Below are positions 1 to 64,000 of a DNA stretch of 64,000 nt, in pieces (the stretch's first letter is position 1; each line of letters starts with the position of its first letter). The notes beneath the pieces are model-generated. The model made no database searches. It saw only the letters and a program-made list of their open reading frames with translations, and was not told the origin of the DNA. The translations under genes and the position numbers were made by a program. Location: the NCBI RefSeq assembly GCF_011386835.1, contig NC_088797.1, positions 98,776,264 to 98,840,263 on the forward strand, written 5' to 3'. The DNA is from Chrysemys picta bellii (taxonomy: Eukaryota; Chordata; Testudines; Emydidae).

Positions 1-953
1 AAATCAATAGTGAACAAGAAAATAATCATTTCAAAGTGCTATTTTGAAACTCATAAAACTTGAATGTCAATAAATGGAATGTCCAATTATTTGTGCTGTG
101 GACTTTGGTTAATGTTTTCTCACTCAGTCCATATAGCCTGATTGCCCCTATTCCAAGTGACCCTTCTCTGGGAAGTGTGTGCAGCAGATATTGAACATAT
201 GTTTTCTCCACCCTTCCTTTTCTCTCTCAGGTACTCCTTCAGAGTTAATCTGTATGACAGTAGTGCTTGCCTCCTCATATCTAAAACCTCCTAGTCAGCT
301 CTAGCATTGGTATGGCTTGGAACATTACCTTTTTTTTGAAGGAACACCGTTCTTGCCAGAGGTTGACTTTTCTGTCACCTCAGTGGTTAATGGTTTTCGT
401 GCTTGCTCTTGGTTGTGAGCCTAATGGGGGCTTGTGATGCAGAACAGACCTCCGAGGTGAACAGCAGAAGTCTGCTTACAGGCTTTCAGGAGGCTTGTTT
501 GCTAGGGTTCACAAAAAGGCCATGCAGTTCACTGCAGTCTAAAGAAAAAGGCTTTCACATTTTTCCAAGTTAATTGGTTTTTAATTATTTTGCAATGACA
601 AAACATGGGTGGCACTGTAATTTTTGGCTTCCCTTTGACAAGTGTTTACAAGGAGTACAACAATCTGTGATTACATCATGTCATGTAGTTTTAACAGTTT
701 GTTTTTATCTGCATCTCTTCTGGGAATTTTTTCACCACTGGACACAATGGCAAGTATTGATACCTTATCTCGTGGGTCATTTTTTTTTCTTTTTTGCTGT
801 AATTTTTTAGGCTGAACAAGTTTGTATGACTAGAAAACCAGCCTGATTGTATTTTCTTTAAAAAAATTGGAACAGGAATTAAAAAATATTCATATATAGT
901 TTAAAGCAAGGAATGTTGAAAATGTCATATTTTTTTGTTCAGTTGTTCCAAGC

Positions 954-1137
954 GAGGGGTAGTCAACAGGCAGACCGTGGGCCAAATCTGGACCACCAGA
1001 TGCTTTTGAATGGACCACAAAATCTTTTTATTTACTACTTGTTGTTTTGTTTTTATTTACTTCCCTGGAGTCTGGACCTTGACTATACCTTGACCAAGAA
1101 ATTTGGACCTTGGCAAAAAAATAATTGACTACCCCTG
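954..1137. mobile_element. Short hAT-like MITE
   Basis: A 184-bp element bounded by inverted ends: AGGGGTAGTCAA at the left and TTGACTACCCCT at the right. Inside it, the phrase 'tctggacc' recurs on one strand and its near complement on the other. The terminal motif resembles the CAGGGGT-type ends of hAT elements. I see no clear 8-bp target duplication (TTCCAAGC against ATCTGATT), so the copy is probably old. Confidence 0.6.
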
Positions 1138-3665
1138 ATCTGATTTGTAAAGCCAAATGCATGTACAAACTTTCTTATTTTCTTGTCAGACCTCCTCTTC
1201 TATATCCCTTGCTACAGTGTTGTCCATGGTAGGCAACTAAATTATTATAACAGTTCCATTCTCACTGTTGTTCTTGAAGCCATCCTTCATCGTGCTCCAT
1301 TTGTGATTCTTTCTCCAAAAAGAAAGACACAGAAATCAAGATCTTTTGCCTTCCAGCTCCCAAAACATAGCTTCTACATGAGAGAGCATTTTTCATTGCT
1401 CTGTGGCATATTGTTTTTACTGTACTCTATTTCTCTCTGCCTAGTGGATTTGTATATTGTCAATCATGGGAACATTCATTTGGCTCTCAAAATATGAAAT
1501 AACTGGAATTGCATTAGTATAACTGGTGTGCGTGCACACACACAGATAATAGGTTTGTACCCAAGACCTGTTCTTAATTTCTGGTAGGCAAAAATCCTCT
1601 CAGCAAAATGGAACCCTCAAATGATTTTTTTCCCCCCACAAAGGGGGCCAAAAGGATGCTGGTTTAATTTTATACGTGAAACTTTTCACCCAATTTTGTT
1701 AACTGCTAAGATAATCGAAAAGTGTCTGTTTTTAACTTTTACCCTCCAGCAAATCTCATCTGTGTTTTTGCAGAATTTGATATGTAAGCCCAATACTCTC
1801 TCTTCCTTGAAAGTCTGATAAATGAAAAAGGGACTAAGTTCAGGCTTTTGAGAGACTGTTTATTTCTTTCTTTCTCAATCTTTTGTGGGTTAGAAGAAAT
1901 TGCTTTAGGCTAATGTCACATATTACATTTAATAACAATACATCAAGCAAAAAAAATCTATGAACTGCAGTTACCTTTTAGAAAAACGTTGACAGTGGCT
2001 GTCTTCTCTGTTCTTTCAGATAAGTACACTGATAATGGTGACTCTTGCACCTGCTGAAGCTTACTTTCTTGTGTCCATTATTGATATACAGATTTTTACA
2101 GATGTTAAGTGGTCTGAGACAGCCACTTTGTTGTTGCCATAACCCTACTCTGGTAAAGTATAATTACTGGGTACGCTGAAGAGAGCTGCAGCAATTTTTA
2201 AAAAATACTAGAAAAGCTATAACAGAACATAACAAAAAGCACTGAAGACAAAGTGTTTTCCAAATATTTTTCCTGCAATAAAATAGAATTTTTTTTTAGA
2301 CGAATATCTGAATTCCTTTGAGGTGATACACAGGGGTGTGGGTCTGAAAGTAATTATACAATTAAATATGTTTTTAAAAATCTCCAAAGCAAGTAAAGAA
2401 TTCATAGGTGCAGTCTGAGGTTTGCACACATTGTTCAAGTATCAAGTTAATCTTTCATCAGGATGATTTTTTTTAAGCATAAGTGAAAGAAAAGAAATGT
2501 TATCCTGTGCAAAAATCATCAGCCCTTCTACACTGTTCAGTGCTTTAGCTCATCAAGAGTGTTTGCACATTAACATAGATGAACGCACGAGCAAGTGAAA
2601 GATCTTTCTTGGGAAGGTAGATGACTCTTTCTCTACTAATACAAATGTATCTAAGTACATTTAATTTGGAAATAAAACCAACTGCAACACTGAAAGGGAT
2701 ATATATATATATATATAATATGAGCCTTGCAGGGGAGAAAGAAGAAGAGCTGTGGAAGGGCTGGAGAGATAGCAAGATAGAAATAATGGGATCCAGGAAA
2801 TGAGAGACTCTCCGAAGGCAGGGGAGGAAAGGAGATACTAGGATGAGGGTGGGGAAGGGGCAAATGGAAACCAACAGGAAATAGAAAGAGATGCAACAAG
2901 GGGAAAATTTGAGATGGAGAAATCTTCATCCTGGGACCAGAATGATTTTAGGAAAATGCCGTATTTTGGAGAAAAAGGGAAGCCTTTTGTAAAAGGCTGA
3001 TTTAATTGAAAATGGCTCCTCAGAGTCCTAGAATGTTAGTGTAATCTACACTCACCGGTGTGTTTCATCAGTAGTCTTGGTGAAGATGGCTTAGTTGGCA
3101 GAGGCCACTGAAGTCAGTTAAACACTATCAATATTATTTATAATATCGATACTGCATCCACGGTACTTATGTTTCTCATTTACCATATTTCCCTTAGTTC
3201 ATCTTACCTACCTGAAAAAAAACTTCAGCCTATGAGTACTTGCCAGTTACAATGAACATTTGGTCAGAAATGCCTGCCAGTCAGACTTCATACAGTTTGA
3301 CTGGGACCTTCAAAGTCTGTTTTTTGTTTTTGTTTTGTTTTTCTGACTGGAAAGTTTGATCTTACATCCTAATGTATTTCAAAAGTAAAAAAGAAACATT
3401 CAGATGAGAAATAAGCTGGTGCCCTAACAAGTTATTTATTTTACTGTGATTCTTTCTACAGCAAATATATCTCACATTTGAATGCTTAATTTGGTAAGTG
3501 CCAAAGTGAGTTAAGTATATTATTTTGCCAGTTAGACTATGATTGTAGGAAACTGGCCATTTCAGCTCTCTTGTTAGCCTTTGGTATTGTTTACCCTTGG
3601 CAATTACTTAGGTTTCCATTTGATTAGTATAATAATAATGCTCCACTTGTTTTTCTGCATCCATA
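1138..3665. other. No gene seen; simple-sequence tracts
   Basis: Unique AT-rich DNA without a supported gene. It holds a (TA)n run at about 2700-2718. A purine-rich stretch at 2726-2900 gives the long pyrimidine-coded minus-strand frames seen there, which I regard as composition artefacts. Confidence 0.5.
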
Positions 3666-4385
3666 GTCATAAGAACATAAGAATGGCCATACTGGGTCAG
3701 ACCAATGGTCCATTTAGCCCAGTATCCTGTCTTATGACAGTGTACGGTAGAGCATGGGGTTGCATCCCTGACCACATGGGCTAATAGCCATTGATGGATC
3801 TATCCTTCATGAACGTATCTAATTTTTTTAACCCATTATACTTTTGCCTTCACAACATCCCATGGCAATGGGTTCCACAGGTTGACAGTGCGATATGTGA
3901 AGAAGTACTTCCTTATGTTTGTTTAACCCTGCTGCCTGTTAATTTCATTCGGTGACTGGTTCTTGTATTATGTAAAGGGGTAAATAATACTTCCTTATTC
4001 ACTTCCTCCATACCATACCATTCATGATTTTATAGACCTCTATCATAACTGCTATTAGTTGTCTCTTTTCTAAGCTGAACAGTCCCAGTCTTTTTAGTCT
4101 TTCCTCATATGGAAGCTGTTCCATACTCCCTAATCATTTTTGTTGCCCTTCTCTGTACTTTTTCCATTTCTAATATATCTTTTTTTGAGATGGGGTGACC
4201 AGAACTGCATGCAGTATTCAAGGTGTGGGCGTACCATGGACTTTATACAGTGGCTCTATGATATTTTCTGTCTTATTATCTATCTCTTTCCTAATGGTTC
4301 CTAACATTCTGTTAGCTTTTTTGACTGTCACTGCACACTGAGCTGATGTTTTCAGACAACAATCTACAATCACTCCAATTTCCAG
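3666..4385 (-). mobile_element. CR1 LINE, antisense 3' part
   Basis: The plus strand reads as the reverse complement of a CR1 3' end. It starts at 'cataagaacataagaatggc' and continues through 'actgggtcagaccaatggtc' and 'aacccattatac', then into the ORF2 C-terminal region. On the minus strand, residues such as VKKANRMLGTIRKEIDNKTE (about 4240-4330) match the conserved CR1 ORF2 tail, where an alanine-lysine-lysine-alanine-asparagine motif is typical. The copy is 5'-truncated at about 4385 and carries several small deletions, so it is an old insertion in the presumed DNTT intron. Confidence 0.8.
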
Positions 4386-5349
4386 ACTCCAGTTTTTATT
4401 AGGACATCTTGATTGATTCCACCGGATGACTGTGCTTTGGTTCATGTAGCCCTGCTACCCTTAAATGAGAATTGCAGTGAGTGAATAGATAATTTATAGA
4501 TATTTATATTTCTGTCAGTGGTGAGGATGCTATTTGGACAAGAGAGGGCAGATAGAGAACAAATAACCGGACAGCCTTGCACTTTTGCTCTAACCAATCA
4601 ATCATGGTCTAATGTTTAAATTGTAGATCTTTGAAGATGTCAGTGTGTTACTCCTGTAACTTGCCATTTAATGCACTGGCCTTTCACATCTGGATAAGTA
4701 GTTTCAAATCTCAAAGACTGCAAGGTCAATTGTAAAGGGACTAAACTGACATAGTATCTTGGAAGATATATCCATAGTAAAGTGACAGAGGGTGTGCAAA
4801 TTGCTGTGCAAGATACATTTGAGCTGCATTATAATATCTTAGGGTGACCATGTTAGGGTGACCCAAAGGCCTGGTTTACACTATGGGGTTAGGTCGAATT
4901 TAGCTGCGTTAGGTCGATTTAAAAATGACTGCGTCCGCACAACCAACCCCGTTCCGTCGACCTAAAGGGCTCTTAAAATCAACTTCTGTACTCCTCCCCG
5001 ACGAGGATAAGCGCTAAAATAGACCTTGCTGGGTCAAATTTGAGGTAGTGTGGACGCAAATCAATGGTATTGGCCTCTGGGAGCTATCCCAGAGTGCTCC
5101 ATTGTGACCGCTCTGGACAGCACTTTGAACTCCAATGCACTAGCCAGGTACACAGGAAAAGTTCCGGGAAGCTTTTTAATTTCATTTCCTGTTTGGTCAG
5201 CATGGTGAACTCAGCAGCATTCAGCAGCACAGGTGAACATGCAGTCCCCCCAGAATCGTAGGCCGTAGAATGTTTCTACGCTCCCCCTATCATCTCCGTC
5301 CCTGAGGTTATCGTAGATTAGAAGGCAAAAAAACCGCATTCACGATGAC

Positions 5350-5637
5350 ATGTTTTCCGAGCCCATGCAGTCCTCCCTCACTGATAGGACACAGCTTAAT
5401 GTATGGAGGCATTCAGTGGCAGAGGCCAGGAAAGAATTAAGTGAGCATGAAGAGCGGAGGCAGGATGCGATGCTGAGGCTAATGGGGGAGCAAACGGACA
5501 TGATGAAGCATTTGTTGGGGGAGCAAACAGACATGATGAAGCGTCTGTTGGATCCCCCGAGCTCATCGCTGGGGAGCAGGAGAGCAGAGTTGCAGGGGAG
5601 GTGGTGGAGCCATACACCATGCCCTGGATGTTGCTAG
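5350..5637 (+). pseudogene. Harbinger Myb-like accessory protein, C-terminal remnant
   Basis: A 95-codon open stretch from ATG at 5350 to TAG at 5635. It encodes a charged helical segment rich in Glu, Arg and Gln (for example [18 protein letters not shown]), likely coiled-coil, that resembles the C-terminal part of the Myb/SANT-like DNA-binding partner encoded by turtle Harbinger elements. The DNA-binding helices themselves are not visible upstream, so this is only the tail. A 33-bp tandem duplication at about 5482-5550 produces two copies of GEQTDMMK(H/R)LL. The frame then runs into sequence I cannot assign (about 5555-5680) before the DNMT3B-like segment, which is in a different frame. It is probably not functional. 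Confidence 0.5.
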
Positions 5638-5681
5638 GAGGTAGGCAGGGAAGACGTTCCCAGAACCCCCAGCCAACCTAC

Positions 5682-5970
5682 ATGTCCGACGAGTACGGGT
5701 ACCAGTCCTACTGTACCGTCTGCTGTGAAGGAAAGGAGCTGCTGCTGTGTAGCAATGCCAGCTGCTGCAGGTGCTTCTGTGTCAAAATGCTTGCAGGTCC
5801 TGGTAGGGCAAGGTACCTTGGCCAACGCAAAAGAGCAAGAGCCCTGGAGCTGTTACATGTGTCAATCACAGAAGCGCTATGGGGTGTTACAGCGCCGACC
5901 GGACTAGAATGTACGGCTGCAGGACTTCTTCACCAGCGACAAAGGACAGGAATATGATGCACCTAAAATC
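5682..5970 (+). pseudogene. DNMT3B: DNMT3B ADD-domain fragment, intronless, captured in a transposon
   Basis: The plus strand encodes [12 protein letters not shown], then [15 protein letters not shown], then after a +1 shift [25 protein letters not shown] and YGVLQRRPD, and finally [20 protein letters not shown]. This follows the PHD-like half of the ADD zinc-finger domain of the de novo DNA methyltransferase DNMT3[16 protein letters not shown] and FFTSD point to DNMT3B rather than DNMT3A. The zinc-ligand cysteines are retained. In the host protein, ADD binds unmethylated histone H3 lysine 4 and regulates the catalytic domain. The copy is broken by one extra base at about 5785-5790 and by a tryptophan codon changed to TAG at 5905-5907; it ends at TAA 5971, where the transposase remnant resumes. 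About 96 codons run without an intron, which suggests capture through a spliced transcript or joining of exons. Confidence 0.85.
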
Positions 5971-5976
5971 TAAACA

Positions 5977-6205
5977 GGCCCGCACATTTCCCAGAGTCAC
6001 TACTCTTGATAACAGAACATCAATGATTGCATACTTGGATCACAGCAGCCCCCACAGTAGACTTGCTCACAACAGCAGCGGTGACGGTGAGCTGAGTGGG
6101 CTCAATGCTTGCCGTGGTATGGCATCTGCACGGATAACCCAGGAAAAAAGGTGCAAAACGATTGTCTGCCGTTGCTTTCACGGAGGGAGGGGCGACTGAC
6201 GACAT
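5977..6205 (-). pseudogene. Harbinger transposase N-terminal remnant
   Basis: On the minus strand, residues around AAVVSKSTVGAAVIQVC (about 6030-6080) match the helix-turn-helix segment (SKSTVG followed by a small residue and QVC) that precedes the DDE core in PIF/Harbinger transposases. Continuing upstream on the plus strand, the complement of 5977-6025 in another frame reads LLSRVVTLGNVRA-like, which also fits the family. At least one frameshift and a stop separate the two parts. The DDE catalytic region is absent; the DNMT3B-like segment stands where it should continue. Opposite orientation of the two element genes is normal for Harbinger elements. Confidence 0.6.
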
Positions 6206-6461
6206 GTACCCAAAACCACCCGCAACAATGTTTTTGCCCCATCAGGCATTGGGAGCTTAACCCAGAATTCCAATGGGTGGTGGAGACTGCGGGAACTGTG
6301 GGATAGCTACCCACAGTGCACCACTCTGTAAGTTGATGCTCACCATGGTAGTGAGGACACATTCTGCTGACTTAATGCGCTTAGTGGGGACATACGCAAT
6401 CGACTGTATAAAATCGACTTCTATAACATCGACTTAATTTCATAGTGTAGACATACCCAAA

Positions 6462-8337
6462 GGGAAAACGGGACACCTACAAAACTGGTTTGAAAATAGC
6501 TCATTTCCAGGCACACTGAGCAGTAGACTCCCAGGTTTGTAAATAGCGGTCCATCTACATTTTTCTAGCTATTCATTTGTTACTGTCTTGCTTACTCCCA
6601 CTGTGATGACTCAAGTAGTGCTGGAGCTGTATGAGTATGTTGTTCCAATATATTGAAAATGCTGTAAAAATAGTAATAATTATACTGCCAATTAAATTTA
6701 ACTTTTTAATAATTTTAAAATGAATGAAAAATGTGTACTAATTAAGTTAATGTAGGTAGATGTCACATACCACCTTGTACATGAAAATTACTGAGTGTAA
6801 ATCAGGTTTAAATGAGAAAATCACTAAGAACGCTATACACAAGAGTTTCTCATTTCAGAATATACAAGCATTTTGGGATACAAAGGGAAGACTGGAATGA
6901 GTACATGCATGACATTCTCTGATGCACACCTAAAAGTCAATGCTAGGCCAAACACTGCATGTTTTCTTTGCAATTTGTTACACTGTTCTCAAAAATATTT
7001 TGTTTGCTGTTTTTCCTCCATAATCTGCTCAGTGAGAACCAGATCTTTTATAGGCCTCAAAGCCTAGGGCCTCAAGGGGTCTTGTATCGCAGTTGGCATT
7101 CTGCCTCCACCTTCTCCATATTTTATAGGTTCCATGGGATAATGTAACCCAATAGTGTGCCCATTGCATTTTTACAGGACTAATAGTTGCAGCAGCTAAA
7201 CAGCCAATGCTACCTTACTGGTGGGAAAATGAGGTATGGGACCAGATGCTTCACTCTGAGAAAGACCTTGGCTGTATAAGCCAGAGCAAGATCAAGTATG
7301 AGACTCCCAAATAATATTGAAGGGTAGTGGTGAGGGGCAGTATGTGTAGTTTAAAATGAGAACTGATGGCTTTTTGGTGGCCTATGTGAACCAAGCTGGT
7401 GGGCTTAGTCTACTATTTCCTAAGGAACTAGGGTCTAATCCTCATCATGGATGGCATTATCATCTTAATTAGCAATATCCCCTGATAAGCCAATTATTTA
7501 AATAATGGGTACAGAAAAAATGGACAGCTGATCCTTCCACCAGATGACTCCTGTTCAGGATTAAGGAACATAAGTGAGGAATGTGTGAGAGCGCTTACTC
7601 TGAGGACCTCACTTTCCAGTGCTGTTAGTTTTGACATCTTTTGCAAGCACTAAATCCACTTTTATTAATTAGATGATGTCTGTTGTGTGCTATGAAATTG
7701 TAAGTGCTATGTGGGTATTTTATGAGTTAAGTCGTGGCATACAAGCTCACCTCTCAATCTCTGAGGTGGGAAACAGTATGAGGTAAAGTCCTATAGTGAG
7801 GGATGTTTATCTTATGTAACATTTTCTATTACCTCTTTTGCTCAATTCAGTATTTTTACTCTAAGTTATTTATAATAATAGTGAAATGTACTGGTAGGTT
7901 TGCATGGAACATATGTGAATGTGTGTCTATTTTGAATGCTAACTGAGTGAACACAGTTGACAGGTGAGGGTGTTTTTGCAATGACTACAACCTATTAGAA
8001 ATAGAAGGCCAGGTAAAGAATCATAATCTCATGCCGGATATTCAAGGACAACACTATATGTTTGTGCCTTAGACGCTTGTATAAGTTACTTTTTAAGAGT
8101 GCAAGTTTTGTAAAAGGGTTTAACTAGGTTAGTATAACTGAAATTGTGGGGTTTCTTATAAACTAGACCTATTAGACAATATTTACAGGCTGGTTTTAAT
8201 TTGCATATTTCAGAAAGTCCTTTGCTTTCTATTTGTATAAAAAATATTTTCCACATTGTGATCTTCACCAATCTCTGCTTTCTTTGGACCGTCTTACCCT
8301 TCTACATGTATTGTATTGGATGAATTGCACCTTACAT
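6462..8337. other. No gene seen
   Basis: AT-rich unique DNA. I find no splice-bounded coding stretch, repeat end or RNA gene that I can support. Confidence 0.5.
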
Positions 8338-8484
8338 GCTGAGGATAGGGTGACCAGATGTCCTGATTTTATAGGGACAGTCTTGATTTTTGGGCCTTTT
8401 TTCTTATATAGGCTCCTATTACCCCCCCACCCCCATCCCTGTCCCGATTTTTCACATTTGCTGTCTGGTCACCCTAGCTGAGGA
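8338..8484. mobile_element. 131-bp palindromic MITE with 8-bp target duplication
   Basis: The ends are TAGGGTGACCAGA at 8346-8358 and TCTGGTCACCCTA at 8464-8476. The flanks are a perfect direct repeat, GCTGAGGA at 8338-8345 and 8477-8484. An 8-bp duplication and short inverted ends fit a non-autonomous hAT-type element. The inside contains 'gattttatagggacagtc', whose parts recur inverted near the right end, so the whole unit can fold back. Confidence 0.8.
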
Positions 8485-11422
8485 ACTAGTAGGCCTGTAT
8501 ATGTGTTGGCCTAGTCAAGAGACTGGACAAAAAAAGGTTAATGTTGCACACAAAAGTTCTCTGTAAAATGGGAGAAGGAAGTCTGTGAGCCACAGATCTG
8601 GAAAGAACCAGAATGCTTTATAACTCTTCATGTTATTGAAATGATACATATAACCCCCTGCAAAAATTGCCTCTCATTCCCAAAAGCAGCACGCTCACTA
8701 TGATTTATTTAACTAATACTATAATTCTTATTTAGATATTGATGTTTTTGGCTAGCTGGTTTCATAGAATTAAATGAGTTTAAAAAAAAGTAATAATAGA
8801 AATAGCATGACATCTGATTGAACTTTGGGAATCAGGAATTAGGAAATCATCAAATAGTGCTTCACAATTTATTAAAGATATTATTGATCATTAATGCCAA
8901 AATGAAAAATAAGAAGTAGCAATTCACACAAGAAAACATTTGGAAGGCAGATTAATCTGCATTAAGTGTAGTTAATGGTCATGTTTGCAACCACAATTTT
9001 AATATTTCCATCCATTGGAACAACGGAATTGATCAGATGGGATAAGAAGCAAGAGATATCAGCTGCTACAACCCATTGTTTTTTGTAAGTTTAATTGATT
9101 ATGATGATTGGGAATGCAGCTTGGTTCTGTTGAACTTTGGTAAAAAGCTGCAAAAAATTCACAAGAAGACAGGCAGTTCATTATTTACTTCTTTTGAGCA
9201 AAAAGGAGTGTGTGTGTGTGGGGGGGGGGGGGGAGCGGGAGAAGAGACCCAGGGGTAGGGGGAGAAACAAAAAGGAAAAGAACAGGGTTGATTGCTGATT
9301 GTAATAATCAAATATGCATCATTGTATTAGTTCAGTACAGATTGTCAAAGAGGCAGCATAATAGGTTATGATTTACATTAATACCACTCAGCCAGCTAAA
9401 GTAGTTGGCAGGTACCAACTAGAGGTTCATTTAGAAACATGGGTTGTAGTGACTAAGAACAGTTGTCAGCATCAACTTCTTGTATTAAAAAATTCCTGTC
9501 AAGCAAATGAGATGAGTAATACTCATAAACATGCTATTTCTGTAAGTAGGGTGAGAGAACAAACTTAAAAGTGCGATTCTATTGTGCAACAGAAATGGCA
9601 AGTAGTTTGAGGTCCAGAAGACATGAAGTGCTTCCATTAAAGACCATCCATAACAGATGGCCACACATTTAAGAACACATCTCAGGTTTCTGCAATTATT
9701 CATGGATGTTAAAAAAAAAAAATCATCCAAGTCCTGTCCTCCCACATGAAGAGGGAAAATATCATTATTTTGCCTGCTTTTTGATTTTTTTAATTGGATG
9801 ATTTTAGCAGTTTGTTAAACTGTGGAAAATCTTTATTATACAATCAAAACACAGCGCACTCAGCATTTACGTAAAAATTAATATTTGATTATCTTAATCT
9901 ACTGTGAGACAGTGCTGCAGATATGCCATTCATGTTTTCCTCTTTTCCATTATCCACAAGTGAGTGACAAAATCCTGCCTTTTAGAAATAACTCAATAAA
10001 GAGAGAGAGGAGACAAGTAGGCTTAGGAAAATGTGGGTCCCTCCAATTACTACATAGAATACCTAGTTGGTTATCCTCCCACATTCCAAATAATAGTGGA
10101 TGGTAAGTGCCACTAGGTCTTTGATGTTATTCCCAGAAGTACTGCAGCAGCCCGGAAAGTAGTGCTGTTGCCTGGAAATGTGTTGCAGTTTTGGAAGGCT
10201 GCACACCTGATGTTTTGTAACTCAGTTGTAATATATCATTTGCTGGAGAAGAAATATCTGGGGTGCCATTATAGTATTGGGCGGAGATTTAAGGGATACT
10301 TATGGGTGTTCTCATTTTGTTGTCTTCTTAGATTTTGTCTTTTCTGGCTTTTCTACATTTCCTCCTATATGGGCAAGAATATCTTTTTTTAATGAGGCGC
10401 TTTTTTTTTTGGTATATCTCTCGCTCATTTCAGAACATAAGATTTAAAGTACATTTAAAAAGTAATGGAACATAATGGGCTTGTGTTTGAAAAGTAGCCT
10501 CTTTATTGCAGATACAATTTTTAACTTACAATTAAAATTGATGCATGATAATTGCAGCTCATTTATATTGTAGAAAATAGATTTCCAACTCTGTGCCTGT
10601 GGGCACCTTGCCAGTGTTTGGATATTTTATATGCTATAAACTTCACATGCAAAAATTGGAGGTTGGACGAACCCCCATTAAAAATCAGGACTCCATGCTT
10701 ATTATTATTATTATTTATTATTAAAACAAAAATGAGTGTCAAGCTTATTCCATTAGGAGCAAAAGAAATCTCTGAACCAGTGGACCAAATCCTTGCCTTG
10801 AGTTTTAACATGACTTGCTTGCAATGGATATCTCCTTAGACATACAGACATAGTTATGTTAAGAGGGAAACAATTCTACATACCTTGTGAAGTTTTGTTA
10901 CCATTATGTACAAATGATGAACCATCAGTATACATAATACTAGGTCTAAACTGGGGGGGGAAGCATTATTGAAATCAATGGATCTACACCTGTTTACACC
11001 AGGGCCAAATGTAAAGCTAATGGAAAGGCTGCCACTGTCTTCAATGGGCTTTGGATCGGGCCCGTAGTGCAGTGCAATTGGTATACAAACATTCCCAGCA
11101 ACAAAACTGTGGAATATGAATCCCAAATAATTGGATTGCATGACTTAACCAAGTAAATCCCATACCTAGTAGGAACCAGTGTAGCAGGCTGCACCAGGGA
11201 AGTAGAGACTGACAAAAGGTAAGTGGGTTTAAAGAGATCTGGCTATAACATTTTATGCACAGTTTCTAAAAATATCTTTATATTCAAAATTATATATAGT
11301 TAATACAGAATAAATACTTGCTATTTATTTAATAGAGAATAAATGCTAAGGAGTGTTAATTAGAATGTCTAGATACTTGAACATTAAGATGAGTTTATGC
11401 TTCTAGTTCAGAAAAATGTTAC
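8485..11422. other. No gene seen; simple repeats
   Basis: No supported gene. It contains a GT stretch followed by a run of about 13 G at about 9208-9233, an (ATT)n microsatellite at about 10703-10722, and at about 10955-11062 a weak repeat-like stretch ending in 'caatgggctttggatcgggc'. A related phrase occurs at 41515-41585, suggesting a common amniote interspersed repeat that I cannot name. Confidence 0.4.
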
Positions 11423-11665
11423 ACATGTTATACACTAAAAAGCAACAGAGGGTCCTGTGGCACCTTTGAGACTAACAGAAGTATTGGGAGCATAAGCTTT
11501 CGTGGGTAAGAACCTCACTTCTTGCATCTGAAGAAGTGAGGTTCTTACCCATGAAAGCTTATGCTCCCAATACTTCTGTTAGTCTCAAAGGTGCCATAGG
11601 ACCCTCTGTTGCTTTTTACAGATTCAGACTAACACGGCTACCCCTCTGATACATGTTATACACTA
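11423..11665 (-). mobile_element. Foldback retroelement-like repeat with 15-bp target duplication (copy 1)
   Basis: A perfect 15-bp direct repeat, ACATGTTATACACTA, lies at 11423-11437 and 11651-11665. Between them, arms of about 85 bp (11438-11523 and 11530-11616) are inverted copies of each other. An unpaired 'head' at 11617-11650 reads, on the minus strand, ATCAGAGGGGTAGCCGTGTT. The same head and arm sequence occurs in copies at 16.7 and 34.6 kb. A target duplication this long fits retrotransposition (LINE, SINE or Penelope-like) rather than a hAT or Tc1 cut-and-paste element. Confidence 0.75.
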
Positions 11666-12484
11666 TTACACAACGTGGCAGTAATTTGCTGAAAGAGAAA
11701 TGACTTAGGTTCCTTGAATGAGTTCAACTGCATATTGGGGGAACTTTACATAAATACCTTGTTAGTAGGTTGATAATTTTGAAACTGTGAAATGGGAACC
11801 ACATATCTTTTCCCCTGTTGAGTTCACTGGAACTTTAAAGGATTATAGTTTCATTCTGAAGTATCTAACTTCTGCCATTTGATTTAGCCCTCATAACCTT
11901 TCTAGAACCATTGAACTGTCTTTCATTTTGTTCTGTAGTCCTGCAAAATAGCTGTTAAGAAAGTTGCTAGTTTGACTGACCTGGTTGTTGAAGCTGATCT
12001 GTGTCAATGAAATATGGGCCCAAGCTGCAAAAATTGGATCCAGATATTAATTTCAAACACCCCAACCATGAAAGTGTTGCACTTAGACTTTGATTCAGTT
12101 GGATCTATGCTGAAGGTAGGACCCAACTGAAATATGGAACACATTCAAGTTTGGGTGCTCAATTCTCCACTGAGCAAAGCTTGGGCACCAGAAAGGATGG
12201 GGCTGACAGGGACCCTATTGTAGCTCCCTGATTCTGTTTTACCTGGCCCTGGCATGACTGAAAGTTGTATAGGCCTAGCTTTAAATTGTGCTGCTGGTGG
12301 TAAATCTTTTATGAGCAAAGAATCCAGGTGTGGAGAAATCTTGCTCTTCCACACTCCCTACCCTTCCCTCTCTTCCCCAGATCTGGTCCTAGTCTTCCCT
12401 CCCTACCCCCCTGTGTGCCCCTTCCCCCCCCATTATGCTGGGCAGCACAGCTGCAGTGGAGGAGCTGGTGCAGGTGCTGACATA

Positions 12485-12746
12485 GCTGCCTCCAGGAGCG
12501 GTGCCAGGGTTTTTGGCGCCCTAGGCGGGGGTCCTTTCGCGCTCCCGGTCGTCATCGACAATTCTGCGGCACTCCCAGAGTGAGTGAAGGACCCGCTGCA
12601 GAATTGCCACCGAAGACCCGGAGCGCGGAAGGACCCCCCCACCGCCGAATTGCCTCCAAGGATGGCAAAATGCCGCCCCCCCAAATCCTGGTGCCCTAGG
12701 CAACCGCCTAGGTCGCCTAAATGGAAGCGCCGGCCCTGGCTGCCTC
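12485..12746. mobile_element. GC-rich hAT-type MITE with 8-bp target duplication
   Basis: A perfect direct repeat, GCTGCCTC, lies at 12485-12492 and 12739-12746 and encloses 246 bp. The ends are CAGGAGCGGTGCCAGGG at the left and, complemented, CAGGGCCGGCGCTTCC at the right. Internal phrases 'gcgccctaggc' and 'gtgccctaggc' sit in inverted positions. The sequence is far richer in GC and CpG than its surroundings. The long minus-strand frame across 12433-13002 is produced by this element and is not a gene. A left-end fragment of the same family is at 62090-62157. Confidence 0.8.
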
Positions 12747-13790
12747 CCCTAGCTTTCCACTGACAAGAGATATCCCCACATGGGGAAATTCTCCTGCAGG
12801 TTTTTCCAGCCAGGTTAAGTTCATTTTGCCCCTGCAAAGTGAACTTGGTGGACCAGAGACTCTGGCCCTGGATTCTTAATGGACCCAAAGTTTGAGGTTG
12901 TTCAGATCTGGGGTTCTGGTTGAAGCACATCTGAACTATACAGCACTCCCAGGTGATAGTGGTTACCCGCTGAACACCTGTCCTACTTCCAAACTCCTCC
13001 AAATGATGGGGTCCACACTATATTTTAATGTTCATCTGCAATGCAAGCTTTGTATCTTTAACTGATATTGCACCACAGTTATGAAAACCGTTCACAACTC
13101 CTAAAAGGGAATATTTTCCATACCACTTAGCCATCAGATTTTCTGGTTTTGTTTCTTTAAAGAGTAAATGCTTACTCCTGGTTTCTGTGCCAGCATGTTA
13201 CAATACAATATAAAATACCCATATGTGAAAGCAAATGTGAATTTTACTGTAACAAGTTTATTGGGGAAAAATTCTAACTGTAGCTGCCTAGTCCCACAAA
13301 ATTTCCAGCCCAGTTTACCAGGCACATGCCATTTCTTTGTATAAGTAATGGGAATTAGGAAAGCTCTGACATGCTGAGCTTTGCCCATAATTAATGTAAC
13401 TGTGTGGAATTGGCTTGAACATAACTTTTGAGACTCGTGCTATTTTCATATATATGACACTGATCAGCTTGTTAGGAAAGTCGATCCTGGAGGAAAACCT
13501 TAACATTCATTTAAAAAATGAAGTCCTAATCCTTATGCAGTTAGCCTTGAAATGTAACTCAGTACAAAAAGATGTAAACTAGTCATTGGGGTTGAAAGCA
13601 ACAAGCAGTTTGGCTTCACTTCTGCAGGATAAGGAATCATTCTGCTTACCGTCTCCCACGTTCTGAGGTCATCACTGTGCAGATTGATGTGGTAATGGAA
13701 AAAAGAGTTGCTTATGGGTGGGAGCGAGGGTGGAGAAGGCAAAAAATGACTAGCCTAAGTTTCAAAAAGCAAACGCATTAATTTAAATAA

Positions 13791-13922
<132 letters not shown>

Positions 13923-14085
13923 AAAGATTTGCCCATGTTCTTTCATCAGTACACAGCTTTGCTATATCTTACTGTTTTTATTAGTGCTCATCGTTGTAGT
14001 ATCTTTCTGAATTAGATATCTGTTACAAGTGTAAATGTGTCTTTATAAAGAAAATCAGTGAATAAAATATTAGCTAGAATTCATT
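13923..14085 (+). promoter_or_regulatory. DNTT: DNTT 3' untranslated region and polyadenylation signal
   Basis: Directly after the DNTT stop codon, the first canonical AATAAA is at 14061-14066. Cleavage would then be expected 10-30 nt later, giving a short 3' UTR. The surrounding sequence is AT-rich with T-rich stretches downstream. The poly(A) site itself is inferred from the hexamer. Confidence 0.65.
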
Positions 14086-15269
14086 ATAGATACTGATGTT
14101 TTATGTGCTCCTAGAAAGAATACTTATTTAAGCCCTGAAAGCTTCGGTTCCTGAACTGTGCAGTAGTCAGAGCTTGAGTGACCACAGTGTTACTCCAGTT
14201 TTATGCTGATGGATTTGCACTAAAACCACTGGAATAAAACTATAAAGTATTGCAGCAGTGAGTCAGGGTGTAAATATACATTTGGCCGAGCTCGTGGTGG
14301 ACTTATAGTCAACTCAACTACTCTTCACTGTTTGTCTGTCTGAGACACTATCTTCTGACTGCCACATCCACTCAATTCCAACATTTCAGGCAATGTTCTA
14401 GGTACTAATGGCTTGAACCCTATTGATTTTGGGGGGAAATCAGAAAACCAAAAGGGTGGACACATGGAGCCTCTGCCATCTGATTAGTATCTCTGCAATT
14501 GTTTATAGATCAAGCAACAAGTTTGATAGCACCAATTAGCACCTTCCATCTTAACACCTGTCAACATCTTCCAGTATGACAACACTCCATCTCATTTCTG
14601 CCTGTCCTCCCAATAGAGTTTAACGTATTGTCTGGCAGAAAAGTAATTTTGGGTGTCAAGTCTGCTTTCTCCCAGACAAGTCTGCTTTCTGCATTACCAT
14701 GCTGATACATGAAGCACCTTCCATTTTGTTTTGCATCATGATGCTGACACTTAAATAGAAATGGGATTTTTCAATCCTAGTGCAAGAGAATAAAAGCTAC
14801 AGTTGCTCATCTAAATACAATTCTTAATTCAGGGCAAAATTAATCAGAAATTATACTTTAGGATTGTGCCATTTCTGCATACTTCATACCACAGAGGAAT
14901 TATTTAACATCCTGGTTTCTGCATAAAGAAGTGTTTGCAACTGGTAACTCCCATCTTGCCTGCCTATGCATTTCTCTCAGTTATGTCACCTGGAGGAGAG
15001 TGTATGTCAAATGGAGTTATAGCAGACATGCCAACTCTTGTGATTTCTAAGTAAAATTAAGCCTGAGTTGTATGAGGAGATTTCGGCAAACCAGTAAAGT
15101 GTCTGAAACCACTATGGCTTATTGCTAAAAGCAGCCTTGTCAGCAGTCTCAGCTTGACCAAGGCAGGAGGGGAGGGGCTTTTGGGTGACACAGAAAGGGT
15201 AGCTTGACCCTGCGTACTTCCTGATAAGAATTGTGTTGAAGTTGCTGATACATGCATTTTAGAAGAGCA
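14086..15269. other. Intergenic, no gene seen
   Basis: Unique sequence downstream of DNTT. The phrase 'catgccaactcttgtgattt' at about 15027 resembles, inverted, 'gaggttggcaatactg' at about 16171-16190. An older inverted-repeat element may therefore span this region with later insertions inside it; I cannot define it. Confidence 0.35.
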
Positions 15270-15725
15270 GGATGTGCCCTAGGAATGTTTATTGGGGCCT
15301 CAAGGCTGCAAACTCTGGAAAAACCCACACCTGGTTAATCAATAATCAGAAGGAACCGCTTGACCATTGAAACTGCTTACTTAAGTTTTCTTTAAGGGAC
15401 ATGTCATTCTATTACTAATGTATAAATAAGGGGGAAAAGTTTGAGGTAGTTGGACTCTTTTTGGACTCATTTGGACTCTCTCTGGATACATCTTGTGCAG
15501 ACGGAAGATTTGGCCAATGGAAGCCTGACGCTGTGTCACTCGAGAGCCACACTCAGCTTTGGTAATTATCAAGGGTTGGAGATGTTTTACTAACCTGTTG
15601 CGGACGCGTGTAAATGCTTGAGACTAAGTAAAGTTCAGCTTTAAGTGAAAACACTCTTGTGTTGTCCTGTTTGTGCCAGCCATCTATCGGTCGGACGGCC
15701 GTGTCTCCCCTGATTTATTTCCTGA
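15270..15725 (+). mobile_element. Solo-LTR-like sequence
   Basis: The layout resembles a retroviral LTR on the plus strand. A TATA-like 'tataaataag' lies at 15421, an AGTAAA-type polyadenylation signal near 15627 and a GT-rich stretch after it. The sequence ends in a sharp '...tttcctgaca' at about 15725. The start is uncertain (a TGTG at 15273 is one candidate) and I found no matching target duplication. No primer-binding site or gag/pol sequence follows, so if it is an LTR it is a solitary one. Confidence 0.4.
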
Positions 15726-15790
15726 CACCACCTTGCCCAGAGTAAAAGATACCAAGAGCTTTGGGTTGAAAGAACCCCGAGTAACAGAGG

Positions 15791-15889
15791 CATGATCTTG
15801 CAATAGAACTCTGAAATGTCAGGATTTTTTCCCCAGCCACGCTGGAAAAAAAAAATCCTGACATTTGAGAGTTCTATCCTGAGATCATG
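15791..15889. repeat. Imperfect 40-bp inverted repeat
   Basis: The left arm at 15791-15830 and the right arm ending at 15889 are reverse complements with about four mismatches (for example 'gaaatgtcaggatttttt' against 'aaaaaatcctgacatttg'). They are separated by about 19 nt containing 'ccagccacgctgg', which is itself a small palindrome. It lies just right of the LTR-like block and may be part of an older foldback element. Confidence 0.7.
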
Positions 15890-16384
15890 AGTCAGGCTTA
15901 ATAATTTTACTGAGAAATTGCTGCCAGCCCCAGTGGCTGGGGCTCCCGTTATCAGTCAGCCCTGGAACTGACAGGGCTGACAGCAAGAGCCCCTCCTTAA
16001 GGGGACACTAGGATACTGGGGCTCCCGCTGTCAGCCACATGTGTGACCTGAGAGCATCTTAAAGGCTCAGAAACCAGAAGGGAATTAGACCCCACATTTT
16101 ATTGGTTTAAAAATCATAAGGATTTTTTTTAACCTCCATGATTTTTGGGGGTCTGACTCATGATTGTCCAATGGTGAGGTTGGCAATACTGCAACTCCCC
16201 TAACATCGAAGAAAACATGCATCAGTTTGGTTCCCTTTTTCTGAGACTTTTTATCATTTGGCACATGGAAAATGAATATATTTCTTGCAAAAAATGACAA
16301 GCTGAAATAACTGAGATGCACAGTGAATTCATGAGTAACAAAAATTACTATTATTAAGTGAGGTTCTAATTCCTTGGTGAGATT

Positions 16385-16455
16385 CTCTGATTTCAGTTAT
16401 ACAGGAGTCAGACTAGATGATCACGATGGTCCCTTCTGGCCTTCAGATATATGAA
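16385..16455 (+). mobile_element. CR1 3'-end fragment
   Basis: The phrase 'gtcagactagatgatcacga' followed by 'tggtcccttctggcctt' is the characteristic 3' untranslated end of a turtle CR1 subfamily, here only about 70 bp on the plus strand. Confidence 0.6.
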
Positions 16456-16692
16456 GAAGGTAATACCTGGTATTCACACTTCTATACGAGGAGCAGCTAT
16501 CCTAATTACTACCTTTTTGTAACACAGGACAACATAAATTAGGGAGTAAGCTAGAACATTCAAGGTTGTACCATACATTAAATGGTTGCAATGGCAGAAG
16601 TATGAGGCTCAGAAGAAGTGAGTTACAATGGACCTCAGACAGTGACTAGGCCCAACTAGTAGGAGAAGTGGGGGTGAAGTCAGAAGATGAAG

Positions 16693-17153
16693 TATGTGCT
16701 CTTAGGTTTCAGAGTAGCAGTTGTGTTAGTCTGTATCCACAAAAAGAACAGGAGTACTTGTAGCACCTTAGAGACTAGCAAATTTATTTGAGCATAAGCT
16801 TTGATGGGCTACAGCCCACTTCATCGGATGCATAGAATGGAACATATAGTGAGGAGATATATATACACATACAGAGAAGGTGAAAAGGTGGGAGTTGTCC
16901 TACCAACTCGAAGAGGCTAATTAATTAAGAGAGAAAAAAACCCTTTTGTAGTGATAATCAAGATAGCCCATTACAGACAGTTTGACAAGAGGTGTGAGAA
17001 TACTTAACATTCCCCATGTTTGGGTGTCAACATTCCCTATGTTAAGTATTCTCACACCTCTTGTCAAACTGTCTGTAATGGGGGCCCAATCTTGTAAGGT
17101 AAATTTGCTAGTCTCTAAGGTGCCACAAGTACTCCTGTTCTATGTGCTGTTAG
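16693..17153 (+). mobile_element. Foldback retroelement-like repeat (copy 2)
   Basis: Direct repeats TATGTGCTCTTAG (16693-16705) and TATGTGCTGTTAG (17141-17153), with one mismatch, enclose 435 bp. The head GTTTCAGAGTAGCAG leads into 'gaacaggagtacttgt' at 16747. The inverted counterpart 'acaagtactcctgttc' ends exactly at the right duplication. An inner pair of arms (about 16969-17019 and 17031-17083) with the phrase 'gacaagaggtgtgagaatac' forms a second hairpin. The head is homologous to that of the copies at 11.4 and 34.6 kb. Confidence 0.7.
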
Positions 17154-20100
17154 TAAAGGATGAACAAGCAAGAAGAAAGTGTAGGCCCATTGCTCCACTG
17201 GAAGGGACTGCAAAGAGATGGCAAGGAGAAAACTGAAATGCTTTATAGTTACTCTGCTTCAACATTCAACAAAAAAGTTATTAGTGATAATATTGCAATA
17301 ATAGAGGCCAATCCAACAAGGCGATGAACTCCCTCAGAGCCTATTGATTTCAGTAGCACTTGAGAGTGCTCAGCACCATGAGTGGGGGGTATAATAGACA
17401 AGGGGAGGCGTTGCTTTCCCTAGCGCAGCCATCCCTGCTGCCTGAGACCTGGGCTGTTGTGTCCTCCCCCCGCTCTGACTCTTCCCAGAGGCTCCCACGG
17501 CATGCTGCTGCTGCTTGGTGAGTCTTCCTCCTCGCCTCTCCTTTTCTCCACTCCACTCCACCCTGTCCCCCTTCAGAGGTCTCCGCAGCTGCCGGCAGTG
17601 CTCCTCCTCACCCCCCTCCCTGCAGGGCGGGGTGTGTGTGTCTGTGTGTGCATGAGCTGTAGGCGGGAGAGTGAGGAGGTGAGGGGAGAGGATCCCTCAT
17701 CCTTGAGAAACTTTATACAAGTGAAAAAGCTTTCCAGACCAGAGACTAGTAGCAGATCACTGAAACTGTTAAAGGGCCATTAAAGTTGTAAGGAAGCCAT
17801 TTAACAGGCATTTGCCAATGCCCAGGAAGTCTTTGGCCACATTTAGCTGGGTTTTATATTATAGGAAAATGTGTTATTGGGGTTAAAAACAGTTTCCAAA
17901 GGACCATCAGTTATTCTCTGTACCCAGCAGAAGTATTTTTGTCTAACCTCGCTCAAGGAGGAGCTGACATAGCCAGTGAGTTTATTTCTTGATCTAGTGG
18001 TTTTATTCAAACCCAGTTTAAGTAAAGAAGTCTGGCAGGGAATTCGGTGTAAGAAAAGTTATTAAACTACTGCCCTAATGCAGGCTGTCAATGACCAACA
18101 CTTTTTCAAAAGAAGAGATTAGGCTTCAGTTTAGCGCAGGTACCCTGGCATTTCGTCTCTCTCTATACTGTATATACCGAACTCCCTGCCACACAGAGGA
18201 AAATCCATCTGGTAATTGATCTCTAGCTGTTGCCTGTTCAGTTCCCTTGGGGAATGTTATTAGTGCTTTAAGGTGAAAAGGGGGGAGGGTCCCACAGGGG
18301 AGGGTAGCAGCAGGGTGAGGAGGCGAGCAGAGAGCTAGCTGCATGGCAGGTGGAGGGGCCTGGTGCGGGGGGGTGAGGAGGCAAGCAAGGGAGGAGGTCA
18401 GTGGAGGGGGGTACCTTGTGGCGGGGGTGTGAAGAGGTGAGTGGTGAGTCAGCTGTAGGCAGGGGCAGGGCCTGGGGCAGAGCAGGGGTGGAGTGTGGAT
18501 GGGGCTGTGGGTGGAAGAGGTGGGACAAGAAGCTAGCCTCCTCCAGGGGAAGTTTCACCCACCACCTATTCTCAGCAACTTACAAGATTGGGCCCTTAAT
18601 TAAGAAAGGGAGAGGTCATGAGGGAGAATCACAATGGAACAGGTTAAAGAAAACAAAACCTAGATCACATATTCTAATCAAGACGAGCTGCTGCCATCTC
18701 CCTGCTAGTAGAACTGTTGGAGCCATTGGTAATAATTCTTGTGAACTCATGACGGACAGGTTAGGCCCAGGGGATTGGAAAAGGAGAAACACTTTAAAAA
18801 GGGCAGACCTGTGTTTATGAAGGGAGGCGGGGAAGACAGAATTTCAGATCAGTAATCGTAATATGTATTACATTGCTAGGATGATTAATAGACTTTATTT
18901 TTTTAAGCACCTAGAGAAAAATAAAGTGATAAATCATGGGTAACATAGGTTCATCAAAAACAAATCATACCAAACTAATAAAGTGTTAGAGTCCCTGGCG
19001 GTTGTTTTAAAAATGTCTGTCCCTGCTTCCAGGCCAAAGCAATTTGGCAAGGAGCGGGGAGGTTGGGGAAGAGGGGACGGGAAAGGAGAAGGATAGTAAT
19101 TTTTATAAGCTTCTGAGGTTTAACAGTTGATCAGTGACTCTGCTTCTGGGAATACCAAAAGATTTACAAAGCAAAGTTAAAATAAAAGTAAAATCATTAT
19201 GCATTTAATCATTTTCATATCATTCAGATAATTTTTAATGACTGTCAAATATCCAGGAATATCTGATGTAATGTTTACCAGCAATAAACAGTTTCATTTC
19301 CCACATTCTTTAGGCATTGTTCTGTTATAGTGACAGATATATGAAGAAAAAATATTTGTAAAGCAAATTATTGCTTCAAATTGTCTCTTTCAATCCTTTT
19401 AAAGCTATCCTAACAGCAATGAGCAATGTCAGAGCATGTCTTACTTAGGTTATAGGTAACAGCACCAGTGAACTGGAATGAACAATCTACGGTGATGTAG
19501 GAGGAGCTTGGCTGTCTCAATGACTCTCCACAGAATCTTGAAAGCAGACGACATAGCTCTTTGTACAGATTACATTATATATAAATAAACTCAGCCGTGC
19601 ACAAGCTTTCTGATGCTGAGACTGTTCTGCTAACTTGTCAGTAACCTGTGAACTATCCATAATTTGTGTGTGGATGGATACATGTTAATAAAAATCAGCA
19701 TATTCCCCCGCTTCCTGAGCTCTGTAAAGTTGTGTCTTACATTGTACTCAAACCCTGATTTCATTTCTGCCAGAACTGCTGGACAATGTTATACTTTTAG
19801 GTTACGGGAGGTTTTCCTCTTATTCACAGAGTTCTGTGCGCGTGTGAAATGGAATCTCCCGTCTAGAGCATATGGGTTGTTCTCCCCATGGCGTACTTTG
19901 TTCCATCAGCTGCAGTTAAAACAATATACTCCTGAGACAAAAATGTTCAGTGAGGACAATGAAGAGGCCCATAAAGAAATAAAGACTGATGCTTTGGACA
20001 GCTTTGCAAGGACAGACTTCTGTCTGAATGGCTGTTGGTACAATAATATTCCAAAATCAGCCACTGCTACTAGTTTGCTCACTGGCAGTAAATAACTTGT

Positions 20101-20307
20101 AATTCGGGTGCAGGGCAGCTAATTAGCTGAGGTGCATGTGTTTTCAGCTGTAATTTTTTTTACTATAAATCATTCTAATAAGATGGACTAACTAGTGGTT
20201 GCCCAGCTGCATTTGTGCATCAGGCACCTTTTATTTTGATCAGATAGCACCAGATACAATGTGTCTTAGCTAATCAGATAGTTCCTCAAGGAACAGCGCC
20301 ATTCAGC
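17154..20307. other. Intergenic, no gene recognised; two GC-rich blocks
   Basis: Two GC-rich blocks (17380-17700 and 18260-18560) have skewed composition, the first C-rich and the second G-rich on the plus strand. They look like halves of repeats and generate proline- and glycine-rich frames. A 143-codon plus-strand frame at 19664-20095 has no family I recognise and no splice or promoter support. Nothing else is supported. Confidence 0.4.
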
Positions 20308-20309
20308 TC

Positions 20310-21475
20310 TGTGATGGGTTGCCCCCCCTTCAAGGTGCCATTTGATGTGCAGAGATACCACTGAGGCTGCCTGTTCTGCCAGCATGGGTCCCCTTTAACC
20401 TGTCTTGCTGAGCCAGGCTCTTAAGCCTCCTCTAGCACACACACAGCCAAGGCCATACCTACCTGCAGAAACACACAGACACTGATATCAACTCTGGGAA
20501 AACTCAGCTTAAGGGACTTGCCCCAGCACTCAGGTGCCCTCCTCCCTTGGAGTGCAGACCCAAAGGTATATTGTCTTGCACTGTATAGAAAAATCTACAA
20601 GCTCATAAAAATTCACTTTCTCCCTCAATATGAAGAGAGATAAGCACACCTTCTTCCCCCCCCCCCCCGCCCTAGTTAGAAATTGCACAAACTGGGTTTA
20701 ATAATAAACCAAACCAATTTATTAACTATAAAAGGCAGAGTTTAAGTGTTTATAACAGATAGCACACAGAACAAAGCAGATTACTAAGCAAATAAAACAA
20801 AGCACACAAACTAAGCTTGATTCACTAAAGAAATTGGCTACAAATAGTAATTTCTCACCCTAAATGTTGCCTCAGGCAGATTACAGAGATTCTTGAAAGC
20901 CAGCTTCACTGGCCTGCAGCTTGAAACTTCAGGTATTATTACTAACAAGTTAGACACCCTTCCAGCCTGGGCTCAATTCTTCTCCCCCCAGTTCAGTTCT
21001 TGTTTCCAGGTGTTTCCCAGTGTCTCTTTGCCTCCTCACCCAAAGAGACACTGGGAAACACCTGGAAACAAGAACTGAACTGGGAGGAGAACCATGATGA
21101 TGTCACTTCCCTGCCTTATATAACTTTTGTATATGGTGGGAACCCTTTGTCTTCCAGTGGAAAAACACTGGCATTCCAAGGTGGGGTCCAGTACCAGGTG
21201 ACTCAGTCATATGTCTCTGCAGGGTCATAGCAGCCATTACTTGCAGGCTGTTTGGAGTATCCACAGGAAGACTAAACTCGTTCACAATCCATTGTCTTTG
21301 CTGATGTACCATCAGCCCTGTCTGGCTTTTTCATTGTTGTTCCTGAAGGGCTAGTTGTGGGTGTCACCCGAAGTAGTAGATATATGGTCAATATTCCTAA
21401 CTTCAGATACAGAAATGATACGTGCATACAAATTGGATAATCAGATTCAGTAAATCATACCCTTTTCCCTTATCA
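20310..21475 (-). mobile_element. LTR-like repeat, antisense
   Basis: The stretch begins at 'tgtgatgggttgcccc' and continues through 'aaccaaaccaatttattaac' and 'cttatataacttttgtatat'. I recognise this general layout as a long (about 1.1 kb) chelonian LTR-type repeat read on the minus strand. The right boundary is uncertain and no internal retroviral sequence is present. The plus-strand phrase 'taataaaccaaaccaattta' lies in the middle. The block contains a 14-nt C run at about 20657-20670 and the perfect inverted repeat annotated separately. Confidence 0.4.
20987..21084. repeat. Perfect 44-bp inverted repeat
   Basis: The left arm at 20987-21030 and the right arm at 21041-21084 are exact reverse complements over 44 nt, with a 10-nt spacer (CCTCCTCACC). 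Arms begin CCCAGTTCAGTTCTTG and end CAGTGTCTCTTTG. The rest of the enclosing repeat looks old, so a mismatch-free hairpin is unusual. Confidence 0.9.
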
Positions 21476-21560
21476 GATTCCCAGTTTGATCAGTTCCATT
21501 TATTTTTAACGGAAGGTTTAACCATTGCAGTGTGGAATCGTAGGGGCCTCAAGAACCCTG

Positions 21561-22080
21561 TATAGAATCATAGGAGTGGGAGGGGACCTCGAGAGGACAT
21601 CTAGTCCAGTCTCCTGCACTCATGGCAGGACTAAATATTATCTAGACGAGTAGTTCTCAAACTTTCGTACTGGTGACGCCTTTCACATAGTAAGACTCTG
21701 AGTGCAACTCCCCTTATAAATTAAAAACACTTTTTTATATATTTAACACCATTATAAATGCTGGAGGCAAAGCAGGGTTTGGGGTGGAGGCTGACATCTT
21801 TCGACCCCCTATGTAATAACCTCACACCCCCAGAAGGGTCCCAACCCCCACTTTGAGAACCCCCTGATCTAGACCATCCCTGACAGGTGTTTGTCTAACA
21901 TGCTCTTAAAAAGATCTCCAATGATGGAGATGCCACAAACTCCCTAGACAATTTATTCCAGTGCTTAACCACCCTGACAGGAAGTTTTTCCTAATGTCCA
22001 ACCTAAACCTCCCTAGCTGCAGTTTAAGCCCATTGCTTCTTATCCTATCCTGAGTGGTTAAGAAGAACCTGTCCTTGGCT
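21561..22080 (-). mobile_element. CR1 LINE 3' end, antisense, interrupted
   Basis: The plus strand starts with 'tagaatcataggagtgggag' and runs through 'cctgacaggaagtttttcct' and 'cccattgcttcttatcctat', the reverse complement of a CR1 ORF2 C-terminus and tail. It is split by a hAT-type MITE at 21648-21866, so the CR1 insertion is older than the MITE. Confidence 0.8.
21640..21874. mobile_element. hAT-type MITE nested in CR1
   Basis: A perfect 8-bp duplication, ATCTAGAC, lies at 21640-21647 and 21867-21874. The 219-bp insert has ends GAGTAGTTCTCAAACTTT and, at the right, ACTTTGAGAACCCCCTG, which are inverted copies. Removing it restores continuity of the surrounding CR1, which confirms the boundaries. 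Confidence 0.85.
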
Positions 22081-25000
22081 GTAACTAATACCTGACTCTT
22101 GAAAAAAAGGGTAACTCTCCCCCACACACCCCGCAACAGTCTCCCCTCCATAATTTTCCAATACAGTTATGGATTGTTATATTGTACACAAGAGGCTAGT
22201 ATTGCCTAGTGGATGAGTAAGGGTTAATAAGAAATCCTTTATTATATAAAACAAACAACATCCCTCTACCGCCATCCTCTCAGCTCATGCTCAAGGAGTT
22301 CCCTAATCACTCACAACACAGATCAATCCATAATACTTTTTGGCCTAAGGCTGTCTACTAAAGTCAAATTCTTTCTGTTCCAATATCACCTCACTCAATG
22401 TCAAAGCACTACTAGAAAAGGTTCTACTTCATTCAGTCCTCTTGAAAATCCCTCATTTAAAAAAAATAAAAAATTCTATTTTCAGTCCATAAGTGTAAAA
22501 ACAACGTAGAAAAATCTAACTCCATCCTTTAATTCAATACTCTCCAATAAATTAAGCTGTTTTAAATTTTAACTGGTTACATGGACAACCTACATTGCCT
22601 GGCTACTTAACTACATGTCCCAGGAGTTCATTGAGTGGAAGTCAAAGGTTAGAATACTCTCCAGCTAAAACCGCTACTGTTTGTAGCCAATCATTGTCAT
22701 TAGTAAGAGAGGTCTAGCTGTGAAGACACCATGGGTGAGTACTAAGGTTACTAGATTCACTTGCTCATGTAGGTATTTAAGCAAACAAAGTAGTTACAAA
22801 GAAAACCATAACAAAGTTACCTTTTAAAGGTTGCATAAACTAGAACCTGGCTCTCCCAGAGTAGTCAGCACAAGCTTTATTTATATATTACCCCTTTGCA
22901 GACTGGTCTGCTCAAAACAACATGAGGGTTCAAAAGGACTTCTTGAAGGAATAAGCTTTACAATTCCTTTTCCATTAGGCTTTCATATCATATGGGACAA
23001 ACTTTCATCTAAAGGTGACTCAAGGCCATTCATTACAACAAGCAAACAAAAGCCCACTTACCAGCAGGTGTTAGGAGGAGTGGAGGACCCCCTAATTCAC
23101 CCATTGGTATACAAGGACATACTTGACACCTCTTCTGTACTGAGTTTCTCTCATCTGCAATGACTTTTCCTTGTTAGGAGGTTATTCATTAACACCTAAA
23201 AGAAATAAAATAGCAGACAAGGTAATTTCAAATGAATACAAGTAATGTAGGCTATATTCCTGTTGCAATGGGTCTCAGTACTACTGGTTCAATTGTCAGC
23301 TCTTGATTGGAAACTGGATGATGTATAACATACAAAAGGAAATGGTGCCAACTGCTTGGAGGGTCAACTATCAACCTTTATAGCATGTATGTTAACATTT
23401 GAAGTATACATTCTGTAAGACTGCTTCCTATCCTGCACTGGTTTTACGCTTGTATACCAATACCAAGTTCAAAGACATTGCTCTTCATTTACACCATTGT
23501 AAGCAAAAGTAGAATCCTGTGTTAAATTTAGGCCCTAGCCTTCAATCTGATCAACATAGTCTGAGCCTTGACCCTGGACGGAGCCCTGTTGACTTTAGTT
23601 GGACTCTACATGGATACAAAAGTCCACCTACACAGGTCCTACTGTGGGATCAGATTCCTGAGATCCTATGTTCCTGGGGGCAGCTATTATGCCTTCTGTT
23701 TTTCTTCTAGTACAGAGCCAGTCAGCAAATAACATAATCAAACATGGCACAAAACTAATAGCATAAGGCCTACTACCTCAAAAGGGTGAGATGTAGAGAA
23801 GAAAGCCTAGTTTTTTTGATGGGAAAATATGAACCAGGGTTGTATATAGGTCATGGGTATCATCAACAAGCTGAGCTTTTTGAAAATACTGCAAGCTACT
23901 CTGTCACATGACTGTGTGTAGGGAAATAATCCATGAAAGGCACCAAAATGAGACAGACTCCGTGGATGAGTGGGCCTCTTAACTAAGCAGACTGTTAGCA
24001 ACAGATGGCTGCTTTGACAATCGGGATGACATGATAAAGGAGTGAATTTAAATACCTACACAACCCAAATAAGTGCAAGAAAAATGCCTCCAAGAAGACA
24101 CTTTAGATTTGGACTCAGCTTGAAAGGTCATATGAAATGATTATCAAACAAAGAATTACAATGTGTTAAAAAAGAAGACAGGATAAACCAAAAAGAAATA
24201 TTCTTTAGAAATAAGAGAACAAACCCAACCCAACCCACACATGAAACCTATCAACAGTGCAATGAATATTGCAGTGATACCTGTCCAAGAGAAATTAGAG
24301 CAAGAGCCTCTGAGAGATGTGGTAAGTCACTTGGTAAGAGAAGGCAGTGTCCTGTGCTCAACAACATGAGCTTCGTTTGTGGCAGTTGAAGCCACTATGC
24401 TAGAGCCTGGAAAATCTGATCAGCAGTGGTGTAAAGGATTGGACAAATTAGCCACAGACGAATGGATGCAAATAGTGAAGACAGATGATGATGAACTATC
24501 ATTAGCTGCACATGTCAAAGATCAGGGTGTAATATTTGTAATACAATTATTGAGGTCTGCAAGATGGGTAATTTTAAAGCAGACTTGGGAGTTCAAATAA
24601 ACTGCATTACATTAATGGAGTTCAAGAAAAATAAATGGAATAAAATCCTACTGCATGATGAAAGAGCTATCTCAATGGGCCTGTGATGCACCTGGCAGGA
24701 AGGAAGGGTTAAGGAGTTGCTCTGGGCTGGAATGGCCCCTTTGTACTGCACCTGCAAGTCTTGTCAGAAGTGGAGGAGGAATTCAAACAAGGGAGAAGCT
24801 CAATTCAGAGGCAGTCAGTCATGCTGGGAAAATAGACTCCTAGCCATCCCAGTTCCCAGGAGAAGCCTGATAGAGGACAGAGCCTGCTCCCTTGCCTGAA
24901 AAAAGGTCCAGGTTCCCTGAGGCAAAAGTGGGCTGGACCATATTTCTTCTGGTAGCTAATCAGAAGACTTTGAGAAAGACTAGGCTTGTTCAAGGCCTCT

Positions 25001-26226
25001 CTGACGGAAAAGACGCCGGCACTAACTGCCTATTTCCTTTTCCTTTGTTTGTTTTTCTGCTCCTACTTTGTTTGTTCATTCCTCTGCTGGAAGCCTGGAA
25101 GAGGTAAATATCCAGATAGACTGGGGTGGGAGGGCTGAGACTCTGCCCCTGTGACAGGACTACTGAGTGTCCCCATCAGAGCGACTGGAGCTGGAGTGAG
25201 TACACAACCTTGTGATACCCCAAGGGTAGAATTACCAGAACTCTAACAGGGCCATTAGTGACAAATCACCGCTATGAGAGAACTGATGCTTCATGGACAT
25301 CTACTTTGTAGCTGATATAACTACTTCAGCACTTAGTTGTAATACAAAGAAGGAGACATAATTAAAGTTGTTCTTAACATAGATGAAAATTGTTTAGAAA
25401 GAGGTATTGTCATAACAAGACAATTTTCTAAAGTCTAGGAGTCTGGCAGAGGCTTACCACATACACTTTCAAAAGAATAATGACTTAGGTAATACTTGCC
25501 CTAAGAAAAGTTGCTAATGGGGGATGGATGGGAGGGGAGAGTAGTAATTCCATGATTCACAGTTTCATGTCACCTAGCCACTACCTGTTATTGGGCTATG
25601 ATTGATTCGTTTGTTTGATGAGGTTTTTGTTCTCATTTACACAGCATGATGCAAACATTATGCTTGTGAGTCAGAAGGCCTGATTCTGTTCTAATTTATG
25701 CTGGCACTGCGCCAGCAGAACTCCATTGTCTTCAGTGGAGTATTTCCTCACTTTTGCCAGGGGACGAGCCGAATGAGACCCAGAATGCCTGTGTGGAGTG
25801 AATACAGTACAGGAAATAACCTGCAGTTATCTAGTTTCTCTGAAATGGGGAAAAGTATGCAAGGGATGTGCAAAAGATCAGCAAAGAAACTTGGACAGAG
25901 AATTCAGTTATATGAAAATGAGTGGGCACTGGGATACCCTAGGGATGGGCAAGGTACAAAACCCTGCATAGAACAGAGTGCATATTTTACAGGAATTCTG
26001 AATATTTTGTATGGGCTTTTGGATTTTAAAATATCAAACTAATGAACAAGTTAATAAAAGCTGTGGTCTCACTCCGAAACAACAGAGTAATTCTTTGTTA
26101 AAATGTGATCCAGATCAGAAATAGTCAAGGTATTGGCTTTATAACTGATAGTAGGGTAGCATGCTGTCAAACATCATTGCACTTATGCTGGTATGCGCTG
26201 CATGGGCAAATTATCATCATTACTCT
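22081..26226. other. Intergenic, no gene recognised
   Basis: No supported gene. The block at about 24650-25260 has repeat-like composition (long stretches of balanced base use, 'gactctgcccctgtgacagg') and may be an unrecognised LTR-type repeat. About 25670-25760 resembles other amniote repeat fragments with an 'attgtcttcagtggagt' phrase. Both statements are tentative. Confidence 0.35.
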
Positions 26227-26228
26227 TC

Positions 26229-26813
26229 TCTGAGAAGAACTAGAGTTGGCAGGGAATTTTTTGACAAAACATTTTTTTCAGTGGAAAATGCAGCTTCATT
26301 GAAATGGAAACTTTTTGTGGATATATACTGGCTTGGACTAAACTTTTGTTGGGAAAGTTCCTCAGGTCCCATATGCAATTCCAGGTCAAAGCCAAAGAGG
26401 GAGACCCACCCAGAATAACCAGTAGCACTCACCTATGAGATCCAAGTTCAAGTCACTGCTCTGCCAAGTCAGAGCAGAGATTTGAATGTGGATCTTTCAC
26501 ATCTCAGACAAGTTCCCCAACCACTGCAGAGTCAATCTCTTCTGTTGGGGCTTTTCTACTTTGTATAAATAATTAAATATTCATTGGGCCAAAGACAGAC
26601 TGAGTCAATAGCCTGACGGTTAGGGCTCTCAGAGACTCGAACCTAGGTTTTTCACATCCCAGCTGAGTGCCCTAACCACTGGGCTATTGGTCATCCTAAA
26701 GTAGGAGGGACTCTCTTTTTTTGTGAAAAATTTCCAATGTGGAACAAAAACAAATGAAAAAAACATTGATGTTTTTCACAAAACAGAATTCTCGGTTTTT
26801 GGCCAGCCCTAGT
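26229..26813. mobile_element. Composite repeat with tRNA-derived SINE inside
   Basis: The block opens with CTAGAGTTGGCAGGGAA and closes with TTTTTGGCCAGCCCTAG, giving short inverted ends. Just inside both ends are A/T-rich stretches of the kind 'tttgacaaaaca' and 'gtttttcacaaaac'. The tRNA-like unit at 26587-26697 lies in the right half. No target duplication is visible. Confidence 0.35.
26587..26697 (-). repeat. tRNA-derived SINE-like segment
   Basis: On the minus strand, the sequence around 26690-26665 reads GCCCAGTGGTTAGGGCACTC, matching a pol III A box. About 30 nt later it reads GGTTCGAGTC, an excellent B box. The tRNA fold is not complete and no poly(A) or LINE tail follows, so I treat it as a SINE or MIR-related fragment rather than a tRNA gene. 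Confidence 0.5.
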
Positions 26814-28139
26814 AACAACACAAGACTGGCTTCTGGAACATCTTTTGAAAGCAATTCCTGTCTTCTAAACTGTTAAGAGTGTTGACTACTTAACAAATGC
26901 AAACAGAATAATCACACATATGTTAAATGAAGGTGGAAACAAAAATGCTCCCTTTTATTGTCCACTAGTTTACTGCAGGTATTGGGCTAAATTTTACCTT
27001 CAATTATGCCTAGGCAACCAAGAGCAGAATTTGATCCAATGACTGCATTAACAAATTAACTTAGTTTTATGAAGATGCTCAAAAGGATGATACTTCCATT
27101 GCTATTGCTATTAAAAATGTCTTAGCTAAACACAAAACTGAGTTTACTGAATGCATTAGCATTCATGACTGATAATGCAAATGTGAATTATGTCACGGTA
27201 CACTCAGTATACCATCTGCTCCACAAAGAAAAACAGCTGTTGGTAAATGTAAACTGCCTAGCTTACGTGGTACGCAATATGTTCAAATGCTATATGGAAT
27301 AAATAAATTGGATGTTGTCAATTTATTGTGTTAAAAGTATTCAACTACTTTCTTAAGTCTGCAAAAGGAAGAGCTCAGCTGCAAGTATTTTTGAGATGAT
27401 GGAGAAAATTATTATGCCATGTCCCATCCAGATGGCTTTTGCTGAAGCCAGCCATTGACAGGTTGCTGCAGTCATCATCTGCAGTTATGAGATGCTTCAG
27501 AAGCATGGACATAGATGAATGTGCTGTTCTATGGTAGAGGTTTCTGTGCTTGAATTGTCATGATTCTGATGACACTGCATTTTGTGATGACATTAATGAA
27601 ATTGCTTGAAAAATGTTGCTTAAATATTTGCCGAATTTTTGATTGCACACCTCTGAACTCTGATTTTGTAAAAGCTAGTATGATGGAAGTCTGTAGAGTA
27701 ATGAGTAATTTTAAGAGTAAATCACAGGAATGCTATAATTTATGGGAGTAGGGTGGGGCTAAATAAGAGTAAGGAAGGTATTCTTGCTTTTTTATGTTTA
27801 AATACATGGTTAAATGATTCAAGAAAAGCAATGTCATGTGCCACTTGCGAAAGTGGCAATATCTGAACGTGTCACTATTTTCCTGTTTATATTGCCAATA
27901 TCATGATCACGAAACATTAAATTTCTTATGTATGAATGATATAAAAGAGCTTTGCATCCCAATTACTGTGAATACTTAAATGTATATAGAGCTTTATATT
28001 TTCAAAGCTGTACATTAATGCAATTTTGGTAAACAAATTGATGCTTTTGAATGAAAAAGACAATGCAAAGCATCTTGAGTTTAATGCTTTTTTATCTAGA
28101 GTATCCAGATCCTGCTCAAACAGATACTTTAGTTTAAAC
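26814..28139. other. Intergenic, no gene seen
   Basis: AT-rich unique DNA, no recognisable repeat or coding segment. Confidence 0.45.
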
Positions 28140-28230
28140 AGATCAATGGATATCCCTGAATTAATTTCTATGACCAGACCAGAGCAGATGATCACAATGG
28201 TACCATCTGGCCCTTATAATCTATGAAATC
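28140..28230 (+). mobile_element. CR1 3'-end fragment
   Basis: The segment 'ccagagcagatgatcacaat' followed by 'ggtaccatctggccc' and 'taatctatgaaat' matches the CR1 3' end also seen at 16385 and, inverted, at 42633. Confidence 0.55.
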
Positions 28231-30208
28231 TTTAAAATCCTACAACTGCCTGGTCTCTCCGGCAAAGAAAGGATTTTGCTTTTGGCTTGCAGTTCACCTT
28301 AAACTTCAAGCTGGGACTACAGTTCTCATACTTTCTCAAAGAGAAGAGTGCCAATGACATCAATTTCTCAACAATATATGCATTCTTTTGAGGTCTTTCA
28401 TCCGAGTACTGACATACAGCCCATCCCTGCATATCTTGTGGAATCTAGCATAGCACAAAGGAAAAACAGGGCAACAATCCAGCTGTTAAAATCAAATCTC
28501 TAAAATAGAAAATTCCTGTAAAAACTGAGGATTTTAGTTTGGATTTAAATTGGAAAGAGGAGTAATTACTTTTTAGTATTATTAGAAAGGAAAAAAAACA
28601 TATAATCTCTATCTAATTCAAGACAAACTGTTACCAGTAGTGGTGGTTTGGAGGTTCAGTTTGAGTAAGCATTTAAGATTGTTAATGCTTATTTTTAATC
28701 TCGTGAAAGGTTTTGTGTTTCCCTAAGGCTCTCTCACTGGAGCACTTCAGTAGCCTGCAGGTCAAGTCTCCACATGGCCTTTCAGTAGCCTTTCCCACTC
28801 CTCTCAGTTCACTGTTCTTTTTCTTCAACCCTCCAATATGTTCTTGTTCTCTTTCAGTTCATATCTAGAGTCGGGGCGAATAAAAATCATGAATTCCCAT
28901 CAGTACTATTTGCAACCCTCTTCATACATTTTTCTCTCACATTTGTTGAGCAAAACTTTTTTGGGGGGGGGGTTGTTCACAAGAATGTTGGTGGAAAGTG
29001 AAAGTCTCCCAAACACTGTGGTGACGTGTTTGCATCAGGCAATAAAAGTATCATTATCTGGTCAGAGAACAGACATGATAATATGTGACTTAAGTGACTG
29101 ATCACATGACATGAACAACAAATAATTAATAAAATAGTCAAAGCATTTGTTGCAATGAATAGTTGTATGAAATACACAAGATCAAATTTTTCATATAACA
29201 CATTTGTCAAATGACTAACAAACTTGTAAAAATGCACTCTGTGAATAATTAGAAAACAGAAAAAAGGCTGAATAGATGGAATAAATTATTTGTTATATGT
29301 AGTGTTCACCTACCTCTAGCCACAATCCTCTTCTAGGACCTGTCCCCTTCCTCTTAAGCTGTGAGTCCTCCAGGAGCCCACTGCTCTGCCAGTACTGTTG
29401 TGCCATTTGTCTGTTCCTGAAGCTTCAGTTGTGTATTTTTGGTATTGCTAAAATAAAGTTTTGCACCCTTTGGAGCTAGACTGGGGCATGTGCTTGACCA
29501 TATAGTCTGTCTAAAAGCATTATAAGCTTAAAAATATATTTATCCCTCTGCTGAACAAATATTGATAAACTACATTGTTGAACTTAAATAGAATACAAAA
29601 TACCAGGGACGATATAGACAGTGGATTAGCTGCAATTTGCCAGTAAAGAGTTTAGGAAATACAGCCAGCTTTACAATGATCTTGTTGGAAGTAATAAAAG
29701 CGTAGACTCAAGGTATCAATAGATGATATCCAGATAACAGAAAAAGTGAATTCTTTTTCCTAGGTAAAATAAGTGGGTAATAGAGCCTCAACTATCAATC
29801 CTAAAGCCAAAAGTTCTCCTCAGTTTTAATGCTTGGACTTCATGAAAGATATAGCCACAGACTGGCCACACACTAAAGAACAAAAAGGTAATATAGCTAA
29901 ACATCACCAGGAGCCTATAAGCATAGCTTTTGCTTTTTCTGTCAAATTTAGATGCAAAATATTGTAACTCATCCAGCAGCAGAGATCAGACAAACAATGC
30001 AACAACAATGAAAATGCCTCAGAGACAGAAGGTGTTGAAGAAAGATATCGCTGGGTAACAGCATCCATGTAGGCATCACATAATGCCAGGGAATTAGGCC
30101 TCACAGTACCAGCATATAGATTAGGAATATTGCTGGGCCAAGAATGGAACCCTCTGGGGAATATCAGAGCTGGGCTTATGTTCTGCAGAAGAAGAAAATA
30201 GCCCAAGG
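28231..30208. other. Intergenic, no gene seen
   Basis: No supported coding segment. There is a run of 9 G near 28964-28972. The minus-strand frame at 29904-30206 may belong to the same decayed LINE as the next feature, but it lacks a recognisable motif. Confidence 0.4.
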
Positions 30209-30445
30209 TCAGAAACTGACCCCACTACGCTTCAGACTGAAGCTAAACGAGGCTAGTGTAGCAACCAGGGCAAAAAACCACAAGAATTTTAATCTGCTCA
30301 ATAGGGTCCCATGATCAAAAGCAGCAGTGATGTCTAAAAGAACACGTACAATGAGGGACAGAGAGAGAAATGCTAAGTCATAATGAAGTGTAGTAGGAAT
30401 CAACATATCTCTTGTAATTAAAATATATGGATTGTACAGTGGCAC
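30209..30445 (-). pseudogene. L2/L3-like LINE reverse transcriptase fragment
   Basis: The minus-strand frame contains VLLDITAAFDHGTLLSRL, which matches the 'LDxTAAFDTxDHxxLLxRL' reverse-transcriptase block typical of CR1/L2-clade LINEs. It sits among Ile- and Leu-rich residues. The rest of the enzyme is not recognisable, so this is a small ancient remnant. Confidence 0.5.
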
Positions 30446-30645
30446 AAAGAGAATAAAAAGCTTATAGCAGATCTAGGTGAGATGTGACCATAACTCAGTC
30501 CTGGTCCTTGAGAAGGACAAGAAAGTTAGATAAAAGCGATAAAAATGAAACTGCAGAAGCCTTGAAAGCCAATTCAAAATGCCAATTACCTTCAGTTATC
30601 TTCATAAACTAAATATGAGTCAACAGTGTTACATTGTTGCAGAAA

Positions 30646-31266
30646 ACCCAAACATCATTCTGGGATGTGTTAGCGGGAGTGTTTTAAGCAAGACACAATA
30701 AGCAATTCTTCTGCTCTATTCCGCGCTGATTAGGCCTCATCTGGAGAATTGTGGCCAGTTCTAGGCACCAGGTTTCAGGAAAGATGTGGACAAATTGGAG
30801 AAAGTCCAGAGAAGAGCAACAAAAATGATTAAAGGTCTAGAAAACATGACCTATGAGGGAAGATTGAAAAAACTGGGTTTGTTTAGTCTGGAGAAGCAAA
30901 GACTTTGGGAGGGAAGGGGGGGACATGATAACAGTTTTCAAATACATAAAAGGTTGTTACAAGGAAGAGGGAGAAAAATTGTTCTCCTTAACCGCTGAGG
31001 ATAGGACAAGAAGCAATGGGCTTAAACTGCAGCAAGGGCGGTTTAGGTTGGACATTAGGAAATACTTCCTAACTGTCAAGGTGGTTAAACACTGGAATAA
31101 ATTGCCTAGGGAGGTTGTGGAATCTCCATCTCTGGAGATATTTAAGAGTAGGTTAGATAAATGTCTATCAGGGATGGTCTAGACAGTATTTGGTCCTGCC
31201 ATGCGGGCAGGGGACTGGACTAGAAGACCTCTCGAGGTCCCTTCCAGTCCTACCATTCTATGGTTC
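30646..31266 (+). mobile_element. CR1 LINE 3' end, sense
   Basis: On the plus strand, a decayed ORF2 tail reads IILGCVSGSV, then IRPHLENCGQF with a tryptophan-to-stop change, then [27 protein letters not shown] and finally [20 protein letters not shown]. It ends in the non-coding tail 'cctctcgaggtcccttccag' and 'ccattctatggttctgc'. A frame change lies in the purine-rich stretch at about 30905-30925. The copy is 5'-truncated near 30646. These are the standard CR1 C-terminal motifs. Confidence 0.85.
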
Positions 31267-33848
31267 TGCAAAGAAGGCAAAATCTAAATAGAAGGAGAGT
31301 GAAAGACCTTTGAGGTATTTGGGATTACTGTTGGGAATCAGATAAAGAAATTAAAATTGTAGTTCTAAGATAAAAGCAGGCACAAATGGTTTTACATCTT
31401 TTAATATACTGTGCATACTGTGAATTCGTGGACCTTAAATAATTGTTTGCATTTCACAGCAAACGTGGAAGCAGTCCTAGTATATACCAGTCCAGTCCGC
31501 ACAAATGGAGATGCAAAATAAAATCAGATCATTGTAAATTTGTATCATCTGTTAGAAATCTTGTGTGATGGCCAAAATAAAGGAGTGTACACTGAGAAAA
31601 CAGGCAGGGGAATGGAATTGAAGTGGCAAGAGAGATTTGGGGGAGAGAGAGGCAATAATAGAATTCACAAGAAGCTGGTCTCCTCTGGGAGAGAGTGGAG
31701 GTGCTGGCAGTTGACAGAGTAAGATAAAGGGCTGTCTTACATGCCTGACAGCAGTGGAAACAAGGACATGGGAAGGCTGGAGGAACATGGGTTTGAAAAA
31801 TAACACTCTGGTGCATAAGGCCTGAAAAGAGGAAGTGGGTGTAAAGTTAAGTTATACATAAAAGGAAAAAAAGTGTTAAGTAAATGAAAGGCATGTCAGG
31901 AATCATAGCAGTGGCAGTGATTTTTCCAGATCTCAATCCAAGGAGCAGGGAGTTGATCCATGCAGGGCTGATGTGAAAAGGACATAGGGGTGGATATCCA
32001 GGAAAGATTTTTCTTCCGATTATAGGAAAAGGGTTAGATTAAGGCTGGAGTTTGTATCTATTAACTAAGCCCCTACTGTGATCACCAGAATCAGAAAAGA
32101 GAAGGATCTGATAATGTGACACAGCAAAGTGAAAATACATCTGGAATGCTGTGATGGGGAGTTCATCCCACACCAGCCTTGAAAGGGTTAATGAGGCTGA
32201 GAAGGGGGCCAATTAACTTGATAGCCACACCTGAGGGGAATAAGGCTGGATAAACAGCCCCTATTGGGAATAGAGCCCAGCTGAGAAGGAACAAGCAAGA
32301 CTATGATACAGCCAGGAAATTAGCAGCAGGAAAAAGCCTATAGTCATGTTCCTGGTGCTGGAGTGAAAGGAGGAAACTCAGAGGGAGAGGAGAAGTCCTT
32401 GGATCTTGACCCTGAGGGAAGGGCATACCTAGAGGAGAAAAATAGGAGGGAGCATAGGAAAATGGCAGTAGGGTCTGGGAGTAAGTGGGCTGTGGTTGCT
32501 GGACTGAATGTCCTTGTGCTGGAACCTGGAGGAGTGGGTGGGCCTGTATTCCTGTACCAGCTACTGGGGAAGTGGTATAGTCATGGCAGTGGAATTGGAT
32601 GATGCTTGGTACCCTGGAGGAGGGAAACATGCATAGTGACCTGGCTGGAGGGCCAAGACATGAAGAGGGAGTATGCTGAGTTCCACAGAGCAAGAGGACA
32701 CAAGGGGGTGCTAGACCAGGTAAGTGCTGATCCTCAGAGCAGCTACAAGAAGGTGCCACCTCAGGTGAGTGAACTCCTTTGTAAATGTACAAGAGCACTC
32801 CTTAGCAAAGGCAAATTTCAACCATTAAAATATGCTGAGTGAAATTAATGTTATGCAATTTTCCTCTAGTTATTGAGGAAGATTTTCTGTAGCTTTCATG
32901 TTAGTTTCATTTTGCTGCTGAAAATACTTCATTATTTATAGTATGTATGGAACCTGATTCTCTAAGGTTTATGAAGGATTTTTTTTTAAAAAAAAGCCAC
33001 AAGTACATTCCCTGTCTCAGTAACATGCCAACAGCAAGAAGTGCAGTTGTGAGTGCCCCTACCTATTCTGTTTGTACCAAGACTGTATCTCTGATTTTCA
33101 AATAATCAGAGTTTGTTAAAAATTAAAACAAGAAAAATGACTGGTTAATTAATTATTCCTTGCAAAATGTTTTAAGGTGAAAATGCCACATAAATGAATC
33201 ATGGTATATTATTATAAATTAGTAATTTTTTAGAAATACCTGGTACAATAGCATTAACCACTGATCATTCCTACAAAGTTTTTGGAAGCACTATGTCACC
33301 GTGGCAAGAACATACATATATATATATATGTATGTGGGTAACATTAAAAACTGGACATTTAATACACATAGCAGTTAAATTCACCAGGGTATGAGTTACT
33401 TTCCATCCTGAATATGGAAAATACTGTGGTTACTTTACTGCTAGAAACATAAGATTGTGGTTCTAGTAAATACTGCAGTGTGGTAAATGTCCATTTTCAA
33501 ATGGGGTCTATAACATAGACTTCTCTCTGCTACTACCTACCTCCCTGCTCTTATTTCCTCCTCTGCCCCTTCTCAATCTGCCAATGTTTCTGTTCTTTCT
33601 ACTAGTCCCTGTATCAGTTAATTGCCTTCACCGTCATTTCAGATTATAAACTCTTCCTGTCTCAAAGAAGTCTCTAATAATAAACCCCCATATGTTTTGT
33701 TCTTTATTGCTTAGATAATTGTAATAGTTTGCTACAAGTGGCTTATCCTGGTCTGTGCCATTCACCTCCTTGGCTCCCTTCACAGGCTTTGTTTTACCAC
33801 ATCAGTTTTGTGTTCATAAAACCTTCACAAATTCACCCCAATCTATAT
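31267..33848. other. Intergenic; possible unrecognised LTR-like block
   Basis: The stretch at about 32150-32770 starts with 'gctgtgatggggagttcatc' and has the purine-rich, balanced-frame composition of chelonian repeat units. It supports a 165-codon minus-strand frame with no known domain, which I do not accept as a gene. A self-complementary (TA)n at 33312-33330 sits in AT-rich DNA. Nothing else is supported. Confidence 0.35.
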
Positions 33849-34091
33849 CTGGATGGTCCAGTGATTAGAGCACTGGTTTAGGAAACCTGGGTTCAATTCC
33901 CTGCTCTGCCCTGGGCTTCCTGTGATGTGGGGCAAGTCACTTACTCTCTCTCTGCCTCAGCTCTCTCCTGTTCCTTTTCTTCTGTGCTTCCCTATCTCAC
34001 ACGTACTGTGAAGATGAATACACTAAAAGAGTGTGAAGTGCTTTGAGATCTACTGATTAGAAGTGCTATATAAGAAATAGGTATTATTATT
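33849..34091 (+). repeat. MIR-type SINE
   Basis: An A-box-like GGTCCAGTGATTAGAGCAC (33854) and a B-box-like GGTTCAATTCC (33890-33900) are followed by the MIR core phrase 'ggcaagtcacttactctctc' and, after a divergent middle, by a tail 'aagtgctttgagatctac' with an ATT-rich end at about 34085. The order and spacing fit an old CORE-SINE of the MIR group. Confidence 0.75.
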
Positions 34092-34562
34092 TATTCCCTT
34101 CTACTCCCTATGATCCTCCTAATCTTCTCTCCTATCTGTTTCCTTTATCTCTTTGTCCCACTCTTGGCAATATGCTTAAGCTACCTTGGAACAGTGGCCT
34201 ACTGCTTGTCTGCCAATGCCCTCCCTTACCACTTTCAAATTCTTCTGTCACTTGTGCAGGTTTCATAATTGTTTGTTTGACTGATAGTAAACTCTTTGGG
34301 GGCATGATTTCTTATGTTGTAAAGCACTCTGTACATTAAAACTTTCTATACATAATGTGCTGAGTTCTTAAAGTTTTAAGAGTTGCAGTGACTCTTTGAG
34401 TTGTCAAGGAATTAAATTAAACATGCAGACTCTTGTACAGAGGATAAGATTCTTTACAAATTTAAAGTAATAGGGAAAGCAGTACCTATGACTTTACTAT
34501 ACTTATTTTCTGAAACATTGTTATTTAAATCCCAATTTGGAGAACCATAAACGTTTTGAAAA

Positions 34563-34706
34563 TTACTATTTTTAAAGTATCGGAGGGGTAGCTGTGTTAG
34601 TCTGGATCTGTAAAAAGCAACAAAGAGTCCCATAGCACCTTATAGGCTAACACAATACATTTGTTAGTCTATAAGGTGCCACGGGACTCTGTTACTATTT
34701 TTAAAG
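34563..34706 (+). mobile_element. Foldback retroelement-like repeat (copy 3)
   Basis: A perfect 15-bp direct repeat, TTACTATTTTTAAAG, lies at 34563-34577 and 34692-34706. The 114-bp insert begins with the head TATCGGAGGGGTAGCTGTGT. It then has an arm 'caacaaagagtcccatagca', a short centre near 34655, and the inverted arm ending '...gggactctg' exactly at the duplication. It has the same asymmetrical plan as the other two copies: head, arm, centre, inverted arm without head. Confidence 0.8.
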
Positions 34707-37700
34707 GATTTTTCCCATGTAAGAAGAATTTAGGTGACATGGGGTGAAAATCTGGCTCTGTGAGAGTTTGCCATTTACTCAGCAGGATCAGGCTTTCATC
34801 CAAGGCTTATATTAGTGACCAAAACTAAGTAGGGAAGAATCTCATAGGTCACAGGGCCTAGAAAAATGTCTTCATATCCTTTTGGGAATTAGAGTGTTCT
34901 AAGAACATATATAATGGAGGATAATGATCCCCTTGTTCTAAGTGAAATGATGTCCTTAATTTGTTTTCTACATCTCTGTCCTCCATCTTGTCTTTTGTGT
35001 TTTACGTGTATGAAAGTGATTCCTGAATGAAGGATCCTAACTCGAATCTTTATAAAGGCTCAGTGCTGTTGGAAGACACTTCCCCGCCAGCCCTGCTTTA
35101 GAGGTTCTTTAGGTTAGATTTCAATCTGCATTAGACAATAAAAGGTATGTAAAAGTTTGTAGAGCTCCTTGAATACAAAAGTGAAAAGTACGTACAGTAA
35201 GTGGAAGCTTTCTTTTTGTGTGTGTTAAATTAAGTATGTAGGCTCAGGAGGCAGCATGAGATTTGTGCAGCTAAAAAATTTCTGGTTCAAAAATCCTGCT
35301 GAAGAAGTGACCTATTCATTTCATCTTTGTTTGTTTGCCTGCCTTCATGTAAGAGAAGGTGACTTGTGGTCTCATAGAATGCAGCTGGAAGTTATAGCTT
35401 TAGAAATACAGGACCAATTTCCTTGCTGGCATAAATATTGAAATCAGTAGAGAATTTGGGCCTCCAGTGCATCTTAATGGGACTGTAGGGTTCTTGAATA
35501 CTGCAAAATCCACCATACTGGTTGCTTCAAGGAGCTTGTCACTGGTATGCCATAATGACTGCTGAAGGAGCAAAGAGCAAATGTTGCCCTAGTGAAAAGC
35601 TCTGAATTCGCTGATTCTTCTACTGTACAATTAAGGGATTTGTTCCCTAACATTTTGAATGGGTTAAGAGATGAAAGTTATGAGCAGCATGAGTGTGTGT
35701 GGTGTGTGGGTGTGTTTTTTTTTGTTTTTTTTTTTTTCATCCTATGATATCGGTTTTGTAGAAATGGCTCCAGGAATGTAAGGTAACTAGATTTGCTTAA
35801 GTCAAGGAAAGATGAAACTCTGTCTGGGGTTTACTTGTGATTATCACAGGTGAAGAAGGTTAGTTAACAAATTAGTCTCAAGAAATGAGCAGGCCTCTTT
35901 GTTATAAAAGTGCAGCCAGTGTTCATTAACACTTCTCTCCTGAATGAGCCACCACAAGTGAATCTCTCCTTGGAGTTTCTTGTGAAGTATAAACAGATTA
36001 TAGATTTTTCCCCTCCAAAGTTCTCATTGTGCACAAAGGAGGATGATATGGCAGGACAAGGGCAATTTTGGTCTCCTCACTTCCTCATTAGTCCACTTCT
36101 GCTGGGATTACTGACCTTCCAAAACTGAGTAGCTTCCAACAGTTGTCACCTCTTGAAAGGGAAACAGTATTGTGGGAAGCTAATCAATTTCACTTAAACG
36201 ACATTGGTCTGAGATGTGGCAAGTGAATATTCAGACCTGGATTGGTTTAAGGTTTGATAACTTCAAGGACTGAGATCTAGTAAACTGTCAGGATTAGAAA
36301 TGGATGATTTGTCCCACTGGAATGCCTGGACTCTCCCATTTTCAGTGGCTCCCAGCTTTCATTTCTAGCTCTTGACAATAGCAAAGTACTGTATCCAACT
36401 TGATGATGATGGGTATATAAAAGGGATTTCTGAAATCTCTAAAGTATTATGGTTTTTCTTCCCTCCGAGGCCTGTATGATTGGATTTATAGTACAAACAG
36501 AGCGTGGTTTTACAGTACTATTTTTCATATCCCTTCATCTGTAACATTTTTTTAAAAAACTTTTTAAAAAGCAGTTCTTCCAAATATGTAGCTTTTTTAA
36601 AGTGAATTAGTCACAAACTTTCCACTGCTGCAGAATTGTGCTCTGTTGAAGCTTCTCCCTCCGCCCCTTTAAGGTACCAAAGCTTCTTAGCCCTCTGGTT
36701 GTGTAAAAAGCCACTCAGATGTGAACTAATCATGGGCTTCTGAATCTACAAACTTCCAGCCTCTGTCATGTGGATGACCTACTCCACTCATCTAAGGCTA
36801 CATCTACATTGGAGTTATGGGGGTGATGTGATTCCCATCTTGCATAGATAGGGACTTTCTCTAATATTAGGACAAATGTGAGGCGGTCCTATACAACTCC
36901 CACTGATTTCCTTGATCCATTGTTCACTCCCTGCTCAGTGCTAGGACTTGAGGTGGGGCTCTTTGACCCTGCACGTACAGCTGGACTCCCTGCTGTGAAA
37001 TTCATCTCTATTGGAGATCATCTCTCTTTCATAAAGTTGCAAAATGACCCCGGCTGCCTGCTTTGGGAAACTAACCACCTAGATTTGGGGGAATGGGGAT
37101 CAGATGATTTCTCATCCATGAGGATGTTTATAAGTAAATATATGTAATGCATATTATGGAAATGTGTAATATGACAACCTGCTGTGTGGATGGGTGTATT
37201 GGCTATACATCTTGTAGAATAATACAACAATTTATTGACCATGGGAGCTCTTCTGTGTTTGATTTGTATTTATTACCCTTTAAACAGGGCATCCATCAAA
37301 AATGTATTTTTAGTCAAATCTGGCATTTCTCCCACTTTGTGAATCATGGTCTGGGTGTTGTCACTGGCCATCTATATCTGGCCTCTGTCATGGGGCATAG
37401 CACTTGGGGGGGAGGGGGGAGAATAAGTACAAAGTTGCACAGAGAGCTGCAGGGGGGATAGACTTCCTGATTCATGTGTTTGGGTCATTTCAAGTCATTG
37501 AAAGCCTCTGGCTTGTCATGGGCAGCAAACCACAGCATGGCAGAGTCCATTAACTTATTAGGAGGTCCAGTTATTTTGTGGCCCACTCTTAGAACATACA
37601 TGGATTATTAAAATCCCTTCATCAGCATAGTCCTAAAAATAACAATAATTTGGCTGCTGCATGGATAGTCTACTGATTGTCTGTCCCAATTACAACAGGA

Positions 37701-40700
37701 AGCATTTAAGCAAAGAGTGAACTACTGGCAACTGTATAAATATAAGGAGACATTTCTTTGTAAATATTTAATTAAACATTAAAATAACCTTTCAAATTTT
37801 TGTACAATAAATGGTTCCGCAAACAGGCGAGGATTATAGTTCTGTAAGTATCATTTACTCAGTTCTGTAATCAAGGTAGAGATCTAATGGGGTATCTTAA
37901 AAGATTCACCCAAGTGAATTGTGGTGTTTTCATAGCAATCTAACACATGAATTGAATGCCTTCTAATGTACTTGTAAAAGAGTATCTTTTTGCAGACATG
38001 TACCACAGAGAATTTAAGCAAATGTGAAGGGTTTTGTACATTTTTTTGGCTTGGTAATTAGTAATTACCATTGAAAAGGAACACAATTCACACAAACTGA
38101 TCAGATGGTCAACATCTGGAATTTATACTGAACTTTCCAAGGTCTCAAATCTGGCTGTCCTCCAAGCCCTGAGCAAGGGGTAGAATATGTTTGCTTCTGG
38201 ATCAGCATGACTTAGAAATCTGACTCAGAATCAGTCTAGTTCCTAGCTCTCCTCCTACCCCTCTCCTCCCCTGTCCCTGGCTCTCAGGGTAGTGGTGACG
38301 TAATCTGCCCCCATGCCCACCCACTCTTCACCTACATCTGTGGGAGGGGGAGTAGTAGCCATGCAGAGTTTGCTCTTCTGTGATGCAGGCAAAAGAGAGA
38401 AGGGGTGCCATAGTGCTTGTTTTCACTAGAATTTTGTACTTCAAGTTTATTACAAACATGTTAACTACCTCAAGTTAATTGGCAAAGGCTAGTATGGACA
38501 TTTCCTGCACTCTTGATCCAGGTTACAAACATTTGGTTTTTACCCTCCAGTCGTCTCTGGGTAGAAAACTCTAATGAGACTGTTCCTTTATGCTCCCGCA
38601 CTCCCTTGTATTTGCATGTAAGTTTGTTTTGGCAATTGAAGTTTCAAAAGACCACTTTTATTTTCTCTGAGCAAAACTGGGTAGTTGCTACATCAAACAC
38701 TAGCTCATCCATCCTTGCTTGCAGTACAATCCTTCATCCTCTTCTGACTGGGTATGGGTGAATGTGTGCAGCACAAGTAGGCAACCTGGAAACATGTCTG
38801 TTATTCAATTCAATACAGCTGCTTTCCATGGAAAACTAATGAGGTTAAAAAAAGCTCATAGGATCAACTTAAGTGGCATTTACAAGAACAAAGCACATTT
38901 TTAAAGCAAATTGTTTCCAGTGTCAGACGGCATGGTGTGATCTTCAAAAATGAAGAATGAATATGAGCACGAAATCAGTAATTGTGTGCATACTACATTT
39001 TCTTTTCTGTGAATATTAACAAAATGCTGGCCTTTTTAGAGATGATCCTGTTGACTATTTGCAGTGGTGGCTCTTAGGGTACACTTAAATGAGATGACAA
39101 TGGTCAGCATCCCTGTCATCCAACCCCACTTCACATTCCATTACAGTGAATCCAGTTACATCGAATTTCCTGAGAGTAATGTTTTTATGGTCTCAGTACT
39201 ACCCAGCGTATTGGAGGGTAGTAAAAACACAGCTCAGTATGTAGGGGGGAATCCTGTTATACTGAATGATCACTTGGCAGTGCTGGTTATTCTATTAGAT
39301 GGATTCCTTTAAACTTTCACCATCTGTCCTGGCTTCTAATTATAAATGCAAAACCCGTAATTCACAAGTGTATCGTAAGAGGAAAATATAACTGATATCT
39401 CTGTATTGTGTGTTTGATTATTCAGTGCCTCTGTTTTCCTTTTTATTTAATACACTGCCTTTCCCCTGGTTTATGTATGGTGACTCCTTCATGGCAAACA
39501 TGCAAGAGATTAATTCTACTGTATTTGGGGGGAGGGGCAAGAAAGTGGTGCTGACCTCCTTTGTAAAGCACATTGAGATCTCTGTATAAAGGGATAGTGA
39601 TGGAATTGCCTGGGTAGCTTATTTCTAGAGGCCCTAAAGTTTTTTAGGTGCTAAGGTCTACTTCAGCCAGTGTCGGATGCTAAAAGAGGGTGGGGTGTGT
39701 GAGAAGGACAGATTGCTATTCTGTAGGCAGACAAACATTTGAAGTTACCAGATCCAGCAGCTAGGAAAATGTTCATCACATTTTTCTGTATTAAAACAAA
39801 CACCACCACACCTATACAGTACCTTTAGTGGTCTAGCCTTTATAGAGGCATATTTGCCTGTGCATAACACGCCTTCCTTCTTTTAAAGGTGTCAGCATAA
39901 GTAAGCTCAACAGTATATCATTGTCTCCCAGCTGGAGTGTTACTTTTAACTCATTGAACCCAGGCTGGGAATTAACCCTCGCAGTCCCAGGTTTCTGTCT
40001 GGATTGGTGAGGCCTCCTCATAAAGACACTGCTGGGGCATGGTGTAGCAATAGTCTGGAGTGCCTTCTAGAAACCCCTAAATGACTGCACGCTCCTTCCT
40101 TGTCATCCTTTTGGAAATGTACTTATCACATTAATTTAACATTATGCCCAGTGACTAATGTAACTAGAATTAATATTTTCTTTGGACATTGCAGTATACT
40201 TACAGTGTAACATATAACACTTTGATAAAAATGTGTATTCAAGTATAATGGTCTGGCTACAATGTGCTGGTGTAAGCCGATTACACACCTAAAAATGTTT
40301 AGGTTTGGCCCAAAATTTTAAACTGATGGTAGTCAAGGGGGTTTGAAATTAAGCAGGATAAATTTTGTCAACCCCTAATTTTGTAGTAGATGAAGTTCTC
40401 ATTGCATTTGTATTCTACCTTTTGTGGTCATTAAGTACCCTCTCTCAGTGGCTCTTCTGTTATATATATATTTTTTTGGTCCTCCAATCTTAAGAAGATT
40501 CATAGGTACTTTGTGACCCTAATATTTATAATCCAGATCATTACTTCTGCTGTTTTGGCCTCAATCTTCTTTCAAGAACTACAGTACACCCTAGTAGTGC
40601 CATGTCATGTCTTTTGCTCTTGCTATAATGTCTCCGTCCCTCATTCTGACAGGTAATTTTAGAAAGGTGTGTGGCAGGCTTCCATGCATCTGATTCCATG

Positions 40701-41089
40701 GGATGGTGAAGGGAGTGAGAGAGAACGCAGTTTGGGGGAATTGGAGGGGGCGGGGGGGGGGGGGGAGACAATTGTTAACTGTTTGGGTGCATGTTTGGGC
40801 ACTGATACCTATATTTAAAAATATTTCTACTAGTCAAGAATATGTGCAGTCATAGCAATGCAATCATGTAGAGAATCAACATTTCCATCCTTTAAGCAAA
40901 ATTATGAATATTTTTCAAAATCTCTTGTTGTTTTAATGCATTTTTCTACTGTTTTGATATAATTTTCCATCCTATGGTAGCTTGGAGATGCAATGTACAG
41001 ATTCTTTTATTCTTTTTAGTTTTTAAAAACTAATTCAGGAAAAACAAACCTAAAAATACAGGATATTTGCCAACATGGTACTTACATTA
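34707..41089. other. Intergenic, no gene recognised
   Basis: A 6.4-kb stretch without a supported gene. It contains T-rich runs at 35716-35737, a short repeat-like phrase 'aaggctacatctacattgga' at about 36793, a MIR/CORE-like tail 'aaagcacattgagatctctg' at about 39565, and a G run at 40750-40765. Short frames here match nothing I recognise. Confidence 0.4.
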
Positions 41090-41094
41090 TTAAC

Positions 41095-41320
41095 GAGGGC
41101 TACTAGCAAGTACACTGGCCTGGGATTCAGGAGGCCTGTGTTCTGTTCCCAGCTCTGCTACTGGCCTGCTGGATGACTTTGGGCAAGTCATTTTTTACTG
41201 TGTTCCTCCATTTCTCCATCTGTAAAATGGGGATAATGATACTAAGATCCTCTGTAAAGTGCTTTGGGATCTAAAAATGAAAAGCACTAAAGAGGTATAT
41301 ACCAAAACAGTATCATCATT
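41095..41320 (+). repeat. MIR-type SINE
   Basis: It contains 'gcctgggattcaggaggcct', a B-box-like 'tgttctgttcccagctctgc', the core 'gactttgggcaagtca', the phrase 'tctgtaaaatggggataatg' and the tail 'aaagtgctttgggatct'. The order matches MIR over more than 200 bp. Confidence 0.8.
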
Positions 41321-42632
41321 GCATATGAATGCATTGCTGTCACTTGGAATAACAAATATCACAAGCAAGTTACAAACACTTTACCTATGTAAACAAAACT
41401 AATTAGTCGGGCCCTGCTCCTTCAGTTTAAAAAGTATGAGCAGACTCCTGGACCAACGTGGAGCCCCACTGACTTCAGTGGGGCCACACATTGTAAAATC
41501 AGGATTTGACCTTTAGAGCCTGATCCAAAATCCTTTGAATCCAATGGGAGTTTTTCCACTGACTCTTAATGTGTTGGATCAGATGCTTAGTTGCTTATTC
41601 CAAAAGGTGAACAGAAACCTTCGTCATGAAACCTATTAGATTGATCTGTTGTTGTGACTGGCCAGTTGGTTGAGAGTGGTATACCAGCAAAATATGTCAA
41701 AATTATGCCTATTTATGTTTCTTCAGGATCGCTATCTTGGCAAGAGAGACTACTCACTCACAGCAGAAATCTCTTATGGATTAAAACTAGGGAACACTTT
41801 TTTTTTAGCTTGTTTGAACTAATCCAAATGAAGGAAACTCATTCCTGTTGTTGAAATACATATATTTCTCCAAGGGTCACAAACAAGTACTTCCCTAGCT
41901 AAAGGGAAACCTGTGAGCTATACTGAAGATAGCTGAGACCAACTGCTCCCAAAGCTAGCTGGTGCCTGTATATCCCCAACCTAATGTATCTACTTATTCA
42001 TAAGAATTTTTTTCCTCTGCTCCCGTCACACAATCTTTGTATTTAACTGTTTGTTTTACTCTACCTGGCTTTTGACATATTGTTTTACATTTTATTTTTC
42101 ATTGGGTTTTCTTTCCCCTCAGCTCCTTTTTTCAACTTTAGTAAATTGCAAACCCTAATTGGAATCTGAGATTAATGTTCAACCCCATGTTTTTCTACAC
42201 CTTTGAAATTTAGCCAAAATAAATTACTCTAAACATAAGTTTAATGACAGATACATAACCTGAAAGAATTATTTTATTTCAAGGAATGTTTATTTCAAAT
42301 GAAATTAATTCTATTTGTATATCTCAGCATGATTTAAAGACTCTTTTTTTTTTTTTTTTTTTTTTTTTTCTTCTGTGATCACAGATCAGACTTCTTTTCA
42401 GTAGATCAACCACAAAGTAGGGATACTGGTTCATTCTTAAATTGTTTATAGTAGGAAATATTTAAAATGACTTTTAGTAGGTCAGTGACCCAAAGAGTAT
42501 AAGAGGCTCTGTTATCAGTGATGAGAGATTGTTCAGTGGATAACTCCTCTAATTTATATTGCTATCTGCAAAAGAGGACTACTCCAACCAGGCCCCAAAT
42601 CACTTAATCACATGATTTGCTTTAATGAAACT
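41321..42632. other. Intergenic; poly-T tract
   Basis: No gene seen. About 41395-41590 resembles the repeat phrase at 10955-11062 ('gagcctgatccaaaatcctt'). A run of 26 T is at 42344-42369. Confidence 0.45.
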
Positions 42633-45335
42633 TCATAGATTGATAGACTATAAGGCCAGAAGGGACCACTGTGATCATATATTCTGCCCTCCTGTATGAC
42701 ACAGGCCATAGAACTTTCCTGAATTAATTTCTGTTTGAACTAGAGCTTATTTTTTAGGAAAAACATTGATCGCTTAATAGCCTTTAAAGTCAGAAGGAAT
42801 GTTTAGATGATCTAGTTTGACCTCCTGTATATCATAGACAATTAAATTTCACCCAGATACCCATATATTAAACTAAAACTTGGTGTAGACTAAAGTACTT
42901 CATTCCTCAGGAAACTAAACTCTTTGCCACAGGCACAGAACAGGAGACCAAGGTGCCACCAATGCTTGAGGCCCCTGCAATAGCAGGGAATTGATTATGT
43001 GAGAGATGCCTAGATAAGTGTCCAAAAGCCAGCCTTGATTTAATTTTCAGTGATGGTCAATCCACCACAATCCTTAGTAGGTTTGTTCCCATGGTTAATT
43101 ATCACAGTTTAAAAATATGCACTTTTATTTCCAGGCAGAATGTGTCTAGCTTCAGCTTCTGGCCATTGGGGAACTAAAATTTATACAAGATCCATGTATG
43201 TACTTACAGGTCACCCCTTAACCTTCTTTCTGTTAAGCTGAATAGATTGAGCTCTTTGAGCCCTTCACTGTAGGGCTTGTTTCCCAATCTATTAATGATT
43301 TTTGTGGCTTTCCTCTGTACCCTCCCCAACTTATCAAGATCCTTCTTGAATTGTAGATGTCAAACTGGTCTCCGTTCCAGCAGTGGTCTTACCAGTGCTA
43401 AATACACAGGTAATATAACTGCTGTATACCTACTAATGTCCCTGTATATACATCCAAGGATCATTGTCCCTTTTTGGACACAGTGTCACACTGGGAGCTT
43501 ATGTTCAGCTGATTGACTAGCATGAACCTGGAGTCTTTCAGAATTAGAGAATGGGAAACAGTGAGTATGGCAGACTTTTTTTGTTTCTAGATACATAATT
43601 TTAACTTTGGCCATGTTGACATACACTGTTACCCTTTTGACCTGAAGTGTTAGCCAAATTGGGGATGTTGCAGGTTGCTCCAGTTAGGAGGAGAAATTGA
43701 TGATTGCATCAGACAATGCCTGGTTGTATCGTCTTTATTTAAACTGGAGGAACCAAACAGGATAGCTTCTTTCTTCACAGCCCCAAGCTTCTTTAGCCAG
43801 AACCAGACCCAGAGGCTTTTTAGGGGCAACACACCATGCTTCTCCAGGCGCTGTCCATCTGTCTGTATCTCTCTCTTCCCCCTACTCATCCCGAGTCCCT
43901 TTGTGCTGCTGTCTCCTGCTTTTCTTACCTCACATCTGGGCAGACAATACCCAGAGAACGCTGCTGCTCATGTTCAAATTTCTGGGCACCTTTGTTTTGC
44001 CTCTGTTTTGGATGGAGACCTGCCTGTGCTTTAAGTTTGGAGACTATTATTTCAGTGTGGGTGGATGGGTGGTATCGTATGTGTGCGTGTATGGTGGGTT
44101 TTTTTTTTTCCCTTTGTCCTGAAGGAAAGGTGGTGGTGGTTACACCCAACCAATAACAGCAAGGTTTAACTTAGCCCACAACGGCATATCATTTGCTTGT
44201 GCTCAGCTGGCCAAATGATCCAATCTTTGTCATCTGCAAACTTGATGAGTGATTTTGTTTTCTTCCAGGTCATTGATTGATAAAGTTAAATAGTGTAGGG
44301 CCAAGAACATATCAGTTACTCCACTATTTTGGCCAGGATCAGGCTGACAGGGCAAAAATTACTTGCATCATCCCATTTACCTTTTAAAAATATTGGCACA
44401 ACAATTGCTTTCTTCCAGCCTCTGGGACTTCCTCAGTGTTCCAAGACTTATCGAAAATCAACATTAATGGTCTAATGAGCTCCTTGGTCAGCTTTTTTAA
44501 AACTCTCAGATCCAAGTTATTTGGAGCTGCTGATTTTAAAAAAGTCTAGCATTAGTAGCTGCTGTTTAACATGCTTCTAAGTTATTGTTGGAATAGAAAA
44601 ATATGTAATCCTAATCAGATATGTTCATATCATGGCTTTTTCCCAAACACAGAACAGTGTTGAACACTTCTCCCTCACCTGCATTATTTATAATTCTTCT
44701 ACTTCCATCAGTAATGTGCCAATACCATTGTTAGGATTCCCTTTGTTACTAACAGTGGTCGTCTTTTAAATAGTGCAGCCTTCTTTCTCAATTGCGGCTT
44801 TTTTGGAGGGCAGGGAAGCGGGTGGTGGGGCATTAGTAGTAAAATATTCTTAAACAGTACCCAATTGTCATTCACTTTTTATTCTCTTTAAGTTCTCTCC
44901 CACAGCTGATTTGGCACTCAACTTTTTTTGGAATTGGCTTTTTTTTTAAGCTGTGTATGTATATAATGTGCAAGAGAATAAAGTCATGATCACTTGCATC
45001 AAAGCGGCAACAGATCTTCTTTATCAGTTAGCATAATGCAGAATTCTATGTTGAATGCAATACTTGTTGAGTTAGGAAATTGTCAGCTATAATATTTTTA
45101 GAAATTACAAGGAAGTTTTAGTACTGACAGCATGAGACCTCCATCATATGTAACTCAGATTGAAGTCCCCCATGATAATGTAGCTTTTCCCTACACAAAA
45201 TAGGTCATCCTGTTCTCTAGTATGATTGGATGGTCTGTAGTCAACACCAACTAGTACCCCATCTCATGCTTTCAGTATTAGAACACTGACCCATAAGCAT
45301 TCAAGATAATCTGCTTCCAAGTTGTCAGGTAAACT
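42633..45335 (-). mobile_element. Long antisense CR1 LINE, old, interrupted by an LTR-like insert
   Basis: The plus strand begins 'catagattgatagactataa' and 'ggccagaagggaccac' (CR1 3' end). It then follows the reverse complement of ORF2 for about 2.2 kb: 'aaccttctttctgttaagct', 'gtgtcacactgggagcttat', 'tttgtcatctgcaaacttga' (the complement of the FADD-box region), 'ccaggtcattgattgataaa' and 'caggctgacagggc'. Near 45150 it reaches 'attgaagtcccccatgataa', which belongs to the N-terminal endonuclease half. Many stops and small deletions mark it as ancient, including loss of part of the region just upstream of the FADD box. It is the longest CR1 copy in the window and is split by an insert at about 43666-44158. 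Confidence 0.8.
43666..44158 (-). mobile_element. Probable solo LTR nested in the CR1 copy
   Basis: CR1 homology stops near 43640 and resumes near 44165 ('cacaacggcatatcatttgc'). The 493-bp insert starts TGTTGCAGG and ends CCAATAACA, giving the TGTT...AACA ends typical of LTRs. On the minus strand, AATAAA lies about 70 nt before the 3' end (near 43735), as in an R/U5 layout. The flanks do not show a convincing duplication. Long plus-strand frames inside it are not genes. Confidence 0.45.
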
Positions 45336-46315
45336 TAAAGCTAAGCACATGTTAACATACTGTGCTGAATTAGGACCATATTTAATTCACTGGGACTACT
45401 GAATGTATAAACTTAAGCAAGTGCATAAGACACAACTGCAGAAATAGACCCCCCACCCCTAATTTAGAAGGTTATCAATAGTGACTCTTGTCAGTTACCA
45501 TACCGTGATATGAAATAGCTATTGGTAAATGCTGACTTCCAATGGCAACCAGTGTAGGTAACTTGAAATGTATAGGTTAGAGAAGCTCACATGGTGTAAG
45601 TGAGCACCAGTGGATCTAAATCTGTCACCCTGCCTTGTTACAGTTATTCCCTAAGCTGTATACATAAATTATGTAAGAGCATGAATTTTAGGAGGTGAGA
45701 ATCTGTAAAAACTGAAATACGAATGCAATGGAATCAGAAAAAGGGAAGAGTGCAAGAAATGCAGATGTAAAGAAAATAGAAAAATATGTCCTTTTTTGTG
45801 TAAATAGTGGATGATCTAGTATCATTCTTTTCTATGCATTCCCCCACTGTACACCCATTCTTGCTTATCTTTCATCCCACGCAGTGTGGCAGACCTTAAA
45901 ATATCTGTGTGGATATGAAAGGTGTCAAAGTATTTATTTAGACATGAGAAAAATCAGCATAATTTGGTACTTGATTAAAGTTCTGTACTAGCTATACTGA
46001 CCAGCTCCTGGGCTTGATAATATAGAAATTACCTTATTGTACTAATTAACTATGTACAGTTTCTCTTGTAAATTAAATTCTGAACCTCATAGGGCTGCTT
46101 CCAACCAATTGCATATATGGCAAAAGGTTAATTGTTTTGTGAAAGGGGCACCTCTATGATTCCAGATATAAATGAAGAAAGTAATGAAATCCTTCTGTGG
46201 AAATTCACCTGCTTCACACTTGATGTGCCAAGTGTAAAACTTTTATGACACCCTGCTTTTCAAAGATATTTGTTGTTGTCAGATGCTACTGGTGTGGTGC
46301 TCTGCTTTCTCCTAT
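45336..46315. other. Intergenic, no gene seen
   Basis: AT-rich unique DNA without supported features. Confidence 0.45.
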
Positions 46316-47150
46316 GTTGATATCACTCGGCTGCGTGCGTGTGTTCCCTCTGTGTGCTGCCCCAGCTCTGCGCAGATAACTGACACAGCAGACCCGAAGA
46401 GAACCCCCAATAACCACAGAGTCTAGTAAGATGCAAAGTCACATCAACTAGGTTTGTTGTGACCTTGGACACAATTGCAGTTCCCCATAGATTACTTAGT
46501 CTACCGGGCATACTACGAGAAAGACAATGGACCCGGCTCAGTCAGTGGCGGGACTTTCCACTACCCCCTCGGCCGGACAAAGACACCACCCCAGGGATAC
46601 ATTCTTATACACAGGTACAAACAAGTTACACATCACTCCTGACGTATTGAGGTACAACCCCTCTACGCAGCAAGGTACAACCCCTCTACGTAGTAAGGCG
46701 CCGCCTCTCACCTTGTACATGTTGGTTCGAACAAAACAACACTATCCATCATATTCCCCTTTTGGCCCTGTCACTGGGATGGGTCAGCCTGTTCCTTGTT
46801 GTGTGTGGAATGTACAAGTATGCAAATTTTCTGATATCTGGTGTCCAGTACCTTTTAGGTATGTCTCTTTTTGCAGCATCAGCCCTTTCCTTGCCAGCTT
46901 CTGTGAGCAGGGCCTGCCTCTGGCTCACAGCTTAAGTTTGCTTTATGTTAGCAAAGTCTTGACCATTATTTTAGTTCAGGCCTTAGGCCTCATATCAAGC
47001 CTCTGATACCAAGTTTTATATCTCAGGGCCTCCTCTTACTACATTTGTATATGAGATGCCATTATTTTACAAACACACATACAATGCCTGAGTTGCTCCC
47101 CATGATACTCAAAATTGGTCTATTTTGATAGGGATGATGTCACAGGAATC
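46316..47150 (-). mobile_element. LTR-like repeat, antisense
   Basis: A block of distinctly higher CpG content begins at TGTTGATATCACTCGG and contains 'ggcgggactttccactaccc'. Its middle has two adjacent 23-24 nt copies of AGGTACAACCCCTCTACG (46650-46692). The right boundary is unclear and no terminal duplication is found. The sharp start with TGTT and the tandem duplication suggest a retroviral LTR read on the minus strand. Confidence 0.35.
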
Positions 47151-47189
47151 ATAAGGTATATGTTTCAGGTATGTATATAAGTGCAAGTA

Positions 47190-48405
47190 TCATAGAATCA
47201 TAGAATCATAGAATATCAGAGTTGGAAGGGACCTCAAGAGGTCATCTAGTCCAACCCCCTGCTCAAAGCAGGACCAATTCCCAGCTAAATCATCCCAGCC
47301 AGGGCTTTGTCAAGCCGGGCCTTAAAAACCTCCAAGGAAGGAGACTCCACCACCTCCCTAGGTAACGCATTCCAGTGTTTCACCACCCTCCTAGTGAAGT
47401 AGTTTTTCCTGATATCCAACCTGGACTTCCCCCACCGCAACTTGAGACCATTGCTCCTTGTTCTGTCATCTGCCACCACTGAGAACAGCCGAGCTCCATC
47501 CTCTTTGGAACCCCCCTTCAGGTAGTTGAAGGCTGCTATCAAATCCCCCCTCATTCTTCTCTTCTGGAGACTAAACAATCCCAGTTCTCTCAGCCTCTCC
47601 TCATAAGTCATATGCTCCAGACCCCTAATCATTTTTGTTGCCCTCCGCTGGACTCTTTCCAATTTTTCCACATCCTTCTTGTAGTGTGGGGCCCAAAACT
47701 GGACACAGTATTCCAGATGAGGCCTCACCAATGTCGAATAAAGGGGAACGATCACGTCCCTCGATCTGCTGGCAATGCCCCTACTTATACAGCCCAAAAT
47801 GCCGTTAGCCTTCTTGGCAACAAGAGCACACTGTTGACTCATATCCAGCTTCTCGTCCACTGTGACCCCTAGGTCCTTTTCAGCAGAACTGCTACCTAGC
47901 CATTCGGTCCCTAGTCTGTAGCAGTGCATGGGATTCTTCCGTCCTAAGTGCAGGACTCTGCACTTGTCCTTGTTGAACCTCATCAGGTTTTTTTCTGCCC
48001 AATCCTCTAATTTGTCTAGGTCCCTCTGTATCCGATCCCTACCCTCTAGTGTATCTACCACGCCTCCTAGTTTAGTGTCATCTGCAAACTTGCTGAGAGT
48101 GCAGTCCACACCATCCTCCAGATCATTAATAAAGATATTAAACAAAACCGGCCCCAGGACCGACCCTTGGGGCACTCCACTTGAAACCGGCTGCCAACTA
48201 GACATGGAGCCATTGATCACTACCCGTTGAGCCCGACGATCTAGCCAGCTTTCTATCCACCTTACAGTCCATTCATCCAGCCCATACTTCTTTAACTTGG
48301 TGGCAAGAATACTGTGGGAGACAGTATCAAAAGCTTTGCTAAAGTCAAGAAATAACACATCCACTGCTTTCCCCTCATCAAGTATATGTAGTTGCACAAG
48401 GGAAG
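47190..48405 (-). mobile_element. CR1 LINE, 5'-truncated, relatively young
   Basis: The plus strand opens with three copies of the CR1 3' octamer (CATAGAAT at 47191-47215) and 'agttggaagggacctcaaga'. It continues as the reverse complement of ORF2 up to about 48400, where homology ends within the reverse transcriptase. The open frame inside (separate entry) shows that this copy is much younger than the one at 42.6-45.3 kb. Confidence 0.9.
47285..48403 (-). CDS. CR1 ORF2, reverse transcriptase C-terminal two thirds (5'-truncated)
   Basis: An uninterrupted frame of roughly 370 codons ends at TAG 47285. CR1 ORF2 encodes the endonuclease and reverse transcriptase that copy the element's RNA at a nicked target. 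Here the endonuclease and the first reverse-transcriptase blocks are missing. Seen in order are [37 protein letters not shown], the catalytic FADDTKLGG box, [56 protein letters not shown], and the C-terminal [19 protein letters not shown]. The frame has no stop or frameshift. Without a 5' end or promoter it cannot mobilise itself. The first dozen residues of the open frame (from 48436) derive from flanking DNA. Confidence 0.85.
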
Positions 48406-51085
48406 CTTGAAGCATGATGAAAAAAGAACTGTACAATACTCAACCAATATACACTGCACCCACCCCACCTCTTCTATCCGACTAATGTCACATGAAATAT
48501 TGATATTACTCATTAGTGGAAAAGTCATGAGTCTCATGCAAGTCATCCCAAACAAGTGCCAAAACATGCTTTCACATGGCACCACAAAATGGCACAGTTA
48601 GTTTATGCTGCATAGTTCATAGAAAAATCATTTGTGAAGGTTTTTACAATATACAATAAATGTAACTGGTATTATGGCCAGATCCATAAAGCAATTTAAG
48701 CATTACAATCCTGAGCATTGTGGGGCCTAGAAATTCACAAACACTGCAATTCATATGTGCTGGAACTGGGGGTGCTGCCATACCCCCTGGCTTAAAGTGG
48801 TTTCCTGGTTATATACAGGGTTTACAGTTTGGTTCAGTGGCTCTCCAGTGTCATTAAGATGTTTCTTTGCTTTTATAGTATATGAAAGAGAGTAAACAAT
48901 GGCATTACCTGCAGCTTAAGCATCTTTTGTAGGACATATTTGGCTTTGCCTTGGGAGCACCAGAGATTCCATAATTGTGGTGGAGGGAGCTGTTACTATT
49001 TCCCGATGCAAAAGACCCTCCTTAATTTAGATGGCCTGGAACAAACTTGTGTGTGTTCTTGAACCGTAGTCAATGGGGAAGTGCCTCTCTACTACTGATC
49101 TATGATTAAGACTTATTCAGCTGAAAACTTTGTTTGCATTTCATCCTTGGATAGGTTACAATGGAAGGGCCTTGCCAAAACAGACTGCTGAAGATGTGGC
49201 TTTCCCAGAGCCACACTGGCTCACATGTTTGTGGCCAATCCATTTGGCTAGATGCAGGCAGGGGGATTACTATGACAATGGAAACCTCTCTAAACATTTG
49301 CTTCCAAGAACTCTGTTTTGGGATATAGCCCATCTTGGAAATTGTCCACCTCACAGAAAGCTTGTTTCTCTAGAGTAGTGCTTGTAGCTAAATAAGCCAT
49401 ATAGTTTACGGAAGAGCAGACTGCCTCTAGGGATAGAAATGTGGCATAGAGACTTGGCTGACCTGAAGCTAAAGAGCAGGTAATCTTTCAGAGAAGAGAC
49501 TTCTGACAAATTTTGAGTAGATTTGGTCGACACTTTAGAAATCATTAATTTAGTTCCCAGTGGATAGAAACCAAGATGTCGCTCTCCTTTCTGTTCCCTG
49601 TCCCCCTTCCTTCCCTTTCCATTCCTTTACTTTTTTTGTTCTTTTGTCTTCCCTTACTTTTTAGGGAGGAGGAAAAAAATCAGTATCACTGCCTTTTCCA
49701 TACCATGACCCTCCCTGTTACAACAGAAGACTTTCAGGCTCTCCCACTACCGTAGTTTTGCTGTGGTGGGTGTTTTCCCTCTATCCATAAAAAGGGAAGT
49801 TTATTACAGTGCCCTGTGACCCACCTGAAGAGAACCCATGCTCTATCATGTTTCCACTTACTCACCTCTCCTCTAAACTAAGGTAGTCCCAATCTTTTCA
49901 ATGTCTTTCCATGGTTCTGAAGTTTTGTTCTTTGCCCATTTCTGCTATAACTGGCTTTTAGCCAGAACTGAGATGATCTGATGCTTTTGAGCAACACTTC
50001 TAACCAGTTTTATCAGAACTTTTCTGTGGTGGGGATGGGTGTGTGTGGGTGTGGTGTGTGTTTGTTTATTTTTTTGAGTCAGACTCAAAAGGCTCCTTGG
50101 TTATTGCCCTTTTTAAAGTTAACTTATAGGATACTAAGTTGTAGACTTTTCCATCTGGTTATTGCAGTTTAAGAGAAATTTATAGATATGCAGTCCTGAA
50201 GCTTTTCTTGTTCCATATTTCTTCATCTTCATTTTAGTGTTTCCTTTAAGGACAATTATGATACTAATGAGCCATGCATCATGGTAATACTATAGGGAAA
50301 GTATTGTCATGTTAATAAAGTTACTATATACCTATTAGCCCAATAATGCCTTTTAAATAACCTTAAAGCTCATTTTGAATGCAAATTGAATAAAACTCCA
50401 ATAAAATCTTCATAAAAGATGACAATGAGGACATAATTACTCTTGATTGTGAACATTTGATTTAGCTGCTTTTAACTAAATGTATATTTTGTTCTTACTA
50501 ATTATTTTTAAATGTATGCTTCAATATGTCCTACAGAATTTTTGGTTACACACAATTATGAAAAACAGTCTCCCCCTAAACATATTTCACAAAAAAGGCT
50601 TTTTTGCAAATATGTATGTACCTTCCAATTCATTCTAAACTGGTATTTAAGGCTTAAAATACTCTATAGCCTGCGAGTTCATATGTCTCCCTGCTTCAGG
50701 CTATAGAAATATTTACAGAATCTCTATGGTTTAGGATTCATTAAATCATTTTATCAAGGCTAATTTGGTGGTTGATTGTGGTTTATTAAGCATGTGCTTC
50801 TCCTTGTGCTTGGATGCATTCAGTCTTTGATCTGCATATTACCTCACAATGTGTGATCAGATCATCTATTTAGCAATGAATTATAGGTTTGTGTGATAAT
50901 CCTGAGGCACAGCCAAGGGTATACTGTAGTGCACTCCAGTTGATTAATACCTGACCAGTGAAAAACACAAATACTTCTCTACTAATAACTATCCTTATTG
51001 TAAGTTGTGTGTGACTTTTTTGAAGGATTTTAATTTAAAGTAGTTCTGATCTTATAATTCTTACCATTGTCAATACCAAGAGAAT
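48406..51085. other. Intergenic, no gene seen
   Basis: No supported gene. Short overlapping frames on both strands at 49106-49378 show no domain, splice context or family. Confidence 0.45.
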
Positions 51086-51213
51086 GATTTTAAGATGGCT
51101 TTGGAGTGGAGCCTGGAGCTGGAGCGCGGAGCAGCTCTGAAGCAGTGGAGCTGCAGGTTTTTGCCTGGAGCTGGAGCAGAGCTGGAGCACTGCTCCAAAG
51201 CCCTGGATTTGAA
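51086..51213. mobile_element. Short TGGAGC-rich MITE
   Basis: Flanks GATTTTAA (51086-51093) and GATTTGAA (51206-51213) are an 8-bp duplication with one mismatch. The 112-bp insert has inverted ends GGCTTTGGAG and CTCCAAAGCC, and is filled with repeats of the type TGGAGCTGGAGC. Confidence 0.65.
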
Positions 51214-51628
51214 TGCAGTCAGCAATAAGTACCAAATTCACTTGAATTAAAAATCTAAAATCAGTTTTATTGTGTTTGTGCTCTTGGCAGAGCCCGCAAA
51301 ATGAACATATTATGCCCAGCACATCTGTTTGTCTTGTTACACTGCTCTACAGCCAAAATGCTTCTGAAATAAATGTAGTCAAACTTTACTAATTCTGGGT
51401 CACTGAGAATGAAAATGATGCTTAAAATTGTTGATTGGCTCTAGTTTTCAAGATATGCTATTGGGTCAGTATATATGACCTTTGACTTGGGAATGGCGGA
51501 GGATAAGTGAGTTATAAAGGGAAGGGATCTCAATTTAAACCAGAAATGACTAAAATACATCTTTGACTGGATCTATGAATAAATCTGACTGGGTTTGGGC
51601 AGTACTTGCTTTTTAAGCAAAACAATGA

Positions 51629-51710
51629 ATGATGCAATCTGAAGCTGGTATTGCATCATACATGATATGAATTGCATCATGTTATTCCTAGAAGTCATGG
51701 ATGATGCAAT
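51629..51710. promoter_or_regulatory. Four C/EBP-ATF composite motifs upstream of the 51849 gene
   Basis: ATGATGCAAT occurs at 51629-51638 and 51701-51710, and its complement ATTGCATCAT at 51650-51659 and 51671-51680. All four decamers are exact. Start-to-start spacing is 21, 21 and 30 bp, close to whole helical turns. TGATGCAAT/ATTGCATCA is the known core of amino-acid response elements such as that of the CHOP promoter, bound by ATF4 with C/EBP proteins. A regulatory role here is inference; the repeats could equally be subterminal transposase-binding sites. Confidence 0.5.
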
Positions 51711-51848
51711 CATAATGAAGCTTACATCACTCTGCTGAACAAATTGCCCTATATCAGCTCTAGAAATCATACAGTGTCGTGCTCTCTTATTTGTCAGTGT
51801 TTGATTTTTGCAAAGGGACACATTTCTGTTTAGCCAAAGTGAGCAGAG

Positions 51849-53547
51849 ATGCCTCATACTTGTGTGAACAGTGCAGATCACTTCACCACAAACATAGCAG
51901 AAGTGCCTTTTGCATCACAAAAGTGCAGTATAACCACTATGGTTAAGAAAGCCTATCACCTTTATTTTGGCTGCAAAATTGGAGATCAGGACAAGAGGTG
52001 GGCCCCACACATATGCTGCAACACTTGTGCAACAAATCTTCGCCAGTGGTTGAACAGGAAAAGGAAATCTATGCCTTTTGCAGTGCCAATGATTTGGAGA
52101 GAGCCAACAGATCATACCAGCAATTGTTACTTCTGTATGGTGCCTCCAGTTGGGAAAAGTGTGTCAAAGAAGAAAAAGTGGATTGTGCATTATCCAAACA
52201 TTCCATCAGCTATACGTCCAGTACCCCACGGAGAAGGACTGCCGCTTCCTGATGCACCAGAATCATTCTCACTTGAGTCAGACGAGGAAGAGGATGAAAC
52301 TTCTGGTCCTGAACCATCAGTGTCACAGGACCCACATTTTATCCCATCCTCCTCCTCTGAACCACACCTCATAACACAGGGTGAACTGAATGACCTTGTC
52401 AGGGATTTGGAACTACCCAAGAGTAAGGCAGAGCTGTTGGGCTCCAGACTACAGCAGTGGAATCTCCTGGCAGGTGATGTTAGGGTTTCCATGTTCCGTG
52501 ACCGTCAAAAGGATCTTGTCCCATTCTTCTTCATGGAAGGTGATCTTGTAGCCTGCAACAACATCGATGGTGTGATGGCAGCCCTCAACATCGTTCACGA
52601 TCCAGATGAGTGGAGACTGTGTTCATTGATTCATCGAAGACGAGTCTTAAAGCTGTTTTACTGCATAATGGCAATGTTTTTTGCCATCAATTCCAGTTGG
52701 TCATGCAGTCCATATGAAGGAAACCTATGACAACATGAAACAACTTTTGAGGTGCATAAACTATGACCAACATCAGTGACAGCTTTGTGGCGATTTGAAG
52801 GTTGTTGCTCTCTTGCTTGGTCTGCAGACTGGATACACAAAGTACTGCTGTTTTCTCTGCGAATGGGATAGTCGTGCAAGAGATTCCCACTACATCAAGA
52901 AAGACTGGACACTCCGACAGTCATTGGAGCCTGGGAGGAAAAGTGTTCAGCATCTACCACTTGTTGAATCAAGGAAGATTTTGTTACCACCCTTACACAT
53001 CAAGCTGGATCTGATGAAGAACTTTGTCAAGGCCATTGACAAAACACAAGCAGCTTTCGTGTACCTCCATGGAAAATTTCCAAGGTTAAGTGATCCTAAG
53101 ATAAAGGAAGGTGTCTTTGTTGGTCCTCAGATTCGTGAACTTCTTTGAGATGATGCATTTGACCATGCAGTGTGTGGCAAGAAAAAGACGGCATGGAAAG
53201 CCTTCCAGTTAGTGGCAATAAATTTTTCTTGGAAACAACAAGGCAGACAACTACAGGTTGTTGGTGGAAAACCTCCTCAAGGCATACAAATCCTTGGTTG
53301 CAACATGTCACTAAAGAGACATTTTTTTGCACTCTCATCTAGACTTTTTTTTTTCCCACCGAACTGCGGAGCAGTGAGCAACGAGCACGGCAAGCGATTT
53401 CACCAGGACATTGCAACAATGGAGAAACGCTATCAGGGCAAATGAAGCCCATCAATGCTTGCAGACTATTGCTGGACAGTGACAAGAGATGCTCCATTTA
53501 ATGAATACAAGAAACAAGCCAAAAAGCGCCGAGTAGACACTGAATAG
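51849..53547 (+). pseudogene. Decayed gene of an unnamed mobile-element-associated protein family
   Basis: From ATG 51849 a frame of about 256 codons is clearly coding. It has cysteine pairs reminiscent of a zinc finger (CKIGDQDKRWAPHICCNTC), then SMPFAVPMIWREPTDH with NCYFC, an acidic linker (SDEEEDETSGPEPS) and ELNDLVRDLELPKSKAELLG. After two +1 frameshifts (about 52615-52625 and in the T run near 52677) the protein continues: GDLKVVALLLGLQTGYTKYC, CFLCEWDSRARDSHYI, LLPPLHIKLDLMKNFVKAID, EGVFVGPQIRELL, NCGAVSNEHGKRFHQDI, and the basic end KKRRVDTE with TAG at 53545. In-frame stops are at 52777 and 53443 (both tryptophan sites) and 53146. More shifts lie near 53225 and 53295. Total length of about 565 codons matches the family as I remember it from arthropod and vertebrate genomes. 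There its patchy spread and copy number suggest a transposon gene. I cannot assign a superfamily or a function. Confidence 0.7.
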
Positions 53548-54920
53548 GACTCAACTATGTACATAATAGTTTTTTGCCTTTTGTTTCATAATAAATTTTA
53601 TTTATATAACCCTTTTGCTGATTTTTAAAGTGTTACATAAACAGGACAGGTGAAATATTATCATGTAAAGCAACCATAAACACATGAAAATACCTAGGTT
53701 TACAATTTATGATTAAAACTCTACTATCTACACAATATACATAGACATAAAATGTAAAACTTAAATATCTTAGAAGCAGTAACCAATCAGTTGTTTTCAT
53801 TGTCATTGTATTTTGTATTGTATTTTCATTGTATTTTGATGTGCTGAATTCAAATTCAACACATCAAAATACATAATAAATAGCACATTTTATCTCTGAA
53901 GCAGACGTCTCAAAAATTGTAGACCAGTGTTATCAGTGAATTTGAGATTGTGGAACCTCTTCTAGAAGGGATAGAACAACTCGTTTTGGAGTCAGTGTTG
54001 GTCCTGTTCTGTGCAATGAGTGTCACATAGTGGCCTGGCTATCCTTCCCTGTAGGAGATCTACGAAATACCACCTCCATTCAGCCACCACCGTTTTATGG
54101 CTTGGAGGATCTAATTGGCTTTAAAGCAACTAAAAAGGGTCATTCAAATGTTTTAATAAAATAAGCAGAGCTTGCTGTAAAGCTGCATGGACTAATGGAT
54201 TCTCTTCTAGATTCACTCTTTTTAAAAATACACTATGAATAGATTTTTTTTTTCATACCTACTTTTTTTTGGTAAAATATATTTAATTATTCCACTCTAA
54301 ATTCACTTAACACAGCTACGTTCCTGGCTCTGTCTGTCCATCACATCTAAGAGCGATCAGATAGTGGTCGATCCAAGGGAAGAGAATCTAATTCTCCATT
54401 GAGCAAGTTGGCTGCATACACTTTTTTGGGGGGGGAGGGGGGCAAGAAAGGGAAAAGCTTGCCCTCAGCTGAGTGCCTCTGAGTCTGTAGGAAAGGATGA
54501 TGCATCTCCACAAACTTAATGAAGGGCCAGATCCTAATCCCTTTTGTGAAACCCAAGTAAATGGCAGTATGGCTTGGAGCATCCATGAGTTGCAATAGCT
54601 TCCAAGCCTGCATAATAGTTTCAGACAATAGTTTTGCATAACTGTAAGCCACCATTGCCCCCACCTCGTCATCAACAGGCACTGCATGGTATTGCAGAAC
54701 TGAGCAACTCTGTATCATGTTCAGCACCAAGATGTTGCAAAGCTATTCTCTCTGACATCTGCATGGGTCAATCTCCTCTGCAGTGCTGCTGCTTTTCAGG
54801 ACTTGCATATTCACTCAAAAGGACAAGATTTGGCCCTAAAACGCATCTGAGAAAGTCATAAGCAGCTGAAGAGGGAGACTAGAATGGAAGCTGCATCTCT
54901 GTCCCGTATCCAGTGTTCCA
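53548..54920. other. 3' flank of the decayed gene and intergenic DNA
   Basis: AATAAA at about 53590 lies 40 nt after the final stop, with repeated 'ttttcattgtatttt' phrases at 53796-53838 and the hairpin at 53831. It may be the 3' part of the same mobile element. From about 53950 to 54920 I see no supported feature. Confidence 0.4.
53831..53872. repeat. 20-bp hairpin downstream of the decayed gene
   Basis: GTATTTTGATGTGCTGAATT (53831-53850) and AATTCAACACATCAAAATAC (53853-53872) are inverted copies with one mismatch and a 2-nt loop (CA). Confidence 0.85.
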
Positions 54921-55308
54921 TGGCAGAGCATAGGCGCCGACACCAGGGGCGCTCCAGGGCGGGAGCACCCACGTGGAAAAATTAGTGGGTGCTTTGCACC
55001 CACCGGCAGCCAAGCGCCTCGCCTCTGCCTCCTCCCCCTGAGCGCGCCACTTCTCCACCTACCTCCCAGCACTTGCTGCCACAAAACAGCTGTTTTGCAG
55101 CATAACAAGCTCCGGGAGGGAGGAGCGGGAACGCAGCGCGCTCAGGGGAGGAGGTGGGGCCATGGCGGGTATTTGGGGAAGGGATTGGAATAGGGGCAAG
55201 GACTTTTGGGGAGAGGGTGGGGCAGGGGTGGAGTCGGGGCGGGGCCAGAGGCAGAGGGGGGTCAAGCACCCACCAGCACTAGCAGAAGTCGGGGTCTATG
55301 TGGCAGAG
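54921..55308. mobile_element. CpG-rich hAT-type MITE with 8-bp target duplication
   Basis: A perfect 8-bp duplication, TGGCAGAG, lies at 54921-54928 and 55301-55308. The 372-bp insert has inverted ends CATAGGCGCCGAC and GTCGGGGTCTATG. Further in, 'gggagcacccac' and 'cccctgagcgcgc' pair with inverted counterparts ('gcgcgctcagggg' at about 55135), so the whole unit forms a long hairpin. Its GC and CpG content stands out from AT-rich surroundings, and the glycine- and proline-rich frames in it are artefacts. Confidence 0.85.
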
Positions 55309-58237
55309 AATTCTTACATTTGGGAAATAGCTCTATCCTTAAAGGATGCCATGTGACTTTCTCCTAGAGTAACTTCTGTATCTCTAATTAATTCACTTGT
55401 AATAGTCAAACTAATCACCTACTTTTAGGCACAAACAGTACTAATGTTAATCATTCAGGGATGTTAAGACACTTACAGACTTCAGCATGCGATAAGAAAA
55501 ATGTACCACCTAGCTGTCTCTTTAGAACACTTCTTGCAGGTTCAGGGATGACGCTGGAGTTTACAAAGTTTGGATGTGTTTTGAATTAAAAACAACCTGT
55601 ATAATTTCCCTTTTGCTGGATAAAAGAACCATTTAAAATGTGGGTGTCCTATTGTACAGTAACAAACCCACTCTCATGAAAAAGAGAATATAATGGTGTA
55701 TGCCATTCTGTTCTTTCATGTCAAGTGTGGGTTGGAGGAGGAGGTGGGGAAGATGTATGTTAATAGTTTTGGCTTCCAGAGAGTATCTGATATTCTTTTC
55801 ATTGAGACATCAGGAGTAACGAAGCTTGATTTGACAAATGGCAGGATGGTGTGACTTGTTTGACTATGAAATCAGGCATCTCCTGGATATACAGTACATG
55901 CTTCTGAAATGCTAGGACAATACTACTATAAGTAATATTTACCTCTCTCTGAAATACTCAAGCCCATTATTCAGATACTTGATTCACAAAGAGGCAAGCC
56001 ATTGACCTTAAAAACAAACACAAGCCCAATAAAACTGTCAGTGGCTACAATCAGATATTCCCACTGATTCCTTTTATAAGTACTTAAAACTTAGATGAAA
56101 AAGTTTGAATTTAATCAATCCCTCTTTCACCACTTTAGAAGTATGATTCAGAAATGTTTTTCATGCCTCTATTTCTTAAAAAAATTGGGTTCTTGATTAA
56201 TTCTGCTTCAGAGTATAGAGCTACTAAATTCAGGGAATAAATACTTTTACCTTTGGCTCCATACATGAATAACTCATCTATTTAATTAGATATATTTTAT
56301 TCTTTGAAACATGTAGGTGCTCCATAAAATACAGTCCATCTTCAAAATCTTTAAGGATTAATGCTTCTTTTAGGAAATGGCAGATATAATGAAGGAAATA
56401 GCTGGTACTTGGAGAGATGTCTCTGAGTTCACTTATCGTTTAATAAAAAGAATCCTCTAGGTTCTTTTATAATACCCATAGATAGCAAAGAGTTCCTGAC
56501 TTAAGTTTCAAAACACAGCAATTTGCTGCTGAACATGGTGAGAAAATCACAGCTTTGAACATGAAAGATATTATGGCAAGGCAAATTCTGCAACTTTCAG
56601 TAACACTTATAGTTTGTAAGTATGTAGCTAAATACTTTCACACTGCAGTTTTTATAATTTTTATGCTAGTATTAGTAATTGTGAATAGATAACTTTTATG
56701 CATCATTTGTATATCCATGTGGAGTATTAAATTTATGAATTGTAGTCCTTCAGGAGAGTAAAAAAATGAGTTTGAATAGCTGACAATCCCTGCTTATTTT
56801 TATACTGAGGTAGATCAAGTTGGTGGGATTTGGGTTCAAGGCTGAATCAGGGCTAAAGTTCAGGAGCACAAATGATGCTAAAAACACGTGCACTGGTTTC
56901 ATGAGTTTACATCCCCAAATGGCAGAAATCAGCTGTCTTCTAAAACTTTTAGTCACTTCTGAAACAGAACTGAATATAGGTCCCTTCTGTTTTGGGTCCA
57001 GTCCAGAACCAAACCATAAGATCAGGTTCAGATCTGGAGAACTGAATTAATATAGCCCCACCTATGCTGAAATTCAATGGAGTTCATCAAGGGGCTTTCC
57101 TGATGAACTGCATATATTAAAATACGGCAGGCCAATAAAGAATTTGAGAATAGTTTTACCACTGAATATTTTTACTAAATTAAGGCTCCCCCAGCAAAGT
57201 CCTGAGCGTTCCAGCCTCAGTCCAGATACATGCTTAACTTCAGCTTGCATTTCTAAAGTTACACATGCTTAAGTGCTTTACTCAGTTGAGGCCAGAGCAC
57301 TGAGCACCTGGCAGGATTGAGTCTTTTAGTCATGATTTTTGACCACCCCAGAGTTTTACTAGAGCCCATCCCTTCTGTACTTAATGTAATAATTATGGGC
57401 TTGTTTTCCCTCATGTTAGTCCCGGAGGGCAGGGGTGTGTGCCTTGGGAGAATGGGGTGAAGTCACATAGAGAGGAGGTGATATTAGCAGAGCAGGAGTT
57501 CTGCCAGAAATACCCGCTCTAAACTACAATTGAGCCTCTATAAAAGCCCTGCAGATGGAGGGAGAGCTGAAGGTGCCCTGGCTCCTCTTTCTTCCTGGCC
57601 TGTGCTTGCTCATACTGGGATTCAGATCAGATGCTCAGAAATGATGGTGGATAAGAACAGAGTTGCTAGATTGTCCCTTTAAAATTTCTTAACTGTCATA
57701 GCTGATATCAGCCAGCTCAAGAACAATGTAGCCCAAAGCCCTCTACTTCAATGCTAATGCTTTATGCTAGTGCTTCTATGCCACAGATAGGTATATTAGA
57801 TTAGGTAGCCAAAACATCATTCAGATCAAAGGAACATGAACAGAAATGGCACATTGGGCTGAACATCTTCCCCCTACCTGCAGCCCTTACTGGAGTCCAA
57901 TATAAGGATTATCGTAACCTGCAAGGCTGTGAGAACTCCTGTGGGCCAAACAGGGCCATTATGAAGGAGAACAGTTGCTAGAATTAGAAGACCTCTGGAT
58001 AGGTCAGTCAAGAGCATAGCTGGCATGCACCCCAAAAGCCATGTGCTATAATTTGTGATTGAGTAGATCCCATATATAGCACCATTGGGATTATTTCATC
58101 TACCATTTATCTAATTTATTATTAGTCCGTTTAGCCTTTCTTATAAATTCACTTAAAAATGATCATTTTACAAAAGGCTGCAATGGAAAAGTGCAACTTT
58201 GTCTATATTTGACTCTTTTATAGTCACTGGTATATAA
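55309..58237. other. Intergenic, no gene seen
   Basis: No supported gene or repeat. A 29-codon frame at 57555-57644 with a hydrophobic start lies just after a TATA-like sequence, but the spacing does not support it (see rejected items). Confidence 0.45.
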
Positions 58238-58968
58238 TGTCATAACTATAAAGGGAAGGGTGTAACAGCTGTCCTGTGTACAGTACTATAAAATCCCTCC
58301 TGGCCAGAGACTCCAAAATCCTTTTCCCTGTAAAGGGTTAAGAAGCTCAGGTAACCTGGCTGGCATCTGACCCAAAGGACCAAGATACTTTCAAATCTTG
58401 GGGGGTGGGGGGAAGGCTTTTGTTTGTGCTCTTTGTTTGGGAGTTTGTTCGCTCTTGGGACTGAGAGGGACCAGACATCAATCCAGGTTCTCCCCATCTT
58501 TCTAAACAAGTCTCTCATATTTCAAACTTGTAAGTAAAAAGCCAGGCAAGGCGTCTTAGTTTTACTTTGTTTTCTCAACTTGTAGATGTAACTTTTACTA
58601 GAGTGTTTATCTTTGTTTGCTATACTTTGAACCTGAGGCTAGAGGGAGGTCCTCTGAGCTCTTTAAGTTTGATTACCCTGTAAAGTTATTTTCCATGCTG
58701 ATTTTACAGAGATGATTTTTACCTTTTTCTTTAATTAAAAGCCTTCTTTTTAAGAACCTGATTGATTTCTCCTTGTTTTAGATCCAAGGGGGTTGGATCT
58801 GTATTCACCAGGGAATTGGTGAAGGTCTCTCAAGGCTACCCAGGGAAGGGAATTAGCTTTGGGATGGTGGCAGCGGACCAGACCTAAGCGGGTAGTTAAG
58901 CTTAGAAGTTTTCATGCAGGCCCCCATATTTGTACCCTAAAGTTCAAAGTGGGGAAGCAGCCTTGACA
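58238..58968 (+). mobile_element. Solo LTR of an endogenous retroelement
   Basis: The 731-bp block begins TGTCATAACTATAAAGGGAA and ends CAGCCTTGACA, giving TGTCA...TGACA inverted ends. It contains 'cctgtaaagggttaagaagc', 'attaccctgtaaagttattt' and a 'ttaattaaaagcc' stretch that may hold the poly(A) signal. I recognise this arrangement as a common chelonian LTR. No internal retroviral sequence follows, so it is a solitary LTR, and the flanks show no clear duplication. Confidence 0.65.
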
Positions 58969-60732
58969 AATGTACCTTTGAGTATTTGACTGCTTTTATA
59001 ATTCTTTTGTTGATTTATCCAGTGCACCTTCTACCAGCGAAATTGACAATGAAATTCCCTTTGCTTTCCTGTCAGGTTTATAATTTAGCAATTTCAGTGG
59101 TCTGTCAAAAGTTGCATTTTCCCTCCACTCACTTCAAGCCTCAATTACAAAGTACCTGCTTATTTGTAGGAATGTATTTGTATTTTAATTTTAAAAATAA
59201 GAATGAAACAATTGTCACCACTATAGCATGATTGGGGGCAGGGGGGGGGGGAAGATCCAATATAGCACTTGCATAACTAAGTCAAGTATATATTGAAATC
59301 AAACTTGATCTTTCAAAGAGAGACTCCTCACTTCCTTTTCATCATTTTCCATGTTGCCATAACAATTTACTGGGGTCAAAGGTGGCATGGTGGCCAGTTT
59401 TCCCCCAAGCTACAATCAGAAGTCACTGGTCTGGGATCATTTTAAAAACCATCTGAGGAACAAAAATGACAGAGGATTTTCTTTCAAGTTTGGGAATCTC
59501 CATGTGTTGGAAGGAAACCAAACTCTCCTGGTATAAAAGTAGAAGCTGGTGAAAACGAGGTGATAAGGAACTTCTATACCTCAACTATAAATAAGTAAAA
59601 TGATTTTTGACTCATTGCAGGATGTTTTCCTGTATCAGTTTGTTTGTAGCCAAGTTCAGCCCTCAGCAGATTAGTGTCACTCAGGGCATGGGAAAAGGCA
59701 GTATTCTACTTCCCCCTCCCCCCACCCCCTTCATTTAGAATGCAGGTGGTGCCTGCACTTAGTTTAAACAGAATGCATTGTTATAACAGTCTAGACAGGC
59801 TATGATCAACAGACTGTGTACAGGAACAATTTGTATTTTTAAAACTTTTTTATCTGATTACAGGGATAATGACTAAAAAAATCAACCTGACAATTTTGCA
59901 TGATTAGAAAAGTGATATTCATGCAGATTTCTCTTCATGTTTCCAAATGGAATGGGATTCATGTCACATGCTGCATGCCATTTATCTTATAAGATTACTC
60001 AGTGCCTCTTACTTTCTGCCTCTAAATAATCTCAGATGCTTTATGCATGTAACTAGTCTATTTTGACAGGTCCAGACATATCAAAATCATGTATTAGCCA
60101 TTTTTCCACACCACTGAACCTGTATAAAGAGCAAGATACCTTGAAACTGAAGGGACAGAATAGAAAAATCAGATTGCATCAGGTATGATATTTACACACA
60201 AATGGATTCCTTAGAGTGCACCTTTATGTTGACATAAACACTTCCACTTCTTGTACCCCTTGTGAATGACCATTTTACACTGAACCCTTCACTCCCATGT
60301 TATGTAAATATTTAAACGGATTGTTGGTGTGCTGGCTCTAGCTACACAGTCTTATTCTGAAATGTAGTAGTCGGTCATTCAGGTTGGTCAACATTGGATG
60401 GCAGAGTTGGTTGAAAATTTTCTGTCATTCTTTTAAATAGAAAGTTGCATTTTGGATTAAACTAAAAATTTTGTAAAGCTTCTGCTTTCCTCAAACTTTA
60501 GAACTTTTGCTGTTAAACCAAAATCTTTTTACTTTTCTCCTGGAAATTCTTGTTTAGTAGGGAGTTGTTTTTAACAAGGAAAAGCATCCATGGCTCTGAA
60601 AAAACACCCATTTTCTGACCAGCTGCATTTGATAGAAAGCCAGTGAAGAGAGTGGAATACTGGGATGATGTGCTTGTGGTGGCCTGTGTTGCTGAGCAAG
60701 TGGATTGCAGTATTCTGAACCAATTGTAGGAA
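58969..60732. other. Intergenic, no gene seen
   Basis: A G run lies at 59238-59251. About 60640-60725 ('gctgagcaagtggattgcag' and 'tattctgaaccaattg') resembles an old LINE-type fragment that I cannot name. Confidence 0.4.
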
Positions 60733-61135
60733 CTAGTGGTGTTCCTCAAGCTTATTTAATATTTTCATTAATGAACTTGGCACAAAAAGTGGGAACATGC
60801 TAATTAAATTTGCAGATGACACAATGTTGTATGATATTCCGGTCTCCCTCCATATTGGCAATATCTCCCAAGAAAATTTGGATGACCTTGAAAACTGGAG
60901 TAATAAAAATGGGATGAAATTTAATAGTGCAAAGTCATGCATTTAGGGACTAATATTAATAATTTTTGCTATAAGCTTGGGACTTACCAGCTGGAAGCAA
61001 TGGAGGAGACAGACCTGGGTGTATTGGTTGATCACAGGATAACTGAGCTGCCAATGTGATGTTGCTGTGGAAAAAGGCTAATACCACACCTGATGCATCC
61101 TAGGATTGTATTTAGGATGTATATAGCCTAGGATT
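60733..61135 (+). pseudogene. CR1-clade reverse transcriptase fragment
   Basis: The plus strand reads SGVPQ (60736), then LFNIFINELG, KFADDTMLYDI with the catalytic FADD box at about 60807-60818, then LDDLENWSNKNGMKFN. It ends in a broken continuation around 60985-61130. Spacing between the boxes is shorter than in an intact enzyme, with part of the palm deleted. It belongs to a different, older subfamily than the copy at 47.2-48.4 kb. Confidence 0.7.
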
Positions 61136-62089
61136 GGCTATAACTTTTTACATTTCTTTCTGCCTTAGGACTGAATACTTTAACATATTCACTGTGCAGT
61201 ATCCTTCCTTCCTCTTTCTGTAGTTTGCACCATACTCTCTGCTGTTTTGTTGAGGTCTTCTTGGATACAATTTGGATGGATGATAGTGTGCAAAATAAAG
61301 CTGTACTATATATATTGTACCTTCACCAAAGAGGTCTGGGATCAGTGCTACTCATTAATAAATGAAATGTACTTTGAGCATCTTTTTGAAGACTGCAGCT
61401 TACATCAAACTGGTTGTGAGTTACACCTGCTCTCCAGCTCAGTTCAATGAATTATGGCTTAAACTCCAACTATCAAGCCAGGACTACAGTTTATAGAAGA
61501 ACTTGGGGGTTGGGGGAGGCAGAAAGACATGAATTTATTTACTGCATGAATTATATTGGATGTGAACTCTACACATCATCCAAAAGAAGCCTGCCAATAA
61601 ACTGCTAAATTTAGCCCAAGAAATTCTGGAACCATTGGGTGTAGTGGAGCTCACAAAGCAGTCTAGTCAATATATCACATGTGTAATAATAAGGGTGAAA
61701 CCTAAGAAGGAGCCAGTCTGCCAAAGAATGAGAACTTCCATATTTTACAGCACTGAAAAACTTGGTCCCAAGGTTCCCCTCATGTACTTGATGATGCCTT
61801 TCTGACAGGCTGAAAAACACATCAAAATCCTGTGTGGGGTTTTTTTACTTCTCTTCCCCCCTCCGCCCCCCTCCCCCCGCCCAATCATTGAACGTGTTTA
61901 AAGGGTAGGGAGATTTGAAGCAGTAGAATTGGATGGCAATGCCTACCTTTGAGAAATAAGTTACAGCAGTACAAGTCATTCTCATGGATTATGTTAAATT
62001 ACATGAATAATTATAATGGTGTGTTTGTAGCTAGTTAGGAGAATTTCAGCAGTGTTGCCAGCTTTTCAAACTAGTGCCCACAAGCAGGG
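61136..62089. other. Intergenic, no gene seen
   Basis: No supported gene. A C-rich stretch is at 61856-61881. Confidence 0.45.
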
Positions 62090-62157
62090 CCAGTGCAAGG
62101 ATATTTTGCGCCCTAGGCAAAACTTCCACCTTGCGCCCCCCTCCTGCAGGAGCATTG
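62090..62157. mobile_element. Left-end fragment of the GC-rich hAT MITE family
   Basis: It starts CAGGGCCAGTGCAAGG and includes 'ttttgcgccctaggc', shared with the complete element at 12493-12738. The right end is missing. Confidence 0.6.
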
Positions 62158-62351
62158 CTTATTATAAACGCTCAACAATGAATACTGCATAATGTGGCAT
62201 TGTTCATTAGAATTAATACACATTTGGCTTGAAAATTTATTAATTTCATTATTTAATCTACATATTTAATGAAAGAAAAATGGGTCTTCTGCACGTGGCT
62301 AGAGTCCCTCCTGCCCCACCCGCCCCCCATGGATCTGGAAAGGGATGTTTT

Positions 62352-62470
62352 GGGGATCAGAGCACAGAGCTGGGAGTCAGGATTTGGCTTCTATTCTCCA
62401 ACCTGCAACCAACTCACTGGATGACTTCAGGCAAGTAACATCCCATTCTGGGCTTCAGCTCCCCCCAGCA
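62352..62470 (+). repeat. MIR-type SINE fragment
   Basis: Contains 'agagctgggagtcaggattt', 'ctggatgacttcaggcaagt' and 'ctgggcttcagctccc', in MIR order. Confidence 0.6.
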
Positions 62471-63351
62471 CTAAGGTGTGAAATGGTGCCTTGCTCCTGG
62501 GCTGGAAAGTGCAATGCAGGCAGGAGAGTGTCTGAAGGCCTGTCTTCCCCACAGTTGTGAGACGAGGACAGAGTTCCAGCCTCCATCATGACCATCCTGG
62601 TTGCTTTATTCTGCCCCACGCCAATTGCTGCTGAAGCCCCTTACTCAGAAAGCTCTGGCCCAGGGCAGAGGCATCAGTGTCATTTTGGGCCTGATTTTCA
62701 GAGATGCTGAGCACCTGCGGTTCCCCCGATGTCTGTGGGAACTCCAGGGTTCTCAGTACTTCTGAAACTCAGGGCAATTTATTTCAAATGCTGGGCCAGG
62801 ACTGAGCCTGCAAAGGCAGGCCCATATACATCCCTCAATCCACAGCAGATCTCCCATCAATAACAATACAAGCAATCAGAAGAATGATGAGGGGCAGTTG
62901 GCCCAATGCTGGGAGTGGGGAGGATATGGCCCTAATGTGGTCACTAAACTTCTACCTAGTAAAGTTACCGGTGCATCTGCTGTCATTCAGTGGGAGAACA
63001 AAAATCTCTGGGGTGCTGCACCCTGCCTGATTAATGCTTCTGAGTTGCTCGCTCACTTGCAGTGGTTGTGCACCATGCAACTGGTCACCCATGTTACATG
63101 GAAATCTGGCTCTGACTGTGTCATAATTAGACTTAACAGTTACTGCCACATTTCCTTAGAGCTGTTGTCCCAGGCTGGCTGCAGACTCGGGCAGACAGAA
63201 CTGTTAGCTAGACGCCCATCACCTTTGGAAGATTTTCCTTGTAGCCATAAGGGCTCGAGACAGCCATGTTTCTTCACTGAAAATTTGTAGTGTGCTGCCC
63301 CTGAATTCCAGATTAATACCTTGTGTGGGCAGGTGCAGAGCTCAGGGCTTG

Positions 63352-63570
63352 AAGGTCTCTGGTCTAATCGGCTGAGCCAGCACAGAACTAGGAGCCTCAA
63401 TCTCCTGTGTTCAAAGCAGGACTCCGACAATGACTCCCCGGGTGACCTTGGGCAAGTCACATCCCTATTCTCTGCCTCAGCTTCCCCAAAAATGGGGCTC
63501 TATTTACCTGCTCCACAGGGCTGCAGGGATGGATGGGGATGAAGCTTTGGAAGGTGGCACGTGCTGAGGA
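63352..63570 (+). repeat. MIR-type SINE
   Basis: Contains a head-like 'tctaatcggctgagccagca', the core 'gaccttgggcaagtcacatc', 'tctctgcctcagcttcccc' and 'aaaatggggctctatttacc', which follow MIR over about 200 bp. Confidence 0.7.
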
Positions 63571-63639
63571 CAGTTACTCTTTTTTGCAGCTCTTTAACCC
63601 TGTATCCTCTGGCAGGGCCATGATCCACCCCCGCAGGTG

Positions 63640-64000
63640 AACAAGTGGCCACGGTTTCCTCTTCCTTTCCCCTACCCCCAACCTCGCCCCCCTCCCGCCG
63701 CTGCATTGCTGTCAATAGTGCCAGCTGCAGGTGGGCTGATGTCACCCGCTCCGATCTGCAGCCGGCACCCTTGGGCAGCAGCCGCTGCTGCAGCAGGGGG
63801 TTCGGGACAGCCAGAGCTGGGAGGGGAGCGAGCCAGGGAGCGATGTGGCAGCCCGGGGGCTCGGGAAGGAGGTGACTCCGGGCTGACGGGGGGGGGGGGG
63901 ACACAGCAGAGAGAGGCAGCGGGGCCCACGGTTGCAGAGGACACCAGCAGAGGTAGGTGCTAACACAGCTGCAAGCGGCCCATCCTCCCGCCAGGAGCAA
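63640..64000. promoter_or_regulatory. CpG-rich block, possible promoter of a gene beyond the right edge
   Basis: About twenty CpG dinucleotides occur in 360 bp, against near absence in most of the window. GC is high, with runs such as 'gcagccgctgctgcagcagg'. A CRE-like TGATGTCA is at 63739 and a 13-nt G run near 63888. GAG followed by GTAGGTGC at about 63950 could be a splice donor on the plus strand, and GAG|GTGACT at about 63871 is an alternative. No protein family is recognisable, so gene and orientation are unknown. Unlike the two CpG-rich MITEs it shows no inverted ends within the window. Confidence 0.4.

Follow-up and report, generated by a model that had tools for sequence, protein, structure and literature searches.

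The painted turtle genome holds, at many loci, copies of a Harbinger-type transposon that carry a captured piece of the DNA methyltransferase gene DNMT3B between terminal inverted repeats (TIRs), and this piece derives from spliced RNA. Taken as a whole, the data make it probable that a PIF/Harbinger-type element took up a spliced DNMT3B cDNA in an ancestor of the cryptodiran turtles, and that the cDNA has most likely been a passenger of the element. A capture of DNMT3B by such an element, proposed in a preliminary description of one copy, is thereby borne out.

Results

The copy in the window

The window, which is the whole stretch of DNA analysed here (64,000 nucleotides of Chrysemys picta bellii, NC_088797.1, positions 98,776,264 to 98,840,263), contains one internally deleted copy of the element (Table 1). 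The ADD PHD half of DNMT3B, recognised in the preliminary description from the letters alone, is confirmed by profile, structure-database and turtle comparisons. Two frames of the window match the Pfam profile of the DNMT3 ADD PHD finger (PF21255) above its cut-off (2.2e-11 and 1.4e-08), and against PDB sequences the read-through segment scores 162 bits with DNMT3B and 122 bits with DNMT3A. When the two window pieces are compared separately, the DNMT3B of the painted turtle is 89.5% (38 aa) and 88.7% (62 aa) identical to them; Mauremys DNMT3B ties with it for both pieces and Rhea for the first one, whereas two bird DNMT3A proteins reach 59% (44 aa) and 45% (62 aa). The possibility that the segment fits another gene better is answered, for DNMT3A, in favour of DNMT3B.

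The paired TIRs, the single frameshift and the TAG in place of tryptophan given in the preliminary description were all confirmed. Its bounds of 5682-5970 fall within the ADD piece (5678-5972), but the DNMT3B-derived part of the window actually consists of three pieces over 5551-5972; likewise, the approximately 96 codons that it counted as captured are present, but the capture in the family is far larger and comprises an N-terminal part, the PWWP domain and the full ADD domain.

Table 1. Features of the transposon copy in the window.
Feature	Position	Strand	Remarks
Whole element copy, internally deleted Harbinger-type transposon	4868-6458		self match 100%
Target duplication AAA, left flank	4865-4867		AAA also at right flank
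Left terminal inverted repeat	4868-4897	+	21 of 30 bases agree with right end
Element ORF, labelled "Myb-like" in the preliminary description	5317-5637	+	106 open codons; extends into capture
Additional copy of a short repeat from the 5317-5637 ORF, then joint of the 866-bp deletion	5519-5552	+	
DNMT3B N-terminal piece	5551-5608	+	96.6% to captured majority sequence; host exon near L069:2949-3139
DNMT3B PWWP tail	5607-5676	+	out of frame with ADD piece; one host exon junction crossed
DNMT3B ADD PHD half	5678-5972	+	two host exon junctions crossed; stops 17 nt into following exon
Frameshift, one extra A	5784-5787	+	inside ADD piece
TAG replacing Trp	5905-5907	+	inside ADD piece
Transposase remnant, antisense to DNMT3B segment	5973-6180 (bounds approximate)	-	six-frame translation
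Right terminal inverted repeat	6429-6458	-	pairs with left end
Target duplication AAA, right flank	6459-6461		AAA also at left flank

The window copy is about 92% identical to the majority sequence of the family over two aligned blocks (family 1-642 with window 4868-5518 and family 1510-2436 with window 5550-6458), the middle of the family sequence, approximately 866 bp (family positions 644-1509), being deleted. It is only through this deletion that the element ORF and the ADD piece adjoin in the window; in full-length copies, a minus-strand DDE piece separates the plus-strand ORF from the ADD block. The idea of a Myb-ADD fusion protein is rejected, since its two parts lie apart in the full-length copies, and the "Myb-like" label of the ORF is itself unproven, no Myb domain being matched in it by Pfam. 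The reported transposase remnant does exist on the minus strand, where it reads VGKSTVGAAVIQ...VVTLGNVRA in the family, with its frames shifted in the window, and gives no Pfam match of its own; the recognisable DDE_Tnp_4 piece is deleted in the window and found in the family majority sequence. The window copy is an internally deleted derivative with no probable product.

The element family

The genome search gave 9406 first-look candidates, 40 of which were scored, neither figure being a copy number. The fetched copies make up 40 distinct rows including the window, and all 40, which were picked by their likeness to the ADD segment, contain it wholly or in part. The same ends are common to 15 full-length copies and the window. 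For the comparison of flanks, 16 rows were considered and L012 and L020, cut short of an end, were left out; identical 3-bp flanks were observed in 9 of the 14 assessable copies, the window included, and differing ones in L009, L010, L011, L015 and L017. The family majority sequence contains, on the minus strand, the C-terminal piece of a DDE_Tnp_4 domain (Pfam, 1.2e-11, above cut-off). Short TIRs, a 3-bp target duplication and a DDE_Tnp_4-type transposase, all found in the family, are traits of PIF/Harbinger elements. We also take the right-hand minus-strand piece and the motif AYPLLPWLMK to resemble Harbinger transposases.

Codon 9 of the ADD segment is a tyrosine in 12 of the 40 copies and a stop in 27, and is uncovered in one. 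The segment bears neither stop nor indel in five copies (L026, L030, L031, L036 and L041, the last of which lacks the first codon); it is also stop-free in L011, where coverage begins at about codon 22, and in L046, where 18 bases are deleted. The preliminary description had asked whether other copies share the segment and keep its frame open, and both are the case: at least part of it is in 40 of 40, and it is free of stops and indels in 5 of 40. Most of the 40 copies read are devoid of the PWWP domain and the first ADD half. In L031, a frame of 227 codons stays open across the DNMT3B N-terminal and ADD pieces, because two later deletions of 251 and 205 bp, each of which breaks the frame, jointly restore it; by chance, two such deletions are expected to do so about one time in three.

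The tree of the copies is star-like, with good support for 2 of its 37 inner branches, an unsettled bootstrap and a median end branch of 0.064; group labels on this tree were rejected, there being no clear clades. The evolutionary rate of turtles is reported to be roughly a third of that of humans (PMC4054807), and together with the length of the end branches this slow rate indicates that the spread of the element is old.

Several copies have peculiarities of their own. L039 and L040 (C13, at about 4.11 and 4.50 Mb) are near-identical, with branches of 0 and 0.012, perhaps as a result of segmental duplication and not of transposition. In a further search, 18 of the 40 scored loci match captured positions ~1-227 only, some also 255-285, and form another shortened subfamily of the capture (e.g., C25:599075, C13:25939413 and C15:3639520). 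DNMT3B-derived blocks are repeated within the capture in L015, L018, L027 and L037, and a repeat in several copies joins N-terminal, PWWP-tail and ADD-start pieces. In L060 (2145-3992), about 1.85 kb interrupts a long-capture copy, and captured positions 867-875 are present at either end of the interruption, which looks like another mobile element inserted with a 9-bp duplication.

A long form with a spliced DNMT3B cDNA

With the PWWP-region DNA of L050 as query, 17 candidates were obtained and all scored; 12 of them are full element loci, 2 are partial ones and 3 are host exon pieces on C13. Ten of the twelve long copies were read fully and one partly, C1:148112782 being left out. The ten contain about 1.15 kb of DNMT3B cDNA, made of an N-terminal part, the PWWP domain and both ADD halves; the catalytic domain is absent, the capture ending just before it. 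The translation of the long-copy majority runs from VRPRGAAGW to PKI and a stop codon and is open except for one TGA (CGA in the host); 56 host codons are missing from it, with one residue in their place and the frame kept. When the single TGA of L050 is read through, PWWP, ADD_DNMT3 and PHD finger all score above the Pfam cut-offs. Today, each of the ten long copies has at least one internal stop.

The exons of the host gene on C13 (L068, L069; 14.2 kb of the gene read) served as the DNMT3B reference. The captured majority sequence overlaps 11 of these exons and runs across nine junctions without any intron; a tenth junction falls inside the 56-codon gap, and exon skipping as the source of this gap is rejected because its ends lie inside two exons and not at exon edges. 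The 5' end of the capture is at most 2 bp from a host exon start, and its 3' end lies 17 nt into a host coding exon, the stop being created at the joint. Three of the exon edges crossed are also visible in single-exon frames of birds, and the window copy still crosses three host junctions. Since nine junctions are crossed and no intron was found inside the segment, the capture came from spliced RNA, a route that the preliminary description had offered as a possibility. At L069:2479-2612, the DNMT3B genes of the painted turtle and of Terrapene have an indel after FQAG relative to the other turtles read, and at this site the captured copies keep a form near that of Chelydra.

In the family majority sequence, minus-strand transposase pieces flank the capture on both sides. 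The left piece corresponds to positions 102-158 of the 158 of the DDE_Tnp_4 profile and the right one has no Pfam match; positions 1-101 of the profile were not found by Pfam in this sequence. Given these missing positions, the capture seems to have replaced part of the transposase gene, to which it is antisense.

State at spread and subsequent decay

Over 375 codons, the captured majority sequence and the host differ by 27 silent and 22 replacement changes, 9 of the 22 being at captured positions 120-150, where a host indel is misaligned. From position 361 on, PWWP and ADD show 16 silent differences and four replacements, which are three CpG transitions (one of them the TGA) and one joint residue. 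So few replacements beside 16 silent changes indicate that the captured protein was host-like when the element spread. In the ADD region, the captured majority is 95.7-100% identical to four host exons.

The decay after insertion appears about neutral. The observed over expected ratio of missense to silent changes is 1.20 in the 12 Tyr-bearing copies, 1.01 in the 27 stop-bearing copies and 1.23 in the 10 long copies, so that the dN/dS-type check recommended in the preliminary description returns values near 1 (1.0-1.2), qualified by slightly low nonsense counts in older groups. Nonsense changes numbered 6 for 9.8 expected in the Tyr-bearing group (nonsense over silent 0.62), 20 for 21.7 in the stop-bearing group and 18 for 22.4 in the long copies; nonsense over silent spans 0.62 to 1.2 across the groups, with perhaps a slight deficit in the older ones (Tyr-bearing and long copies). 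CpG transitions occurred at 0.228 per site, a signature of methylation on the copies; the rates of non-CpG changes were 0.028 (C>T) and 0.023 (G>A).

Other turtles and their gene models

Protein models resembling the capture are, among the matches listed, those of Emys (P0036), Chrysemys (P0037, P0070), Trachemys (P0046), Platysternon (P0039, named monoglyceride lipase), Chelonoidis (P0080), Terrapene (P0082), Gopherus (P0119) and Chelonia mydas (P0001, P0028, P0127). The methyltransferase domain PF00145 is listed in none of nine of them (P0036, P0037, P0039, P0046, P0070, P0080, P0082, P0119 and P0127), and these nine look like misannotated transposon copies. The names that they bear are DNMT3B-like, PWWP protein, DNMT3B and even monoglyceride lipase. 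P0127 has the joint of the 56-codon gap (FSEPLAKRLK), which indicates that the sea turtle has the same capture, by descent or by transfer. P0036 has private residues in common with L061 (GQEYHVPKI, KRLKPNFCNN), and the two appear to represent a single insertion. Among the best 120 of 301 and the best 120 of 1708 matches, side-necked and softshell-line turtles contributed no captured copy. In the protein tree, the captured rows fall inside the cryptodires and form one clade weakly (66/79).

Discussion

Passenger or counter-defence

The DNMT3B fragment is most likely a passenger of a non-autonomous element, as stop-bearing copies spread, decay is approximately neutral and the copies bear the mark of methylation. 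The near-neutral decay and the spread of the stop-bearing group also make a lasting function of the capture unlikely. Some observations go against the passenger reading: a near-unchanged protein at the time of spread would equally follow from constraint, nonsense changes are below expectation in the Tyr-bearing and long groups, and the two frame-breaking deletions cancel each other and leave L031 open.

We regard as unlikely that the early long element acted in counter-defence, through a PWWP-ADD decoy protein or an antisense RNA, and lost this role later. In the first variant, which taken separately is very unlikely, the early long element would have made a DNMT3B without catalytic domain, whose PWWP and ADD would occupy H3K36me and unmethylated H3K4 sites and so weaken de novo methylation of the element itself. 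The long-copy majority frame, open save one TGA, the three domains recovered in L050, a 379-aa product predicted in Emys (known from the protein model alone), the host-like protein at spread and nonsense changes slightly under expectation in older groups are in agreement with such a decoy, but the missense to silent ratio is about 1 in three groups and most of the copies sampled lack PWWP and have a stop. Moreover, DNMT3L and DNMT3B3 bind their partners through a catalytic-like domain, and this domain is absent from the capture. In human cells, according to part of a study of inactive DNMT3B isoforms, these mostly stimulated methylation and did not block it (PMC4853477).

In the second variant, even less probable, element transcripts complementary to DNMT3B mRNA would give rise to small RNAs that reduce DNMT3B, or small RNAs directed against the element would strike DNMT3B too, as a hostage. 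The antisense position within the transposase gene and the high identity to the host exons would suit this variant, which needs no open frame and so fits the stop-bearing group, and the rice CACTA element with miR820 acting against OsDRM2 is a precedent (PMC3459959); however, identity to the host dropped with the age of the copies, and their CpG decay shows that silencing reached them.

Route of the capture

For the passenger reading that we favour, the following course is probable. In an ancestor of the living cryptodiran turtles, some of the transposase gene of a PIF/Harbinger-type element was lost, and spliced DNMT3B cDNA of about 1.15 kb came to occupy the gap in the opposite orientation. 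The gap would presumably have been filled during repair of the broken element, with a cDNA or a processed retrocopy as template, after which the transposase of other elements could have spread the capture-bearing element. Shortened forms devoid of PWWP and of the first ADD half arose by later deletions. Gap filling is likewise proposed in portions of the animal Pack-TIR survey, where multicopy forms are described as spread by transposition (Tan et al. 2021, PMC8277862).

That a LINE inserted a processed DNMT3B retrocopy into the element, in place of a repair-type capture, is quite unlikely. A spliced piece with its 5' end so close to a host exon start would suit such an insertion, but the 3' end lies inside a coding exon and is followed by no more than five A in place of a poly(A) tail, and part of the transposase profile is lacking there. 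The poly(A) tail that is a LINE hallmark was not found around the captured piece, and a single copy with poly(A), which the preliminary description had named as evidence of a later retrocopy, does not correspond to a tailless segment present at many loci. That the resemblance is accidental, or that the segment is a pseudogene of the host DNMT3B with no tie to the element, is refuted by the copies: each of the 40 rows, from different loci, contains the segment, the window has its ends in common with 15 full-length copies, and PWWP is borne by 12 element loci in full and 2 in part. Nothing was found in favour of this reading.

Relation to known systems

Gene capture by TIR transposons, Harbinger included, is already known, as parts of two reports describe (PMC8277862, PMC2572040). 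Like Pack-TIR elements, the turtle element is a multicopy TIR DNA transposon with a host gene fragment; according to sections of the survey, intronless captures of multi-exon genes were excluded as a control for retroduplicates, and the turtle capture is exactly of that kind (PMC8277862). The turtle element has a host fragment between its TIRs, and this fragment, with nine junctions crossed, is an intronless copy of a multi-exon parent, which the cargo of Pack-TIR elements is not supposed to be. The word Harbinger is absent from the main text of that survey (PMC8277862). Turmoil-1 of C. elegans, as partly described, also belongs to the Harbinger superfamily and has a captured coding fragment with no selection on it; it differs by having rsp-2 and cpg-3 fragments in its terminal repeats, rsp-2 with an intron, and nine copies listed (PMC2572040). 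Unlike Turmoil-1, the turtle element has its capture inside the transposase gene, spliced, and from a silencing gene as parent.

Inactive DNMT3B isoforms and DNMT3L are host gene products that retain some or all of a methyltransferase-like domain, whereas the turtle capture ends before the methyltransferase domain. They resemble it in having the DNMT3 regulatory part without an active enzyme, as seen in part of one report (PMC4853477). The rice CACTA element is also a DNA transposon with sequence matching a host de novo DNA methyltransferase; it produces a small RNA with a demonstrated effect on its target, whereas the turtle element has a long coding fragment known from sequence (PMC3459959). 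Rodent Dnmt3c, in excerpts of its description, is a Dnmt3b duplicate tied to transposons, but arose by tandem duplication and serves the host against transposons, whereas the turtle fragment is transposon cargo (PMC5607212).

Among the matches listed from the openly licensed literature, Repbase being outside the search, no earlier report of this capture was found, and in an article on transposons misannotated as genes the words turtle and methyltransferase are absent (PMC10641963). As far as these searches reach, the spliced multi-exon capture of the reader half of a de novo methyltransferase by a vertebrate Harbinger-type element is new. The captured gene belongs to the machinery that silences transposons, and spliced captures of this kind were filtered from the Pack-TIR survey of animals (PMC8277862). 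Several turtle gene models that go by the name DNMT3B-like seem to be copies of the transposon. The turtle case documents one such capture in many copies, together with the parent gene and with long and short forms, and offers a clear test of anti-silencing by protein or RNA; if counter-defence were true, a vertebrate DNA transposon would have used a stolen methyltransferase reader half to blunt its own silencing.
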